Below are positions 1-64,000 of a DNA stretch of 64,000 nucleotides, piece by piece (the first letter of the stretch is position 1; every line of letters begins with the position of its first letter). A program made the translations under genes and the position numbers. The notes under the pieces are model-generated. The model made no database searches. It saw only the letters and a program-made list of their open reading frames with translations, and had not been told where the DNA came from. The DNA is from Oscillospiraceae bacterium (GTDB taxonomy: Bacteria; Bacillota; Clostridia; Oscillospirales; Ruminococcaceae), in contig JAGAKZ010000016.1 of assembly GCA_017848115.1 (NCBI GenBank), positions 20,026 to 84,025 of the forward strand, in the 5' to 3' direction.

Positions 1-294
1 AAAACTATAAAAAATCTCTGTGTATTTTGATGTAAAACAAAAATACACATACTTATATTTTATCTTAAAATCATAAAATTGTCAATAGTTTGAGCATCAT
101 ATTTTAATGCTTTTACATAACGATATGGCACTTAAAAACATCGTAAAATAAAGCTATCGTGTAACCGATAGCTTTATCATAATGAAATATATTTATCTTC
201 TCTGTTCTACATAACTTTATGCACTACATAAATAATACTTTACAACGATAAACAAAGCTACAAAAAAGTTTATAAATTTATTTTTTTGTGCAAC
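1..294. other. AT-rich intergenic region with two hairpins
   Basis: No coding sequence is visible here. A 10-bp stem lies at 19-28 pairing with 40-49. A stronger 12-bp stem (148-159 with 166-177, six-base loop) sits in AT-rich flanks and looks like an intrinsic terminator, possibly bidirectional, for genes outside the window. Confidence 0.6.
148..177. terminator. intrinsic terminator-like hairpin
   Basis: Perfect 12-bp inverted repeat ATAAAGCTATCG / CGATAGCTTTAT with loop TGTAAC. It probably ends a gene left of the window. The direction cannot be fixed. Confidence 0.55.
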
Positions 295-323
295 TTGATA
301 TTTTTATAAAAAAATGTTATAAT
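295..323 (+). promoter_or_regulatory. sigma-A promoter of the HD-domain gene
   Basis: TTGATA at 295-300 and TATAAT at 318-323 are separated by exactly 17 bp, 54 bp before the start codon of the HD gene. Confidence 0.7.
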
Positions 324-376
324 GAAATAAAGCTATTTTGACCGATAAGTTCTATAGAAGCAAGGAATGATAAAAA

Positions 377-886
377 ATGTACGCAATAGGATCAAAGAAA
401 AATTTATTGACAAACGAACTTTGCAGAGACTACTATGAAACAGTTGAAGATCTCCTTTCAAATGAACTTGTACTTAAAATGAAAGACTACATTCAGCATG
501 GAAACACCACAACATATCAGCACTGTATAAATGTATCATATTACAACTACAAACTATGTAAATTTTTTGGATTGGACGCACGTGCTGGAGCACGTGCAGG
601 ACTTCTGCACGACTTTTTCCTATATGACTGGCATGTTGACAAAAGTATGATACATGGTATAACACATCCTAAAAAAGCACTTGAAAACGCATCTGCAAAT
701 TTCGAACTGAGTGAGTGTGAAAAAGATATTATCTTGAAACACATGTTTCCGCTCACCATAAAGCCACCAAGCTATAAGGAAACAGTAATAATCGTAATCG
801 TTGATAAATACTGCGGACTCGCTGAAATTTTTTCAAATCTGTATGAAAAAATCAAAAGCAAATTCACAAAAAAAAGCGTCCTATAG
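377..886 (+). CDS. HD-domain phosphohydrolase
   Basis: 169 residues, the size of small clostridial HD-family phosphohydrolases. The metal site is visible as an early His in QHCINVS (about residue 49), the HD pair in GLLHDFFLYDW (about 78-88), and later His residues. Family members hydrolyse phosphate bonds of nucleotides or similar metabolites; the substrate here is unknown. A consensus promoter lies upstream and AAGGA precedes the ATG. It stands alone on the plus strand and converges on engB; its stop codon lies inside the shared terminator hairpin. Confidence 0.8.
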   Translation: MYAIGSKKNLLTNELCRDYYETVEDLLSNELVLKMKDYIQHGNTTTYQHCINVSYYNYKLCKFFGLDARAGARAGLLHDFFLYDWHVDKSMIHGITHPKKALENASANFELSECEKDIILKHMFPLTIKPPSYKETVIIVIVDKYCGLAEIFSNLYEKIKSKFTKKSVL

Positions 887-899
887 GGACGCTTTTTTT
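871..899. terminator. bidirectional terminator between the HD gene and engB
   Basis: Stem AAAAAGCGTCC pairs with GGGACGCTTTTT across a short loop, with T runs on both strands. It overlaps the last codons of the HD gene (+) and abuts the engB stop (-), so it can serve both convergent genes. Confidence 0.85.
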
Positions 900-1518
900 A
901 ATCTTCCTGCCGATCTTCATTCATCGCTTCAAGAGCACCGTTTGCAGTTTCCTCTATTATACTTCTCACTTCTTCAACGCCTTCAAAAGTCTGTGAAGAA
1001 AATGGAATTACGTGTATCTCTTCAAAACAAGGTATTGTCTTAGAAAACTCTTCCATCATCTTTGCACGATTTGTCTTATTCAGCTTATCAGCTTTAGTAA
1101 GTATAATTACAAAAGGAAGTCCGGCATCAATTAGAAAATCTATCATATGAAGGTCATCTGCTGACGGCGCATGACGCATATCAATAAGTAAAAATACAAG
1201 CTCTATACTTCTGTCAGCATTTAGATATCCCTCTATAAGACCAGCCCATCTCTTTTTCTCAGTCTTGGCAACCTTGGCATACCCATAGCCCGGAAGGTCT
1301 ACAAAAAATATATCTTCCAGTTTATAAAAATTAATCGTTGCTGTCTTTCCTGGAACTGAACTTACTCTCGCAAGTGACTTACGATTAAATATTTTATTTA
1401 TCAAAGTTGACTTACCTACATTTGACCTTCCGGCAAACACTATTTCAGGACGATCTGATGCAGGTATCTGAGAAAAAAGTCCGTAACACGAGTGAAACTC
1501 AGCTTTATTATAGTTCAT
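898..1518 (-). CDS. engB: ribosome biogenesis GTPase EngB/YsxC
   Basis: 206-residue TrmE-Era-EngA-YihA type GTPase needed for assembly of the 50S subunit. G1 is GRSNVGKS (30-37), G3 is DLPGYGYAK (about 74-82), G4 is TKAD (about 141). The length is normal for the family. AAAGGA precedes the ATG. It is the last gene of the minus-strand run tig-clpP-clpX-lon-engB, a gene order common in clostridia and bacilli. Confidence 0.96.
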   Translation of the reverse strand: MNYNKAEFHSCYGLFSQIPASDRPEIVFAGRSNVGKSTLINKIFNRKSLARVSSVPGKTATINFYKLEDIFFVDLPGYGYAKVAKTEKKRWAGLIEGYLNADRSIELVFLLIDMRHAPSADDLHMIDFLIDAGLPFVIILTKADKLNKTNRAKMMEEFSKTIPCFEEIHVIPFSSQTFEGVEEVRSIIEETANGALEAMNEDRQED

Positions 1519-1550
1519 AACATTTTCCTTTCACACAAAAATCTCATAAC

Positions 1551-1583
1551 AAAGGCTGCTTACAAATAACAAAGCAGCCTTTA
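1551..1583 (-). terminator. hairpin between lon and engB
   Basis: AAAGGCTGCTT pairs with AAGCAGCCTTT downstream of the lon stop. The following T tract is weak, so it may only reduce read-through into engB. Confidence 0.55.
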
Positions 1584-1592
1584 TCATTTATT

Positions 1593-3950
1593 TTAAATCA
1601 AAGCATTATCGAGTACATCCTGAATAGTCTTAGCAAAGACAAATTTTATATTTTCCTTTACTACATCATCAACTTCCTCAAGATCAGGTTTATTTTTTTC
1701 AGGAATAATAACCATTTTTATTCCATCCTTATAAGCAGCCATCGTTTTTTCACGTAAACCGCCTATAGGAAGCACTTTTCCGTGAAGTGTAATCTCACCT
1801 GTCATAGCAACATCGCTTCTTACCTTTCTTCCTGACAAAGCAGAAATCATAGCAGTAATCATAGTGACGCCAGCAGATGGACCGTCTTTCGGAACTGCTC
1901 CTTCCGGTGCATGAATGTGTACATCCTTGTTCTGATAAAATTCCTTGTCTATAGAATATTTTTCAGCTATACTTCGTGCATAACTCACAGCTATCTTTGC
2001 ACTTTCCTTCATTACATCGCCAAGTGAACCGGTTATTTCGATATTACCTTTTCCATCAAGTATCAGAACTTCAAGAGGCATCAGAACACCGCCAACAGCG
2101 GTCCACGCAAGACCATTTACAAGTCCCACCTCATCTTTTTCTGTTCTGTCATCCGGAAGGTACTTTTCAACGCCGAGATAATCACGTATATTTTTTTCTG
2201 TAAAACGTATCTTCTTACAATTTTCATATACGATCTCTTTCGCTGTCTTACGACAGAGAGAACCTATATTTCTTTCAAGATTTCTTACACCGGCCTCCTT
2301 GGTATAAGAATCAATCAACCTGAATATACCATCATCTGTAATTTTAAGCTGCGAACCTTTCAGACCATTTTTCTTTAACTGCTTAGGGATAAGATGATTT
2401 TTGGCGATATTGAACTTTTCTTCTCTTGTATAACTTGTTATTTCTATAACTTCCATACGGTCAAGAAGTGGCGCCGGTATAGTTTCAGTTGTATTTGCTG
2501 TTGTAATAAACATTACCTTGCTGAGATCAAACGGAAGCTCAACAAAATGATCTCTGAACTCTTTGTTTTGTTCACTGTCAAGCACTTCGAGCATTGCCGC
2601 AGATGGATCTCCCCTGAAATCATTACTCATTTTATCAAGCTCATCAAAAAGAATAAGGGGATTTTTTGTATTTGCCTGAATCATAGCATTTATAATTCGA
2701 CCCGGCATAGCACCGACATACGTCTTTCGATGACCTCTTATATCAGATTCATCTCTTACACCACCAAGAGAAATTCTTACATATTCTCTGCCAAGAGCCT
2801 TGGCTATGGAACGTCCTATAGAAGTCTTACCTACACCGGGAGGTCCCACAAGACATATAATCTGTCCTGTAACATCAGGTTTCATGGCATGAACTGCGAT
2901 ACTTTCGAGTATTCTCTCTTTTACCTTTTTCAAACCATAATGATCTTTTTCAAGGACATCTTCAGCTTTTCTGATATTCAGCTTTAAGGACGTTTCCTTG
3001 TTCCACGGTAATGAAAGAACTGTATCAAGATAATTTTTTATTACAAACGCTTCCTGAGATGCCATTGGCAGTCTGGAAAGGCGCTGTGCTTCTTTCTTCA
3101 ATTTTTCAGCAATCTCTTCTTCAAGATTCAACTCATCTATTTTGTTATTGTATCCGAAAACTTCTTCTGACGGATCATCTTCTTCACCAAGTTGTGTCGA
3201 AATTGCTTTCATCTGCTCACGAAGAATAAATTCACGCTGATTTTGAGACATTGTTTCTTTTACCTGGTCATATATCATATGCTCCATTTCAAGAACTTCT
3301 GTTTCACGTGACAGTATAGCAAGCAAAATTGTAAGTCTGTTGAGTACATTGTTTTGTTCAAGAAGTTCCTGTTTGTCGGTATACTGAAGATTTGCGTTGA
3401 AAACAATATTTTCAAACAACTCTTCCGGATCTTCCTGACACATAACTGAATTTACAAGCTCTGACGGCATACGTGGAACAAACTCTGAATACCGTTCAAA
3501 AGTTTCCTTCACTGTTCGCATCAGTGCTTCTATCTCAACATCATCAAATTTTATTCGTGTGTTGTTATTTACATTCTTTACTTCAGCTTCATAATAAGTT
3601 GACTTGTTATTTGTAACTTCTTCAAAACTGACCATCTTAGCTTTGCTTATACCTTCTACAAGAACTCTGTACACACCATCCGGTGTTTTAAGAACTTGTC
3701 TTATCTCAGCAATAACACCTATTTTATATAAATCATTTTTAGACGGTTCTTCATTGAAAACATCTTTTTGTGTAACTACAAAAATTTTTCTGTCACCTTT
3801 TAAAGCCGCATGCATTGCATTTATTGATACATCTCTTACAACATCAAAATGAACTACAAGATTTGGGAATGCAACTACCCCTCTCATAGGGATAACCGGA
3901 TATTTTTCATATTCCCTCTTACTGATTTCCTTTTCAGTATTTTTTTCCAA
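1593..3950 (-). CDS. lon: ATP-dependent protease La (Lon)
   Basis: Cytosolic AAA+ serine protease that degrades misfolded and regulatory proteins. Numbering from the longer reading: N-terminal substrate domain 20-210, coiled region 230-290, Walker A GPPGVGKT (372-379), Walker B LILFDELDK (435-443), and the protease Ser-Lys dyad S695 (KDGPSAG) and K738 (GGLREK). An upstream GTG at 3959 touches the Shine-Dalgarno AGAGGGTGG. The TTG at 3950 lies five bases after it and is preferred, giving 785 residues. It sits between clpX and engB, within a proteolysis cluster. Confidence 0.93.
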   Translation of the reverse strand: MEKNTEKEISKREYEKYPVIPMRGVVAFPNLVVHFDVVRDVSINAMHAALKGDRKIFVVTQKDVFNEEPSKNDLYKIGVIAEIRQVLKTPDGVYRVLVEGISKAKMVSFEEVTNNKSTYYEAEVKNVNNNTRIKFDDVEIEALMRTVKETFERYSEFVPRMPSELVNSVMCQEDPEELFENIVFNANLQYTDKQELLEQNNVLNRLTILLAILSRETEVLEMEHMIYDQVKETMSQNQREFILREQMKAISTQLGEEDDPSEEVFGYNNKIDELNLEEEIAEKLKKEAQRLSRLPMASQEAFVIKNYLDTVLSLPWNKETSLKLNIRKAEDVLEKDHYGLKKVKERILESIAVHAMKPDVTGQIICLVGPPGVGKTSIGRSIAKALGREYVRISLGGVRDESDIRGHRKTYVGAMPGRIINAMIQANTKNPLILFDELDKMSNDFRGDPSAAMLEVLDSEQNKEFRDHFVELPFDLSKVMFITTANTTETIPAPLLDRMEVIEITSYTREEKFNIAKNHLIPKQLKKNGLKGSQLKITDDGIFRLIDSYTKEAGVRNLERNIGSLCRKTAKEIVYENCKKIRFTEKNIRDYLGVEKYLPDDRTEKDEVGLVNGLAWTAVGGVLMPLEVLILDGKGNIEITGSLGDVMKESAKIAVSYARSIAEKYSIDKEFYQNKDVHIHAPEGAVPKDGPSAGVTMITAMISALSGRKVRSDVAMTGEITLHGKVLPIGGLREKTMAAYKDGIKMVIIPEKNKPDLEEVDDVVKENIKFVFAKTIQDVLDNALI

Positions 3951-4023
3951 TCGTTCCACCCTCTTTAACTATAATATATTTATTATATAATACTTCGACG
4001 CATTTTTCAAGTAAATAAAAATA

Positions 4024-4055
4024 ATTCCCTCGTGTTTTTAATAAACAGAGGGAAT
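4024..4055 (-). terminator. terminator downstream of clpX
   Basis: ATTCCCTC / GAGGGAAT inverted repeat just after the clpX stop, followed on the minus strand by a T-rich tract. Confidence 0.75.
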
Positions 4056-4066
4056 ATTTCTGTAAT

Positions 4067-5338
4067 TTATTTTTTTATAGCTTTTTTCAGTTTGCTTGTT
4101 TCTGTTTTTACTACAGGTTTAGTACCTTCTGTAATGCATTCTTTTGTAACAGTAACCTTAACTGTATCACTTGACGGAGCTTCAAACATCGTTTCCATAA
4201 GTATACCTTCTACTATGGCACGTAAACCTCTGGCACCAGTCTTCTGCTCAATAGCTTTTTTAGCTATCTCAATAAGAGCTTCCTGTTCTATTTCAAACTC
4301 AATATTATCATAGTCAAAAAGCTTCTCATACTGCTTAATAAGAGCATTTTTCGGTTCTGTAAGAATCTTTACAAGTGCAGATTCATCAAGTTCATCAAGT
4401 ACTGTTATAAGCGGAAGTCGTCCGACAAGTTCTGGAACTATACCATACTTGACAAGATCCTGAGGAATAACCTTCTTGAAAATATTGTTCATATCTTCTT
4501 TGTTTGAAACTACATCGGAACCAAAACCTATAGAAGTTTTTTTCGTTCTTTTTATTATTGCCTGTTCAAGACCATCAAAAGCGCCACCGCATATGAACAG
4601 GATGTTCTTAGTATCTATACGTATAAACTCCTGATTTGGATGTTTTCTGCCACCCTGAGGCGGAACGTTCGAAACTGTACCTTCTATGATCTTAAGAAGA
4701 GCCTGCTGAACACCTTCACCGCTTACATCTCGTGTAATGGAAGTGTTTTCTGACTTTCTCGCGATCTTATCTATTTCATCTATATAAATAATTCCCTTTT
4801 CAGCTGCTTTTATATCAAAGTTTGCAGCCTGTATAAGACGTAACAGAACATTTTCAACGTCATCACCTACATATCCGGCCTCAGTGATCGTTGTTGCATC
4901 TGCTATTGCAAAAGGAACATCGAGTGTTTTGGCAAGAGTCTGCGCGAGAAGCGTTTTACCAACACCCGTAGGACCGAGAAGAAGAACGTTGCTCTTCTGT
5001 ATCTCAACATCGTCACTTTCATCATTGCTCAGAAGTCTCTTATAATGATTATAAACTGAAACTGAAAGAGCTATCTTTGCTGTATCCTGTCCGATAACAT
5101 ACTGATCGAGAACTTTTTTTATTTCGGCAGGCTTTTTGAGTTTTATTGAAAAATCACTGCTTTTTTTAGGCGATTTCTGCTTTGGCTTTTCACGTTCCTT
5201 CTCTACAGGACCTGCGATTATCTCGTAGCAATACATTACGCATTCGTCACAGATATTCGTAACTCCGGACGAAAACATACTCTTCACACGGTTTTCTCCT
5301 TTACCGCAGAAACTGCATGTTTTAAAACCGTTATCCAT
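4067..5338 (-). CDS. clpX: ClpX, ATPase subunit of the ClpXP protease
   Basis: AAA+ unfoldase that feeds substrates to ClpP. It has the N-terminal zinc-binding domain (CSFC and CDEC pairs, residues about 8-33), Walker A GPTGVGKT (about 122-129), Walker [10 protein letters not shown], pore loop GYVG, and the IGFG loop that docks on ClpP. The start at ATG 5338 gives MDNGF; a TTG lies directly before it. It follows clpP closely and should be expressed with it. Length is normal. Confidence 0.96.
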
Positions 5339-5353
5339 CAATTCGCACCAACC

Positions 5354-5935
5354 TTATCTTTTTTCAACAACCTTGTCTATAAGACCATAATCACAAGCTT
5401 CCTGTGCTGACATAAAATTATCACGTTCAGTATCCTTTTCAATAACTTCAAGAGGCTGACCTGTATTTTCAGCAAGCATCTGATTGAGTTTCTTCTTCAT
5501 GTTGATAATTCTGTCTGCATGAATTTTTATATCTGTAGCCTGACCCTGCATTCCTCCAAGAGGCTGATGAATCATTACTTCACTGTTAGGAAGTGCTGAT
5601 CTCTTACCCTTAGCACCGCAGGAAAGTATAAACGCACCCATAGATGCAGCCATACCCATACATATGGTAGCAACATCGCACTTTACATAGTTCATTGTAT
5701 CAACTATTGCCATTCCGGCTGTAACAGAACCACCAGGACTGTTAATATAAAGACTTATATCCTTTTCCGGATCCTGGCTTTCAAGATAAAGCAACTGTGC
5801 GACTACAAGACTTGCTGTAACATCATTCACTTCTTCTGAAAGCATAATGATTCTGTCATTTAAAAGTCTTGAATAAATATCATAGGAACGTTCTCCTCTG
5901 CTGGTCTGTTCAACAACAACAGGTACTAAACTCAT
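5354..5935 (-). CDS. clpP: ClpP, proteolytic subunit of the Clp protease
   Basis: 193-residue serine peptidase that forms the tetradecameric chamber used with ClpX. The catalytic triad is complete: S98 (GMAASMGA), H123 (VMIHQPLGG), D172 (ERDNFMS). AAAGGAAG precedes the ATG. It lies between tig and clpX, the conserved order in which chaperone, protease and unfoldase are made together. Confidence 0.97.
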
Positions 5936-5993
5936 ATCCCATCTTCCTTTCGTTTCATATAATTTTTTTTAAAAATATATTTATAATCAAACA

Positions 5994-6030
5994 TTCTCCT
6001 GCCGTTAATTTTTGTATACAGCAGGAGTAT
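5994..6030 (-). terminator. terminator between tig and clpP
   Basis: CTCCTGC / GCAGGAG stem downstream of the tig stop, followed on the minus strand by an A/T-rich tract with a run of T. It may partly separate tig from clpPX transcription. Confidence 0.7.
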
Positions 6031-6043
6031 GTTTTAAAATATA

Positions 6044-7360
6044 TTATTTCTCAGCTTCTTCTTCCTTCTGCGCAAGAGTATTGTCTACTACTGCATTTTC
6101 CTTAACGATATCAGCTGCCTTGCCTACCTTGAGATCCATCTCGTAATCAGCAACGTTGATAATACGCTTAACCTGATCTACATCAAGGTTATTTGACTCA
6201 GCGATTTCCTTGAGTCCGTTTTCAACTTCTTCTTCTGTTACTGTGATATTTTCAAGTTCAACAATCTTTTCAAGAGCAAGTCTGAGCTTAACTTCGCTTA
6301 CTGCTCTGTCTCTGTAAGTAGCCTTGAGATCGTCAAGATCCATACCTGTGTACTGGAAGTAGAGATCAAGACTCATCTGACTCTGTTTTAAGCGCATTTC
6401 AAATTCCTGGATTTCTCTGTCGATCTTCTGATCATACATACATTCCGGAATTTCACCTTCAAGGTTGTTGATGATTGTTTCGAAAAGATAATTTTCGAAC
6501 TGTGCGTCAGCCTTCTTCTGAGCGCTTTCTTCAAGCTTGCTCTTGAGGTCAGCCTTATATTCGTCAACTGTTTCAAATTCTGAAACATCCTTTACAAATT
6601 CATCGTCAAATTCAGGGAGTTCCTGTGTTCTGATTTCCTTGAGGTTGATCTTGAATGTTGCCTTTTCACCTGCAAGTTCCTTCATCTGATAGTCTGTAGG
6701 GAAAACAACTTCTATTTCAAATTCTTCGCCTGTCTTGTGACCAACAACCTGTTCTTCAAAGCCAGGGATAAACTGATGACTACCGAGTGTAAGTGGGAAA
6801 TCTTCGCCCTTACCGCCGTCAAATGCAACGCCATCCTTGAAACCTTCAAAGTCGATAAGAACTTCGTCATCCATCTTAGCTTCTCTGTCTTCTACAGTGA
6901 TTATTCTAGCCTGACGCTTTCTTGTTGCTTCGATCTGTTCGTCAATAACATCATCTGTTACTGCGTCAACTACCTTAGGTGCCTTGAGACCCTTGTATTC
7001 AGGTACATTAACTTCTGGTCTTGTTGTGCAAGTAGCCTTGAGAACAACACCTTCTGCCTTTGATGCAGATACAACTTCAAGTTCAGGTCTGTCAACTATA
7101 TCAAGCTTAGCTTCTTCAACAGCTGCAAAAACTTCTGCACCTGCAATAGCATTGATAGCTGAATCAAAGAAAACTTCTTCACCATAATACTTTTCGATTA
7201 CTGTGAGAGGTGCTTTACCCTTTCTGAAGCCCTTGATCTGTATCTGATTCTTTTCTTTTTTATAAGCTTCAACTATAGCTTTGTTGAAAACTTCTGCGCT
7301 GATTTCCAATATTAATTCATGTGTATTTGCTGCCACATTTGTTGATGATTTCAAACTCAT
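6044..7360 (-). CDS. tig: trigger factor, ribosome-associated chaperone and prolyl isomerase
   Basis: 438 residues: N-terminal ribosome-binding domain (1-145) with the signature region around GFRKGKAPLTVIEKYYG, a central FKBP-type PPIase domain (about 150-245, starting near DEVLIDFEGFKDGVAF), and a helical acidic C-terminal chaperone domain. GGAGG lies nine bases before the ATG. It heads the minus-strand tig-clpP-clpX-lon-engB run. Confidence 0.96.
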   Translation of the reverse strand: MSLKSSTNVAANTHELILEISAEVFNKAIVEAYKKEKNQIQIKGFRKGKAPLTVIEKYYGEEVFFDSAINAIAGAEVFAAVEEAKLDIVDRPELEVVSASKAEGVVLKATCTTRPEVNVPEYKGLKAPKVVDAVTDDVIDEQIEATRKRQARIITVEDREAKMDDEVLIDFEGFKDGVAFDGGKGEDFPLTLGSHQFIPGFEEQVVGHKTGEEFEIEVVFPTDYQMKELAGEKATFKINLKEIRTQELPEFDDEFVKDVSEFETVDEYKADLKSKLEESAQKKADAQFENYLFETIINNLEGEIPECMYDQKIDREIQEFEMRLKQSQMSLDLYFQYTGMDLDDLKATYRDRAVSEVKLRLALEKIVELENITVTEEEVENGLKEIAESNNLDVDQVKRIINVADYEMDLKVGKAADIVKENAVVDNTLAQKEEEAEK

Positions 7361-7460
7361 TTTAAACGTCCTCCATTTTTATAAACAACATCTAGTCCAT
7401 TATATCATATTTAAATTATTATGGCTATAGCCAATTTGATTGTTCTATGTTTTCTATAAT

Positions 7461-8150
7461 TTACAACACTTTAAATGGCACAAACTGTAGAAAATCACTA
7501 GAAATCATATCGTATTTTACACCATCTCTAACACCTGTTATAGCATTTCTCTGACTATAACCATGAATATGACCATACAGACATCGTTTTATTTTATATT
7601 TGTAAAGTATATCAAGCATATCATAATTGCAACTTGCTCCGTACAAAGGCGGATAATGCATGAACACAATCGGTTCAAGGTTCTCACTGATGGCTGATTG
7701 TATTGAAACTTCAAGTCTCTGCACTTCACGTGCCATTACTTTTTCGCTTTCTGTATCACCGTCAATGCTTATCCAACCTCTTGTGCCGCATATTCCATAC
7801 CCTTCATAACAATAACAATTGTTAAACAATATACTGAGTGTATCAAAACCGTTTTCCGAAAAATACTTCTCCATCTTGCTTCTGGTTGCCCACCAGTAGT
7901 CATGATTTCCTTTGAGAATTATTTTCTTTCCGGGAAGATTATTTATAAACTCAAAATCCTTGTATGAATTTTTAAGTCCCATCGCCCATGATATATCACC
8001 TGCAAGAACGATCGTATCATCATCAGAAATATTTTTCAGCCAGTTTTCCCTGATTTTTTCAGTATAATTATCCCAGCCGTTGAAAATATCCATCGGTTTC
8101 TTTTCATCACTCAGTGCAAGATGCAAATCTCCCATTGCGTACAGCGACAT
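7461..8150 (-). CDS. calcineurin-like metallophosphoesterase
   Basis: 229 residues with all metal-binding motifs of the family: GDLHL (7-11), AGDISW, KGNHDYWW, HYPP and GHIHG. Such small proteins hydrolyse phosphomono- or diesters in the cytoplasm; the substrate is not known. GGAGG precedes the ATG. It lies 20 bp downstream of thrC and is probably cotranscribed with it, without an obvious functional link. Confidence 0.88.
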   Translation of the reverse strand: MSLYAMGDLHLALSDEKKPMDIFNGWDNYTEKIRENWLKNISDDDTIVLAGDISWAMGLKNSYKDFEFINNLPGKKIILKGNHDYWWATRSKMEKYFSENGFDTLSILFNNCYCYEGYGICGTRGWISIDGDTESEKVMAREVQRLEVSIQSAISENLEPIVFMHYPPLYGASCNYDMLDILYKYKIKRCLYGHIHGYSQRNAITGVRDGVKYDMISSDFLQFVPFKVL

Positions 8151-8170
8151 TAAAAATCCTCCATAATTTT

Positions 8171-9667
8171 TTATTTTATATTAAGAGTTCTGATAACATA
8201 GTCTGTCATATCAAATTTTTCAATTGATTCGCTGAAACGTACAGGCTTGTTTTTAAGGTCAGCAAGTGACTGCGGAATGTTAATCTTTGAAAGTTCATTT
8301 ATCTTGTCAACCATCGCATACTCATCTTCTGACTTTGAATCAGGGCTTATTGCTTCAAGAACGCTGGCACTGAACTTATACGGACTTGCTGTAGAAGCAA
8401 TGAGTGTTCTTGTCTTATCACCTGTTGCCTTTACATAGTCTTCGTATACCTTGACAGCAACAGCTGTATGTGTATCACAAACATATGAATACTTGTCATA
8501 AATATTCTTGATTGTAGCCTTTGTTGATTCATCATCACAGTAACCTGCAAAAAATTCTTCCTTTATCTTTGCCTTGATGTCATCTGTAACTTCATACTTT
8601 CCGTCCCTTGCAAGAGCGCCGAACCATTCCTTTATCTTACTGTCATCATTTCCTGAAAGCATATAGAGAAGTCTTTCAAGGTTGCTTGAGATAAGTATGT
8701 CCATAGAAGGGGATGTAGTTGCATAGAATTTTCTGTTTCTGTCATATACACCTGTATTTATGAAATCAGTAAGTACATTGTTTATATTTGATGCACAGAT
8801 AAGTTTTCCGAGTGGGAGCCCCATCTGCTTTGCATAATACGCAGCAAGAATATTTCCGAAGTTACCTGTAGGAACAACTACATTTACCTTGTCACCAAGC
8901 TCTATCTGCTTATCAGAAACAAGTGATACGTATGCTGAAACATAGTAAACTACCTGCGGTACAAGTCTTCCCCAGTTGATAGAGTTTGCACTTGAAAACA
9001 TAAGTTTATTTTCTTCGAGTGCATTCTTTACCTTTTCATCTGTAAATATCTGCTTTACACCATTCTGACAATCATCAAAGTTACCCTTGATTGCACAAAC
9101 TGCAACATTTGAACCTTCCTGAGTTGTCATCTGTCTTTTCTGCATTGAACTTACACCGCATTCCGGATAGAATACCATGATCTGTGTACCTTCAACATCC
9201 TTGAAACCTTCAAGTGCTGCCTTACCTGTATCACCTGAAGTAGCAACAAGAATAACTATCTTCTTGTCAATGTTAAGCTTCTTTGCTGATACTGTGAGGA
9301 AATACGGAAGAATCTGAAGTGCCATATCCTTAAAAGCACATGTTGGTCCATGCCAGAGTTCAAGCATATATGTACCATCAAAAAGATGTGATATTTCATC
9401 AATATTTTCTGTTTCAAAGTTTTTAGTATTATATGCATTATCTGTACAATACTGAATCTCAACATCAGTAAAATCAGTAAGATATTTTTTGAATATATAT
9501 GCTGCTCTGCATGAATAGCTGAGATCGGACATATATTTGATTTCATCAAGTGTAAGTGAAGGTATTGATTCAGGTACAAAAAGACCGCCGTCTTCAGATA
9601 TACCCTGTGAAATAGCCTGAGCACTTTCAACCTTTAAATTACTGTTTCTTGTACTTCTATAAAACAT
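8171..9667 (-). CDS. thrC: threonine synthase
   Basis: PLP enzyme converting O-phosphohomoserine to threonine. 498 residues, with the N-terminal threonine synthase domain (FYRSTRN, then GISEDGGLFVPE) and the PLP lysine K113 in GPTCAFKDMALQ. VATSGDTGKAALEG supplies the phosphate-binding loop. CGGAG precedes the ATG. No other threonine pathway gene is nearby. Confidence 0.95.
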   Translation of the reverse strand: MFYRSTRNSNLKVESAQAISQGISEDGGLFVPESIPSLTLDEIKYMSDLSYSCRAAYIFKKYLTDFTDVEIQYCTDNAYNTKNFETENIDEISHLFDGTYMLELWHGPTCAFKDMALQILPYFLTVSAKKLNIDKKIVILVATSGDTGKAALEGFKDVEGTQIMVFYPECGVSSMQKRQMTTQEGSNVAVCAIKGNFDDCQNGVKQIFTDEKVKNALEENKLMFSSANSINWGRLVPQVVYYVSAYVSLVSDKQIELGDKVNVVVPTGNFGNILAAYYAKQMGLPLGKLICASNINNVLTDFINTGVYDRNRKFYATTSPSMDILISSNLERLLYMLSGNDDSKIKEWFGALARDGKYEVTDDIKAKIKEEFFAGYCDDESTKATIKNIYDKYSYVCDTHTAVAVKVYEDYVKATGDKTRTLIASTASPYKFSASVLEAISPDSKSEDEYAMVDKINELSKINIPQSLADLKNKPVRFSESIEKFDMTDYVIRTLNIK

Positions 9668-9745
9668 AAAATCTACTCCGTTTCTCCGCAGATAAAAGTA
9701 TACAAAGACATTTTACTCTGCAGCAATAAAAATGTCCGGTATTTA

Positions 9746-10132
9746 TTATTTCAATGAAAGCATAATATTGCAGTCTGTCATATCAAAGGCCGACTTATAG
9801 TACCTTATCAATGACGGAATATTATTTTTCAGAATAACCTCTGCTATATCAAATCTCGGCTGCTTTGTCAGGGGATTTTTATAAGTATAGTATGCTGCCG
9901 TTTTGATTATACGCATTTTTTTAGTGTAATTAACAGCCTCTGCTCCTGATACCATACTGTCCTCTTTTCTTGATTTTACCTCGATAAAGGCTATGGTATC
10001 ATCATTTTCGGCTATTATATCTATTTCGCCTTTTTTACAGACAAAATTTCTTTCGATGATCCTGTATCCGTATTTTTCGATGTATCTGCATACGGCGTCT
10101 TCACCTTTATTCCCCAGATCTCTTTTTGTCAT
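9746..10132 (-). CDS. YraN/UPF0102 family nuclease-like protein
   Basis: 128 residues of the UPF0102 family, which has a restriction-endonuclease-like fold. Visible are [17 protein letters not shown] (about 9-25), the E-I-D-I element in [12 protein letters not shown], and FIEVKSRK, which supplies the ExK half of a PD-(D/E)xK site. The cellular role is unknown. It overlaps the end of rnhB by 26 bp, a common gene pair. Confidence 0.88.
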
Positions 10133-10751
10133 AGTATTTCCTCAGAAAACTCATACGATGTATATCGGACGGACCGTTTTCGTCAAGCATCTGATAATGA
10201 AGCTTAGTGCCATATCCCTTGTGTTTTTCAAACTTGTACTCAGGATACTCCAAAGCCATCTGAGCCATATATCTGTCTCTTGCTACCTTGGCAAGAATAG
10301 AAGCGGCTGCTATACTGGCTGACACTGCATCACCTTTTATCACTGCTCTTGTGGTGATATTTTCTATAACAGGAGCTTTATTTCCGTCGGCTATTACAAG
10401 CGACGGAGTTTTTCCCAGGCCTTCAACTGCCCTTTTCATTGCAAGCATCGCAGCTTCCAGTATATTTATGCTCTCTATTTCTTCAACAGATGCTCTGGCT
10501 ATACAGTAGGCTGTGGCTTTTTCTATTATTTCATCGTAAAGTTTATCGCGTTTTTTTTCTGTAAGTTTCTTACTGTCATTTATGCCTTCTATTCTTACAG
10601 ATTCATCAAAAATGACCGCCGCTGCAAAGACATCACCTGCAAGAGGTCCTCTGCCTGCTTCGTCAACACCGCATAAAAATCCGCCTGAAAGCTCATTTCT
10701 TACAGCGTCATCATATTCATAAAGTTCTGAAAGCATCTTTTTATCAGCCAT
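10107..10751 (-). CDS. rnhB: ribonuclease HII
   Basis: Removes ribonucleotides from RNA-DNA hybrids and misincorporated ribonucleotides. It carries the diagnostic [14 protein letters not shown] motif with the acidic catalytic residues, the IADGNKAP aspartate, and the [11 protein letters not shown] region. The ATG at 10751 (MADKKM) is chosen because AAGGAG lies seven bases before it. ATG 10757 is only one base from that site and upstream starts lie deep in rbgA. It overlaps rbgA by 8 bp, so translation is likely coupled. Confidence 0.94.
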
Positions 10752-11643
10752 CTTCATTCTCCTTGATATCCTTAGATGAAACAGGGCTTTCAAGAGAAAT
10801 ATTTCCTATCTTTCCTGCACGAAACTCATCAAGCAACATTATCGCTGCACGTTCTGTATTCACTTCGCCACCGGAAATCAGCATTCCTCTTTTTCTTCCG
10901 AGCAGTGTAAGAAGATCTTTTCCCGGAAGTCCGTTGGTTTCCATCTTGTATCTTGAAAGCAGGAGTGATGGATAATTATCTGCAAGATACTCAAGAAGCA
11001 TCATTGCAAGAGTTTCTATATCAAGTATATCATCTTTTATAGCACCTGTAAAAGCAAGTTTGTGTGCAACAGTCTGATCGTCAAACTTAGGCCACAAAAC
11101 TCCCGGCATATCAAGCATTTCTATATGATTTCCGAGCTTTACCCATTGTTTTGTTCTTGTAACGCCCGGTCTGTCTTCAACTTTGGCTTTCTTACTTCCT
11201 GACATACGGTTTATAAACGACGATTTTCCGACGTTTGGTATACCGACTACCATTACTCTTGTAGGTCTGCCGACCATACCTTTTTCACGTCGTGTCTTTA
11301 TAAGCTCGCCCAGAAGTTCTTCTTCGAGGGCTTTTTCAAAAACCTTTAATCCTTTTCCGGTTTTACAATCCATAGACACAGCCACTATACCCTGTTTTCT
11401 GAAATATGATATCCATTTATCAGTAACATTGCTGTCAGCCATATCCCTCTTGTTGAGAATAAGGAGTCTTGGTTTTCCCTTTGTCATTCTGCCCATTTCG
11501 GGGTTCTGACTGCTCAGAGGAATTCGTGCGTCTATTATTTCAACAACAGCATCTACAAGAGGAAGATTTTCTTTTATACTTCTTCTCGTTTTTGCCATAT
11601 GTCCCGGAAACCATTGTATTGATTTTATTTCTGTATCTGACAT
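10744..11643 (-). CDS. rbgA: ribosome biogenesis GTPase RbgA/YlqF
   Basis: Circularly permuted GTPase that acts late in 50S assembly. The order G4-G1-G3 is seen: LNKRDMAD (about 58-65), GIPNVGKSS (about 132-140), DMPGVLWP (about 176). The N-terminal [11 protein letters not shown] signature is present and the length of 299 is normal. It lies between lepB and rnhB, a standard clostridial arrangement. Confidence 0.95.
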
Positions 11644-11670
11644 ATAAAATTTCCTATTCTAAATATTTTA

Positions 11671-12369
11671 TCAGAAAAAAGCAAACTCACTAAACGGAGA
11701 ATATCTTAATAAAACTCTTCCGAAAATATCTTCCTCTGATACAAATCCTACATCCTTGAAACGACTGTCTGTAGACTGATGTCTGTTATCACCCATAACA
11801 AATATACAGTTTTCCGGAACTTTTACCGGATACTCATTTGCAGCTATGAACGGACTTGAACCAATTGACGTAGCTGATGAAACAAAGTAATCTGCCGTAA
11901 GTTTTTCGCCTTCAACGTATATCTGTTCATCTAACATCTCACCATCTACATATACACAACCGTCTTTTATATCAATTTCCTGTCCTTCTGTAGCTATAAC
12001 TCTCTTTACAAGAGGACCCAGTACATCATTATCAACAATAACTATATCGCCGTTATCGGGCAAATACACCTTACTGTAAATAACCTTATCCTTATCCTTA
12101 AGCGTAGGAAGCATTGACCGACCATCAACTATAGCCTGATCAAATACATATGCACGAATCAAAAGAAATATCAGGAGAAAGGTTATCACTGTTTCTATGA
12201 CATCAGTAACATCATTAAAAAAGTCTTTTTTCTTTTTTTCCAAAACAGCGTTTTCATCTTTATTATTTTCAGAAGTCACTTCACTAACTTCATTATTTTC
12301 AGTCTCATTATTTTCATTTGCAGTATTTTCTGCTGTGTTGTTCTCTATTTCATTATTTTTATCATTCAT
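11671..12369 (-). CDS. lepB: signal peptidase I, copy 1
   Basis: Membrane serine peptidase that cleaves signal peptides of secreted proteins. 232 residues: an Asn/Glu-rich cytoplasmic tail (1-45), one membrane segment (about 58-76), nucleophile S85 in DGRSMLPTL, general base K122 in LVKRVIA, and box E GDNRHQSTDSR. It is directly downstream of a second signal peptidase with the same plan but clearly different sequence. The Shine-Dalgarno is weak, suggesting coupling to the upstream copy. Confidence 0.93.
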   Translation of the reverse strand: MNDKNNEIENNTAENTANENNETENNEVSEVTSENNKDENAVLEKKKKDFFNDVTDVIETVITFLLIFLLIRAYVFDQAIVDGRSMLPTLKDKDKVIYSKVYLPDNGDIVIVDNDVLGPLVKRVIATEGQEIDIKDGCVYVDGEMLDEQIYVEGEKLTADYFVSSATSIGSSPFIAANEYPVKVPENCIFVMGDNRHQSTDSRFKDVGFVSEEDIFGRVLLRYSPFSEFAFF

Positions 12370-12394
12370 TGCTGCACCAACATTTCAAATAAAA

Positions 12395-13045
12395 TTATTT
12401 TATAAATCCAAATTTCGAAAGAGGGTATATTCTCATAACTACTTTACCAACTACCTCTTCTTCGGGAACAAAACCAAGTTCCGAATGCTTACTGTCCTTG
12501 GAACGATTTCTGTTATCACCAAGAACAAAAATACTTCCTTCTGGCACCTCGATCGGATATTCTTCAAAAGCCTGCATATTTTCCGTTGTGAGTGTATTTA
12601 CAAAATGATGTGCTTTAAGCTCCTCGCCTTCAACATAAAGTTGCTCGTCAACAGGCTCGCCATCCACATATACTATACCGTTTTCAAAATCAATATCAAC
12701 AGTCTGACCACCTAAAGCTATCACTCTTTTTACTATAAGTTTATCAAGTGCCGAACTATTGACTATGACTATATCATTTTGCTTTGGTTCATACAAAAGC
12801 GGAGAAATAACAACTCTGTCCTTATCCAGAAGCGTCGGTTCCATCGAAGGTCCGGATACATCAGAAATACGCAATAGATACGTAAATATAAGAAGAACAA
12901 TGAATATCGAAAAAATAACAGACTCAAACATATCTGCTACATCATTGAGAAATTTTTTCATGCTGAATTTTTCTTTTACTTTTTCATTTTCCTCTTTATT
13001 TTTCTCTTCTTCAGATAAATTTCCCTTCATACCTACTGTCCCCAT
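12395..13045 (-). CDS. lepB: signal peptidase I, copy 2
   Basis: 216 residues with a Lys/Glu-rich cytoplasmic tail, one membrane segment (about 41-60), nucleophile S67 in GPSMEPTL, base K106 in IVKRVIAL, and GDNRNRSKDSR near the end. Two starts are possible: ATG 13045 has only a weak site, and ATG 13030 follows GGGGA by eight bases. It is an old tandem duplicate of the downstream copy, with only the motifs conserved. The two may divide substrates; that is inference. Confidence 0.92.
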   Translation of the reverse strand: MGTVGMKGNLSEEEKNKEENEKVKEKFSMKKFLNDVADMFESVIFSIFIVLLIFTYLLRISDVSGPSMEPTLLDKDRVVISPLLYEPKQNDIVIVNSSALDKLIVKRVIALGGQTVDIDFENGIVYVDGEPVDEQLYVEGEELKAHHFVNTLTTENMQAFEEYPIEVPEGSIFVLGDNRNRSKDSKHSELGFVPEEEVVGKVVMRIYPLSKFGFIK

Positions 13046-13092
13046 TCTTTAAAAATTTACTGAGCAATCAAATTTTGATAGCTTAATAGCAA

Positions 13093-13118
13093 AAAAGGGA
13101 CTTAAACGTCCCCTTTTA
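13093..13118 (-). terminator. rplS terminator
   Basis: AAAAGGGGAC / GTCCCTTTTTT hairpin on the minus strand, just after the rplS stop, with a good T tract. Confidence 0.85.
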
Positions 13119-13145
13119 ACTATCGAGCCGCAATAAAAGTTAAGA

Positions 13146-13490
13146 TTATCTGATAGCTTCCTTAACCTTAGCTGCCTTACCAACTCTATCACGGAGATAA
13201 TAAAGCTTAGCTCTGCGAACTTTACCTTTTCTTACTACTTCAACCTTGTCTACAACAGGTGCGTGCATTGGGAATACTCTTTCGATTCCGCAGCCGTGAG
13301 CTACACGTCTTACTGTAAATGTTTCGCTGATACCGCCGTTTTTCTTAGCAATAACTGTACCTTCGAAAATCTGGATACGGTACTTGTCGCCTTCTTTGAT
13401 TCTTACGTGAACCTTAACAGTGTCACCTACTGAAAATGCAGGAAGTTCTGCTTTCATGCTGTCTTTGCTGATTAATTCGAGTGCATTCAT
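13146..13490 (-). CDS. rplS: 50S ribosomal protein L19
   Basis: Large-subunit ribosomal protein located near the interface with 30S. The 114-residue product starts MNALELISK at 13490, with AGGAGG nine bases upstream. Longer readings to 13577 run into the leader and are rejected. [19 protein letters not shown] and the basic C-terminus [12 protein letters not shown] are typical of L19. It is followed by a strong terminator and preceded by a structured leader. Confidence 0.96.
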
Positions 13491-13620
13491 TTGTAAATTC
13501 CTCCTAAAATTTTCGAATATTCTTACGCAGCAGGCTTTATACTCTGCGCAGCGGACTACTCGTTTTAATGTCATCAAATGGCATTAACTCTCGTCGCAAT
13601 GCGACGGACTTTAAATGCTA
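13491..13620 (-). promoter_or_regulatory. structured rplS leader (candidate L19 leader)
   Basis: The 130 bases before rplS form three hairpins on the minus strand: CGTCGCATTGCGACG near 13593-13607, an AATGCCATT/GATGACATT stem near 13569-13587, and a GC-rich stem near 13525-13560. Firmicutes commonly carry an L19 leader RNA used for autogenous control. Membership in that Rfam family is inferred from position and structure only. Confidence 0.5.
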
Positions 13621-13732
13621 TATAATCATAACACATTCCAATGATAAATTCAAGCTTTTTTTTAATTTTTCGTGCTATTTTTCTTAAACTTCGTATAAGC
13701 ATTCAGAAATAACTTCAAAAAAGCAACTATAT
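13621..13732. other. intergenic region between mnmA and the rplS leader
   Basis: A short AT-rich stretch. The rplS promoter must lie here or just beyond, but no convincing -35/-10 pair stands out. Confidence 0.4.
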
Positions 13733-14803
13733 TTATACTATTTTACCCCCGCCCACTACAATATCACCGTCATAAAAAACAACTGACTGTCCCGGTGTAA
13801 CAGCTCTCTGAGGGCTTTCAAACACTACTCTTACACGTCCGTCACTAAGAGGATAGATAACAGCCGGTTCATCTTTCTGATTGTAACGTGCTTTGGCTGT
13901 TACTTTCATAGGTTCTGTCGGAAAGTCTGAAGAAATAAAATTTACATCACTTGCTACAAGCTCTGAAGAAAACAGCATATCATTGTCGCCTAAAACAACA
14001 GTATTACTTCCGGCATCTTTACTTATCACAAATGCAGGCTTGCCAAGTGCTATTCCAAGACCTTTTCGCTGTCCGACAGTATAATGTATTATCCCCTTAT
14101 GTCTGCCGAGAATATTTCCGCAGGTGTCTGTAAAATTTCCTTCTTCTATAGTTTCACTGCAGTTTTTATTTATAAACTCGCCGTAACTTCCGTCAGGAAC
14201 AAAACATATATCCTGACTGTCCGGTTTATCTGCATTTTCAAGACCTGCAAGCTGTGCCTGAGCACGAACTTTGGATTTTTCATATGTCGAAAGCGGAAAA
14301 ATAATTTTTGAAAGCTGATACTGTGTGAGATTGTAAAGAACATAAGTCTGATCTTTTGAACGGTCAGCAGGTCTTCTTAAAATGTATCTCTTTTTTTCTT
14401 CATCGTATTCATTAAAGGCATAGTGCCCTGTAGCGATGTAGTCAAATCCCATTTCTTCGGCGATCTCAAGCATCTTTCCGAACTTTATGTGCTTATTACA
14501 TTCTATGCACGGATTCGGGGTTTTACCATCAAGATAACACTGAATAAAATCATTCATTACATATTTTCTGAATTCATCACTAAAGTCAAGTACCATATGT
14601 TCTATCCCAAGTTTACCGGCAACTGCTATAGCATCTTCGGTATCACCCTTGGCTGTTTTCATATCTTTTTCATTTCCGATTATATCACCGGGTGAAAACA
14701 TTTTTATAGTAACCCCGGTAACATCATAACCTTTATCCAGTAAAATCTTTGCTGCCGCAGAGCTGTCAACTCCGCCACTCATTCCAAGCATAACCTTCGG
14801 CAT
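13733..14803 (-). CDS. mnmA: tRNA 2-thiouridylase MnmA, backbone copy
   Basis: Thiolates U34 of Lys, Glu and Gln tRNAs using sulfur passed from a cysteine desulfurase. 356 residues: PP-loop SGGVDSS (9-15), first catalytic Cys in NPCIECNKHIKF, second in DSQDICFVPDG, and C-terminal barrels ending VTPGQSVVFYDG. TAGGAG precedes the ATG. A second, clearly different mnmA of the same length lies in the sulfur island (36624-37694). This copy lacks the CCS element that the other has after residue 45. Confidence 0.94.
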   Translation of the reverse strand: MPKVMLGMSGGVDSSAAAKILLDKGYDVTGVTIKMFSPGDIIGNEKDMKTAKGDTEDAIAVAGKLGIEHMVLDFSDEFRKYVMNDFIQCYLDGKTPNPCIECNKHIKFGKMLEIAEEMGFDYIATGHYAFNEYDEEKKRYILRRPADRSKDQTYVLYNLTQYQLSKIIFPLSTYEKSKVRAQAQLAGLENADKPDSQDICFVPDGSYGEFINKNCSETIEEGNFTDTCGNILGRHKGIIHYTVGQRKGLGIALGKPAFVISKDAGSNTVVLGDNDMLFSSELVASDVNFISSDFPTEPMKVTAKARYNQKDEPAVIYPLSDGRVRVVFESPQRAVTPGQSVVFYDGDIVVGGGKIV

Positions 14804-14816
14804 AAATTTTTTTCTC

Positions 14817-15476
14817 CTAAAAAATCAAATCTGCTTTTTCTATAAGCTCTGAAAATGTTTTAATAGTCATATCAGAAATTTCTTTTAATCTGCTATGGTC
14901 ATCATTTGCAGTATCGTCAAGTACAGCTATCGTATAAAATCCTGCATTTTTAGCAGATTCTATACAATGTACCGAATCATCGATAACTGCTGTATGCTTT
15001 ACTTCACTTCCAAGTTTTTCTGCCACGTTTTTAAAAAACAACGGCGAATCTTTTTTTATTCCTGTTTCGGCACAAGTGTATATAAACTTAAATCTGTCAT
15101 ATATACCATGCCTTTTTAACACTGTATCTGTAAGTGTCCTGTAGTTTGCAGTAGCAACACAATAATTTATTTTTTTATAATCAAGAAACTCCAGAAAATC
15201 TTTTACATATGGTTTTAGTTCTATTGTATTTTCATACTCATCATAAACCAGTTTCTCTATACGCTCTGTTATCTCATCGGGATGCATATTTACTCCGAGT
15301 TTTATAAAATATTCTGCAGCTTCTCTCATGCTCAAACGTTTCATTTTTTCAGAAATCAGCGGGTCAACCGACGGATCTATTCTGTTTTCGATAAGAAATC
15401 TCCTGTCGGCATTTCCCCAGCTTCCCATAGAATCTATCAATGTACCGTCAAGGTCAAAAATAACTCCGTTTATCAT
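14817..15476 (-). CDS. HAD-superfamily phosphatase
   Basis: 219 residues with HAD motif I DLDGTLID (8-15), motif II around CVATANY, and motif III/IV AVIDDSVHCIESAKNAGF. The helical cap lies between motifs I and II, as in the beta-phosphoglucomutase/phosphoglycolate phosphatase group. Substrate unknown. It overlaps the tmcAL stop by 4 bp, so translation is coupled. Confidence 0.85.
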   Translation of the reverse strand: MINGVIFDLDGTLIDSMGSWGNADRRFLIENRIDPSVDPLISEKMKRLSMREAAEYFIKLGVNMHPDEITERIEKLVYDEYENTIELKPYVKDFLEFLDYKKINYCVATANYRTLTDTVLKRHGIYDRFKFIYTCAETGIKKDSPLFFKNVAEKLGSEVKHTAVIDDSVHCIESAKNAGFYTIAVLDDTANDDHSRLKEISDMTIKTFSELIEKADLIF

Positions 15477-16663
15477 ATCGAATTTGTCACGCCTATTTTT
15501 GCCCTGTAATCCATACCTACAGGCTGTACCTTGTTCATAGCGATTGAGAAAATATCGGTGGAAAGCGCTTCAAGTTCAGTAGCACGTCTTGTAACAGCAT
15601 TTATTTCTCCGAGTCTTGCAAGAGAAGTTGAAAGCGGTATTCTTGATTTTCCTTTGGCAATATTAAGAATATCTGTTCCACGTTCATTTACTGCAAGTAT
15701 TCTTGCGTATACAGGAGGCGTTGTAAGGTCGTCCTTGGTTATTCCGAGAAGAGCATTTATAAGGATTCTTCTGATTCTTGACATTGTATAACGCTTGGTC
15801 TTTATCATTTCCATCATCTCTGTTACGGTTGAAGCTGTACGTGCTTCATAAATACGATGTTCAAGACCTTGTCCAACATCAGGAACTTCTCTTATCATAG
15901 CAGGTGTCATCATTCGCATCTTGTACATTATCGCTTTTTCAAGATTTGCAAATGACGCATATCTTCCTTCTCTTACAGCGTCTGAAAGTATTTCGTACAT
16001 AACCTTCGGCACAAGATCTTCATATGCATTTTCTTTAATATTTTCTCTGATAAATGATGCACTGGCAAAATTGCATATTACGCCCGGCTGGTCATGTCCT
16101 GCATTTTTTCTTGTTATAGTAAACGGAGTTATTTTTGAATTCAGATATGATATAGCTTTTATATACTCTATTGCCAGAAGATTGTTAGGCCACTGAAATA
16201 CGTCACCTACCTGTTTTCCGTATTTTCTTTCGGCAAGTGCATGCATGGCACTTGGATATGACACACCGCTGTCGAGCAATGTCTTTAATTCCTGTGACTG
16301 TGAACAAGCCAGACTCGCCTGTACTGCCGACAAGATTTTATTTATATCACCGCTCTCACTTCCAAATGACAATTCATCGACACAACCCATAGAATTGAGA
16401 ATATACATTGCTCCTCGTGCAAATCCTTCTGCTCCTGACAAAGAATATGCAACAGGTAATTCTATAACAAGATCGACACCGCATCTTACAGCAGCTTTTG
16501 CTCGTTCAAATTTATCAATTACAGCTACATCTCCACGCTGAACAAAATTTCCGCTCATAACAGCAACTATATGTGTCGCTCCGTTTTCCCTTGTTTTTTT
16601 GATGTGATAATAATGACCGTTATGAAATGGATTGTATTCGCAGATTATTCCTGAAACCTTCAT
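15473..16663 (-). CDS. tmcAL: tRNA(Met) cytidine acetate ligase TmcAL
   Basis: Uses acetate and ATP to make N4-acetylcytidine at position 34 of elongator tRNA-Met. The 396-residue protein has the YlbM-type nucleotidyltransferase N-terminus GIICEYNPFHNGHYYHI (5-21) and SGNFVQRGDVAVIDKF. AAGGAGG precedes the ATG. It is divergent from acetate kinase, whose substrate it shares; a regulatory link is possible but not shown. Confidence 0.92.
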   Translation of the reverse strand: MKVSGIICEYNPFHNGHYYHIKKTRENGATHIVAVMSGNFVQRGDVAVIDKFERAKAAVRCGVDLVIELPVAYSLSGAEGFARGAMYILNSMGCVDELSFGSESGDINKILSAVQASLACSQSQELKTLLDSGVSYPSAMHALAERKYGKQVGDVFQWPNNLLAIEYIKAISYLNSKITPFTITRKNAGHDQPGVICNFASASFIRENIKENAYEDLVPKVMYEILSDAVREGRYASFANLEKAIMYKMRMMTPAMIREVPDVGQGLEHRIYEARTASTVTEMMEMIKTKRYTMSRIRRILINALLGITKDDLTTPPVYARILAVNERGTDILNIAKGKSRIPLSTSLARLGEINAVTRRATELEALSTDIFSIAMNKVQPVGMDYRAKIGVTNSI

Positions 16664-16748
16664 AGCTAAAGCCTCCTTATTTTATTTATTAAAAGTATTA
16701 AATGGGTTTTGGTTTTTTGTTGAAAAAGCAGATTTTTTTAAAAAGGTC

Positions 16749-16776
16749 TTGCATTTTCTGTATTATGTTATATAAT
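16749..16776 (+). promoter_or_regulatory. promoter of ackA
   Basis: TTGCAT at 16749-16754 and TATAAT at 16771-16776 with a 16-bp spacer. The leader that follows contains a small AAAACAG/CTGTTTT hairpin near 16797-16820, before the GAAAGGA ribosome site. Confidence 0.65.
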
Positions 16777-16864
16777 TAATTAGTAAACTCCGACTGAAAA
16801 ACAGGAATTATTTCTGTTTTCGTCAAGATTTTATCTAATCTATTATCTGAAAGGAAAGAAAAAA

Positions 16865-18061
16865 ATGAATATTCTCGTTATCAACGCCGGAAGTTCATCA
16901 CTCAAGTATCAGCTTATTGATATGAAAGATGAAACTGTAATTGCAAAAGGAAACTGCGACAGAATAGGAATCGGCGGACACATTTCACACAAAACTTCTG
17001 ACAACCGCGTATTTGACGCTGACTGTGACTTCCCTACACATACTGAAGCTTTCCAGAAACTCGTAGAAGTTCTTACTACAGGCGATGCTGCTGTAATTTC
17101 TTCTATGGACGAAATCTCAGCAGTTGGTCACAGAGTCGTACAGGGTGCTGAAATATTCTCAGAAACATGTATAGCAACAGACGAAGTTATCGACAAGATC
17201 GACGAACTTTCCGAACTTGCTCCTGTTCACAACCACCCTCATGCTCTTGCACTCAGAGCTTGTAAATCAGTTATACCTGCAAACGTTAAGCAGGTAGTAG
17301 TATTTGATACAAGTTTCCACCAGACAATGCCTAAGAAAGCATACATGTACGGTGTACCTTACGAATGCTACGAAAAATTCCACGTTCGTAAATACGGTTT
17401 CCACGGCACATCACATCGTTTTGTAACTGCAAAGCTTGCTGAAGCTATGGGCAAAAAACCTGAAGAACTCAAGATAGTTTCATGCCACCTCGGAAACGGC
17501 TCATCAATCACAGCTGTTGACGCAGGCAAGTCTGTTGATACTACTATGGGATTCACACCGCTTGACGGTCTTATCATGGGTACAAGATGCGGTGCTATCG
17601 ACGCTTCTGCTGTAACATTTATCCAGAACAAACTCGGTATGTCACCGGCTGAAACCAGCGATTACCTCAACAAGAAATCAGGTTTCCTCGGAGTATCAGG
17701 AATTTCAAGTGATAACCGTGATATCACAGCGGCTATCGCTGAAGGAAACGAAAGAGCAAAGCTCACTTCAGAAATGCTTACATACCAGATCAAGAAGTAC
17801 ATCGGTTCATTTGCAGCTGCAATGAACGGTCTTGATGCAGTTATCTTTACAGGCGGTATCGGCGAAAATGCTCCTGAAGTACGTCAGGCTGTATGTGACG
17901 ATATGAGCTTCTTCGGAATCGAAGTTGACAAGGATCTCAACAATGTAAGAGGCGAACTCCGCAAGATTTCTTCAGAAAACTCAAAGGTTCAGGTATGGGT
18001 AGTTCCTACAAACGAAGAACTCCTCATCGCTCGTGATACTCTTGCAATGGTACAGGGCTAA
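16865..18061 (+). CDS. ackA: acetate kinase
   Basis: Reversibly converts acetyl phosphate and ADP to acetate and ATP, the last step of fermentative energy conservation. 398 residues with NAGSSSLKYQL (6-16), the GHRVVQGAE motif and the GFHGTSHRF signature. AAAGGA precedes the ATG. No phosphotransacetylase gene is adjacent. Codons are strongly biased, as expected for a highly expressed gene. Confidence 0.97.
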   Translation: MNILVINAGSSSLKYQLIDMKDETVIAKGNCDRIGIGGHISHKTSDNRVFDADCDFPTHTEAFQKLVEVLTTGDAAVISSMDEISAVGHRVVQGAEIFSETCIATDEVIDKIDELSELAPVHNHPHALALRACKSVIPANVKQVVVFDTSFHQTMPKKAYMYGVPYECYEKFHVRKYGFHGTSHRFVTAKLAEAMGKKPEELKIVSCHLGNGSSITAVDAGKSVDTTMGFTPLDGLIMGTRCGAIDASAVTFIQNKLGMSPAETSDYLNKKSGFLGVSGISSDNRDITAAIAEGNERAKLTSEMLTYQIKKYIGSFAAAMNGLDAVIFTGGIGENAPEVRQAVCDDMSFFGIEVDKDLNNVRGELRKISSENSKVQVWVVPTNEELLIARDTLAMVQG

Positions 18062-18175
18062 TAATTTATAATCTATCGAATATTATATCATATCGGATTA
18101 TAAAAAACAATATAAAAATACAATAAAGTCTTGTCAGATTTTTTTACGCTTTTATTGACAGGATCAAAAATAATG

Positions 18176-18217
18176 AACTCCCGAAAATCAGGTATCATTT
18201 TGATTTCGGGAGTTTTA
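18176..18217. terminator. bidirectional terminator between ackA and the AAA/nuclease gene
   Basis: ACTCCCGAAAATCA pairs with TGATTTCGGGAGT (near 18178-18213), followed by T tracts on the plus strand. It lies between two convergent genes. Confidence 0.8.
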
Positions 18218-18218
18218 T

Positions 18219-19895
18219 TTATTTTTTCTTTATTTTACAGACTTTTTCACTACAGAAAGCTACACCGTATTTTATTATATTTTCATATCCGTCATCAATA
18301 AGTTCAGCTTCATAGTTTCTTTCTTCTATCTGCCAGAGTGCCTCATCACATTTTTTATCAAGTTCTTTGTATTTTCCGGCTATTTTTATTTCTATTATTA
18401 CAGCAACGCTTCTTCCCTGATATTCGCATATCACTATATCTGTTCTGCCTTTTCCGTTTTCACGGTTTGATTTTACTGTATATTCATCTGTACCAAGTAA
18501 CAGACCTGCCAGAAATCCATGATAGAAACTTTCATAGTTATCCTGATAACTTATGCACTTGCGTAACCATTTGTTCACTTCTTTTATAAATGTATCTGTA
18601 TCTCCGCTTACAACGGCATTGAAAAGTTCACTTGTACCTGTGTTGCGTATTTTTTCTTTAAACCACTGCATTATTGTATTTTTATAAATACTTCTTACTT
18701 CCCTGTTTGGTATGACCATTTCACAATACTGGATATCTTCATCGATATACATATCTATCTGTTTTAAATAACCTGTAAATAAAAGAAAACTCCAGATATA
18801 GTCGCTGTTGATATCTACGTTACGATAAGTGATATCTTCGTATACCGGTTTTGTAACTGATTTTCCGTTCATGAGTTCCTGCAGGATCGCTTTGGTTTCT
18901 TCGCCTCCTGTAAATATAAGTTCTCTTATTATGTCATTAGAGCTTGTGTTGCTCCAGTAGGGTAAAAGTGTTGCTTTATCTTTTGATATAACAGCTTTTA
19001 CATATTTTAAAACGCTCCACGGATTGTAGATATCTGTTTCTCCGAATTGATATCCGTTGTACCATGCTTTTATTTCTGAAGACTTTTCGGTTATTTTATA
19101 ATGTTTCATGATCTCATCTACTTCCGGTTCTGTAAATCCGAAGTACGATGAAAAACTGTTATTGATAACCGAACATATTTCAAGATTATTGAGTCCGGTA
19201 AATATGCTTTCTTTTGATACTCGCAGACAACCTGTTAATATTCCAAGTTCTAGTGAGTTATTAGTTTTTAAGGCACTTTCAAAAACTGAGCGGATAAGGT
19301 CTGTCATTTCATTATAATATCCTCTGAAATATGCGTTCTCAAGTGGCACATCATATTCGTCTATAAGGATTATTACGTTTTTTTCGTATGCTTTGCAAAG
19401 ACAATCGGAGAGAAATTTTACGCTGTACAGATATAAATCCATATCTGCTGTATCATCACATATGGATTCATATTTTTTCTTATCAGATTCTGATATATTC
19501 TGAGATTTTAATACTTGGCGATGTCTGTCAAATTCATCTGAGATTATTTTTTTAAACAGAGCAAAAGAACTTTCATATGTTGCTTGTTTCATGCTTTTGA
19601 GCGACAGACTTATTACGGGATATTGACCCATATGAGCTTTGTATTTGTCACCGGCCTGTGATATTTTTAAGGCGTTGAAAAGATATGAGTTGTCCTGATC
19701 TGTTTTTTCAAAATAATACTGTATCATGCTCATATTGAGCGTTTTTCCGAATCTGCGAGGGCGGGTGCAGAGAATTACTTTTGAAGTATTGTCTATTATT
19801 TCTTTTAGCATCAGTGTTTTGTCTATATACAAACAGTTGTTTTCTATTATTTCTTTGAAATTTTCACGTCCTATAGGTATTGGCTTAAAGTTCAT
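18219..19895 (-). CDS. AAA-ATPase-like protein with C-terminal PD-(D/E)xK nuclease domain
   Basis: 558 residues of the AAA-ATPase_like/PDDEXK_9 architecture that is expanded in gut Bacteroidota and clostridia. It opens with IPIGRENFKEII, a YIDKT element, and P-loop-like RPRRFGKT (45-52). Walker B is IILIDEYDVPLE. The C-terminus has GRTDIVICEY and VIIEIK, matching a D...ExK site. AAAGGAG precedes the ATG. The function is not established; roles in DNA transactions or defence have been suggested for the family. Confidence 0.85.
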   Translation of the reverse strand: MNFKPIPIGRENFKEIIENNCLYIDKTLMLKEIIDNTSKVILCTRPRRFGKTLNMSMIQYYFEKTDQDNSYLFNALKISQAGDKYKAHMGQYPVISLSLKSMKQATYESSFALFKKIISDEFDRHRQVLKSQNISESDKKKYESICDDTADMDLYLYSVKFLSDCLCKAYEKNVIILIDEYDVPLENAYFRGYYNEMTDLIRSVFESALKTNNSLELGILTGCLRVSKESIFTGLNNLEICSVINNSFSSYFGFTEPEVDEIMKHYKITEKSSEIKAWYNGYQFGETDIYNPWSVLKYVKAVISKDKATLLPYWSNTSSNDIIRELIFTGGEETKAILQELMNGKSVTKPVYEDITYRNVDINSDYIWSFLLFTGYLKQIDMYIDEDIQYCEMVIPNREVRSIYKNTIMQWFKEKIRNTGTSELFNAVVSGDTDTFIKEVNKWLRKCISYQDNYESFYHGFLAGLLLGTDEYTVKSNRENGKGRTDIVICEYQGRSVAVIIEIKIAGKYKELDKKCDEALWQIEERNYEAELIDDGYENIIKYGVAFCSEKVCKIKKK

Positions 19896-20056
19896 ATTGC
19901 AACCGCTCCTTTTGGTTTTGTCTTATTGATATTATACACTATTTTCAGGGAGTTGGCAATAATGAGATTCTGTGTACAATTTATATCAGATACCTTTTAC
20001 AAGTTTCTTCAATAATCATTCTGGCTTCATCATAAAGACTGCATTTGATTTAAATG
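19896..20056. other. intergenic region
   Basis: No ORF, RNA or repeat is recognised between the AAA/nuclease gene and the acetyltransferase remnant. Confidence 0.4.
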
Positions 20057-20347
20057 TCAAAATAACTTATTTATAAGAACTCCTGCACCAATCCAACAAT
20101 TTCTGCCTATATGTACGGGCATATTGTACTGATATACTTTTTCACGAAGTTCCGGGCAAATGGGGTGTCCTGCTGTTGCAACCGTAACGTGAGGTCCGAA
20201 CATCGTATAGTCACCTACATATATATGGGTGTCGTCTACGAGTGTCAGTCCGAAGTTTGCGTAGATATATTTGCCGAAATGACAATGACTGCCTCCGAAA
20301 GTTGAATGGAAAGGTGGTTCGAGGTAACATCCTACGATGATCCACAT
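20057..20347 (-). pseudogene. remnant of a maltose/galactoside O-acetyltransferase
   Basis: About 95 codons match the middle of a left-handed beta-helix hexapeptide acetyltransferase: LEPPFH, GKYIYANFGLTLVDD, GDYTMFGPHVTVATAGHP and IGRNCWIGAGV. The N-terminal third is missing, with an in-frame TGA directly before the first ATG. The last coil stops after GAGV, where intact proteins continue with more turns. It is a decayed fragment marking a rearrangement at the edge of the mobile region. Confidence 0.75.
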
Positions 20348-20443
20348 AATTCAGAAGTTTGTCATCTGATCTTAGAAGAAGTAGATTACATAAAATCAGA
20401 GATAAATAATCGAACAGAAAAGTCATATCTTATTGCATTATAA
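20348..20443 (+). pseudogene. possible C-terminal tail of a lost plus-strand gene
   Basis: An open frame without a start codon encodes about 31 residues ending in NRTEKSYLIAL, rich in charged helical residues, and stops just before a hairpin. It could be the tail of a deleted regulator. The evidence is weak. Confidence 0.25.
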
Positions 20444-20448
20444 AAAAG

Positions 20449-20472
20449 ACTGCACATCAAAAGCCGTGCAGT
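20449..20472. terminator. terminator-like hairpin
   Basis: ACTGCAC / GTGCAGT stem just after the truncated plus-strand frame, with an A run before and a weak T tract after. Confidence 0.45.
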
Positions 20473-20500
20473 AATAAAGAAGTATTCAAATATGTAGCAG

Positions 20501-20532
20501 AAGGTTGCGTAGGAAAAACCTACGCAGCCTTT
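20501..20532 (-). terminator. hairpin at the 3' end of the recombinase remnant
   Basis: AAGGTTGCGTAGG pairs with CCTACGCAGCCTT (one G-U pair) and overlaps the stop codon of the recombinase tail. Confidence 0.5.
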
Positions 20533-20768
20533 CTCTTTTTGTCGTAGTCCATACTGTCAGCGACAGCAATGGACGTTGCAACGTGAAATCTGAAATGGAT
20601 TTCGATTTTCTGTTTTCTTCTGCCGCTTGATTTGTCAGGTGCGTGAACGACGATTTTCTCAATCAGCTCGTGCATTATTTCAGGAGTTAACTTTGTGATT
20701 ATCTCGTACTTCCGAACAACCTGTATGAATTGTGCCGTTTCGGTAGCTTTTTGCTGAGATTTTTCCAT
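20520..20768 (-). pseudogene. C-terminal remnant of a large serine recombinase
   Basis: 82 codons resemble only the extreme C-terminus of TndX/TnpX-type recombinases: TAQFIQVVRKY, LTPEIMHELIEKIVVHAP, and KIEIHFRF. There is no catalytic domain and no credible ribosome site. An intact recombinase of the same broad class lies 1 kb away with a parallel C-terminal motif ([13 protein letters not shown]). The tail is therefore probably left from an earlier insertion or recombination at the same locus. Confidence 0.75.
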
Positions 20769-20978
20769 AAGTCAGTACCAGAAGTGTTCCATTTTTGCCC
20801 CAATTTTTTCTCAAAAAAGTCTCAGAAAAGTCTCACGGTAAAAACGCCTGCCCGATTTGTTACGCACCTCCGAAAATAACGGCGCAATTCGTTACGCACC
20901 ATTTGTTATGATTGAATTATTGAGGGAGATGTTGTATAATGAGATTGAATAAAATATGATTTTAAGGAGAGATTATCA
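20769..20978. other. intergenic region with TTACGCACC repeats and GNAT promoter
   Basis: Contains two copies of TTACGCACC (20860-20868, 20892-20900) and a promoter with TTGAAT at 20912-20917 and TATAAT at 20935-20940, 17-bp spacer, serving the GNAT gene. Confidence 0.6.
20912..20940 (+). promoter_or_regulatory. promoter of the GNAT gene
   Basis: TTGAAT-17-TATAAT, 38 bp before the start codon. A TTACGCACC repeat ends 11 bp upstream of the -35 box. Confidence 0.65.
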
Positions 20979-21437
20979 ATGGAAATTATAACGTTTAATC
21001 CTGATATGCAACAATCGGTGGACGATTTTTTCAGCAAATGCTTTTCTGCTGTTGGCATACCATATTCTCCGATGGACAGACACGCTGATATTGCTAATGT
21101 CGAACAGTATTATATGCAAGACGGTTGCTTTTGGTGCCTTTTCGACAATCAGACTCTTGTAGGAACTGTTGCGTTACGCACCATTGACCTTGATAATAAA
21201 GTTGTTGAGCTTAAGCGTATGTTTGTATTACCTGAATATCAAGGCAAAGGCTATGGCAGATTACTTTTGAATTACGCTATAGCCTACGCAAGAGAGCAAC
21301 AGTATAATAAAATATGCTTGGATACCAGAAAACAATTTTCTGCTGCACAACATCTGTATCGTAGTAGCGGTTTTCAAGAAACTGAGAAATATAATGATAA
21401 CGACTGTGCAGAACTTTATTTTGAATTAGTTTTGTGA
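20979..21437 (+). CDS. GNAT-family N-acetyltransferase
   Basis: 152 residues with the acetyl-CoA site: LKRMFVLPEYQGKGYGRLLLNYAI (about 70-93) and the GFQETEKY end motif. AAGGAG precedes the ATG. The substrate cannot be told. It lies between a recombinase remnant and an intact recombinase, so it is probably element-borne accessory DNA. Confidence 0.85.
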   Translation: MEIITFNPDMQQSVDDFFSKCFSAVGIPYSPMDRHADIANVEQYYMQDGCFWCLFDNQTLVGTVALRTIDLDNKVVELKRMFVLPEYQGKGYGRLLLNYAIAYAREQQYNKICLDTRKQFSAAQHLYRSSGFQETEKYNDNDCAELYFELVL

Positions 21438-21759
21438 TACTGCCTTGTTTCGTTACGCATCTATTATAACAAACATTCTTCATGAAAAGTATTTCAAAAC
21501 GTCCTGTAATTATAATTGTATCATAGTCGTTGTTTCGTTTTCGGGACAATGACTATTTTTCTAAAAAAATATTTTTTCATCTGTCTTTCAATCGAGCGTA
21601 AGCGAGATTTCAAGTCAAGGGGTTTGGGTTCTCCCAACAATTTTTTGTATTTGTCTGTACTGACAATTTTCGGAGAAAAGTGGGCAGTGTATAGACAAAT
21701 GCTATGATTTTTTCTCATTGTGCACCTAATTGTAAAAACGGTACCAAATCAAGTACACA
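21438..21759. other. non-coding end region of the mobile element
   Basis: About 320 bp without a convincing gene. It includes a variant TTACGCATC copy at 21453-21461 and a GGGGTTTGGGTTCTCCC segment near 21618. Its place beside the recombinase makes it a candidate site for an element end, but no duplicated att core was found by eye. Confidence 0.35.
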
Positions 21760-23397
<1,638 letters not shown>

Positions 23398-23472
23398 TTA
23401 CAAACAGCAGATTTATGATTTTTGTGTATTCACATTTTAACATATCCGAGGTTAAAAGTAAAGGTACTGCTG

Positions 23473-23501
23473 TTGTAATATTCAAAATTTTATGGTATAC
23501 T
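23473..23501 (+). promoter_or_regulatory. promoter of the NB-ARC gene
   Basis: TTGTAA at 23473-23478 and TATACT at 23496-23501 with 17 bp between, followed by GGGAGG and the ATG. Confidence 0.6.
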
Positions 23502-23533
23502 CTATGTAAGAATTTTTAAGGGAGGTTGGCAGA

Positions 23534-25819
23534 ATGTTACGCTGTGATTTCAGTTCGGTAATCGGAATAATCAGAGAATATATAAGCGAGGGCAACGCAA
23601 CAACCCAGCCCGAGCTTATCGGCGACCTTTTCTGCACCTTTCTTGAAAAGAACGAGGATTTCGATTTTGATAACGGGCAGATTAACCGCTGGATAAAAGG
23701 CTTAGCCGCCGTAAGTCCGAAAATAGCCGAGTTCTATCAGCATAAATCCGCCGCTGAAAGTCTTGCTGCGGATATTGAAACACTTATCTTCCCGATTTTG
23801 CACGATACCGCTATGGCGGCTGAAAATATACACACTCTCGTGATGAACGATATATCCGTTTCAGAGCAGAAAAGGAACGAGCTGACCGCAGAATATCCTG
23901 AAGATATAGCCGCATTTATGGCAACCGTCATAATATTTGCAATAAGCCGCAAATTTGAAAAGCGTGATATAAAAGCCCTTGCATTGGGAACATTATCACC
24001 TGTTGTATCAGATATGATTTTCGACGGCGAAGTACCGAAGCCCTGCAAGCATTTCTGCGGCAGAGATACCGAGCTTGAAAGCTTACACGAATTGCTGAAC
24101 ACACATAATAAGGTTTTCATTCACGGTATTGCAGGTATCGGCAAGAGCGAATTTGCCAAAGCTTATGCAAACGCACACAAAAAGGACTACACCAACATTC
24201 TGTATTTTCAGTATAACAGTAGCTTGCAGAAAATGATTGCCGGTATGGATTTTGCAGACGACAATTCGGGTGATGATGAAACAGAACGTTTCAGAAAGCA
24301 CAACCGTTTCCTGCGCAGTCTTAAGGACGATACCCTGATTATCGTTGACAATTTCAACACTACCGCTTCAAAGGAAACAAAGCTGGATATCCTTATGAAA
24401 TACAACTGCCGTGTTATCTTTACCACACGCAGCAGCTTTGAAGTCGGAACAGCCTTTGAGCTGACCGAAATTTCCGATATTGATACCCTTTTAAGCCTTG
24501 CGAGAAAATTCTATTCCGACCTTGACAGCAACAGAGAAACTGTTGTAAAAATAATCGAAGCCGTGCATCGTCACACTCTTGCAGTTGAAATGTCTGCAAG
24601 ACTGCTTCAAAAGGGAATGCTTGAGCCTGACGAGCTGCTGTCTGCTCTTTTAAATTCAAGTGCAAATCCTGACAGCCCCGATAAAATCGGAATAAACAAG
24701 GATGGCATAAACACCAAAGCTACATATTACAACCATATCCGCACGCTGTTTTCGCTGTATCTTCTTGATGAGGACAAGCAGAGCATTATGCGCTGTATGG
24801 TCTTTGTTCCCCAGACGGGTATCCGCGCAAGAATGTTTGCAAAGTGGCTGGGGCTTAATGCAATGGACGATATAAACGAGCTTGTTGAGCTTGGCTTTAT
24901 CACAAATTCCGAAATGGATAAAATCTCGCTTCTGCCTATGGTTAGGGATATTGCGACCACGGATTTATCAGCGTCAGTAACAAGCTGTATTACTCTGCTT
25001 AATTCAATCCAACAGATTTGCTTACGACACGGAGAGGACGTTCCTTACAGAAAAACACTGTTTGAAATTGTCGAAAGCGTTATCCGTTATGCCGAAAAAG
25101 ATAATTTATCTTTGTATATCCGCTTTATCGAGGACGCATTTTCATATATGGAAAAGTACAAGTATGAAAGCGGTATGCGGCTTATTGTTTCTGAAATGGA
25201 TATGTATAAAAATAAGCTTTCGCCCAATGACTTTGCACTGCTTTATGACTGTAAATCTACTGTTGAAGCAATGCTGAACAATAATGTCACGAAGGCAATC
25301 GCACTTTCGGAAAAAGCTGTGCAGACCTGTATTCCCGAAGCTAATCTGCACCTTGCCGCAAATCTGAATATGAACCTCGGTTACTATTATCACCTTAACA
25401 AAAATACTGTTAAAGCCAAAGAATATATGGAAAAAGGTCTTGCATATATGTGGGAGCATAACGAGCCGAACAATGATGTTGTCATTATGCTCCACAACTA
25501 TGCTAATCTTATGAGTGACCTCGGCGAGCCGATTAAGGCTGTCCGTGCAATGAAAAAGTGTGCGGAGATGATAAAGGCAGCGCATACGGAAGTGTGTGTT
25601 GATTACGCCGACCTTTATCTTGATATTGGTATCATTTATCTGCAAATGCAGAATACCGCCTCCGCTTTTTCATCGTTTGAAGAAGCGTGCAGGGTTTACA
25701 AAGCTGTGCTAAGTGAAAACGAGATACAACAAAAGTGCGGTGTGGTACTGGATTTCTGCAAGTCAATGAATATTTCGTCAACTCCCGATTTCCTTACCTT
25801 TACCCGAAATACTGAATAA
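23534..25819 (+). CDS. STAND NTPase with NB-ARC and C-terminal TPR-like repeats
   Basis: 761 residues. The N-terminal 170 residues are helical and unrecognised. An FCGRDTELESLHELL linker leads into the NTPase domain: Walker A GIAGIGKS (about 198-205), Walker B LIIVDNF (about 268), sensor IFTTR. A winged-helix stretch follows (about 400-470), and TPR-like helices from about 560 to the end. This plan is used by signal-transducing NTPases including many anti-phage sensors and some regulators. It is divergent from the recombinase and ends 20 bp inside the convergent MobB-like gene. The specific role is not known. Confidence 0.8.
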   Translation: MLRCDFSSVIGIIREYISEGNATTQPELIGDLFCTFLEKNEDFDFDNGQINRWIKGLAAVSPKIAEFYQHKSAAESLAADIETLIFPILHDTAMAAENIHTLVMNDISVSEQKRNELTAEYPEDIAAFMATVIIFAISRKFEKRDIKALALGTLSPVVSDMIFDGEVPKPCKHFCGRDTELESLHELLNTHNKVFIHGIAGIGKSEFAKAYANAHKKDYTNILYFQYNSSLQKMIAGMDFADDNSGDDETERFRKHNRFLRSLKDDTLIIVDNFNTTASKETKLDILMKYNCRVIFTTRSSFEVGTAFELTEISDIDTLLSLARKFYSDLDSNRETVVKIIEAVHRHTLAVEMSARLLQKGMLEPDELLSALLNSSANPDSPDKIGINKDGINTKATYYNHIRTLFSLYLLDEDKQSIMRCMVFVPQTGIRARMFAKWLGLNAMDDINELVELGFITNSEMDKISLLPMVRDIATTDLSASVTSCITLLNSIQQICLRHGEDVPYRKTLFEIVESVIRYAEKDNLSLYIRFIEDAFSYMEKYKYESGMRLIVSEMDMYKNKLSPNDFALLYDCKSTVEAMLNNNVTKAIALSEKAVQTCIPEANLHLAANLNMNLGYYYHLNKNTVKAKEYMEKGLAYMWEHNEPNNDVVIMLHNYANLMSDLGEPIKAVRAMKKCAEMIKAAHTEVCVDYADLYLDIGIIYLQMQNTASAFSSFEEACRVYKAVLSENEIQQKCGVVLDFCKSMNISSTPDFLTFTRNTE

Positions 25820-26372
25820 TCCGCACAACCAAATCCAACACAACTGCAATAGGCGAAATCCATAACAGTATATCCTGCCAGCTTTCGACCTTACGCATTT
25901 TCTCAATGACTTTTTTAACGTTAGCAGTCTGCACCTTGCATTTATCGGTGCAGACTGTGATTTTTTCTTCCATAGCGGTAACGGATTTCTGCGAAGCGTC
26001 AAGCATTTTTGCAAAGGAAGCCGCCTGCTGTTTCTGAATATTTCCGTAAACATTATTCAGAATATCAACGACTTCTCCCTTTATTCCTTTTCTGTACTGC
26101 TCTTGCACGTTCAGCGTGTTCAGCTGATTGTCGTTCATCTTCTGCAGCTCTCTTTCGGTAGCGGTCATAAAGTCGGTCAAAGTCCTGCACATCTTCTCCG
26201 TGGTTGCGAGAAGGAGCGCTACCTGCAATTTGTCCTCTGCCTCTTGTCTGTCCTGTTCCCGAAGCGACAGCACCTTCCGATACAAATCGTTCAAGTCCAG
26301 CTGTGGCTTCGTCAAATCCGTATGCGGTTGACTGCTCAAGCTGTTCGGTGCGTTGTTTCTTGGTAAGCTCAT
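25800..26372 (-). CDS. MobB-like coiled-coil membrane protein overlapping the relaxase gene
   Basis: 190 residues: a long helical region (about 25-160, Gln/Lys-rich) and one C-terminal membrane segment (about 166-187, DILLWISPIAVVLDLVV). It starts inside the relaxase gene in another frame, overlapping it by 308 bp. The start is supported by AAGGGG seven bases before the ATG. Small mobilization proteins with a terminal membrane helix that overlap the relaxase gene are known from MobB/MbeB of mobilizable plasmids, where they stabilise the relaxosome. Assignment is by architecture and position. Confidence 0.7.
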   Translation of the reverse strand: MSLPRNNAPNSLSSQPHTDLTKPQLDLNDLYRKVLSLREQDRQEAEDKLQVALLLATTEKMCRTLTDFMTATERELQKMNDNQLNTLNVQEQYRKGIKGEVVDILNNVYGNIQKQQAASFAKMLDASQKSVTAMEEKITVCTDKCKVQTANVKKVIEKMRKVESWQDILLWISPIAVVLDLVVRIIQYFG

Positions 26373-27213
26373 ATTCTATCCCCTTTCTTGTATAGATTTC
26401 TCCAAGCCTGCTTCCTCTGACGGAAACAGGCTTTCCGTTTTTGTCCTTGTATTCTGGGTGTCGGTAGGAAACGGTGTTTCCCGCAACTCGGCACTCCACA
26501 TTGTAATGCTCCGACAGTCCTCGGATAACATCGTCAAAGGTCTTGTTGTTTGGGTCGGCAAGCTCAATCTGAATAACCTCCCGAAGCTCGTCCTTGAAGG
26601 TTTCCGCACCACGCTTTTTCATCTGCTGTTCCGCAAAGCTTTCTCTGTCACGCTGATTATCCAAATCGTGATTGTAGAAATTATCACGGACGGAATTTAC
26701 AAGTCCACGTTTTAAGCATTGTTCTCCGAAGAACTCGGACATCTCATACAAATCACGCTGATTTCTGCGGTAGGACTTGCCCGTGTCGAAATTGCAGTTG
26801 CTGACAAGAAAATGTGTGTGAATATGCTCACGGTCTGTATGCACCGCAAACAAAACCTCAAAGCCCTTATCATACATAAACTCTTTCGCAAACTCTTTTG
26901 CAATTTCGTATGCTTCTCGGTAACTGAGCTTATCGTTATCGTCAGGGTGAAACGATATTGACAGCTTGTGAGCAAGAATTGTATTTGGCTTTAATTTGCT
27001 GTAAGACTTTCCGTTCAGCTTTCGTGTAACAAGAATACTGTTTGCGAAATTATCACGATTACAGCCGAGAGCGTCGTACAGATCGTGTGCAGTTTTAACC
27101 GTTCCGTTACGCACTTGTTCGGGCTTCTTACCGAGCATATACAGTGCGGCGGCTTTAAGCTGGCCTGCGGATTTGCAGGGCTTGTAATCTACGTTCACAT
27201 TTCCGAAGGGCAT
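26065..27213 (-). CDS. relaxase/mobilization nuclease (MobA/VirD2-like)
   Basis: 382 residues. The metal-binding motif III is HTDREHIHTHFLVSN (125-139), and a Tyr near AALYMLGK (about 22-29) is a candidate nucleophile. It nicks oriT and leads the strand into a recipient using a helper conjugation system. The Arg/Gly-rich C-terminus (about 310-382) is where the reading frame is shared with the MobB-like gene, which may explain its low-complexity character. It follows the MobC-like gene without a gap. No coupling protein or type IV secretion genes are in the window. Confidence 0.9.
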   Translation of the reverse strand: MPFGNVNVDYKPCKSAGQLKAAALYMLGKKPEQVRNGTVKTAHDLYDALGCNRDNFANSILVTRKLNGKSYSKLKPNTILAHKLSISFHPDDNDKLSYREAYEIAKEFAKEFMYDKGFEVLFAVHTDREHIHTHFLVSNCNFDTGKSYRRNQRDLYEMSEFFGEQCLKRGLVNSVRDNFYNHDLDNQRDRESFAEQQMKKRGAETFKDELREVIQIELADPNNKTFDDVIRGLSEHYNVECRVAGNTVSYRHPEYKDKNGKPVSVRGSRLGEIYTRKGIEYELTKKQRTEQLEQSTAYGFDEATAGLERFVSEGAVASGTGQTRGRGQIAGSAPSRNHGEDVQDFDRLYDRYRKRAAEDERQSAEHAERARAVQKRNKGRSR

Positions 27214-27576
27214 TTAATCACTCTCCTGAACGTTGACGCTGGGTTTATCCAGAAAATGGCTGACCTTATCAAATATATTAAAGTACGCCGTCCTCATTCG
27301 GAGTATTTCTCCCTCGGCTTCCGTGTGTCTGCCGATATTGACGAGGTAGGCAATCTGATTGAGATTTACACCGATTTTGCGAAGCTCACTGCAAAGGCAT
27401 TTCACATCATCTGTGAAATGGTAAGCCTTGACTTTTGAGCCTTTCAGCAACTTCACAAGAAAATCGGTTTTGCTGAGTCCGCTGGCGGCTTGCTTTTTGT
27501 TGAACAGGGCAAGCTCGCCGTCGGACAATCGTATCGCAAGCTGATGACTGCGGTTTCTGTTGATTTTTTGTGTCAA
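27214..27576 (-). CDS. MobC-like relaxosome accessory protein
   Basis: About 120 residues with a ribbon-helix-helix-like N-terminus (HQLAIRLSDGELALF, then KKQAASGLSKTDFLVKLL) and the MobC signature region LRKIGVNLNQIAYLVN. Such proteins bind oriT and help the relaxase nick. TTG 27576 is preferred because AAAGGAGA lies just upstream. A further TTG at 27615 falls in the oriT hairpin and lacks a site. It directly precedes the relaxase. Confidence 0.8.
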   Translation of the reverse strand: MTQKINRNRSHQLAIRLSDGELALFNKKQAASGLSKTDFLVKLLKGSKVKAYHFTDDVKCLCSELRKIGVNLNQIAYLVNIGRHTEAEGEILRMRTAYFNIFDKVSHFLDKPSVNVQESD

Positions 27577-28011
27577 AAAATCTCCTTTCTCCGTGCTTGG
27601 CACGGTGTTATGCAAACCGTATCGGTTTGCATCAACGGGGGTCTTGGGGGCAAAGCCCCTAAGCAGGTCGTGCCGAAAGGAAAGTCATATTTCACCGTCA
27701 GTTGAAATGTGGCTAGCCGTCGGTACTACCTGCCCATCCCCACATACAATGCCATAAGCCGAAATTTGACTATCCCTTTCAAAGACTTTTTTGGCATTGT
27801 ATGAGGGGATTAACGCTCCTGCGAGATACGCCTGTGGCGTTTGGTGAGGGTTTAACCCGAAGGTTTATGAAAATAGCAGTATCCGCCGCATTTGATATAT
27901 GTGCAGTATCAATATGCGGCGTTTATGCTATCGCTGTTTTCGGCTATGCAGTTTCGGTATCATTTCCACTGTGTTCCGATAGCGGAATGATAGCAAAAAC
28001 CGTATATTTTA
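27577..28011. other. oriT-like region with nested inverted repeats
   Basis: No gene is seen. A perfect hairpin ATGCAAACC/GGTTTGCAT lies at 27610-27632. A long inverted repeat pairs 27738-27753 with 27793-27808 (15 of 16 matched, 39-base loop). Position between the mob genes and the partition genes, together with these repeats, makes it the likely origin of transfer. The nick site cannot be placed. Confidence 0.65.
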
Positions 28012-28389
28012 CTATCCGCCGATAAAATCGAGGTCGATTTCCGAGATTTCTTCCGTTTCTGTTGGCTTTTCGATCGGGACAGGAGCAGAGGTAATACACG
28101 GCTGTGCAAGTCCCGTAAGACAGGCGGAAAGGAAGCTGGGCATTGCCTTTTCAACCGCCGAGCCTATTTGTGCAACCACTCTCTGCACAAATTCGTCCTC
28201 TTTCTCCCGTGTTTCAAAATATGGGTCATCGCAGGCTTGGTAATACCGCTGAAAGTAGTCCGTTACCGCAATAACAACAGCATTGCTGTAGGACTTGAAT
28301 TTCTCCTTATCCATATTCTGAAGCTGTTCCCAAGCCTCACGATGAAGCGGCTTGTCCAGATTGAAGCGTAAGCAAATGGATTTTGTCAA
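28012..28389 (-). CDS. ParR-like partner protein
   Basis: 125 residues. The N-terminus ICLRFNLDKPLHREAWEQLQ followed by KSYSNAVVIAVTDYF resembles the ribbon-helix-helix DNA-binding part of ParR/StbB-type adaptors, and the C-terminus is acidic and Pro-rich. It overlaps the actin-like gene by 4 bp, so it is read as the centromere-binding partner of that filament. Sequence support alone is modest. Confidence 0.55.
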   Translation of the reverse strand: MTKSICLRFNLDKPLHREAWEQLQNMDKEKFKSYSNAVVIAVTDYFQRYYQACDDPYFETREKEDEFVQRVVAQIGSAVEKAMPSFLSACLTGLAQPCITSAPVPIEKPTETEEISEIDLDFIGG

Positions 28390-29315
28390 GCATTATCAGC
28401 CTTCTTTCGTAAGGTCATATATGCGAGTTGTTCGTAGCCTTTGGCGGTTGCACAGATGTCGTCGATAATGTTTACACGCTTGTCGTCGTACTCGCCGAAA
28501 TTTTTGATAAGACAACCTCCGCCGCCTGTTACATACAACCGCATAAGATCGGGATTGTACTCATACTTGCGGAGCGTTTCAAAGATTTCCGAGCAGTATT
28601 CACGGACAGCTTCGGTAATGCAGTTATGATACTTTTCTGAAATATCCGCATTTCCGAAGCGAACAACCTGTTCAATGATGGTATCATCAATCTTAACTCC
28701 CAGCTTGTCCATAACCGCATTTTTAGCAGCTATAACGCACTGGTTTACACCCAACTTTTCGGTGTAACACTTGCTTTCAACGGGCTTTTTATTGTTAATA
28801 TACATAACGTTCATTGTGCCGTTGCCGATATCCGCAAGCATATTCACTCCCACCATTTCGTGAAGCCTGTTGATTACGGCGGTGTAGCCCTGCGGATATA
28901 CCGAACAGCCGACTATTTTAATATGGTACGGCTTATCTCGGTAAACGAAGCGCACGTCATTGTTTCGTGTAATGTAGCTTCTGAAATCCTCACGCTGAGT
29001 TTTTACCCAAGTCAGGGGCAGACCTGCGGCAATGTGTACTTCCGCTTCTGAAATGCCCTGCTGTGAAAGCTCACGGGCGATAGCCATAAGGGTGAACAGG
29101 TAGAAGTCGTTGTCAGCGGACTTGTCCGCAACAAAGGGCTTATGCCCCTCGCCCATACGGTAGTACATTCCGTCATAGACAAGAATGTTACCGCCGAAGG
29201 TCGGCTCGGTGGTGTATGCTGTAATGCCTGTGGGGGTTACGGTGTTGGCGGTTTTGATGTTGCCGTAGCCGTGGTCGATACCTATGATTTTAATTCCGTT
29301 TCTTAATTCTTTCAT
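28386..29315 (-). CDS. ParM/StbA-like actin-fold ATPase
   Basis: 309 residues of the plasmid-segregation actin family: phosphate 1 loop IGIDHGYGNIKTA (11-23), AAGLPLTW, phosphate 2 loop LADIGNGTMNVMYI (about 166-179), and adenosine motif VTGGGG (about 267). ParM filaments push sister plasmids apart. Its presence in an integrated mobile element suggests an extrachromosomal stage, or use in maintaining the excised circle. It is paired with the ParR-like gene. Confidence 0.85.
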   Translation of the reverse strand: MKELRNGIKIIGIDHGYGNIKTANTVTPTGITAYTTEPTFGGNILVYDGMYYRMGEGHKPFVADKSADNDFYLFTLMAIARELSQQGISEAEVHIAAGLPLTWVKTQREDFRSYITRNNDVRFVYRDKPYHIKIVGCSVYPQGYTAVINRLHEMVGVNMLADIGNGTMNVMYINNKKPVESKCYTEKLGVNQCVIAAKNAVMDKLGVKIDDTIIEQVVRFGNADISEKYHNCITEAVREYCSEIFETLRKYEYNPDLMRLYVTGGGGCLIKNFGEYDDKRVNIIDDICATAKGYEQLAYMTLRKKADNA

Positions 29316-29563
29316 GCTGATTCCTCCATATTTTCATTGTTTATTTTGTTTTCAAGCAGCTGCAAAATGAGCTGTTCGGGTTTCTTTTCTGCTGTGCTGT
29401 CCGCAAAGGAGCTTACGATAAAAGTGATTTTTCCGACCTTTTCGGTATGCTCGCAAAGCGGCTCATATCTTTTATCTGTCAAACGCATTGTCCTTTCGAT
29501 ATACTTATTCGGCGCACTTGCTATCGCTGCCGGCAAGTCCGATAGCGTTTCGCCGTAATTCAA
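29312..29563 (-). CDS. TnpW-like small transposon protein
   Basis: About 83 residues. TEKVGKITFIVSSF followed by AEKKPEQLILQLLENK fits the TnpW family found on clostridial mobile elements, whose function is unknown. A TTG at 29563 with AAAGGAG five bases upstream is preferred. The next ATG lies too close to its purine run. It overlaps the ParM-like start by 4 bp. Confidence 0.6.
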   Translation of the reverse strand: MNYGETLSDLPAAIASAPNKYIERTMRLTDKRYEPLCEHTEKVGKITFIVSSFADSTAEKKPEQLILQLLENKINNENMEESA

Positions 29564-29922
29564 GTATACTCCTTTGAGGTGGAAAAGGCATTGTATGGAA
29601 ATTGAACGGAAATTGAGGAGTTTTGTGAAAAATATGATTTTGAGACAGGGGATATATGCAAAAAGAGCCGATGAACTGTGATTTCTCACGTTCATCGGCT
29701 TTTGGACTTTGTATTTGTTTCTTTTATAACGGGCGTTTTTAGTTGTTTAGCTTCAATTAAATGGACTGAACTAACAAAAACGGACAAAGACAAAAAGGCA
29801 GTACGCTCACTTAAAAGAAATAGAAGTATAAAATATTTAGCAACATAAAAAGCCATTTTGTAATCAGTAATTTTCTGTAAATGAATAGTACAATTTTCAT
29901 TTAATGTTATTAATATCACTAC
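29564..29922. other. intergenic region between the mobilization module and the sulfur island
   Basis: No gene is supported. It holds a strong bidirectional terminator and an AT-rich stretch. Confidence 0.5.
29661..29704. terminator. strong bidirectional terminator of the ABC operon
   Basis: AGCCGATGAAC and GTTCATCGGCT pair, with an inner GTGA/TCAC extension, and both flanks carry A/T runs. It lies 220 bp after the last gene of the seven-gene operon and insulates the mobilization genes from it. Confidence 0.85.
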
Positions 29923-30594
29923 TCAGAGTTTGCTGATTTCCTGCAAAACTCCTTTTTCCATCGTATAACATCTGTCTGCATAGTCCCGATAAAGGCTGTC
30001 GTGCGTACTGATTAAAACGCCGACGCCGCTTTGGGTGATTTTCTTAAACAGCTCCAGAACAATAACAGCGTTTTCCTTGTCAAGATTGCTTGTGGGTTCA
30101 TCTGCTATTACCAGCTTTGGGCGGTTAATCAGTGCCCGTGCAACAGCCGCTCTACGCATTTCGCCGCCCGACAGATGATTGGGATACACTTCGGCATATT
30201 CTTCAAGCCCGACCGCCTTCAGCAAGGTCATCGCTTCTTCCTTTTTGTTTTCTTTGCCGCCCGATATATAATATGGAAGGCATACGTTTTCAAGTACGGT
30301 AAAGCTGTTCAATACGCTCTGTCCCTGAATTATATATCCTATCTGATTGTTTCTGTAATCCGAGAGCTTGAAATTATTATCGGATATACATCTGCCCTCA
30401 AATAAAATCCGTCCGCTGTCAGACTTCAGTAGTCCCGATATCATATTAAGCAAGGTGCTTTTTCCGCTACCCGAATAACCGCTGATTGCGGCAAATTCAC
30501 CTGCCTTGACAGACAAGCTGACATTATTCACAGCATGAAAAGCATTGCTGCCATGGGAGTATTTTTTTGAAACATTCTGCACCTCAAGCAGCAT
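29923..30594 (-). CDS. ABC transporter ATP-binding protein, MacB/LolD type
   Basis: 223-residue ATPase: Walker A GYSGSGKST (about 39-47), Q-loop, signature LSGGEMRR (about 143-150), Walker B LVIADEPTS (about 162), H-loop STHD. MacB/LolD-type ATPases power mechanotransmission or export with FtsX-like permeases. The permease gene overlaps it by one base. It is the last gene of the seven-gene run that begins with the sulfonate-type permease at 35.6 kb. Confidence 0.88.
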   Translation of the reverse strand: MLLEVQNVSKKYSHGSNAFHAVNNVSLSVKAGEFAAISGYSGSGKSTLLNMISGLLKSDSGRILFEGRCISDNNFKLSDYRNNQIGYIIQGQSVLNSFTVLENVCLPYYISGGKENKKEEAMTLLKAVGLEEYAEVYPNHLSGGEMRRAAVARALINRPKLVIADEPTSNLDKENAVIVLELFKKITQSGVGVLISTHDSLYRDYADRCYTMEKGVLQEISKL

Positions 30595-31787
30595 TATTCT
30601 CCCTCCTCAAGCAAATCGGCACTGCTGCTTTTTGTGAGCTTTACAACCGAACAAGCCGCTGCGGCAATTCCTGCGGCGAAAGTTATTGCAGTGCATTTCA
30701 AAACGGCGGACAGCATTTCTCCGATACCTGCTTGCAGATACGGAAGCTGTAAATGCAGTGCAATAATATTGCGGAATAAAAACAGGCATATTCCCGACAG
30801 CAGAATTCCCGCCGCTGTACCCACAATAATGATGAAAATTGCTTCAAGCATAATTATTCGTATCAGCTGATTTTTTTGTGTACCGAACAGAAGAAATATA
30901 CCGAACTCACGTTTTCTTTCATTGACGGTAATGGAAAATATACTCATAATTGAAATAGTACTGAGAACAATCAACACTGCCAGCAGAACTCTGCTGTATC
31001 CCGTAAAGCTTTCTATGCTTTTTTCAGCATTTGCAAGAAGCTTACCCGAGGTATAGACGACGATACCGTTGTATTGTTTTGCGATAGCATTACTTACCGT
31101 TTCGGCATCGTATCCGTCCTTTACCTTCAGATTTACCATAGAAATAAAATCGTCATTCTGAACCGATAGGAAATTCCTCGCGCTTTCTGAGCCGATTATC
31201 CGCTGAGCTCCGTCATAGCTGATAAACACCGAATCATCATAACCCATTCCGCTTTTGTCCAGAACCTCGGCAACCGTGAATTCTGCGCCGTAGTATGTAA
31301 CCGTTTCCCCCCTTTCAAGCCCGATGTCACAGCCAACAGCCGCTTCGCTTGCAGACAGCGTTGTTTCGACACTTAGCCACGGTCGGATAACAAAATCATT
31401 ATCCTCATCAAAGGCAATAAGCTGTGATTCCGATTCACAGCATTCGGAATTAAGCGTTGCAAGAAAAAGCTGTGAGGAGGCGGCTTCTATTCCTTCGGTT
31501 TCTCCAAGAACCTCCGCCCATTTCCTGTCAAAATAAACAGTACATGGCTTTCCCGTGAACAATGCATTTTCTATGGTGCTAAAATATTCCTCGGGGACGA
31601 CAACGATATCAGCACCGAGCCTTGCAGAGGTACTTTCAAGCCCTCGGTTCATATTGCTGAGCAGAGCCGTACAGGTAAAGAGTGCCGCAGATAACACGAA
31701 CACAAACAACGCTATGAGTCCGCTACGGTATAATCTGCTTTTTACATTTTTAAATGCAATTTCCCACAATATGAATCTGCTTTGCAT
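30594..31787 (-). CDS. FtsX/MacB-type ABC permease
   Basis: 397 residues with the family layout: one N-terminal membrane helix (about 20-42), a large extracytoplasmic domain (about 45-255), then three C-terminal helices (about 262-285, 310-335 and 350-380) around the FLLFGTQKNQL segment. Substrate unknown. AGAGGA precedes the ATG. It is tightly linked to DUF4418 upstream and its ATPase downstream. Confidence 0.85.
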   Translation of the reverse strand: MQSRFILWEIAFKNVKSRLYRSGLIALFVFVLSAALFTCTALLSNMNRGLESTSARLGADIVVVPEEYFSTIENALFTGKPCTVYFDRKWAEVLGETEGIEAASSQLFLATLNSECCESESQLIAFDEDNDFVIRPWLSVETTLSASEAAVGCDIGLERGETVTYYGAEFTVAEVLDKSGMGYDDSVFISYDGAQRIIGSESARNFLSVQNDDFISMVNLKVKDGYDAETVSNAIAKQYNGIVVYTSGKLLANAEKSIESFTGYSRVLLAVLIVLSTISIMSIFSITVNERKREFGIFLLFGTQKNQLIRIIMLEAIFIIIVGTAAGILLSGICLFLFRNIIALHLQLPYLQAGIGEMLSAVLKCTAITFAAGIAAAACSVVKLTKSSSADLLEEGE

Positions 31788-31788
31788 A

Positions 31789-32190
31789 TTATGTTCCTCT
31801 CTTTGCCTTTTTCAAATATATAAGATTACCGACGCTGAATAAAATGACCACTGCGGAAATTAAGTATATGGCAGGGAAGGTCAATGCCTGACACGGCATT
31901 GTATCCTTTGCACATCCGCCAATCAGAACGCTCGGAAGCAGAATTGCCGCTGTTCCTGCCACCACACTGCACAGATTTACCGTAATCACAGAATCTTGGT
32001 TTTTAAGCAGCAGTAAAGCAATCCCGAAAAAAGCAATTATTCCGCCAACGGTATTTACGGCTCTTGTTGCCCAAAAGCATTTCATTATTTTTTCAGCAGT
32101 ATCACAGACAGGAAACAGAGTATACGGTCCAATTATAAGCAGAATGCCTAAAATCAGATATACAACCGCATTTGTCACTTTATTCTTCAT
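31789..32190 (-). CDS. DUF4418 family membrane protein
   Basis: 133 residues with four hydrophobic segments and conserved-looking Cys residues at extracytoplasmic edges (PVCDTAEK, GGCAKDTMPCQA). This resembles DUF4418, a family of unknown function found beside FtsX-like ABC genes in anaerobes. It sits one base from the permease start and is probably part of the same transporter. The Cys pattern would suit metal or thiol chemistry, which is speculation. Confidence 0.75.
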   Translation of the reverse strand: MKNKVTNAVVYLILGILLIIGPYTLFPVCDTAEKIMKCFWATRAVNTVGGIIAFFGIALLLLKNQDSVITVNLCSVVAGTAAILLPSVLIGGCAKDTMPCQALTFPAIYLISAVVILFSVGNLIYLKKAKRGT

Positions 32191-32205
32191 CGTAATCCCC
32201 CATTG

Positions 32206-32850
32206 TTATTTGAATCTTGAATACATTCCCGTGCTTCCGTACAGTGCGGCGGCAGGGTTATGAACCAGCACACGGTCCTTCACAATCAGTATGGTAGTTG
32301 GCGCTTCAACGTGTTTCAGGAACAATGAGTCGTGTCCCACGCAAAGACCAATCATAATATTGAAATCGGTTTTCTGCTCGTTCAGGATTTTTGCCTGCAG
32401 AACGGGGTTGCACATAGACTCATGTCCGCAGCCACCGTTAAGCTTTTTTTCCTCGGGAATACCGATTCGTGTCTTGTCAACGGCTCCAACCTTACAGCCT
32501 ACGGTGTAGTAGCTGATTTTCTCTTTATCAAGCAACTTTGCAAAAAGCCTTGCTTCGGGAATAAGACCTACACAAGTTGCAATTCCGACCTTTTTTGCAC
32601 CTATTCGCTTTATAAATTCGATGGTTTCCTCAACACGAGTCATACGTCCGTAGAATTCGCCTTCGATAGCGGCGGAAACACGTGCGATATTGCCGAGCGT
32701 TTCGTCGTTGTCATAAACCGCAAGGCTCTCGTTCAGCAGGCTTTCGTCAAGCGCTTTTGTAAGGCAGAATTCGGGATATTTTTCCCCCTCATTTTTAAAG
32801 CAGCCGAATTTATTGCAAGCTGAGCAGGTAAGACATTTCTTATTAGCCAT
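32206..32850 (-). CDS. DUF1847 putative metal-binding protein
   Basis: About 214 residues starting MANKKCLTC. The Cys-rich N-terminus (CLTCSACNKFGCF) and further Cys residues in ATCVGL, GCGHESMCNP and GLCVGHDS are typical of DUF1847, annotated as metal-binding but without known activity. ATG 32850 follows AGAGG by ten bases; longer starts lie within ssuA-like coding. Placement directly after the solute-binding protein suggests it handles the imported compound or its sulfur. Confidence 0.8.
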   Translation of the reverse strand: MANKKCLTCSACNKFGCFKNEGEKYPEFCLTKALDESLLNESLAVYDNDETLGNIARVSAAIEGEFYGRMTRVEETIEFIKRIGAKKVGIATCVGLIPEARLFAKLLDKEKISYYTVGCKVGAVDKTRIGIPEEKKLNGGCGHESMCNPVLQAKILNEQKTDFNIMIGLCVGHDSLFLKHVEAPTTILIVKDRVLVHNPAAALYGSTGMYSRFK

Positions 32851-32870
32851 AAAAATCAATCCTCTTTTCA

Positions 32871-33863
32871 TCAATATGTATCTTCAACATCGTCAAATTT
32901 TGCGAAGGAATTCTCTATCAGTGCCTCCGCATCGGTATCGGCTCTGATGATACCGATATCCTGAAGCTCGGTTACACTCTGTTGCAGTGCATTATAACCG
33001 CCACTTACCGATGGGGCAAAATTATAGCTGTCGAGAATAGCTGCATTTAACTCCAAATCGCCTGTCACATAGTTTTTATCTAGCTGAAGCTGTGCGGTTT
33101 CCGTAGGATTTTCCTCAATCCACTTTGCCGCCTTCATAACAGCTCTGGTGTATTTAGCAGCAAGATCAGGATGGTTTTCGGCAAGGTCGGTTGTTACGAA
33201 GCTGATGCAGCAGTATTCGTCCTTATATTTTTCGTCGGTCGTGGTGTTGATGATTACACGGAGATTATATTCCTTTTCGGCAATGGAAACTACAGGGTCG
33301 TGTGTGACAAATGCGTCAATTGCACCGTTCTGCAAAGCTATGGGCAGGTCATTGTTGCTGTAGACAACAAATTCTACTTCCATATTATCTGCTGTAACGC
33401 CGATTCCTGCTTCGGCAAGCGAACGCTTCGCAATCAACGTAGGAGAATCTGCCAGGCTCGGCGTGCCGATTTTTTTACCCTTAAGGTCTTCAACGCTCTT
33501 GATATCGGAATCGCTGGGAACTACCAGCTTGGTGCAACCTGTATGGATACCTGCGGTCAGCTTCATAGGCAGACCGTTTTCAAGCGGCTGAATGAATTTT
33601 CCCACAAGTCCGAAGCCTGCGTCAACCTCGCCCGAGCCGACTGCCTCTGTAATAACGCCGCCAATATTGATTGGCTCAAATTTCAAGCCTTCTTCTTCAA
33701 AATATCCGTTTTCGATTGCAACATGAATGGGTGCGTGGCACAAGCTTGTGGAATATCCGATTTTGACAACATCTTCATCCGTCTTGTTCTCCTTTGCACA
33801 ACCGCTCATTACAGTGAGCAGAAGTGCGGATGATGTAATAAATACAAATGGTTTCTTTTTCAT
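32871..33863 (-). CDS. sulfonate/nitrate/taurine-type ABC substrate-binding lipoprotein
   Basis: 330 residues with a lipoprotein signal (lipobox VMSGC, Cys22) and the NMT1/SsuA-like fold: GYSTSLCHAPIHVAIENGYFEEEG, VGSGEVDAGFG, DLKGKKIGTPSLADSP. It should bind a small sulfur-containing or similar anionic solute and deliver it to the SsuC-like permease. The sulfur setting favours a sulfonate or thiol compound, but the ligand cannot be read from sequence. AAAAGGAG precedes the ATG. Confidence 0.88.
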   Translation of the reverse strand: MKKKPFVFITSSALLLTVMSGCAKENKTDEDVVKIGYSTSLCHAPIHVAIENGYFEEEGLKFEPINIGGVITEAVGSGEVDAGFGLVGKFIQPLENGLPMKLTAGIHTGCTKLVVPSDSDIKSVEDLKGKKIGTPSLADSPTLIAKRSLAEAGIGVTADNMEVEFVVYSNNDLPIALQNGAIDAFVTHDPVVSIAEKEYNLRVIINTTTDEKYKDEYCCISFVTTDLAENHPDLAAKYTRAVMKAAKWIEENPTETAQLQLDKNYVTGDLELNAAILDSYNFAPSVSGGYNALQQSVTELQDIGIIRADTDAEALIENSFAKFDDVEDTY

Positions 33864-33877
33864 CTTGTATTCTCCTT

Positions 33878-34657
33878 TTATAAATAGTATTCAAGCTCAG
33901 TAATTTTACCGCCGTAATTGAGCAGCTTCAGAATTTCGCCGCGGTATTTCAGAAATTCGGGATTGCTTCTTGCTCTCGGGTGAGCAAGCTCAATGCTGAC
34001 AACCTTTTCGATTTTAGCGGGACGGGCAGACATAACTACAACACGGTCTGAAAGATAGATTGCTTCGTCAACATCGTGAGTAACCATAATCATGGTCATG
34101 TTATGCTCCTTACGGATACGTAGAATTTCGTCCTGAATGTTCATTCTTGTGAAAGCGTCAAGAGCGCCTAACGGCTCATCGAGCAGTAGCACCTTCGGAT
34201 GTCCGACCAAAGCTCTTGCGAGAGAGGCACGCTGGCACATACCGCCCGACAGCTGATGGGGATAGGAGCGTTCAAAGCCTTTAAGCCCCACAAGCTCTAT
34301 GTATTCGTCCACGTTATGCTTCTTTTCTTTATAAATTTTACGGGCACGCAGACCGAACGCTACATTGTCATAGATGTTAAGCCAAGGAAAAAGCGTATGA
34401 TTCTGAAACATAAAGCCGCGTTCGCAGTCAGGCTTTTTGATTTCCTTTCCGTCAAGAGTAAGCCTTCCGCCATCGGGGAAAATCAGACCTGCAATCAGCC
34501 TCAGAAGTGTGGATTTGCCGCAGCCCGACGGTCCGATAAGTGATACAAACTCACCGGGCTTTATGTCAAGATTAATGCCGTTCAGTGCGACAACCTCGTC
34601 GCCGTCAGCCGACATAAACTTTTTCACGGCATTGTCGATAATAATTTCGCCTACCAT
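33878..34657 (-). CDS. sulfonate/nitrate/taurine-type ABC ATPase
   Basis: 259 residues of the SsuB/TauB family: Walker A GPSGCGKST (about 43-51), signature LSGGMCQRASLARAL (about 143), Walker B LLLDEPLGALD, H-loop VTHDVDEA. It energises the SsuC-like permease, whose stop it overlaps by 7 bp. AAAGGAG precedes the ATG. Confidence 0.92.
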   Translation of the reverse strand: MVGEIIIDNAVKKFMSADGDEVVALNGINLDIKPGEFVSLIGPSGCGKSTLLRLIAGLIFPDGGRLTLDGKEIKKPDCERGFMFQNHTLFPWLNIYDNVAFGLRARKIYKEKKHNVDEYIELVGLKGFERSYPHQLSGGMCQRASLARALVGHPKVLLLDEPLGALDAFTRMNIQDEILRIRKEHNMTMIMVTHDVDEAIYLSDRVVVMSARPAKIEKVVSIELAHPRARSNPEFLKYRGEILKLLNYGGKITELEYYL

Positions 34658-35595
34658 TTGATAACTCCTTTCTGCCAGTTCAGGAACCTATCTCTCACCC
34701 TGAACAGCAGCGTAATCAGCACCGAAAACAGCACTGCGATAATAATAAGTCCTGCATATACGTTTGCGTAGGAGAGCATCTCCTTCTGCCAGTTGATATA
34801 CCAGCCGATTCCGTATTTTGCACCTATCATTTCAGCTGTAACAAGCGTGATAAAGGAAGAGCATATTCCGTTGAAAAGTCCGAGAAACATATTCGGCATT
34901 GCTGCCGGAATGCCCACCTTGAACACCTGATAAAGGTGACCTGCTCCAAGAGTGCCTGAAATTTCAAAATATGAATTCTGAATATTTGAGATGCCGCTGC
35001 TGGTCATAAGCGTTGTCGGGAACCATACCGCCAGACCCACAAGAAAAGCGCTTGCGGAAACTGCTGAGGGGAAGCTGATAAGTACCAGAGGAATCCACGC
35101 TGTTGACGGAATCGGACCGAGAATTCGTATTACGGGACTTATCCAGTAGGAAAAGCTTTTTGAAAATCCGAGGCATATTCCCGTTATAATTCCAATCAAT
35201 GCACCGAAGAAAATGCCTAAACCCAGCAATCTGAGCGAATATAGAATACATTTTATCAGCACATCGTACTCCTCCGCCATAACGCCGAACACACGGTCGA
35301 GCGATGGAAAATACAATATCGGGAGCAGAGCCAGCTTAGCTGTCAGCAGATTGAGAATATTGAAAAACAATATGACGCCACCTATAAAATAGCCTCTGTA
35401 CACAAGCTTCTCATTAAGCTTCTTACTGCGAAATGACGCTATAAAGAAGATTAGGTAAACTGACAGTATGCCAATCAGAACATATGTAAAATAAGGCTTT
35501 GACTGGGGGTGAAGAGATGACCTCGGAACTAATATCTGTACCGCTATTGCAAGTACTGCGGACAGAATCGGGATAATTTTTTTAAATAAATTCAT
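34651..35595 (-). CDS. sulfonate/nitrate/taurine-type ABC permease
   Basis: 314 residues from ATG 35595 (MNLFKKII), supported by GGAGG upstream. Six to seven membrane segments are visible, plus the EAA-like cytoplasmic loop FEISGTLGAGHLYQVFKVGIPAAMP. Related to SsuC/TauC but with an extra N-terminal membrane region (residues about 1-90) before the usual core. It is the first gene of the seven-gene operon and is preceded by a 300-base regulated leader. Confidence 0.88.
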   Translation of the reverse strand: MNLFKKIIPILSAVLAIAVQILVPRSSLHPQSKPYFTYVLIGILSVYLIFFIASFRSKKLNEKLVYRGYFIGGVILFFNILNLLTAKLALLPILYFPSLDRVFGVMAEEYDVLIKCILYSLRLLGLGIFFGALIGIITGICLGFSKSFSYWISPVIRILGPIPSTAWIPLVLISFPSAVSASAFLVGLAVWFPTTLMTSSGISNIQNSYFEISGTLGAGHLYQVFKVGIPAAMPNMFLGLFNGICSSFITLVTAEMIGAKYGIGWYINWQKEMLSYANVYAGLIIIAVLFSVLITLLFRVRDRFLNWQKGVIKW

Positions 35596-35641
35596 TTGTT
35601 TACTCCTCCAGAGTTGTATATTACTATTTCGGGCCAAAATG

Positions 35642-35698
35642 TCACATTCGTCCGAAACGGAAATTTGCTCTTACGAGTTTCTCAAAGTAATTTACCAT
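35642..35698 (-). CDS. conserved tiny ORF in the ABC operon leader (18 codons)
   Basis: MVNYFEKLVRANFRFGRM, 44 bases upstream of the permease start. AGGAAGG lies upstream of its ATG. A homologous 22-codon ORF precedes metY (43148-43216). In the shared core LVRANFRFGRM the two DNA copies differ only at synonymous third positions (GCA/GCC, CGT/CGC, GGA/GGG), so the peptide appears selected. It may be a leader peptide for translational control or coupling, or a functional micropeptide. Confidence 0.7.
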   Translation of the reverse strand: MVNYFEKLVRANFRFGRM

Positions 35699-35725
35699 AA
35701 TTTTCACCTTCCTGAAATAAAAAAT

Positions 35726-35750
35726 CGGAGAACTCCCATAGAAGTCTCCG
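35726..35750 (-). terminator. attenuator terminator in the ABC operon leader
   Basis: On the minus strand CGGAGA (35750-35745) pairs with TCTCCG (35731-35726), with an added ACT/AGT inner helix, followed by ATTTTTTATTT. It lies between the promoter and the first structural gene, so it can stop transcription early. Its 5' arm can pair instead with TCTCCG at 35794-35789, just after the leader peptide stop. Confidence 0.7.
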
Positions 35751-35797
35751 AAAATAAAGCAACAGACTCTAATGTTTTGCCTTTAAAACGGAGATTA

Positions 35798-35851
35798 CTA
35801 CGGATAAATAATCAGAGAGAAGGATATGCACATACACATTGCCACTTTCAT
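35798..35851 (-). CDS. Met-Cys leader peptide of the ABC operon attenuator
   Basis: 17 codons, MKVAMCMCISFSLIIYP, with a strong AAAGGAG seven bases before the ATG. Codons 5-8 read Met-Cys-Met-Cys. The stop is followed within three bases by TCTCCG, the proposed antiterminator arm. A ribosome that reaches the stop would cover that arm and let the terminator form. A ribosome stalled at the Cys/Met codons would leave it free. This is the layout of amino-acid-sensing attenuators. Confidence 0.7.
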   Translation of the reverse strand: MKVAMCMCISFSLIIYP

Positions 35852-35900
35852 AGTTGTTCTCCTTTCTTTCTATTTACATACTCATTAGGTCGGTAATGGT

Positions 35901-35937
35901 ATCTTAGCACGGATTACCTACCTTGTCAATAGGTAAT
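35901..35937 (-). promoter_or_regulatory. ABC operon promoter with Rrf2-type operator
   Basis: Minus-strand TTGACA (35929-35924) and TAAGAT (35906-35901), 17-bp spacer. The -35 box is the centre of a perfect palindrome with arms ATTACCTA (35913-35920) and TAGGTAAT (35930-35937), nine bases apart. Almost the same site overlaps the metY promoter. A repressor bound here would block polymerase; the Rrf2 protein encoded at 36.1 kb is the obvious candidate. Confidence 0.75.
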
Positions 35938-36101
35938 TAACATTTTTTCCATTATTACCAAAAAAAAATTCCTGAAGTATACATATTAAGAGAAATTCAC
36001 CATAAATTTAAACAGCAAAACCTCCTCATTCCAAACGAAACAAGGAGGCCGGGTTTTCTAGATATTCGGTTGTAAATACTTATCAGTTTGTGGCTTGAAA
36101 T
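35938..36101. other. intergenic region downstream of the Rrf2 gene
   Basis: AT-rich stretch with no gene; it contains the rrf2 terminator. Confidence 0.5.
36017..36056 (-). terminator. terminator of the Rrf2 gene
   Basis: Minus-strand CCTCCT / AGGAGG stem followed by TTTTGCTG, with flanking pairs that lengthen it. Confidence 0.65.
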
Positions 36102-36524
36102 TCAGACTTCTGATTTTTGATTTCCATTCACCAAATCAGTGATGGTTATTCCGTCAAAATAACGGTTGGTTATACGATAAAATTCGCTCCACATAGAAAT
36201 AGTCTTGCAGGTTGAGCTTTTTCGGCACGGTTCCGCTTCACAGCCAAGACAAGCGACGGGAGCAAGGTCGCCCTCGGTAAGTCTTAGGATTTCACCCACC
36301 GTGCATTTTTCAGGAGAACGACTAAGCTTATATCCTCCGCCTTTTCCGTGTATCCCCTCCACAAGTCCGTTTTTTACAAGAACGGGAAGTATTCTTTCAA
36401 GATATTTCAAGGAAATCTCCTGACGCTTTGCTACCTCCTTCATAGGTATATAGCTGTCAGTATTATGCTCCGCCAAGTCTATCATAACACGCAAAGCATA
36501 GCGTCCTCTTGTTGAAATCATCAT
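36102..36524 (-). CDS. Rrf2-family transcriptional regulator
   Basis: About 140 residues starting MMISTRGRYALRVMIDLA; ATG 36524 follows AAGGAGG. The winged helix (EVAKRQEISLKYLERILPVLVKNGLV, then GKGGGYKL) is typical of IscR/CymR. A cysteine cluster ACLGCEAEPCRKSSTC (about 92-107) could hold an Fe-S cluster or sense thiols. It sits between the two sulfur operons, whose promoters share one palindrome, so it is the likely regulator of both. IscR-like or CymR-like behaviour cannot be decided from sequence. Confidence 0.88.
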   Translation of the reverse strand: MMISTRGRYALRVMIDLAEHNTDSYIPMKEVAKRQEISLKYLERILPVLVKNGLVEGIHGKGGGYKLSRSPEKCTVGEILRLTEGDLAPVACLGCEAEPCRKSSTCKTISMWSEFYRITNRYFDGITITDLVNGNQKSEV

Positions 36525-36591
36525 AGTTATAACTACCTCCTTTTCGACGTTCTCGGCAGCTTTGTATCGCAAAGCCTATTGTTTATTACCT

Positions 36592-36620
36592 ATTATACCA
36601 CGACATTAGTAGGAAATCAA
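36592..36620 (-). promoter_or_regulatory. promoter of the Rrf2 gene
   Basis: Minus-strand TTGATT-17-TATAAT, with the -10 at 36597-36592. A single TTACCTA half-site overlaps the start region, which might allow weak autoregulation. Confidence 0.55.
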
Positions 36621-36623
36621 TCC

Positions 36624-37694
36624 TTAGTAAATTATTCCTCCGCCGAGAACGATATCTCCATCGTATAAAACAGCCGCTTGCCCAGGAGTTACGGCACGCT
36701 GTTCTTCGTCAAACACAAGCCGCACATTGCCGTTTTTCAGTGGTACGACTGCTGCCCATTGCTCCTGCTGACGATAACGCACCTTGACTTTACAGCGGAT
36801 TTTCTTATTGGGAGCAAATCCCGATATCCAGTTGAATTGGGTCACATCAGCTTCTTTCGAGTACAGCTCCTGCTTATCACCGAGAACAACGGTATTATCG
36901 TCCGCATTGATTCTGCATACATACACAGGCTTTCCAAAGGATATGCCAAGATTACGCCGCTGACCGACGGTGTAATTTATAATGCCGTTATGCGTTCCGA
37001 GTATATTTCCGTTTGTGTCAACAAAATTCCCCTCGGGATAGCTTCTGCCCGTGTATTGCCGTATAAAATCGGTGTAGCTGCCGCTTGTGACAAAGCAAAT
37101 ATCCTGACTGTCGTGCTTGTGCGCATTGCAGAAGCCGTTGTTTTCGGCAATTTTACGCACCTCAGGCTTCGTCATTGCTCCCAGCGGGAAAAGCGTGTGT
37201 GCAAGCTGCTCCTGAGTCATCGTGTAGAGCATATAGCTCTGGTCTTTATTGTTGTCAACCGACTTTTTCAGAAGATATTTTCCCGACTCGGTATCGTACT
37301 CAATCTGTGCATAATGCCCCGTAACAACATATTCACAGCCCAACTCCTTTGCACGCTGAAACAGCTTTTCAAATTTTAAATAGCGGTTACAGTCAATACA
37401 GGGGTTAGGCGTAATCCCGTTTTCATAAGCCGCAACAAATTTGTCCATTACACACTCACGGAAACGGTCAGAAAAGTTGAACACATAGTACGGAATATCA
37501 AGCTTCCGTGCAACACTTCGCGCGTCCTCTACATCATCAAGGGAACAGCAGGTATGCTCGCGTGTTACGCCTATATCATCATTACGGAACAGCTTCATCG
37601 TTGTCCCGATACAGTCGTATCCCTGCTTTTTCATCAGATATGCGGCAACGCTTGAATCCACACCACCGCTCATAGCAATAATTGCTTTACTCAT
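36624..37694 (-). CDS. mnmA: tRNA 2-thiouridylase MnmA, island copy
   Basis: 356 residues, complete: SGGVDSS (9-15), the TCCSLDDVEDAR element (48-59), first Cys in NPCIDCNRYLKF, second in HDSQDICFVTSG, C-terminal VTPGQAAVLYDG. It is well diverged from the backbone copy at 13.7 kb, which lacks the CCS element, so it is not a recent duplicate. It overlaps nadA by 4 bp and follows nifS-nifU, so it likely takes sulfur from the island desulfurase. Confidence 0.93.
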   Translation of the reverse strand: MSKAIIAMSGGVDSSVAAYLMKKQGYDCIGTTMKLFRNDDIGVTREHTCCSLDDVEDARSVARKLDIPYYVFNFSDRFRECVMDKFVAAYENGITPNPCIDCNRYLKFEKLFQRAKELGCEYVVTGHYAQIEYDTESGKYLLKKSVDNNKDQSYMLYTMTQEQLAHTLFPLGAMTKPEVRKIAENNGFCNAHKHDSQDICFVTSGSYTDFIRQYTGRSYPEGNFVDTNGNILGTHNGIINYTVGQRRNLGISFGKPVYVCRINADDNTVVLGDKQELYSKEADVTQFNWISGFAPNKKIRCKVKVRYRQQEQWAAVVPLKNGNVRLVFDEEQRAVTPGQAAVLYDGDIVLGGGIIY

Positions 37695-38608
37695 TTTCCA
37701 AGCCTCAGCATTTCATCAATGCACTTTCTTGAATTTTCTATCAGAGTGTCGGACATTAATATTTCCTCTCCGCCTGTTCCGCATACACAGTTGTAAACGT
37801 CAATCAGGGTTGTCGCTTTCATATTGTGACATACGCAGTCCTTTGAAAGCGGAATAAATTTCTTGTCTGGACAGCTGAACTGCAAATGCTCAACAATGCT
37901 GTTTTCCGTGCCGATAATATAACTGCTGTTTTTGCCCTTTGCCGCATAATCCATAATTTCGGTGGTGCTGCCCACAAAATCAGCCTGTGCCACAACCGAT
38001 GGGTGACATTCGGGATGAACAAGCATAAGCGCCTCGGGATAAAGCTTTCGAGCCTTGTCGATGTCACGCTGATTGATACGTAGATGCGTAGGACAACCGC
38101 CCCTTACAAGCTCAATATGCTTTTCGGGCACCTGCTTTGCTATCCAGTCACCGAGATTGCAGTCGGGGATGAACAGTATCTTGTCATTGTCGATATTGCG
38201 GATTATCTTCACCGCCGAGGAGGATGTAACGCACACATCGCAAAGCTGCTTTAACTCTGCTGTGGTATTGATGTACGCTGCCACAGTGTAGTCGGACATC
38301 TCTGATTTAAGCTGCTCCATTATATCAAAGTCCATCTGCTCTGCCATAGGGCAGCCAGCCGATGGATTAGCAAGAATAACCTTCTTTTCGGGGGACAGAA
38401 TTTTCACTGTTTCCGCCATAAAGCGAACACCACACATAAGAATGGTGTCCGCTTCTGCCTGTGATGCCATTTGACTAAGCCCGAAGGAATCGCCGATATA
38501 GTCAGCAACCTCCCATATATCCTGGCTCTGATAAGCGTGAGCAAGAATACAAATCTTTTTCTCTTTCTTGATTTTCAGGATTGAATCCTGCACTTCTCTT
38601 ACTGTCAT
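37691..38608 (-). CDS. nadA: quinolinate synthase NadA
   Basis: Condenses iminoaspartate and dihydroxyacetone phosphate to quinolinate for NAD synthesis; it needs a 4Fe-4S cluster. About 305 residues from ATG 38608 (MTVREVQ). Candidate cluster Cys lie in MCGVRF, PECHP and VCGTGGEE. No nadB or nadC is nearby. Its place between nifU and mnmA groups it with Fe-S assembly genes rather than with NAD genes. Confidence 0.92.
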   Translation of the reverse strand: MTVREVQDSILKIKKEKKICILAHAYQSQDIWEVADYIGDSFGLSQMASQAEADTILMCGVRFMAETVKILSPEKKVILANPSAGCPMAEQMDFDIMEQLKSEMSDYTVAAYINTTAELKQLCDVCVTSSSAVKIIRNIDNDKILFIPDCNLGDWIAKQVPEKHIELVRGGCPTHLRINQRDIDKARKLYPEALMLVHPECHPSVVAQADFVGSTTEIMDYAAKGKNSSYIIGTENSIVEHLQFSCPDKKFIPLSKDCVCHNMKATTLIDVYNCVCGTGGEEILMSDTLIENSRKCIDEMLRLGK

Positions 38609-38610
38609 AA

Positions 38611-39045
38611 TCAAGTACCACAGCAATGGTCACAATGCTCACAGTCAGGGAAAAGCTTCTTGTCGTAAGCAATACCGTTCTTGTCGTAGTAATCCTTCAG
38701 CGCCGATTTGATTGCTTCCTCAGCAAGCACAGAGCAGTGGATTTTATGAGGCGGAAGTCCATCAAGCGCTTCAACAACTGCCCTGTTTGTCAAAGCAAGT
38801 GCCTCGGAAACAGGCTTGCCCTTGATAAGCTCGGTTGCCATAGAGCTTGAAGCTATTGCGCTTCCGCAGCCGAAGGTTTCAAACTTAACGTCAGTGATAA
38901 TATCGTTGTCGATTTTCAGATATATCTTCATAATGTCGCCGCATTTTGCGTTGCCCACCTCGCCGATACCGTCGGCATTTTCCATTGTGCCAACGTTACG
39001 GGGATTGCGGAAATGATCCATTACCTTTTCGCTGTATAAAGCCAT
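38611..39045 (-). CDS. nifU: NifU/IscU-like Fe-S cluster scaffold
   Basis: 144 residues with scaffold cysteines C35 (NAKCGD), C60 (FGCGSA) and C104 (KIHCSV), as in IscU. The extra Cys-rich tail CEHCDHCCGT is common in clostridial NifU-type scaffolds. AAAGGA precedes the ATG. It lies directly after nifS, which supplies sulfur. Confidence 0.92.
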   Translation of the reverse strand: MALYSEKVMDHFRNPRNVGTMENADGIGEVGNAKCGDIMKIYLKIDNDIITDVKFETFGCGSAIASSSMATELIKGKPVSEALALTNRAVVEALDGLPPHKIHCSVLAEEAIKSALKDYYDKNGIAYDKKLFPDCEHCDHCCGT

Positions 39046-39049
39046 AGTT

Positions 39050-40243
39050 TTATCCTTTCAATACAAATGGTTTTCTGCCGTTTATCATATCGTTCCATAT
39101 CGGAGAAATACCACGCAGGTACTCCACAACTTCTTTTACCGACTTGATAATGTATTCAACTTCTTCGTCAGTATTTTCCTCTGACAACGTAAGACGAAGT
39201 GAGCCGTGAGCAATTTCGTGTGGTCTGCCGATTGCAAGAAGAACGTGACTTGGGTCAAGTGAGCCGCTTGTGCAGGCCGACCCCGACGAAGCACATATAC
39301 CCTTGTCGTCAAGGAGCAGAAGCAGGCTTTCGCCTTCAATACCCTCGAAGCAAAAATGCACATTTCCCGCAAGGCGGCTGTACCTGTCACCGTTGAGTAT
39401 GCTGTGCGGAATTTTCGAAAGTCCCGCAATGAGTTTGTCACGCATTTTTGCAAGCTTCAGGCTGTTGCTGTCAATTTTTGTAATAGCTTCTTCCAAGGCA
39501 ACAGTCATACCCATTATCGCAGGAATATTTTCAGTGCCGCCGCGCTTTCCTCTTTCCTGTGCACCGCCCTCGATGAGATTTGTCAGCACTATACCCTTTG
39601 TTGTGTAAAGCACTCCAACACCTTTAGGACCGTGGAACTTGTGCGCCGAAAGAGACAGCATATCAATATTCTGCTCACGGACGTTGATGTGAAGATGCCC
39701 CGCCGCCTGAACAGCGTCGGTGTGGAAAATTACGCCATGCTTTTTGCAGACCCCACCGATTTCTTTTATCGGCTGAACCGAGCCGATTTCGTTGTTTGCA
39801 TACATAATCGTCACAAGACAGGTATCTTCACGAATTGCGCTTTCAACCTGTTCGGGAGTAATCATGCCGTTTTCGTGAACGTCAAGAAGAGTAACCTCAA
39901 AGCCCTCCTTTTCAAGCCTGTTAAGCGTGTGGAGAACAGCGTGGTGCTCGAAAGCTGTGGAAATGATATGCTTCTTTCCTTTCTTTTCACCAAGCCGCGC
40001 CGCCGAAACGATTGCCTGATTGTCAGCCTCGCTTCCGCCTGAGGTAAAGGTTATCTCCCTTGCCTCACAGCCGAGCAGCTTTGCCACGCGTTCTCTTGCG
40101 TCTGAAAGAGCCTCGTTTGCACGCTGACCTACAGAGTGCAGGCTTGATGGATTGCCATAAATTTCGTCCATATATGGCAGCATGGCATCTATTGCCGTTT
40201 TGCTAATTCTGGTTGTTGCCGCATTGTCTACATATATCTGCAT
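39050..40243 (-). CDS. nifS: cysteine desulfurase NifS/IscS-like
   Basis: PLP enzyme that removes sulfur from cysteine for Fe-S clusters and tRNA thiolation. 397 residues: VDNAATTR (5-12), His100-His101 in FEHHAVL, PLP lysine K202 in SAHKFHGPKG, persulfide Cys324 in GSACTSGSL. AAGGAG precedes the ATG. It provides sulfur for the adjacent scaffold and probably for the MnmA encoded two genes further on. Confidence 0.95.
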   Translation of the reverse strand: MQIYVDNAATTRISKTAIDAMLPYMDEIYGNPSSLHSVGQRANEALSDARERVAKLLGCEAREITFTSGGSEADNQAIVSAARLGEKKGKKHIISTAFEHHAVLHTLNRLEKEGFEVTLLDVHENGMITPEQVESAIREDTCLVTIMYANNEIGSVQPIKEIGGVCKKHGVIFHTDAVQAAGHLHINVREQNIDMLSLSAHKFHGPKGVGVLYTTKGIVLTNLIEGGAQERGKRGGTENIPAIMGMTVALEEAITKIDSNSLKLAKMRDKLIAGLSKIPHSILNGDRYSRLAGNVHFCFEGIEGESLLLLLDDKGICASSGSACTSGSLDPSHVLLAIGRPHEIAHGSLRLTLSEENTDEEVEYIIKSVKEVVEYLRGISPIWNDMINGRKPFVLKG

Positions 40244-40264
40244 TGTTTTATCTCCTTATAGGAA

Positions 40265-40798
40265 TCATGTTCGTAACACCTTTTTATCAAACAGCTCCAC
40301 GAGCTTGCATTTCCAACAAAGTATCATACCGAATACAGCGCCCACGGCTGCTTGCAATATCTGATAGGGTAGCTTTATGACAGCATATTCGGGTGTGCTG
40401 TAAATGAAGGCTCTGCCGAGAGAATAGCCAACTACCATAATGACCGCACCAAGCACTACACCTATCCCCGATGCAATAACAGGATGCTTTTTGAGCACAT
40501 AGTGCGAGAACACGGAGATGACAACCGCCTGTAAGCCATGAGTTACCAGAGATACAAACATCGGCAGAGGATAAAAGAAAAAATCTCCTAAAAACGCACC
40601 TACACCTCCTACCACAAAGGCGGCAAACGGATCCAGTATGATCGCAGCGGTACAGATAATAATATCATTCAGATATAAATGACCGCCGGGAACAGGAACA
40701 CCAAATGAGCTCATTGCCACATTAAGCGCCATAAAAACTGCGGTGATGCAAAGCCAATATGTAGTTCGCCTAGGCCTATGTTTTCTATCAGTTGACAT
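40265..40798 (-). CDS. ECF transporter S component (substrate unknown)
   Basis: 177 residues from ATG 40798 (MSTDRKH), with AAGGAAG upstream; longer readings run through a terminator. Five to six membrane helices and the N-terminal AVFMALNVAMSSFGVPVPGGHLYLNDI pattern (about 19-43) resemble energy-coupling-factor S components for vitamins or cofactors. The sulfur/Fe-S setting might suggest a sulfur-containing vitamin or precursor, but nothing in the sequence fixes it. No ECF ATPase or T component is nearby. Confidence 0.75.
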   Translation of the reverse strand: MSTDRKHRPRRTTYWLCITAVFMALNVAMSSFGVPVPGGHLYLNDIIICTAAIILDPFAAFVVGGVGAFLGDFFFYPLPMFVSLVTHGLQAVVISVFSHYVLKKHPVIASGIGVVLGAVIMVVGYSLGRAFIYSTPEYAVIKLPYQILQAAVGAVFGMILCWKCKLVELFDKKVLRT

Positions 40799-40818
40799 AA
40801 CGCTAAACTTCCTTTCTT

Positions 40819-40851
40819 CAAAAAACCGCCGCCTTGAAAAAGACAGCGGTG
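40819..40851 (-). terminator. terminator between cysK and the ECF gene
   Basis: Minus-strand ACCGCTGT pairs with GCGGCGGT and is followed by TTTTTT. It would end metY-cysK transcripts, with read-through needed for ECF-nifS-nifU-nadA-mnmA, since no promoter fits in the 20 bases after it. Confidence 0.7.
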
Positions 40852-40859
40852 TAAAGATT

Positions 40860-41792
40860 TTATTCAGCAAAAAGCAGCGTGGAAAGATATCTGTCGCCCG
40901 TATCAGGGAGAAGCACAACAATATTCTTTCCCGCGTTTTCAGGACGCTTTGCAAGCTCTATTGCCGCCCACGCCGCCGCACCTGAGGAAATTCCCACAAG
41001 CACTCCTTCGCCTCTTCCGATGAGTCTGCCTGTTTCAAAAGCATCCTCGTTTGTTACGGGGATAATTTCATCGTAAATCTGTGTGTTCAGCACCTCGGGA
41101 ACGAAGCCTGCACCGATACCCTGAATTTTATGCGGACCTGCCACACCCGTCGAAAGCACAGCCGAAGCCGCAGGCTCAACCGCCACGATTTTCACGTCGG
41201 GATTTTTGGACTTCAGATATTCGCCTACGCCTGTTATAGTGCCGCCTGTGCCGACGCCTGCTACAAAAATATCAACTTTTCCGTCGGTATCCTCCCAGAT
41301 TTCGGGGCCTGTTGTTTCAACGTGCGCCTTGGGGTTTGCAGGGTTGGTAAATTGGGACGGAATAAAGCTGTTGGGAATTTCCTTTGCAAGCTCCTCCGCC
41401 TTTGCAATTGCGCCCTTCATTCCCTTTGCGCCCTCGGTAAGAACAAGCTCTGCACCGTATGCCTTCATAAGCTGTCTGCGTTCAACGGACATCGTTTCGG
41501 GCATTACTATAATAATTCTGTACCCCCTTGCCGCCGCAACAGCCGCAAGTCCGATACCCGTGTTGCCCGAGGTCGGCTCAATGATTACCGAGTCGGGAGT
41601 AAGATTTCCGCTTGCTTCCGCGTCGTCAATCATAGCCTTTGCAATTCTGTCCTTGACCGAGCCTGCCGGGTTGAAGTACTCAAGCTTAGCGAGAATTTTC
41701 GACTTTAGTCCCAGATTTTTTTCAATGTGTGTAAGTTCAAGCAGTGGTGTTCTGCCGATTAACTGGTCAGCTGATGTATAAATATTAGACAT
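40860..41792 (-). CDS. cysK: cysteine synthase A (O-acetylserine sulfhydrylase)
   Basis: Makes cysteine from O-acetylserine and sulfide. 310 residues: PLP lysine K47 in NPAGSVKDR, substrate loop TSGNTGIG (about 74-81), [13 protein letters not shown] phosphate loop (about 180). AGGGAG precedes the ATG. It is cotranscribed with metY, 20 bp apart, giving two sulfide-fixing enzymes from one promoter. Confidence 0.95.
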
Positions 41793-41812
41793 AGTAATTA
41801 TCTCCCTAAAAT

Positions 41813-43096
41813 TTATTTTAATGCGTTAAAACCATGTTCAAGGTCTGCGATAATATCGTCAATATGCTCGGTACCGATGGAAAGTCTGATTGTGTTTGGC
41901 TTGATGTCCTGTTCGGCAAGTTCCTCCTCGGTAAGCTGACTGTGAGTGGTCGTCGCAGGGTGGATAACGAGAGATTTTGAATCAGCAACATTCGCAAGAA
42001 GCGAGAAAATTTGCAGGCTGTCGATAAACTTGTGCGCCTCTTTTACTCCGCCTTTGATTTCAAAGGTAAAGATTGAACCACCGCCGTTTGGGAAGTATTT
42101 CTCATACAGCTTGTGGTTGGGGTGCTCAGCAAGTGAAGGATGGTTGACCTTTTCAACCTGCGAATGATTTTTCAGGAACTCAACAACCTTCTTCGTATTC
42201 TCAGCGTGTCTGTCAAGACGGAGAGAAAGCGTTTCAACGCCCTGTAAAAGCAGAAATGCGTTGAACGGAGAAAGGGTTGCACCCGTGTCACGGAGCAAAA
42301 TTGCTCTGATGTAAGTAACGAACGCCGCCGCGCCGACTGCCTTTGTAAAGGATACTCCGTGGTAGCTTGGGTTCGGAGCAGCGATTGCAGGATAATTTCC
42401 GCTTGCCTCCCAGTCAAATTTACCCGAATCAACGATGATACCGCCGAGAGTTGTACCGTGACCGCCGATAAATTTTGTTGCGGAGTGAACGACGATATCT
42501 GCACCGTGTTCAATAGGTCGGATAAGGTAAGGTGTACCGAAGGTATTGTCAACTACAAGAGGAAGACCGTGCTTGTGAGCAAGCTCAGCAAGAGCGTCAA
42601 TGTCGGGAATATCACTGTTAGGATTGCCGAGGGTTTCAATGTAGATTGCTCTTGTGTTGTCCTTTATTGCCGCTTCAACTTCAGCTAAATCGTGGATATT
42701 CACAAAGCTTGCTGTAATTCCGAAGTTTGGGAGTGTGTGCGCAAGCAGGTTATAGCTTCCGCCGTAGATGGATTTCTGTGCAACAATGTGACCGCCGTTC
42801 TGTGCAAGAGCCTGAATTGTGTAGGTGATAGCCGCCGCTCCCGAAGCAAGTGCAAGCGCCGCAACGCCACCTTCAAGTGCTGCAATACGCTTTTCAAAAA
42901 CATCCTGTGTGGAATTTGTGAGTCTGCCGTAGATGTTGCCTGCATCTGCAAGACCGAAGCGTGCGGCAGCGTGTTCGCAGTTGCGGAAAACGTAGGATGT
43001 AGTCTGATAAATCGGTACTGCTCTGGAATCTGTTGCGGGGTCGGCTGTTTCCTGTCCAACGTGAAGCTGGAGTGTTTCAAATTTATAGTTTGCCAT
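41813..43096 (-). CDS. metY: O-acetylhomoserine sulfhydrylase MetY
   Basis: Trans-sulfuration-family PLP enzyme that makes homocysteine from O-acetylhomoserine and sulfide. 427 residues with PLP lysine K208 in [11 protein letters not shown], the N-terminal [10 protein letters not shown] signature and SYHG region of MetY proteins. Some members also act on O-acetylserine. It is the first structural gene after the operator promoter and the tiny leader ORF. Confidence 0.93.
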
Positions 43097-43147
43097 AATA
43101 TTTATTTCCTTTCATCGTTAAAGTATGTTTTAAATGTTTTATTTTCG

Positions 43148-43216
43148 TCAAAAACATCGACACATTCGCCCGAAGCGGAAATTGGCTCTTACGAGTTGTT
43201 CAAATATATTTTTCAT
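43148..43216 (-). CDS. conserved tiny ORF in the metY leader (22 codons)
   Basis: A 22-codon ORF with TAGGAG eight bases before its ATG. It carries the core LVRANFRFGRM shared with the ABC-operon leader ORF, then ends CRCF, adding two Cys codons just before the stop. Its stop lies 51 bases before metY. Core differences between the two ORFs are synonymous. No terminator follows, so any control would be translational. Confidence 0.7.
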   Translation of the reverse strand: MKNIFEQLVRANFRFGRMCRCF

Positions 43217-43251
43217 TCGTTTAACTCCTATCTATGTAGTAGGTTGATGTT

Positions 43252-43288
43252 ATAATACCACATTTTACCCACCTTGTCAATAGGTAAA
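43252..43288 (-). promoter_or_regulatory. metY operon promoter with Rrf2-type operator
   Basis: Minus-strand TTGACA (43280-43275) and TATTAT (43257-43252), 17-bp spacer. The -35 box is centred in a palindrome with arms TTTACCCA (43264-43271) and TAGGTAAA (43281-43288), nine bases apart with the same CCTTGTCAA centre as the ABC-operon site. Confidence 0.75.
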
Positions 43289-43487
43289 TGAAAATTTTTT
43301 TGCGTAAAAAACTTCCTCCTTCTGTATGTGGTGGTTACCTTTGTATTATTGATGAATTTCACAAAATCATAAATCTGCTTGGGTTTGTGCACAATGAGAA
43401 TTAATCATATGCTTGCTGTCAACGGGAACAAAAATAAGGTTTGATGACTTTTTCAAAAGAAAAAAATTCTATTGCTTCTAAAAGACA
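43289..43487. other. intergenic region between the metY and TetR promoters
   Basis: AT-rich, with no gene or clear repeat seen. Confidence 0.4.
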
Positions 43488-43540
43488 TTGACAAGCGAAT
43501 CAGTATTTGCTATAATAAAGGTGACCAAACGGTCACCTTT
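43488..43540 (+). promoter_or_regulatory. TetR promoter and operator
   Basis: TTGACA (43488-43493) and TATAAT (43511-43516), 17-bp spacer. A perfect palindrome AAAGGTGACC-AAAC-GGTCACCTTT (43517-43540) covers the expected start point, as in autorepressed TetR genes. Confidence 0.85.
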
Positions 43541-43561
43541 ATACTTTTTATGGAGGGCACA

Positions 43562-44155
43562 ATGGAATACACAACTAAAAGCAGAATTTTGGACGAAGCA
43601 CTTGTAATGTTTGCCGAGAACGGCTATAAGGGCACAAATCTTCGTGACCTTGCGGCACAGCTTGGTTTAAGCAAATCCGCATTATATAAGCACTACAAGA
43701 GCAAAGAGGATATATGGAACTGTCTACTTGACAGAATGGAAGGCTATTATGCACAGCATTTTGGCTCGGAGGCTAACCTCCCGTCGCAGCCGAAATCCTG
43801 TGAAGAATTACTTGTGCTTACAATGCAGATGATTCGATTTACTGTAAATGACTCGAAAATTATTCTTACAAGAAAGCTATTACTAACCGAACAATTTCAC
43901 GATGAGCGTGTGAAAAAACTTGCAACAAAGCATTTTCTTGAAGGAACACAGAAAATCTTTGCAAGGATTTTTGAAGGAATGATGACAGACGGACTTCTGA
44001 AAAAAGATAATCCCGAAATGTTAAGTTTTATCTATACCGCACCTGTTACATCGCTTGTTCACCTTTGCGACAGAGAGCCTGAAAATCAGGAGAAGATTTT
44101 TAAAAGAATTGAAAATTTTGTAACCCACTTTATTTCCACTTACGCAGAGAAATAA
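43562..44155 (+). CDS. TetR-family transcriptional regulator
   Basis: 197 residues from ATG 43562, with GGAGG upstream. The N-terminal helix-turn-helix is RDLAAQLGLSKSALYKHYKSKEDIW (about 26-50). The C-terminal ligand domain is not assignable. The palindrome over its own transcription start indicates autoregulation. It heads a plus-strand run with the PfkB kinase, which it probably controls. Confidence 0.88.
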   Translation: MEYTTKSRILDEALVMFAENGYKGTNLRDLAAQLGLSKSALYKHYKSKEDIWNCLLDRMEGYYAQHFGSEANLPSQPKSCEELLVLTMQMIRFTVNDSKIILTRKLLLTEQFHDERVKKLATKHFLEGTQKIFARIFEGMMTDGLLKKDNPEMLSFIYTAPVTSLVHLCDREPENQEKIFKRIENFVTHFISTYAEK

Positions 44156-44178
44156 AGTCTGATAGAGCGGAGGTACTT

Positions 44179-45081
44179 ATGAATTACGAAGTTTATATGC
44201 ACGGACAGATACTCGGAACACATTCCTTTTTGCTTAAAGGAGAGTTCTTACAGCCTGACGAATACTCGGAAATCAAAGCAAAATATTTCCTTCCCGGCGG
44301 AGAAACAGGCACAGCCGCAACCGTGCTGTCCTCTTTGGGCGCAACCGTAAAAATTGACGGCACACATATCGGAACAGAAGTTGCACCACTTTTAAGGGAG
44401 TTCTATAAAAATAAGACAGTCGATTTGTCCTCACTTTATTTTGACCCTGATTATGAAGGACTTATGGATTATGTTGTAATTGCGGGACTTGTACGTTCTC
44501 CTATGGGCGTGTTTCAGTCGTTGTATGAAAAAGGCGCAAAGAAACGCTGGAATATGCCAAAGGAGGAAGATATAAAGAACTGTAAGGTTGCGGCAATAGA
44601 CCCGTACTTTCTTGAAGAAACACAAGCTGCGGCAGAGCTTTGCGTAAAGCATAATAAGCCTTTTGTTACAATAGACTGTCATCACGATAGTTATCTTCAT
44701 CAGCACTCTGCTATTAATGTGATATCAAAGGAATGCACAGGCTCGGAACAGTACAGGAATAAAAGTGTTGAAGAAATATACGAACTGCTTACCGATAACA
44801 CCGATGGTCTTGTTATCATCACTCGTGGCGAAAAGGAAATGTTGTACGGTAGAAAAGGTCAGCCAATGAAGAGAATGATTCCTTTTTCTGTTGAGGTGAA
44901 AAGCACGCTTGGTGCAGGTGATACATTCAAAGCGGGCTGTGTTTACGGCTTACTGCATGGTATGAGCGATGATGAGATTGTGCGTTTTGCAAGTGCTTGT
45001 TCTGCGATAGCAATATCCAGATTTCCTCTGCCGCTTAATCCGCCGACTATGGAAGAAGTAAAGGAATTTCTGAATAGATAA
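44179..45081 (+). CDS. PfkB-family carbohydrate or nucleoside kinase
   Basis: 300 residues. The C-terminal ATP/anion-hole signature STLGAGDTFKAGCVYG (about 239-254) holds the catalytic Asp. The N-terminal LPGGETGTAATVLSSLGA is the substrate-side PfkB motif. The sugar or nucleoside is unknown. GGAGG precedes the ATG, 23 bp after the TetR stop. Confidence 0.85.
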   Translation: MNYEVYMHGQILGTHSFLLKGEFLQPDEYSEIKAKYFLPGGETGTAATVLSSLGATVKIDGTHIGTEVAPLLREFYKNKTVDLSSLYFDPDYEGLMDYVVIAGLVRSPMGVFQSLYEKGAKKRWNMPKEEDIKNCKVAAIDPYFLEETQAAAELCVKHNKPFVTIDCHHDSYLHQHSAINVISKECTGSEQYRNKSVEEIYELLTDNTDGLVIITRGEKEMLYGRKGQPMKRMIPFSVEVKSTLGAGDTFKAGCVYGLLHGMSDDEIVRFASACSAIAISRFPLPLNPPTMEEVKEFLNR

Positions 45082-45146
45082 TATGCAGTAATTTAGCTTG
45101 AACATAAGATGAAAGAGGTGTACAGAACCTACAAAGGAGAAAATGT

Positions 45147-45476
45147 ATGAACGAACAGATAAAAACATACCTTGAAAAATATCCGCAGGAAATTGTCGAT
45201 ATGTTTACAGCACTTCGTCAGTTGATTTTTGACAGCGTAAATATTGTCCTTGAGGAAACAATGTGGGCAAAGATGCCGAGCTATTATAACGGCGACAAGG
45301 TTGTGCGGCTGATACCGTTTAAAGACCACATCAACGTTGAAGTAAGTGGGGTAATTCAGCACAAGGATAAGCTTGCTGGTTACAAAATCACTCCAAAGGG
45401 TATGTTGCAGATTTTCTTAAACCAAGATATTCCTGCGGAAGTATTAAAGCAGATATTTAATGAAACTTTGATATAA
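45147..45476 (+). CDS. DUF1801 (YdhG-like) protein
   Basis: 109 residues beginning with EQIKTYLEKYPQEIVDMFTALRQLI and the typical EETMWAKMPSYYNGDKVVRLIPFKDHINV stretch. This matches the small DUF1801 family of unknown function. AAAGGAG precedes the ATG. Confidence 0.8.
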   Translation: MNEQIKTYLEKYPQEIVDMFTALRQLIFDSVNIVLEETMWAKMPSYYNGDKVVRLIPFKDHINVEVSGVIQHKDKLAGYKITPKGMLQIFLNQDIPAEVLKQIFNETLI

Positions 45477-45516
45477 TTCAGCTTATTAATCCATTCATAA
45501 CAGTGAGGAAAACACT

Positions 45517-45942
45517 ATGGGAAAACTATCACAAAGAACTGAAGCAATACTGCTTGAACGTTTCAGTAAGGACAGCCTTATTTCACTTGCAACATCCGTA
45601 GAAAATGTGCCGTACGTCAGAACTGTTGACGCATTTTACAATAACGACGCATTTTATGTGCTGACGCATGCCTTATCGGGAAAGATGAAGCAGATTGAGA
45701 AAAATCCGATTGTTGCTGTTTCGGGTGAATGGTTTACCGCACACGGCAGAGGTATAAATCTCGGTTGGTTCGGAAGTGATGAAAATAAGGCTATTGCAGA
45801 GAAAATGCGTATCGTTTTTGCTGATTGGATTGACAACGGACACAGCAACCTTGAAGATAAAAATACAATTATTCTCCGTATAGAGCTTACTAAAGGAGTT
45901 CTGTTCTCTGATGGAATACGATATGAAATTGATTTTAGCTAA
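45517..45942 (+). CDS. pyridoxamine 5'-phosphate oxidase-like flavin-binding protein
   Basis: 141 residues with the split-barrel layout: SLATSVENVPYVRTVDAFYNNDAFYVLTHALSGK near the N-terminus, then NPIVAVSGEWF. Such proteins bind FMN, F420 or haem; the exact role is unknown. The next gene starts inside its last 32 bases. Confidence 0.78.
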   Translation: MGKLSQRTEAILLERFSKDSLISLATSVENVPYVRTVDAFYNNDAFYVLTHALSGKMKQIEKNPIVAVSGEWFTAHGRGINLGWFGSDENKAIAEKMRIVFADWIDNGHSNLEDKNTIILRIELTKGVLFSDGIRYEIDFS

Positions 45943-47086
45943 AACTTATGGAAAAGGCGAAAAAATATTACTTGAAACAGAAAGACTGATTCTCCGTGAG
46001 CTTACATACGATGATTTCAAGCCGCTTTATGCAGTTCTTGGTGATTCGGATATTATGAAGCATTATCCTTACATATTTGATGAAAACAAAGTGCGTAACT
46101 GGATTGAACGGAATATAGAACGTTACCGCACAGACGGATTTGGTCTGTGGGCTGTTGTTCTGAAAGAAAACGGCGAAATGATTGGTGACTGCGGAATAAC
46201 AATGCAGAATATAAACAGTCAGTTTCTTCCTGAAATCGGCTATCATATCAGAAAGGATATGCAGAACAAAGGCTATGCGACAGAGGCGGTGGCTGGGTGT
46301 ATAAGATACGGCTTTGAAAAGCTGAATTTTGATTGCCTTTATTCATATATGAAGTACACAAATTCAGCATCTGCCCGTGTTGCCGAAAAAAACGGAATGA
46401 AATTCATCGGGGAATATCCTGACGATGTGAATTACCTGACAAGAGTTTACTGTGTAAACAGAAAGGAATGGAAAATGTCAACTATAAAAAACTATGAAGA
46501 AAGAAGAAAAATGGATAAAATGAGAAACGACATTACAATACGGCCTGAAACGACCAAGGACTATAAGGAAATTATTTCCCTTATTTTACGTTCATTCAGT
46601 GAGGGAACGAATTATTCCGACGGAAGCGATATTGTAGCATTGATTGAAGAAATACGAATGTCAGAATATTATATTCCCGAACTATCATTTGTTGCAGAGC
46701 TTGACGGAAAAATTGTGGGACATTTTCTGTTTTCACATTTCCCTCTTTTCGAAACGAAAGAGGGCGGACATATCAATGATAACAGCATTGTTATGCTTGC
46801 TCCTGTTTCGGTACACGCTGATTATTTTCATCAGCATATCGGAATTAGTATGCTTAAACTCGGTATCGAGAAAGTAAAAGAACACGGCTTCAAAGGAATA
46901 AATGTAGAAGGCGACTATCATTTCTACAATCGTGTTGGCTTCAGAACTTCGTCAGAATACGGTATTTATCCCACCAGCGGAATCCCTATGCAGGAACCGA
47001 GATGTATGATGTGTATGGAAACAAGCGAAGGCTCTCTTGAAAATATAGGCGGTTATGTGGTTTATGATATGTATTACAATGCCTGA
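45911..47086 (+). CDS. double GNAT acetyltransferase (RimJ-like plus second GNAT domain)
   Basis: 391 residues holding two acetyltransferase domains. Domain 1 (about 17-185) is RimJ/RimL-like: TERLILRELTYDDF, IGYHIRKDMQNKGYATEAV. Domain 2 (about 208-360) starts ITIRPETTKDYKEI and has MLAPVSVHADYFHQHIGISML and the NRVGF end. They are joined by a short charged linker (NYEERRKMDKMRND). Either a genuine two-domain enzyme or two genes merged by loss of a stop. The Shine-Dalgarno AAAGGAG is 11 bases before the ATG. Confidence 0.75.
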   Translation: MEYDMKLILAKTYGKGEKILLETERLILRELTYDDFKPLYAVLGDSDIMKHYPYIFDENKVRNWIERNIERYRTDGFGLWAVVLKENGEMIGDCGITMQNINSQFLPEIGYHIRKDMQNKGYATEAVAGCIRYGFEKLNFDCLYSYMKYTNSASARVAEKNGMKFIGEYPDDVNYLTRVYCVNRKEWKMSTIKNYEERRKMDKMRNDITIRPETTKDYKEIISLILRSFSEGTNYSDGSDIVALIEEIRMSEYYIPELSFVAELDGKIVGHFLFSHFPLFETKEGGHINDNSIVMLAPVSVHADYFHQHIGISMLKLGIEKVKEHGFKGINVEGDYHFYNRVGFRTSSEYGIYPTSGIPMQEPRCMMCMETSEGSLENIGGYVVYDMYYNA

Positions 47087-47224
47087 GTGAAAATCAAAAC
47101 TGTAAGTTTACTTGACACGATTCGTATCATCAGCGTGACAATGCGGTTCTTTACTGTTTTTATATCCTTTGCTATTATTAAATCAGCTATGAGAGCAAAA
47201 TAATATGCGAAAGGACAAATAAAA

Positions 47225-47733
47225 ATGAAAGATAAAAAATTGTTTTCTGTCGGACTTATACTGATTGCAGTATTTGTATTCTGGACAATACTGATTCTGA
47301 CATTTGATGTTCAGCCCGTCGGAGTGATGGAACTGTTGTCGGTTTTGCGACGCTGAATTGCTCGTTTCACAATATGACAGGTGTGAATATGACAATCTAT
47401 CACATCACCGATTGGCTCGGTCTTGTTCCGCTTTTCTGCTGTATGATTTATGGTGCAATCGGCTTTGTTCAGCTACTTCAAAGAAAAAGCCTTTTAAAGG
47501 TGGATATTGATATTCTGCTGTTAGGCGTGTATTATGTAATTGCAATCTTCGGCTACCTGATTTTTGAAATGATACCGATAAATTACAGACCCATACTGAT
47601 TGACGGAAGAATGGAAGTGTCATACCCTTCATCTACAACGCTACTCGTGTCAAGCGTTATGCCGACTGTTATTTTTCAGATTGACCGAAGAATTAAAAAC
47701 AGGGTTGTCTTATCCTCAATCAGGCAAAAATAG
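47225..47733 (+). pseudogene. broken PAP2-family phosphatase gene
   Basis: ATG 47225 opens a membrane segment (VGLILIAVFVFWTILI) but hits TGA at 47354-47356. A one-base frame change near 47322-47328 restores GTVVGFATLNCSFHNM, leading to LGLVPLFCCMIYG and MEVSYPSSTTLLV, the start of a PAP2 active site. Homology ends after RRIKNRV near 47707, so the rest of the catalytic site is missing. The product cannot be functional. Confidence 0.75.
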
Positions 47734-47884
47734 AAAAAGGACGGAATATTCTCACGAATATATCTATTGTTGTGAATATTGCTATTGTTTTGATTTTAGC
47801 GATGACAAAACAGGCATATGCAATAGTAATCGCATTTCTTCTGCTGGTAATAAAAAGCATTCTGTTAATAAAGAACAAGCTATG
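47708..47884 (+). pseudogene. C-terminal fragment of an unidentified membrane protein
   Basis: In another frame from the PAP2 remnant, codons read NQAKIEKGRNILTNISIVVNI, then two hydrophobic stretches and LLIKNKL before a stop at 47884. It looks like the tail of a small membrane protein joined to the broken PAP2 gene, marking a recombination junction. Confidence 0.4.
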
Positions 47885-47933
47885 AACAGCTGATTTTGTA
47901 CTGTGTTCTTGGCAATACCGACTCAAAAAACGA

Positions 47934-47966
47934 ACACCACCGTATCTCGTTTGATACGGTGGTGTT
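47934..47966. terminator. strong hairpin at the edge of the accessory region
   Basis: ACACCACCGTATC pairs with GATACGGTGGTGT over a six-base loop. It is the strongest stem in the area. T tracts are short, but it likely acts as a terminator. Confidence 0.65.
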
Positions 47967-48017
47967 GTCATATCCGCTGTAATTAGTCTTAGCCTTGTTT
48001 TTTCAAAACTTCTATAT

Positions 48018-48050
48018 GACTACACGACTAAACACGTGCAGTCTTTTTAT
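48018..48050. terminator. terminator between accessory region and Bce-type operon
   Basis: GACTACACG / CGTGCAGTC stem followed on the plus strand by TTTTTATTATAT. It lies just beyond the stop of the minus-strand FtsX-like gene. Confidence 0.55.
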
Positions 48051-48056
48051 TATATA

Positions 48057-50090
48057 TCACTTTCTTCCGCCACTCACAATACCATAATAAACATTTGAAG
48101 TTATCTTATACACCAGTACATACACCACCGCAAATACCGCATAGCTTACAGCTGTAACACCGATCATCAGTTCCATATTGCTAAAACCGAACATCTGTAA
48201 CAGTTTCCATAAAATCGGGAAAGCGAAAGCAAGGTGAAGTCCTGCTAACAAAAGCGGTAAAAAGAAAACTGTAAGCACCTGAGAATTAACAGACCTGCGG
48301 ATATCATGCGTTGTCATACCTATTTTCTGCATGATCTCAAATCTTTTATGATCCTCGTACCCTTCGGTGATCTGCTTGTAATAAATAATGAGTACAGTTG
48401 CAAATAAAAATACTATACTAAGAAGTATACCCATAAACAGCAGTCCAGCGTACATACCGAAAAACTCTGAACGTTCTGTAGCTCTTGAAACCAGACCATA
48501 ATTATAATCACCGGATTCTTCATGAATAGCGATGTCCGGAATTTCTCTGTCTATTTTGTTATAAACTGCTTTTTCTTCATCTGCATCTCCGTCTATATCA
48601 AAATCATAATTCCATGACATCTGCAAAACACTATTGTCCCATGAATTTTTTATAGAAAGTAACGGTTCTGCCAGAGTTTCAATATCCGATGTTACGATAA
48701 CGACCATAGGTACTATTTCCAGCACCATATAATTTGGAATACATATTTTATCAAGAACTTCTTTTACTCTCAACGGCATACAGTTTTCAATAGTAAATGT
48801 ATCATTCAGATATTCTGTCCGATAACAGTAAATAAAACATTCATCTTTTTCAAGCGACTCATTTACCCCCATTGCCCTGTTGTAATCTTCGAGTGTTATG
48901 ATCTGCACATATCCAATATTGTCATAAGTGGATATATCAAATTGGGCATGAGATTCCTGATCTATTATCATGCCTTCTTCCGTAAACAATCCTGCAACAG
49001 AAATACAGGGCATTTCAAGTACGTTTTCTCTTTCGGGAGCAAGCTCATTTATACTGTCACGCATTTTTTCAAAAGATTTTTCATCAAAATATTTTATATC
49101 CGGAACACCAAGTCGTATAGATATGTCTTTCGGATATCTTGTGGCAAAAGAATCTTCCGCTCCTATATACATACTCATTGTTGCCGAAAGCATTACCATA
49201 ACCATAGTAACCAGTACACATATAGATGCAAGCCCCGAACCATTGCGTTTCATTCTGTATACCATTGAAGATACAGAAACAAAATGATTTGATTTATAAT
49301 AGTATTTTTTATTTTTCTGCAATATCCTGCAAAAAGCCACCGAGCCCGCAACAAACAGCATATAAGTAGCTACTATAACCATAATAACAGCTACCATAAA
49401 CCATACTATAGCAGATAACGGATTTTTTATTGATACTGCGATATAGTATGCAATCGCAAGAATAATAACACCTGCAACTGCTGATAACCAGTTGGCTTTG
49501 GGAGGTTTTTCTCCTGTGTTTCCGCTACGCATAAGTTCGAGAGGATTACTGCGACATACTTTTATAATAAACTTTAATAACAATAAAAAATATATCCCTG
49601 CAAACAACAAACTTACTTTTCCTGCGGAAATAAAATCAATCTGTAAAGTATATGTTGTTTTCTCCGACAACAGATTATACATTATCAGCTCGGCAAGTTT
49701 TGAAAATGCGATACCGAAAATCAGACCTCCGATGATAGAAATTATACTTACAAACAGACTTTCCCAACATATAATACGTCCGAGATTTCCTTTATCCATA
49801 CCCAGAACATTATAAAGACCGAACTCTTTGTTTCGCTGTCTGATAATAAATGAATTGCTGTAAAACATAAAAATCAATGAAAATACACCAATAACGACAC
49901 TGCCAAGCGGAAGTATCATTCTTAAAGTACTTCCGCCTTCCATATGTTCAAGCATTTCTGACGCTGAAAGGAAAGAAATAATGTAACTCATCATTACCAT
50001 TACCATTCCGGTAAGAATATACGGAAAATATAATCGTTTATTTTTCTTTATTCCGTCAATAGCTAACTTAGGATAAAAACTTTTTTTCAT
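48057..50090 (-). CDS. BceB-like FtsX-domain ABC permease
   Basis: 677 residues with ten predicted membrane helices: FtsX domains at about 60-180 and 560-670 and a large extracellular domain (about 310-540) as in BceB/VraG. It includes IIRQRNKEFGLYNVLGMDKGNL, typical of these permeases. BceAB modules remove or sense cell-wall-active peptide antibiotics. It overlaps the ATPase gene by 4 bp, and the cognate sensor and regulator lie just upstream. Confidence 0.88.
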   Translation of the reverse strand: MKKSFYPKLAIDGIKKNKRLYFPYILTGMVMVMMSYIISFLSASEMLEHMEGGSTLRMILPLGSVVIGVFSLIFMFYSNSFIIRQRNKEFGLYNVLGMDKGNLGRIICWESLFVSIISIIGGLIFGIAFSKLAELIMYNLLSEKTTYTLQIDFISAGKVSLLFAGIYFLLLLKFIIKVCRSNPLELMRSGNTGEKPPKANWLSAVAGVIILAIAYYIAVSIKNPLSAIVWFMVAVIMVIVATYMLFVAGSVAFCRILQKNKKYYYKSNHFVSVSSMVYRMKRNGSGLASICVLVTMVMVMLSATMSMYIGAEDSFATRYPKDISIRLGVPDIKYFDEKSFEKMRDSINELAPERENVLEMPCISVAGLFTEEGMIIDQESHAQFDISTYDNIGYVQIITLEDYNRAMGVNESLEKDECFIYCYRTEYLNDTFTIENCMPLRVKEVLDKICIPNYMVLEIVPMVVIVTSDIETLAEPLLSIKNSWDNSVLQMSWNYDFDIDGDADEEKAVYNKIDREIPDIAIHEESGDYNYGLVSRATERSEFFGMYAGLLFMGILLSIVFLFATVLIIYYKQITEGYEDHKRFEIMQKIGMTTHDIRRSVNSQVLTVFFLPLLLAGLHLAFAFPILWKLLQMFGFSNMELMIGVTAVSYAVFAVVYVLVYKITSNVYYGIVSGGRK

Positions 50091-50851
50091 TTTCTGTCAC
50101 CACCGGTCGCAAGCATAGTAAGAGTGTCCGATATCATCTGATACAACTGCTCATTTGTATTATCTCCACGATAGATCTGATGAAATACTTCACCATCTTT
50201 TATAAACAATACACGACTGGCATGACTTGCTGCCTTGACAGAATGTGTAACCATTAGAATCGTCTGTCCTGTCTTGTTGATTTGTGAAAAAAGACGAAGA
50301 AGTTCATCAGTTGCCTTAGAATCAAGAGCACCTGTAGGCTCATCTGCCAGAATAAGTTTCGGAGCAGTTATCAATGCTCTTGCAACTGCTGCACGCTGTT
50401 TCTGACCTCCTGATACTTCATACGGATATTTTTTCAGGATATGCTCTATGCCAAGTTGTTTTGCAACCGGTTGCAGTCTTTTTTCCATTTCAGTATGAGT
50501 CTTGCCTGAAAGTACGAGCGGAAGATAGATATTATCCTCTATGGTAAACGTATCAAGCAGATTAAATTCCTGAAATACAAATCCAAGATTATCACGTCTG
50601 AATGCTGCCGCCTGAGATTCTTTGATTTTTGAAAAATCATTTCCGTCAAGAATTACCGAACCCGATGTTGGTTTATCAATGGCTGCGAGTATGTTAAGCA
50701 ATGTGGTTTTACCTGAACCCGACTCACCCATTATTGCTACATATTCACCTTGTTTTACGTCAAACGAAACACTTCTCAAAGCCTCTGTCTTATTATCACC
50801 AAAGCGTGTCGTATATATTTTTTTCACTCCGCTTATTTCTAAAATACTCAT
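50087..50851 (-). CDS. BceA-like ABC ATPase
   Basis: 254 residues: Walker A GESGSGKTT (about 37-45), signature VSGGQKQRAAVARAL (about 144), Walker B LILADEPTGALD, H-loop VTHS. AAAGGAGG precedes the ATG. It pairs with the downstream permease. Expression is probably driven by the adjacent two-component system. Confidence 0.92.
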   Translation of the reverse strand: MSILEISGVKKIYTTRFGDNKTEALRSVSFDVKQGEYVAIMGESGSGKTTLLNILAAIDKPTSGSVILDGNDFSKIKESQAAAFRRDNLGFVFQEFNLLDTFTIEDNIYLPLVLSGKTHTEMEKRLQPVAKQLGIEHILKKYPYEVSGGQKQRAAVARALITAPKLILADEPTGALDSKATDELLRLFSQINKTGQTILMVTHSVKAASHASRVLFIKDGEVFHQIYRGDNTNEQLYQMISDTLTMLATGGDRK

Positions 50852-50963
50852 GTTAAAAATCCTCCTTTGTGATTTCTGTTATCATTATATCATAAGGAAG
50901 TGATATATCTCTATCGAATCTGCTTACAAATTCATCTCCAAATCTAACAGTTTTGTAAGAAGT

Positions 50964-51962
50964 TTATTCTGTTGATAATTCTGTCTGAGAAAGATCTATT
51001 GTAACTGTCGTTCCTTCGTCAACTTTTGAATGTGCTTTTATGTCATGTCCGAGATTTGTACATATACGCCTGCAAAGGTACAGACCTATGCCACTTGCTT
51101 TTTTATCATGACGTCCGTTGTAACCTGTAAATCCGTTTTCAAAAATACGTGGCAGATCCTCAGGAGCAATACCGATCCCTGTATCACGTATGCAAAGTTT
51201 CTTTTCGTTATCCACAGTAATGGAGATATTGCCTGACGGTGTATATTTCAAGGCATTTGACAAAACTTGTTCTATTACAAACGACAGCCATTTTTCATCA
51301 GTAATAACTGTTGTATTTACAGGTTTATATATCAGACTGATCTTACGGCTGATAAATTCACCAGCAAATTTTTTTACCGTACATTTTATTATAGAGTCAA
51401 GGTCATATTCTTTTATAACATAATCGGTACTATCAGAGTCAAGCCTTAGAAAAGTCAATACCATTTCCACGTACTGCTCAACACGAAAAAGCTCTAATGA
51501 AAGTTTACGTGACAAAGCAGAATCTTCATTTTGCAGATTAAGTTTCATAGAAGCTATAGGTGTTTTTATCTGATGCACCCATACTGTATAATAATCAAGC
51601 ATATCCGAATATTTGCGGTTTGCATCCATCTGACGGATATTAAATTCTTCGTTTATAAGGTGTATTATTTTCTGATAATCTTCATCTTCTATACTGTCTG
51701 TACGAGGAAATTTTCTGACAGCAACATCAGTGATACTTCGCATACTTTCAAGCATCTTATGTTTGTCTTTGATATGTATAAAATCACTCAGCAAAAATAT
51801 AAATCCAAAAAGAATACACAGACACGACGGATATATAACAGCCTGAAGAGGAAAATTGTAAAGTGCCAGAGATACTGAAAATATGAGAATAAAAAATGCT
51901 GATACAACTATGCTACGCCATTTATGTTTTATATACTTTAAAAATAATTTCATCATTATCAT
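50964..51962 (-). CDS. BceS-like intramembrane-sensing histidine kinase
   Basis: 332 residues with two membrane helices close together (about 14-34 and 39-58) and almost no outside loop, the hallmark of kinases that sense through a Bce-type permease. The phosphoacceptor is in VHQIKTPIASM (about 131). ATP-binding boxes include QVLSNALKYTP and DTGIGIAPEDL. It lies between its regulator and the transporter genes. Confidence 0.9.
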   Translation of the reverse strand: MIMMKLFLKYIKHKWRSIVVSAFFILIFSVSLALYNFPLQAVIYPSCLCILFGFIFLLSDFIHIKDKHKMLESMRSITDVAVRKFPRTDSIEDEDYQKIIHLINEEFNIRQMDANRKYSDMLDYYTVWVHQIKTPIASMKLNLQNEDSALSRKLSLELFRVEQYVEMVLTFLRLDSDSTDYVIKEYDLDSIIKCTVKKFAGEFISRKISLIYKPVNTTVITDEKWLSFVIEQVLSNALKYTPSGNISITVDNEKKLCIRDTGIGIAPEDLPRIFENGFTGYNGRHDKKASGIGLYLCRRICTNLGHDIKAHSKVDEGTTVTIDLSQTELSTE

Positions 51963-51965
51963 TCC

Positions 51966-52640
51966 TTAGCTCTCTATAAGATAACCTACGCCAAATTTTG
52001 TTGTAATAAAGTTTTCCAGTCCTGCTGACTCTAAACGTTTACGCAATCTATTCACATTTACCGACAACGTATTTTCGTCTACAAAACTGTCTGTTTCCCA
52101 GAGGTGTTCCATCAGTTTTTCACGACTTACGACCTTTCCTTTATTATTCATAAGAATAGTCAATATCTTAAACTCATTTTTGGAAAGGGAAATTTTTTCG
52201 TTATTATAGGTAAGCGTATTATCACCTGTATTCAGAAATGCTCCACGATGTTCAAGAACTAAAGCAGATGACGAAAAATCATATGTTCTTCGCAGTATTG
52301 CCTGTAGTTTTGCAATAAGTACACTTTGATCAAAAGGCTTGGCTATAAAATCATCTGCACCCATATTCATTGCCATAATTATATTCATATTGTCCGACGC
52401 AGAAGAAATAAAAATAATCGGTACTTTTGACACTTTACGAATTTCACTGCACCAATGATATCCATTGAAAAATGGTAAACCGATATCAAGAAGAATAATA
52501 TGAGGATTAAATTCTGCAAACTCGGACATAACATTACGGAAGTTCTCAACACACTTTACTTCCAGATCCCACATTTGCGCCTGTATTTTAATTGCCTCAG
52601 CTATTCCTTTATCGTCTTCTATTATCAATAACCGATACAT
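51966..52640 (-). CDS. BceR-like OmpR-family response regulator
   Basis: About 224 residues from ATG 52640 (MYRLLIIEDDKG), chosen because AGAGG lies upstream. The receiver has acidic DD near the start, phospho-Asp in HIILLDIGLPF and a conserved Lys in IAKPF. The winged-helix C-terminus is SLSKNEFKILTILMNN. It starts four bases before the kinase and should activate bceAB in response to peptides. Confidence 0.9.
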   Translation of the reverse strand: MYRLLIIEDDKGIAEAIKIQAQMWDLEVKCVENFRNVMSEFAEFNPHIILLDIGLPFFNGYHWCSEIRKVSKVPIIFISSASDNMNIIMAMNMGADDFIAKPFDQSVLIAKLQAILRRTYDFSSSALVLEHRGAFLNTGDNTLTYNNEKISLSKNEFKILTILMNNKGKVVSREKLMEHLWETDSFVDENTLSVNVNRLRKRLESAGLENFITTKFGVGYLIES

Positions 52641-52681
52641 TAAAAAACCTCTTTTCAAATATTTTTATTTTACAATATAGA

Positions 52682-52710
52682 ATTATAACATACAATTATA
52701 TTTATGTCTA
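52682..52710 (-). promoter_or_regulatory. promoter of the BceR-like gene
   Basis: Minus-strand TAGACA (52710-52705) and TATAAT (52687-52682) with a 17-bp spacer. Confidence 0.6.
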
Positions 52711-52851
52711 TTATTTTTTCCAATCACTTTATTAACAGGATTTCACATTAACGATACCATGTAAAAAACTTATACCAATCATAGTCAATCAATTATAATA
52801 AAATAACCGTATATATGCACAAAAATATTTTAAAAAAATCGCTAATTTCTC

Positions 52852-52880
52852 TTGACATATCAAATTTTATAGTATATAAT
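52852..52880 (+). promoter_or_regulatory. consensus sigma-A promoter of the glycosyltransferase gene
   Basis: Exact TTGACA (52852-52857) and TATAAT (52875-52880), 17-bp spacer. Such a perfect promoter 230 bp from the gene implies control in the leader. Confidence 0.85.
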
Positions 52881-52886
52881 ATCTTT

Positions 52887-53111
52887 TATACTACGAAGGA
52901 ACAAGCGTTTTTGCAACAGGCAAGGAGCATGTCTTCGTCACTTCATTACAGAGGCACAGCCTCTTGTTTACAAATACGCTTTCCTTCCGGAATGTATTAA
53001 ATGGGGAAAGTTCTTATAAATTATGTTAATAAGAACTTCTAAGATTACTTATAAACGATATGTTTTTGATAACAAAAACTATCAAGGGATTTTATATCGG
53101 AGGGAATTAAT
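52887..53111 (+). promoter_or_regulatory. long structured 5' leader of the glycosyltransferase gene
   Basis: A 225-base leader. Bases 52894-52914 can pair with 52968-52990 to close a long stem (GAAGGA with TCCTTC, AGCGT with ACGCT, TTTG with CAAA). Inside is a GAGGC-aca-GCCTC hairpin at 52951-52963. A perfect 10-bp stem AAGTTCTTAT/ATAAGAACTT follows (53008-53038). No known riboswitch class is recognised. Confidence 0.55.
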
Positions 53112-54293
53112 ATGAGAGAAACATTAAGAAAAACAAGTTCAAAAAAGATTTTGGTTGTAAACGGCATTTTACACGGACATTTTACCTGTAGCGTTGAAAT
53201 CGTAAGGGAATTAGCTGAACTGGGACATGACGTGACCTGTTATGTAATGGATGAATTTGCAGCCAGACTGGACGATATTCCAGTAAAAAAAGTAGTATAT
53301 TCAGCTGACGTCAGCGAAATAGCAAAAAGACTGCCTCCGGCTGCTCCGCCATTTGCTATCAATTCGTTCATGTTTGGCAAAGCTGTCGATGTCCTTATCA
53401 CTTTATTGTTAAATGATAACACCGACTATGACTATTACGTTTTCGATTCTTTCTTTGATGTTGAGGAAATGAATAAAATTTTAAAACTCGATCCTTCTAA
53501 ATTTGTAAAGATCTATTCATCATTCATTCTTACTGATGAAAAACTGGATCTTACTGAAGGCAGATTAATGGGATTACAGGAAACCAACAAGAAATATAAT
53601 ATCAACTTACACGATTTTGTCGGACTTCATACCACTCCAAACAAGTTCAAGAAGTTGATTCTGACTTCAAAGTTTTTCCACATAAGACCTAACAATACTG
53701 ATGACACCTGCTGTTTCATCGGTCCGCATATTGAACACAGAATTATGGATAACAGCTTTGATTTCAAAAAAGACGAAAGCAAAAAGTTGCTTTATATTTC
53801 ACTCGGAACCGTCTTTGGCAAAAATCTTGACTTTTACCATCGTTGCATTGAAGCATTCAGAGATTCTGACGAATATCAGGTAATTATATCCGTCGGAAAA
53901 TTTGTTGATATAAATCAGCATTTCAAGGACATACCCAAGAACTTCAGTATTTATAATTATGTACCTCAGACACAACTTTTGCCTGAAGTAGATATATTTA
54001 TTACTCATGCCGGATTTAATTCTACCTCAGAAGGTCTGGCAAATGGTATTCCAATGGTTTTGGTTCCGCAAAAATATGACCAGTTTGACATTTCAAGAAC
54101 AGTTGAAAAATTAAACGCAGGTATATTTTTAAACAAGAACACAACTGATATAACCGCTGATGTATTAAGAAAAGCAGTTAAAGACGCTTATGACAACAGG
54201 GAAACCTTTAAGAAAGGTATTACTGAAATTACAGACTCTTTCAGAGAAGCCAGAAGCAACAGAAAAGCAATTTACGAAAAAGTATTTGCTTAA
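53112..54293 (+). CDS. GT-B glycosyltransferase, UDP-glycosyltransferase/MGT type
   Basis: 393 residues. The N-terminus is ILVVNGILHGHFTCSVEIVRELAELGHDVTCYV. The C-terminal donor site is HAGFNSTSEGLANGIPMVLVPQKYDQ (about 299-324), as in macrolide and other small-molecule glycosyltransferases (OleD/YjiC group). It could inactivate an antibiotic or modify a lipid or metabolite. The neighbouring Bce-type module makes a resistance role plausible, not proven. GGAGG precedes the ATG. Confidence 0.85.
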   Translation: MRETLRKTSSKKILVVNGILHGHFTCSVEIVRELAELGHDVTCYVMDEFAARLDDIPVKKVVYSADVSEIAKRLPPAAPPFAINSFMFGKAVDVLITLLLNDNTDYDYYVFDSFFDVEEMNKILKLDPSKFVKIYSSFILTDEKLDLTEGRLMGLQETNKKYNINLHDFVGLHTTPNKFKKLILTSKFFHIRPNNTDDTCCFIGPHIEHRIMDNSFDFKKDESKKLLYISLGTVFGKNLDFYHRCIEAFRDSDEYQVIISVGKFVDINQHFKDIPKNFSIYNYVPQTQLLPEVDIFITHAGFNSTSEGLANGIPMVLVPQKYDQFDISRTVEKLNAGIFLNKNTTDITADVLRKAVKDAYDNRETFKKGITEITDSFREARSNRKAIYEKVFA

Positions 54294-54350
54294 ACAATTC
54301 TTCCTTTATTATAAGCATAAAAAATTTTCAATATTATATGAAGTGACGAT

Positions 54351-54377
54351 ATCCCCTTATCTGTAAAGATGAGGGGA
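54351..54377 (+). terminator. terminator-like hairpin after the glycosyltransferase
   Basis: ATCCCCTTATC / GATGAGGGGAT stem 57 bases after the stop codon. The T tract is weak. Confidence 0.5.
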
Positions 54378-54454
54378 TTCTTGCTGCCAAAAGAACTGAA
54401 AAATTGCATTTTCTTCCCCACCCTGTCATAAAATTATATATGAAAATATAAGGG

Positions 54455-55771
54455 GTGGTATCTATTCTTGAAAAAATAAGCAGTATAGTATGGGGAAATT
54501 ATACACTCTCTTTTATACTTATCACAGGACTTTTCCTCACTGTAAAATCACGTTTCTTTCAGATAACAAAATCAAAACTTATATTCAGCTCGACCATAGG
54601 TACTATATTTAAAAAGCAAACAAGTAAATGCAACAGCAACGAAATAAGCCAGTTCGGTTCTTTTTGTTCTGTACTTGCCGCAACAATGGGAACAGGAAAT
54701 ATAATCGGTGTCGCATCTGCAATAACAATAGGCGGGGCGGGTTCGATATTCTGGATGTGGGTATCGGCTTTTCTCGGAATGATGATAGTATATTCGGAAA
54801 ATTATTTCGGAACAGTTTATCGCGAAAAGAACAGCGACGGTAAATGGCAGGGCGGTGCTATGAATTACATAAAAACCGCATTCAAAAACAAATATATAGC
54901 ACTGTTTTATGCATCACTATGTGTACTCGCCTCTTTTGGAATGGGAAATATGGTTCAGTCAAATTCAATAACTTGTGCCGTGTCCGAAGCCTGCCCCGAT
55001 TCTTCATTTATAACAGGTGCTATAACAGCTTTTTTGTGCGGTCTTGTTATAATCGGCGGAATAAAGAGAATAGCAAATATAACACAAATTATCATTCCTG
55101 CTATATCTCTGCTGTATATCACTTCAGCACTTGCAGTAATAATAAAAAATCACGAATATATACTGTCTGCATTTGAAATGATTTTCAGTGAAGCTTTCGG
55201 AATAAAAGCAGTCGGAGGCGGTATAAGCGGTACAGTAATTTCAAGGGGAATATCAACAGGACTAAAAAGAGGCGTTTTCTCAAACGAAGCAGGGCTTGGA
55301 ACATCTGCCATGATACATACTTCGGGAAACTGCAAAAAACCGGAAGTTCAGGGAATGTGGGGAATACTTGAAGTATTTGCCGACACATTTGTATGCTGTA
55401 CTATAACGGCACTGGCTGTACTCTGCTACCTATCAAAAAATAACGATTTCTCATGCTACGGAACAGAACTTATAATAAATACTTTCGGTAGCTGTTTTGG
55501 AAAATATTCAGCACTCCTAGTAACCGTATCCATTATTATTTTTGCTTTTGCAACTCTTATAGGCTGGGCACATTGCGGTGAAAGTGCATTTTTATATATC
55601 ACCGGCAACAGATTTTCATACCTGTACAAATTTGTCTACTGCCTGACAGCATTTCTCGGAGCGGTAACTAGACCCGAAATCGTATGGACACTTTCGGATA
55701 TTTTCAACGGACTTATGATTTATCCGAATGTATCCGCTCTGCTTGTATTGTCAATACAAAAAAAGAAATAA
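54455..55771 (+). CDS. AGCS-family sodium:alanine/glycine symporter
   Basis: 438 residues with about ten membrane helices and the family signatures AATMGTGNIIGVASAITIGG (about 76-95), GGAMNYI, and KRGVFSNEAGLGTSAMIHT (about 272-290). It imports small neutral amino acids with sodium. The start is unclear: GTG 54455 lies inside the AGGGGTGG ribosome-site-like run. A downstream ATT at correct spacing would be an unusual start. Confidence 0.9.
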   Translation: MVSILEKISSIVWGNYTLSFILITGLFLTVKSRFFQITKSKLIFSSTIGTIFKKQTSKCNSNEISQFGSFCSVLAATMGTGNIIGVASAITIGGAGSIFWMWVSAFLGMMIVYSENYFGTVYREKNSDGKWQGGAMNYIKTAFKNKYIALFYASLCVLASFGMGNMVQSNSITCAVSEACPDSSFITGAITAFLCGLVIIGGIKRIANITQIIIPAISLLYITSALAVIIKNHEYILSAFEMIFSEAFGIKAVGGGISGTVISRGISTGLKRGVFSNEAGLGTSAMIHTSGNCKKPEVQGMWGILEVFADTFVCCTITALAVLCYLSKNNDFSCYGTELIINTFGSCFGKYSALLVTVSIIIFAFATLIGWAHCGESAFLYITGNRFSYLYKFVYCLTAFLGAVTRPEIVWTLSDIFNGLMIYPNVSALLVLSIQKKK

Positions 55772-55775
55772 AACA

Positions 55776-55831
55776 AAAAGACATAACAACATTAACGGCA
55801 TTTCTGACCGTTTGATATTGTTATGTCTTTT
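55776..55831. terminator. bidirectional terminator between the symporter and the two-component system
   Basis: AAAAGACATAACAA pairs with TTGTTATGTCTTTT across a 28-base loop, with A and T runs at the ends. It lies between convergent genes. Confidence 0.8.
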
Positions 55832-55849
55832 ATTCTTAATTTTACTTAG

Positions 55850-56989
55850 TTACATATCAAGTCTGTTTTTTAGTTCTACAACAAAACATTTATATTTACT
55901 GTTCCACACATCACAATAATAAAGTTTTCCATCATGTCTTTCTATTATCTTTTGACTTATTGCAAGACCAAGCCCGCTTCCGTTACGGGTATTTCTCGAT
56001 AAATCACCGACACTAAAACAATCAAATAATTTTTCAATAAGTGATGATGATATCTTAGGTCCGTCATCTGCAATAATGATTTTAACAATATCGTTGTACT
56101 GTCCCATTGACGAAGAGAGGCTAAGTGATATAAAACATTCCGTATTTTCAGGATTATGTTTTATAACATTCATGATAAGGTTTGAAAATACACGTTTTAA
56201 TTCAAATTTATCAAAAACAAGCTCTGTCTTGCTTTCAGGAATATCAAGTTCAAGTTTTATACCTGACTTTTCAATCAGTTTATAATGGTCTGCAACACAT
56301 GAACGCAGACATTCAGCAATATCATGTTTTTCTTTTTTCAACTCATAACTGCTGTTTTCAAGCTTGGAATATGTAAACAAAGAATCAAGCAATTTATTTG
56401 CATCTTCTGTTTTACTGATAATATTATCCAGATAACGCTGTCTGTCTTTTTGGGAAATATCACTATTGCTCTGAAGAAATTTTGCATAACCTATGATCAT
56501 CGTCATAGGTGTTTTCAGATCGTGCGCTATACCCGAATACATCATTGTATTTTGCGATATTATTTTTTCTCTGTTTTTCTTATCATTTTGCAGTTGTTCT
56601 ACCATAAGATTAAAAGTTTTCTGTATCTCTCCAAACTCAAATTTTCCACCTTCAGAAATACGTACATCAAGGTTGCCTTTTCCAACACGCTCCATACCGT
56701 CTGCAAGTTCTTCAACAGGTACTATAAAATATTTTTTCGCAAATATATAGAAAAGAACAAACGTAACGATTGAAAAAACTGTACTCAATATCTTGATAGT
56801 CAAATAATGATTTTCCATGACATATACTTCTGAATTAGGAATACTGTCAACTGCACTGAAATACCCGTCTGCAAATCCTAAAAATGCCGACTTGTAAAAT
56901 ACAAATATCTCACCTGCAAACACTATAAAAATACAAAACCAAACAAATCTTCTTGCTATACTCCTTAGTTTCAACTCTCTGTTACGCAT
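55850..56989 (-). CDS. HAMP-domain sensor histidine kinase
   Basis: 379 residues: membrane helices about 14-34 and 64-85 flanking a short extracytoplasmic loop, HAMP (about 86-140), HisKA with GIAHDLKTPMTMI (about 155), HATPase with NLIMNVIKH and NGSGLGLAISQKI. It starts 8 bp inside the regulator gene. The signal is unknown. Confidence 0.92.
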   Translation of the reverse strand: MRNRELKLRSIARRFVWFCIFIVFAGEIFVFYKSAFLGFADGYFSAVDSIPNSEVYVMENHYLTIKILSTVFSIVTFVLFYIFAKKYFIVPVEELADGMERVGKGNLDVRISEGGKFEFGEIQKTFNLMVEQLQNDKKNREKIISQNTMMYSGIAHDLKTPMTMIIGYAKFLQSNSDISQKDRQRYLDNIISKTEDANKLLDSLFTYSKLENSSYELKKEKHDIAECLRSCVADHYKLIEKSGIKLELDIPESKTELVFDKFELKRVFSNLIMNVIKHNPENTECFISLSLSSSMGQYNDIVKIIIADDGPKISSSLIEKLFDCFSVGDLSRNTRNGSGLGLAISQKIIERHDGKLYYCDVWNSKYKCFVVELKNRLDM

Positions 56990-57671
56990 CTTCTATTGCC
57001 TCCATTCTATATCCCAGTCCTCTTATCGTATGAATATATCTGTATCTTTCATCATTGATTTTTGTCCTTATCTTACTGATAGCAACCATTATGCTGTTGT
57101 CATCGGGAAATTGATTTTCCAGCCACGCTGTTTCATAAATCTGATTTTTAGTAAGCACCTTCCCCTGATTTTCCATAAAAAACTGTAATATACGATATTC
57201 AAGTGCAGTAAGTTCAACAAGTTCTTTATTTTTGTAAAGCTTACAGCCTGATACATCAAATTCAAGATTACCGCATTTTAATATGTCGTTATGACGCTCA
57301 TCGGAATAACCGTAACAACGGCGAAGATTTACTTCGACCCTTGTAACTACTTCAAGCGGGTCAAAAGGTTTGACTATATAGTCATCTGCTCCTGTACGCA
57401 AACCCTTTATCCTGTCTGCGACCTCAGTCTTAGCCGAAAGAAACAGTATAGGCACATCACTTATTTCACGTATACTCTGCGCCAGTTCATATCCGTCCAT
57501 TTCAGGCATCATGATATCAGTAACAACAATGTCGACTTTATTTTCTCTGAAACTTTTTAAAGCCTGCTGACCGTTTTCTGAAACGATAACATTATATTTG
57601 TACATTTCAAAATATAGTTTCAGAAGTTCCGCTATTCCCGGTTCATCATCAACCACAAGTACAGTGTACAT
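56982..57671 (-). CDS. OmpR/PhoB-family response regulator
   Basis: 229 residues: receiver with VVDDEPGI, phospho-Asp in DIVVTDIMMPEMDG (about 52), Lys in VKPFDP, and a winged-helix domain with ELTALEYRILQFFMEN and the IHTIRGLGYRME end. It is paired with the following kinase. The targets are not visible. Confidence 0.93.
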   Translation of the reverse strand: MYTVLVVDDEPGIAELLKLYFEMYKYNVIVSENGQQALKSFRENKVDIVVTDIMMPEMDGYELAQSIREISDVPILFLSAKTEVADRIKGLRTGADDYIVKPFDPLEVVTRVEVNLRRCYGYSDERHNDILKCGNLEFDVSGCKLYKNKELVELTALEYRILQFFMENQGKVLTKNQIYETAWLENQFPDDNSIMVAISKIRTKINDERYRYIHTIRGLGYRMEAIEDA

Positions 57672-57775
57672 AGAATAATTACCTCCTTTTCTATCACGAA
57701 CAGATTATATCACGCACTGTTTTCTATTGATATAATCAAACCTTAATTTTTCCTTAACTCTTAATATAAAAAAGT

Positions 57776-57817
57776 AGCGTATCAAATTGTAATTTATAAT
57801 CTCCAAATTGATACGCT
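57776..57817 (-). terminator. terminator of the AgrCA-like operon
   Basis: AGCGTATCAA / TTGATACGCT stem followed on the minus strand by ACTTTTTTATATT. Confidence 0.8.
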
Positions 57818-57823
57818 CAAATC

Positions 57824-59131
57824 TTATCTTACCGGCAACAATACATCTACTATCAACCAACCATCTTGTTCATAAAAATCAATAGCACCATCGTTACGCG
57901 ATATAGTTTCAAATATACTAGCCATCCCTAAACCATGATTTTGTCTATCTTTTTTAGATGTTTCAGGTAATTGTCCATTTCTCAAAACAGGTTTATGAAT
58001 TTTATTTTGAATAGTTATTCTTATATTATTGCCATCCGATTCAATCGCAAGTCTGATTTCTTTCTGTTCTTCTTTTCTTTCTGCTTCTGTTGCATTGTCA
58101 ATCAAGTTACCTAATATCGTACTAAACGCAAAGTCATCAAAATCAGGCAAATCATTTTGAATATAACACTTTAGATCAATATGTTCATTGTGACAAATCA
58201 TTCGTTTTACATCAAGAATCGCATTAAGAACAGAATTATTGCTATTAATCATATGTGGGATATCAGAAATATTGTCTTCTATTTTTTTTATATACTCAAG
58301 TGTATTTTGATACTTATGTTCATAAATAAGCTGTTTAATCGCAATTAAATGATTATTCATATCATGACGAATAGTTCTTATCGATTTGTTCCATCTTGCT
58401 AACTCAATATATTTTTCACCATCATCGTAAAGTCTTGTCTGTAATGAAATACGATTTAATTCAAATTGATTTATCTTTGAAAATTGCATAAAAATAAATA
58501 GTATCAGAATTATGATAATCGAAAGACTAATCATAATAATGGTAGCATATTTCATAGGCACAATGTTATCGAGCAACATTTTTTCTATTGTAACTCCAAT
58601 AATAACAGAAAATACAAATACAAATATTGCTACAACACATTGAGCTGTATGTAATATCATTTTTTTACTTCTTACAATATTACAAACAAAAAATAAAAAA
58701 ACTGCCAATGATACTTTTGAAACAACAAGTAAAAATACTCTTGTCGGATTTCTCATAAGTAATAACGCGGAATAATTATCCTTAAGAATAATCCCTGAAC
58801 AAATTGTTATAATCAGATTAATAATAAAGACTAAAATAATTGATATTAATATAAGTGAACATTGATGCCACCATTTTCCCTGAAGCGCTACTCTTGCAAA
58901 TATAAATAATATCGCAATATATGAAATCATGTAAATATATTCAAGATTAAACAAATGATTTAAATTATCAAATATGATTGCATTGACTAATGAAACAATC
59001 AAAAAAAACGACGTAACAACCACTTTCCTTGCCTCTGAAAAAACTCTGTACTGCAACGCCATAATCAAAAAAATATATAATATAATACACTCTGATATTG
59101 TAGCAATACATTCAAAAACAGAATATATCAT
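57824..59131 (-). CDS. AgrC-like GHKL sensor histidine kinase
   Basis: 435 residues: six to seven membrane helices in the first 220 residues, then a coiled region, H-box RTIRHDMNNHLIAIK (about 255), and a GHKL ATPase domain with NLIDNATEAE and NHGLGMASI. This is the AgrC/ComD kinase group that usually detects secreted peptides. It overlaps the regulator stop by 4 bp. No agrB or agrD gene is visible in the window. Confidence 0.9.
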   Translation of the reverse strand: MIYSVFECIATISECIILYIFLIMALQYRVFSEARKVVVTSFFLIVSLVNAIIFDNLNHLFNLEYIYMISYIAILFIFARVALQGKWWHQCSLILISIILVFIINLIITICSGIILKDNYSALLLMRNPTRVFLLVVSKVSLAVFLFFVCNIVRSKKMILHTAQCVVAIFVFVFSVIIGVTIEKMLLDNIVPMKYATIIMISLSIIIILILFIFMQFSKINQFELNRISLQTRLYDDGEKYIELARWNKSIRTIRHDMNNHLIAIKQLIYEHKYQNTLEYIKKIEDNISDIPHMINSNNSVLNAILDVKRMICHNEHIDLKCYIQNDLPDFDDFAFSTILGNLIDNATEAERKEEQKEIRLAIESDGNNIRITIQNKIHKPVLRNGQLPETSKKDRQNHGLGMASIFETISRNDGAIDFYEQDGWLIVDVLLPVR

Positions 59132-59844
59132 ATTAAAACTCTCCTTTGTGATTTGAGATAAGCTTCACGAACAGCTCTGACTTTACGTCTGCTTATATAC
59201 AATATTTTTCCATCAGGAAGTACTACCTTATTTTCACTTATTCTTATATGATTGAGATTTACTAATATTCCTGAATTAATCAGAATAAAATCTGAAAAAT
59301 ACTCGTGTGAGCTATATTTTGATAACGCTTTTCTGGTTGAGATAACTTCACCATTTACAAGATGAAAATTAAGATTATGATTTTCGCTTTCAAGATATGA
59401 TATATCCGTTACAAAAACTACATATTCTTTACCACCATTTGAACGCAACTCTGTAATTTTTATCGTAGGCTCATACTTTTTCTTCTGTTCAAACAAAGTA
59501 AGGAGTGCAAATTCCAGTTCATACTCCATATTGAATTTTCTGACAAATCCAAGAGGTTTATATCTAAAAGCATTTATAACTAATTCATCTCTACAAGTTA
59601 CATAAATTATCGGTACATCACTATTATTATCTCGTAACATTTCAGCAAGCTTAAATCCATTTGGTTCGGGCATATCTATATCTAAAAGAAATGCGTCATA
59701 TTTATTTTGATTATAATTTTTCATAAACTCAGATGATTCCGTAAAAATATCAATTTTTATGTCTACATCTTTCACTAATTTTTCTAACAATCTTTTGATT
59801 TGATCAAGTATCATTTTATCATCATCTACTATGGCAAATCTCAT
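59128..59844 (-). CDS. AgrA-like LytTR response regulator
   Basis: 238 residues: receiver with IVDDDKMI and phospho-Asp in YDAFLLDIDMPEP (about 55), then a C-terminal LytTR DNA-binding domain (about 125-235) with YLESENHNLNFHLVNGE and LINSGILVNLNHI. LytTR proteins bind pairs of short direct repeats about two helical turns apart. Such a pair lies upstream of the divergent operon. AAAAGGAGGG precedes the ATG. Confidence 0.92.
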   Translation of the reverse strand: MRFAIVDDDKMILDQIKRLLEKLVKDVDIKIDIFTESSEFMKNYNQNKYDAFLLDIDMPEPNGFKLAEMLRDNNSDVPIIYVTCRDELVINAFRYKPLGFVRKFNMEYELEFALLTLFEQKKKYEPTIKITELRSNGGKEYVVFVTDISYLESENHNLNFHLVNGEVISTRKALSKYSSHEYFSDFILINSGILVNLNHIRISENKVVLPDGKILYISRRKVRAVREAYLKSQRRVLI

Positions 59845-59871
59845 CTTTTCCCTCCTTTTTATGTTAGTTTT

Positions 59872-59900
59872 ATTATATCAAACAACAAAAAAATAATCAA
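59872..59900 (-). promoter_or_regulatory. promoter of the AgrA-like/AgrC-like operon
   Basis: Minus-strand TTGATT (59900-59895) and TATAAT (59877-59872), 17-bp spacer. Confidence 0.7.
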
Positions 59901-59950
59901 TATAAAAAAATTTGTTTTGATACACAAACTTTTACTGTTTAAAACTCAAC

Positions 59951-60016
59951 CATTTACGACATGAATTTACCACTTACGACATAAGTATTGAAATACGTAG
60001 ATTCAAATGATACAAT
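59951..60016 (+). promoter_or_regulatory. LytTR-type direct repeat and promoter of the lipoprotein/ABC operon
   Basis: TTACGACAT occurs at 59954-59962 and again at 59974-59982, a 20-bp period, each preceded by ACCA(T/C)T-like bases. It ends five bases before TTGAAA (59988-59993), which is 17 bp from TACAAT (60011-60016). The placement is that of an activator site next to the -35 box. The AgrA-like regulator encoded alongside is the likely protein. Confidence 0.75.
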
Positions 60017-60084
60017 ATCATCATAAGCACAAGGGGTAAAAATAAATTTATCACTTGTATGATAACAATACTATATGGAATACA

Positions 60085-60126
60085 TAAGCGTTGTTTGATG
60101 TTGAACCATAACACAAACAACGCTTA
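60085..60126 (+). promoter_or_regulatory. 13-bp perfect stem-loop in the leader of the lipoprotein operon
   Basis: TAAGCGTTGTTTG pairs exactly with CAAACAACGCTTA over a 16-base loop, about 60 bases after the predicted start of transcription and 37 bases before the ATG. The trailing T tract (ATTTCATTCT) is weak, so it may be a leaky terminator, an RNA-stabilising element or a regulator-controlled switch. Confidence 0.55.
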
Positions 60127-60162
60127 ATTTCATTCTAATTAAAAGTAAATGGAGTTAATAAT

Positions 60163-62157
60163 ATGAAAAAAATAATTTATACTTTGGTTTTAATAATGGC
60201 ACTTCATATATTTTCAGGATGTTCTGAAAATAAAGATAATATAAATTACTTAGAATACAAGGAAAATATTTTTGATTACAATATAGAAAATGCTTGTGCA
60301 TTTACAGTAGACAATGGTAAATTATTTGTAGCTTTTTCAGACGATAATTACATAAACTGTTATGATGCTAACGGTAATAAGATTGATAAATATGATTTTG
60401 GAGAAGGATTTCATACAAATTTGTCATACTACAATAACGTTCTCTATTCATTCAACTATCTTAATACCGGAAATACAATAACTGCTTATAACATACAAAA
60501 CAATACAATGCAAGAATATAGTATCCAAACGGATATCAGTTCTGTTATAGCTATGACTGTTTTGGAGAATAAAATATATATGGTTTACTGGAGCGAAAAT
60601 TCTGACGAATATCTTGAAAGTATTAAATATTCTGTTGATGATAACTATATTTATATGGGAGAGAAAGCAATAGTTATAGATATAGAAAATTTTGAAACTG
60701 AAGAGATACCAATAAATAATGTTATCAATTTAAAACCGTATAGTAAAAATGAAATAATATATTATGCATATGATGATATCGGAGGTTACTACTTTACTAT
60801 ATATAACATTGATAAAAAAAGTTTTTCAGAAAAAAAATATAATAATATCCCTAAATACACTTATTCTTTTGATTTTTATGATAATAATATTATCTATTCT
60901 GACTTTGGAAATAGAAAAATAACTTCTGTGAACATTGATAATAATGAAAGTGTTATTGATTTTATTCCCAATGTTGTTACTGTATCAGGAAATGATTTAA
61001 AAATCGAGAATGGTTTTTGTTATGTTTTAGATAATCACACAAGAAGTATTATCAGAGTCAAATACAACGAAACAATAAAAGAAAATAAAGAAATTAAATT
61101 TTTATCCTCTGAAATATATTCTGAAGTTCCTTATGGATGTGGCTATCTTATAAACACTAACATTATCGGAGACGATGAATTCGCATTGAACATACTTGCA
61201 GAAAACAGCGAGTATGACATATGTATGATGTCATCAGCTCAACAATTTTCAAAAAACATACGTGATAAAGGTGCATTTTGTAAACTAAATGAAATTCCTA
61301 TGGTAAAAGAATATCTGGATAAATGTTTTCCATATCTTAAAGATGCTGCAACAGATAAAAACGGTGATATATGGATGATTCCAATTGCAGTTGACATACC
61401 TTGTATCGTATACAACCCTGAAAATTGCAAAAAAAATAATATTGAATTAAACAGTAGCACTACGTGGTCAGAACTTTTTGAAATTTGTTCAGAAACTAGT
61501 AAAAATCATGCACTAAGAAATAAATTCTCTGTAAACGGTTATCAGGCACAATCAGACATCATCAACAGATACAATCTTTTCCATTCAATAAAAAACGGTA
61601 AAGCAGTATACAATAATGATTTATTTAAAAAATATTGTAATTTATTAAAAGATACAAATATAGATTCTGATTTTCTGCATACAAGAATTATTTCAATGGA
61701 TCATTATGATAATCTTAATGACTACTATGGCGATTATCTATTTGAATTGTTACCCTATTCTTTCTCAACTTTTTACAAGGAAACATTTGAAAATCTAAGA
61801 GCCATACCTACCCCATCAATAAACGGAGAAGAAAAAAGCTGCGCCGAATGTATCTATTTTTGTGTAAATTCAAATTCAGATAATTTAGACGATACATTAA
61901 ATTATATAAGCTCATATTGTTCTTATATGATGAAACGAGTGGATGCATATATATTTGAAGATAAAAATATTTATTTATTTAATGATATGAATCTTGCAAA
62001 TGATTTATATGATATTTACTCTAACGCAGAAGTATCATTTTCACCATCTAATGAAATGTTCTGGAATGACTACATAGAATATATACAAAACAAAATTTCA
62101 GTTGATGAGTTAGCAGAAGAAGTAGAAAGAAAAACAAATATGTATATGGATGAATAG
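60163..62157 (+). CDS. large lipoprotein: beta-propeller-like domain fused to an ABC sugar-type solute-binding domain
   Basis: 664 residues. Signal peptide with lipobox IFSGC (Cys20). Residues about 30-310 are repeated strand-rich segments with Asp/Asn/Tyr, resembling a propeller (DNGKLFVAFSDDNYINCYDANG and later similar units). Residues about 325-660 resemble family 1 solute-binding proteins: FALNILAENSEYDICMM, KNGDIWMIPIAVDIPCIVYNP, TWSELFEIC. The sensor-like fusion is unusual. GGAG precedes the ATG. It is the first gene after the LytTR-type promoter. Confidence 0.75.
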   Translation: MKKIIYTLVLIMALHIFSGCSENKDNINYLEYKENIFDYNIENACAFTVDNGKLFVAFSDDNYINCYDANGNKIDKYDFGEGFHTNLSYYNNVLYSFNYLNTGNTITAYNIQNNTMQEYSIQTDISSVIAMTVLENKIYMVYWSENSDEYLESIKYSVDDNYIYMGEKAIVIDIENFETEEIPINNVINLKPYSKNEIIYYAYDDIGGYYFTIYNIDKKSFSEKKYNNIPKYTYSFDFYDNNIIYSDFGNRKITSVNIDNNESVIDFIPNVVTVSGNDLKIENGFCYVLDNHTRSIIRVKYNETIKENKEIKFLSSEIYSEVPYGCGYLINTNIIGDDEFALNILAENSEYDICMMSSAQQFSKNIRDKGAFCKLNEIPMVKEYLDKCFPYLKDAATDKNGDIWMIPIAVDIPCIVYNPENCKKNNIELNSSTTWSELFEICSETSKNHALRNKFSVNGYQAQSDIINRYNLFHSIKNGKAVYNNDLFKKYCNLLKDTNIDSDFLHTRIISMDHYDNLNDYYGDYLFELLPYSFSTFYKETFENLRAIPTPSINGEEKSCAECIYFCVNSNSDNLDDTLNYISSYCSYMMKRVDAYIFEDKNIYLFNDMNLANDLYDIYSNAEVSFSPSNEMFWNDYIEYIQNKISVDELAEEVERKTNMYMDE

Positions 62158-62165
62158 GTGATTTT

Positions 62166-63167
62166 ATGATAAAAAAAATTATTTTACTAACAGTTATTTT
62201 GAACCTATCAATTATTTTTTTTAGCTGTCTGAAAACTAACACAAACAATCAAAAAAATTTAAATTCGATAACATACACAGATTCAACCAACGAAATATCA
62301 CCCATTAAAGACACTGCTGAAAAATCAAAAGATTTTAAAGGATTAGAACATAAAATAGCAAATACACGAATATTTGGAAATACAATTTCCTGTCTTAACC
62401 AAGAAGGGCTGATTTATGTAGAGAACAATGTTCTTATATATTCTAATGACAATGGAGATTTAATATATAGGACAAAGGAAATTCAAGAAACCTTAATTAA
62501 AGAAGCAAATGCAAAATATATAAATTTTATTAACGATACGATATATTATATAAATTCTAAAAATAATAACGCTTATTCATATAACCTTTCTGATAAGACT
62601 ACCGAGATAATATATAGCGATATAAATTCACTTATAGCAACTTCAGACTTTATTGTTTATAAAGATATAAATAATAATCTATATATTCAAAACCAAAATG
62701 AAAATGAACTTATTAGCAAAAATATTGTACTATGGACTGAATTTTATGATGAATATATTATTTTTACAGAGTTAAAAAATGACTGTTGTATAAAAGCTTA
62801 CAACATAAATACCAAAGAAACTATTGAACTTCTTGAATATGGTTTATCACCTTTTGTTTATGAGGATGATTTATATTATCAAAATAAAGACGGATATATA
62901 TATACATTAAATCTTCCAACCGGAAAGAACATCCTAATATATGAAGATTGGGGACAACAGTTCTGCATTTTAAATGATGAACTTTATTATTTAAGTTCAA
63001 AAGGAATTTGCTGCGAAGGTAATATAATAAATTCTTCAACTGATTTATCTCAAATCGAAAGAATTTTTATTTGCAATAATAATCTTTATTTCTTAGAACA
63101 AAAAGATGGTATATCAAATATATATTTTTTTGATGCTTATACAAAAAAAGAGGAACTTATTAAATGA
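62166..63167 (+). CDS. propeller-like lipoprotein
   Basis: 333 residues with a probable lipoprotein signal (IIFFSC, Cys21) and repeated strand-rich units (NNNLYIQNQNEN, YEDDLYYQNKDGYIYTLN, LNDELYYLSSKG), like the N-terminal half of the preceding gene. Function unknown. It may bind the same ligand or the binding protein. Starts 8 bp after the upstream stop and overlaps the permease start by 4 bp. Confidence 0.65.
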   Translation: MIKKIILLTVILNLSIIFFSCLKTNTNNQKNLNSITYTDSTNEISPIKDTAEKSKDFKGLEHKIANTRIFGNTISCLNQEGLIYVENNVLIYSNDNGDLIYRTKEIQETLIKEANAKYINFINDTIYYINSKNNNAYSYNLSDKTTEIIYSDINSLIATSDFIVYKDINNNLYIQNQNENELISKNIVLWTEFYDEYIIFTELKNDCCIKAYNINTKETIELLEYGLSPFVYEDDLYYQNKDGYIYTLNLPTGKNILIYEDWGQQFCILNDELYYLSSKGICCEGNIINSSTDLSQIERIFICNNNLYFLEQKDGISNIYFFDAYTKKEELIK

Positions 63168-63892
63168 AATGGAAAACAAAATGCTTTTTAATAGCAATAC
63201 CAAGCTTTTTAGGAATAACAATTATGTATATTATTCCATTTATTAAAGTACTCTACTATTCTGTGATTGACAATCAATTTAATAAAAAATTTGTTGGAAT
63301 TAATAATTATTATTCGACTCTAAACAATGAATACTTTAAGATAGCTTTAAAAAATACTATGTTAATAATTCTCATATGCGTCCCAATCATCATTGTTTGT
63401 GCTTTTATTTTATCAATTATTCAGCAAAATAAAAATAAAATTTTAAAATTTCTTTACTCTTTTTTTATCATTCCGATAGTTATTCCATCAGTATCCATCA
63501 TTGAAGTATGGCATAAATTTTTTAGTAATTTTGATAATGTTATCCCTATATACACCTTATTCGCATGGAAAAATATAGGAATTTGCATTATATTAATTTC
63601 TGCCTCTGTAAATACTATTCCTAACTCATTTTATGAAGTTGCATATCTTAATGGCGCAGGATATTTTCAAAAACATTTTTATATAACACTACCTTACTGT
63701 TTTCCATCAATTATTTTCTCTACACTAATCACTATCGTAAATAGTTTTAAAATTTACAAAGAAAGCTTTCTATATTTTAGAACAAATTATCCACCTGTAC
63801 ATAGTTATACCATTCAATACTATATGAATAATAATTTCCTTAAACTAGATTACCAAGCACTTGCAACTTCTTCAGTAATTGTTGTGGTATAA
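63164..63892 (+). pseudogene. MalF/UgpA-type ABC sugar permease, 3' end cut by an IS element
   Basis: 242 codons with five membrane helices and the EAA loop EVAYLNGAGYFQKHFYITLPYCFPS (about 160-184), so the type is clear. Full-length relatives end with one more membrane helix after the LDYQALATSS stretch. Here the frame runs into VIVVV and stops at the edge of an IS3-like element. The permease probably lost its last helix, and its partner permease gene is displaced beyond the window. Confidence 0.75.
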
Positions 63893-64000
63893 TAGAATGG
63901 TAACAGGACGTACTAAGTTCCTGAAATCAAGTTGAAAGGATCAAAATAATGAACAGATATGATGATGACTTCAGAGAGAATATAGTGAAACTACATCTTG
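63880..64000 (+). mobile_element. left end of an IS3-family-like insertion sequence (continues past window)
   Basis: DNA from about 63880 (TGTTGTGGTATAAT) onward no longer encodes permease and leads to a transposase start. The terminal repeat cannot be confirmed because the right end lies outside the window. Confidence 0.6.
63949..64000 (+). CDS. IS3-family transposase OrfA, 5' part only
   Basis: ATG 63949 follows GAAAGGA. The 17 visible codons read MNRYDDDFRENIVKLHL, matching the start of OrfA helix-turn-helix proteins of IS3-type elements. The window ends before the HTH. Confidence 0.65.
   Translation, partial: MNRYDDDFRENIVKLHL

Follow-up and report, generated by a model that had tools for sequence, protein, structure and literature searches.

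What decides whether a transcript started upstream of an ABC importer operon in this gut bacterium is carried through into the operon? The operon lies in the window, the stretch of 64,000 nucleotides that was analysed as a whole, and its leader is read entirely on the minus strand. A preliminary description of this DNA had seen in the leader a transcription attenuator sensing Cys or Met. Our analysis supports that reading: a ribosome-mediated transcription attenuator that senses when charged tRNA-Cys and/or tRNA-Met run short, with another leader ORF forming a further element in series, is in our judgement the likely answer. The leaders of this kind are as rich in Met as in Cys, so either may be the amino acid that is sensed. 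The features concerned are collected in Table 1.

Table 1. Parts of the leader, genes of the operon and neighbouring features, in positions of the window
Feature	Positions	Strand	Basis or remark
Promoter, sigma-70-like, TTGACA-17-TAAGAT	35901..35929	-	Pattern-based scan
Inverted repeat ATTACCTA-9-TAGGTAAT over the -35 element, candidate operator	35913..35937	-	Read from sequence
Leader ORF1, MKVAMCMCISFSLIIYP and stop, 17 codons	35798..35851	-	AAAGGAG at 35865-35859
Arm 1, CCGTAGTAATCTCCG, antiterminator strand on the 5' side, sharing bases with the ORF1 stop codon	35789..35803	-	Folding, covariance model
Arm 3, CGGAGACTTCTATGG, common to antiterminator and terminator	35736..35750	-	Folding, covariance model
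Intrinsic terminator and T tract	35715..35751	-	Stem 35751-35725, -13.2 kcal/mol (folded)
Leader ORF2, MVNYFEKLVRANFRFGRM and stop, between terminator and permease	35642..35698	-	CGA-ATG-TGA at 35650-35642
ABC permease (BPD_transp_1), first structural gene	34651..35595	-	Domain match
ATPase, NMT1/SsuA-like binding protein, DUF1847 protein (next operon genes)	32206..34657	-	Domain matches
Second ORF2 element, MKNIFEQLVRANFRFGRMCRCF and stop, before metY	43148..43216	-	Sequence pattern
metY-like O-acetylhomoserine sulfhydrylase, behind the second ORF2 leader	41813..43096	-	TIGR01326 above cut-off
mnmA, nadA, iscU, iscS	Upstream of the operon		Translations read by eye
cysK and metY	Beyond the preceding genes		cysK by translation read by eye; metY by TIGR01326

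The elements on which the attenuator reading was built are present as described, on the minus strand: a 17-codon ORF behind AAAGGAG, with Met-Cys-Met-Cys as codons 5-8, and after it a TCTCCG, a CGGAGA, a second TCTCCG and a T tract, whose coordinates had been read correctly. The ORF1 stop (TAG) is followed by TAA, by the first TCTCCG (35794-35789), by 38 bases and by the hairpin TCGGAGACTTCTATGGGAGTTCTCCGA with its T tract. CGGAGA occupies 35750-35745, and the second TCTCCG lies inside the 3' arm of the terminator, followed by ATTTTTTATTT. ORF1 begins about 40 nt downstream of the transcription start that the -10 box predicts, behind a ribosome-binding site; it is therefore not leaderless. Hairpin and T tract of the terminator were recognised by inspecting the letters and then folded; an automated terminator scan did not flag them, flagging a terminator at 36050-36019 instead. 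ORF1 contains three Met codons, the start included, and two Cys codons. Two Cys codons in 17 are unconvincing alone, and it is the family of leaders described below that carries the claim.

The operon had been called sulfonate-type. An ABC importer is indeed encoded. The SsuA_fam, SaoX, SaoP and SaoA models match the importer genes below their cut-offs, so sulfonate can be named only as a possible substrate. The importer (32206-35595) resembles the Sao ABC components, with SsuA likewise below cut-off, and accompanies a DUF1847 gene. The operon is likely to be an importer of a sulfur compound. Upstream of it lies a gene for an Rrf2 regulator, which the IscR and CymR models match below cut-off.

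Three promoter-like sites were found in 800 bases by pattern scan as against 2.3 in shuffled sequences, so the promoter score alone proves little. The string surrounding the promoter recurs in the window only at the metY promoter. For ACCTATTGACANNGTNGGTAA, two window sites were found at no more than three mismatches where 0.06 are expected, and a search of the whole assembly returned these two and one site with two mismatches, which by reading lies inside coding sequence. The two RANFRFGRM micro-ORFs, one ahead of metY and one ahead of the ABC operon, lie under the same promoter and candidate operator sequence. Judged from the sequence, initiation, a layer above both leader elements, is probably governed by an Rrf2-type regulator through the candidate operator.

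The predicted fold of the 165-nt leader is better than that of 199 out of 200 shuffled sequences (z -2.99). Terminator and antiterminator had been proposed to exclude each other through TCTCCG and CGGAGA; folding agrees with the exclusion, but the length of the arms had been understated, since arms 1 and 3 pair also via CCGUAG:CUAUGG and the predicted antiterminator comprises 12 pairs rather than 6. In the free leader the antiterminator is predicted at 0.72 and the terminator at 0.28. A ribosome at the ORF1 stop would hide arm 1 over its full 15 bases, and when the stop region is masked in this way the predicted fold switches to 0.00 antiterminator and 1.00 terminator. With the ribosome held at one or the other Cys codon, the antiterminator is predicted at 1.00 before the last arm has been made.

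Searches with Rfam gave no match at the window leader, either at gathering scores or at E up to 1, the T-box and SAM families included. Leaders of metY-like genes within the window's order were taken from the best-scoring 70 of 86 places (one of them, L155, with shorter upstream sequence); at gathering scores these best 70 of 86 yielded two tRNA genes and no T-box or SAM riboswitch. The gathering threshold can miss T-boxes, as only one of four T-box matches in the host genome exceeds the cut-off; 20 of the 70 metY leaders were rescanned at E up to 0.01, and no T-box or SAM riboswitch was found. In the host genome a SAM riboswitch precedes a metK-like gene, and T-boxes precede trpB-, leuA-, cysE- and thrS-like genes, these gene names being given by reading. 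Neither Pfam nor NCBIfam matched the leader peptides of five relatives or that of the window metY leader.

Relatives of the leader were sought both through the permease and by structure. Among 31 named loci of permease relatives, some of them short, five (L036, L037, L044, L056 and L058) have a Cys-rich ORF with a ribosome-binding site before the operon; L038, whose permease is 80% identical, showed no ORF1 in the screen and has ORF2. ORF1 is therefore patchy at this operon. Most of the family support comes from the same module in front of metY-like genes and genes for NlpA/MetQ-like lipoproteins. Comparison of orthologous leaders, which the preliminary description had suggested as a check, thus gave a mixed picture of ORF1 at this operon; paired arms with some compensatory change were found in related leaders. 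The leader of L056, with a Cys-rich ORF and a terminator-like sequence, was left out of the 19 leaders that were folded. The genes behind those 19 are metY-like, MetQ/NlpA-like or ABC importers; the NlpA domain was confirmed behind L071, L097, L177 and L181, and the remaining metY genes were named by reading of translations and from the search that gave the 86 metY places.

A covariance model, R1, was built from eight relatives with the window excluded. It matches the window leader with 54.3 bits (E about 2e-12) and with no non-standard pair marked. R1 was searched against 394 genomes of the order (E up to 0.1), giving 32 matches in 30 genomes of which 10 were kept, and against 391 genomes of the class (E up to 0.001), giving 8 matches in 7 genomes of which 6 were kept, the window being counted in both. 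The 22 dropped in the order comprise L178 and L179, dropped by context, 19 dropped by eye on the ORF listing and one without a locus, which was not viewed; those dropped in the class were L204 and L205. All seven order matches below E 1e-5 have a leader ORF rich in Met and Cys, as do all nine kept members outside R1 (the window, L172, L175, L176, L177, L181, L201, L202 and L206), in which the main Met/Cys cluster falls outside the region covered by R1. Because such an ORF was also a criterion for keeping weak matches, it is the strong ones that carry weight.

Nineteen leaders were compiled, some of them recognised partly by their Cys content. All contain a short ORF, a terminator with a folding energy of -12.8 to -23.2 kcal/mol and an arm able to pair with the 5' half of that terminator. 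The duplex of arms 1 and 3 ranges from -8.3 to -15.9 kcal/mol, that of the window being the strongest, and in 18 of the 19 it beats at least 95% of shuffled arms, the arms having been chosen by eye before the comparison; the arm pairing of L036 is no better than that of shuffled arms (0.308). When 17 leaders were aligned by fitting to the model, 169 of 182 cells were paired and 4 of 11 pairs showed two-sided changes; slid controls gave 29-69% pairing and 0-3 pairs with two-sided changes. The two-sided changes come from this structure-fitted alignment only. An eight-sequence MAFFT alignment (A3) shows no two-sided pair change and a pairing of 90.7% against 91.0% in column shuffles, and it supports a kept pairing register only (slid, 30-68%). 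Another MAFFT alignment, A2, was unusable for column covariation because the third arm of the window was shifted by one base. By eye, the outer helix that is CCGUAG:CUAUGG in the window reads CCGAUA:UAUCGG in L095, UCCGAA:UUCGGA in L176, UUCGAA:UUCGAA in L177, GAUAUGC:GCAUAUC in L181 and GUAUGC:GCAUAC in L058.

Taken together, the 19 leader ORFs have 15.5% Met and 12.3% Cys among their non-start codons; in the 38 long ORFs of the window (14,668 codons) the values are 2.8% Met (415 codons) and 1.6% Cys (236 codons). The ORFs themselves vary from 17 to 72 codons and from one to ten Cys, and that of L095 has no stop before the terminator. The extreme is L176, located before an ABC permease, with ten Cys codons in a 50-codon ORF (beginning MMMHRISVHVKNDVCTRCCCCVCRSC) and the strongest terminator of the 19. 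ORF1 is followed by ORF2 in 14 of the 19 leaders; CGA-AUG lies inside ORF1 in L044 and L058, and no CGA-AUG in frame was found in L037, L176 and L181.

The ribosome had been proposed to mask the first arm when at the stop and to free it when stalled at Cys/Met codons. Folding of the family agrees for the window and for part of the relatives. Placing a ribosome at the stop reduces the predicted antiterminator, as it stands before synthesis of the last arm, to at most 0.20 in eight leaders (the window, L044, L077, L101, L172, L175, L181 and L201), and in eight it still reaches at least 0.61; the remaining three (L097, L176 and L202), in which the free antiterminator is hardly predicted, are uninformative. 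The stop-bound ribosome covers arm 1 fully in the window and partially in L181, L077, L097, L101 and L044, and does not reach it in the other 13; in 10 of the 19 the stop codon lies 24-33 nt past arm 1. In many relatives, then, the masking would have to come from a trailing ribosome, from one within the loop of the antiterminator or from simple passage. As to stalling, which is predicted to leave the antiterminator intact in the window, the predicted antiterminator is 0.31 or less at some Cys positions of L037, L070, L071, L097, L175, L176 and L202. A small hairpin, in many cases CCGC/GCGG, was seen by eye to recur in the segment from arm 2 to arm 3 of L036, L070, L071, L077, L172, L177, L201 and L202; the ORF1 stop lies in its loop or next to it, and the hairpin may serve for pausing.

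The second leader ORF, which the preliminary description had missed, was followed with a pattern for ANFRFGR in which the Arg codons were left free. It was found at 19 places in 18 of 295 genomes, compared to 6 control matches, and 18 of these places are tiny ORFs directly before a metY-like gene, a MetQ-like gene or the window operon, the exception (L076) not being at a sulfur gene. A second pattern gave 14 places in 12 of 391 genomes and no control match; three are in long coding frames (L088, L096 and L099) and four repeat places of the first pattern. The last Arg codon is CGA in all 25 distinct elements, while the inner Arg uses all six codons, and the last CGA precedes ATG in 24, L077 having ACG. 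NFRFGR is kept with synonymous changes, though the patterns required these residues, and many ORF2 peptides share little beyond Arg-Met. In the window CGAATGTG occurs only at the two ORF2 copies, but as two are expected by chance this count alone proves nothing. ANFRFG, NFRFGR and FRFGRM were not found in the texts searched, a collection mostly without subscription papers.

The codon pair was then counted in the metY leaders, always in the best-scoring 70 of the 86 places; a first pass located 52 of the 70 starts, and the later counts are on all 70. CGAATG is present in 40 of these best 70 (6.2 expected; for comparison, TTGACA is present in 32, with 3.9 expected) and in 38 of 66 groups when near-identical leaders are combined. 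Among the 41 sites in these 70, 38 encode Arg-Met in the reading frame of the best-scoring short ORF, and the codon that follows is UGA at 15 of the 41, UGU at 9 and UGC at 9. Recoding of the UGA in ORF2 was considered on the codon counts and was not adopted. CGAATG is missing from 30 leaders of this set, and in 26 of those the rule used detected no short ORF with a ribosome-binding site. An ORF listing of the same 70 that was blind to CGAATG gave 43 short ORFs of this type, 34 with Arg-Met; the Arg codon of Arg-Met is CGA in 32 of 38 cases and other Arg codons are CGA in 13 of 109. Apart from Arg-Met, the peptides of the metY leaders differ widely. For ORF2 as a switch that sequesters a Shine-Dalgarno sequence, mean accessibility over 28 metY leaders was predicted at 0.35 when free and 0.48 with a ribosome at the AUG (shuffled, 0.39 and 0.45). 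L111, L112, L113, L115 and L123 have a different class of metY leader, encoding peptides with Cys-Arg-Met or Gly-Arg-Met-Leu and a nearby Ser-Arg (for example CCRMLCSR), in which CGAATG adjoins an arm like CTCCCGGG 182-199 nt before the gene; this class is possibly another type of attenuator.

CGA is decoded by an inosine tRNA. The tRNA-Arg anticodons found in the host were ACG, CCG and CCT, and no TCG was found in the 81%-complete assembly; because TCT, which should exist, was also not found, the absence of TCG is weak evidence. Poor reading of CGA is reported from the his leader of Salmonella (PMC4046918). Tentatively, and with less than even confidence, we propose that the CGA-AUG pair, conserved at the level of codons in sulfur-gene leader ORFs of the order across otherwise unrelated peptides, makes the ribosome hesitate: CGA with its inosine tRNA in the P site would weaken decoding of AUG, and of the next UGU, UGC or UGA, in the A site, so that a single Met codon could serve as a sensitive gauge of Met or Cys. 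The window would then have such a gauge behind a Cys/Met attenuator, a two-step control of sulfur supply in the usual place of T-box or SAM riboswitches.

For the window leader as a whole, the parts suggest the following course of events. With ample Cys and Met, the ribosome would reach the stop and cover arm 1, the terminator would form and transcription would end near 35715. If tRNA-Cys or tRNA-Met were uncharged, the ribosome would stall at codons 5-8 and leave arm 1 free to pair with arm 3 once that was made, and polymerase would continue into the importer operon. The read-through transcripts would carry ORF2, in which CGA-AUG presumably marks a place of slow or hunger-sensitive translation with an effect on the following gene.

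The reading that ORF1 senses methionine, or both amino acids, rather than cysteine, the recurring feature being AUG flanking UGY codons and many of the genes that follow being methionine genes, is one that we take seriously without expecting it to hold. Met exceeds Cys in 14 of the 19 leaders with the start included, most clearly in L181 (9 Met, 1 Cys) and L177 (8 Met, 3 Cys); metY-like and MetQ-like genes are among those behind the leaders, and there are ORF2 variants ending in CGA-AUG-UGA without a Cys codon at that place. In L176, however, 10 Cys stand against 3 Met before an ABC permease, the two are equal in L044 (5/5) and L058 (7/7), and the gene in the window is an importer without an assigned substrate. 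It is unlikely, on the other hand, that the window element is a decayed copy that has lost most of its Cys codons, with the operon now mainly under the Rrf2 operator and ORF2. The comparison with L036, whose permease is 98% identical and whose ORF1 has 44 codons and 6 Cys as against 17 and 2 in the window, would fit such decay, but the window retains its ribosome-binding site, the strongest arm 1:arm 3 duplex of the 19 and a stop at which a ribosome would cover arm 1 completely.

Two further readings fare worse. MCM and CC patterns repeat among the leaders, as they might in a functional Cys-rich micropeptide, perhaps binding metal or thiols, with the terminator constitutive or under protein control; yet length, number of Cys and their spacing vary widely, ORF1 runs into arm 1 or up to it, and most of the alternative pairing is preserved, which makes this very unlikely. 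That the terminator is run by an unrecognised small-molecule riboswitch and the ORF is incidental is more improbable still: a structured leader with mutually exclusive hairpins would suit it, but no Rfam family was found at the thresholds used, the segment separating arms 2 and 3 differs among the leaders in both length and sequence, and all 19 leaders contain the Met/Cys ORF, though Cys content helped to recognise some.

If ribosome-mediated attenuation holds, translation itself would be a sulfur sensor in many gut bacteria, and CGA-AUG would be a clean natural case of a codon pair tuning the speed of the ribosome. Agathobaculum butyriciproducens (L058) is a cultured host with a related leader. 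In Firmicutes, Clostridia included, amino acid and sulfur genes are usually controlled by T-boxes (RF00230) and SAM riboswitches (RF00162), neither of which was matched at the window leader or, at gathering scores, at the metY leaders (best 70 of 86). The classical leader-peptide attenuators are those of the trp, his and ilv operons of Proteobacteria. With these the present leaders share a short ORF rich in regulatory codons, a terminator and a mutually exclusive antiterminator; they differ in their Cys/Met codons, in their occurrence in Clostridia, in a stop that often lies beyond the first arm and in the frequent presence of a second conserved ORF. That cysteine-codon attenuators are little described in Clostridia, as had been remarked, agrees with our literature search, which found no report of Cys/Met leader attenuators there and had most subscription papers outside it.

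A leader peptide in Firmicutes where a T-box would be expected has a parallel, for another amino acid, in the His leader peptide of hisS/hisZ in Bacilli (Naville and Gautheret 2010, PMC2965389); that paper further records, ahead of (alkane)sulfonate ABC operons, attenuators whose mechanism is unknown, including one from bacilli. In Actinobacteria, leader ORFs with Cys codons occur before sulfur genes (Seliverstov 2005, PMC1262725), but the aligned mycobacterial leaders are reported to have no conserved terminator hairpins, whereas terminators and alternative arms are found here. The polycysteine ORFs of mycobacteria (Canestrari 2020, as cited in PMC13236596) are likewise upstream ORFs that respond to Cys; they are described as leaderless and as acting by translation attenuation, in contrast to the ribosome-binding site and terminator of the present leader. 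Leader-peptide attenuators are themselves a known kind, of which the window leader is very probably a Cys/Met variant, coupled to an unexplained element at the level of codons; that element, ORF2, might be more than a variant of known attenuators.
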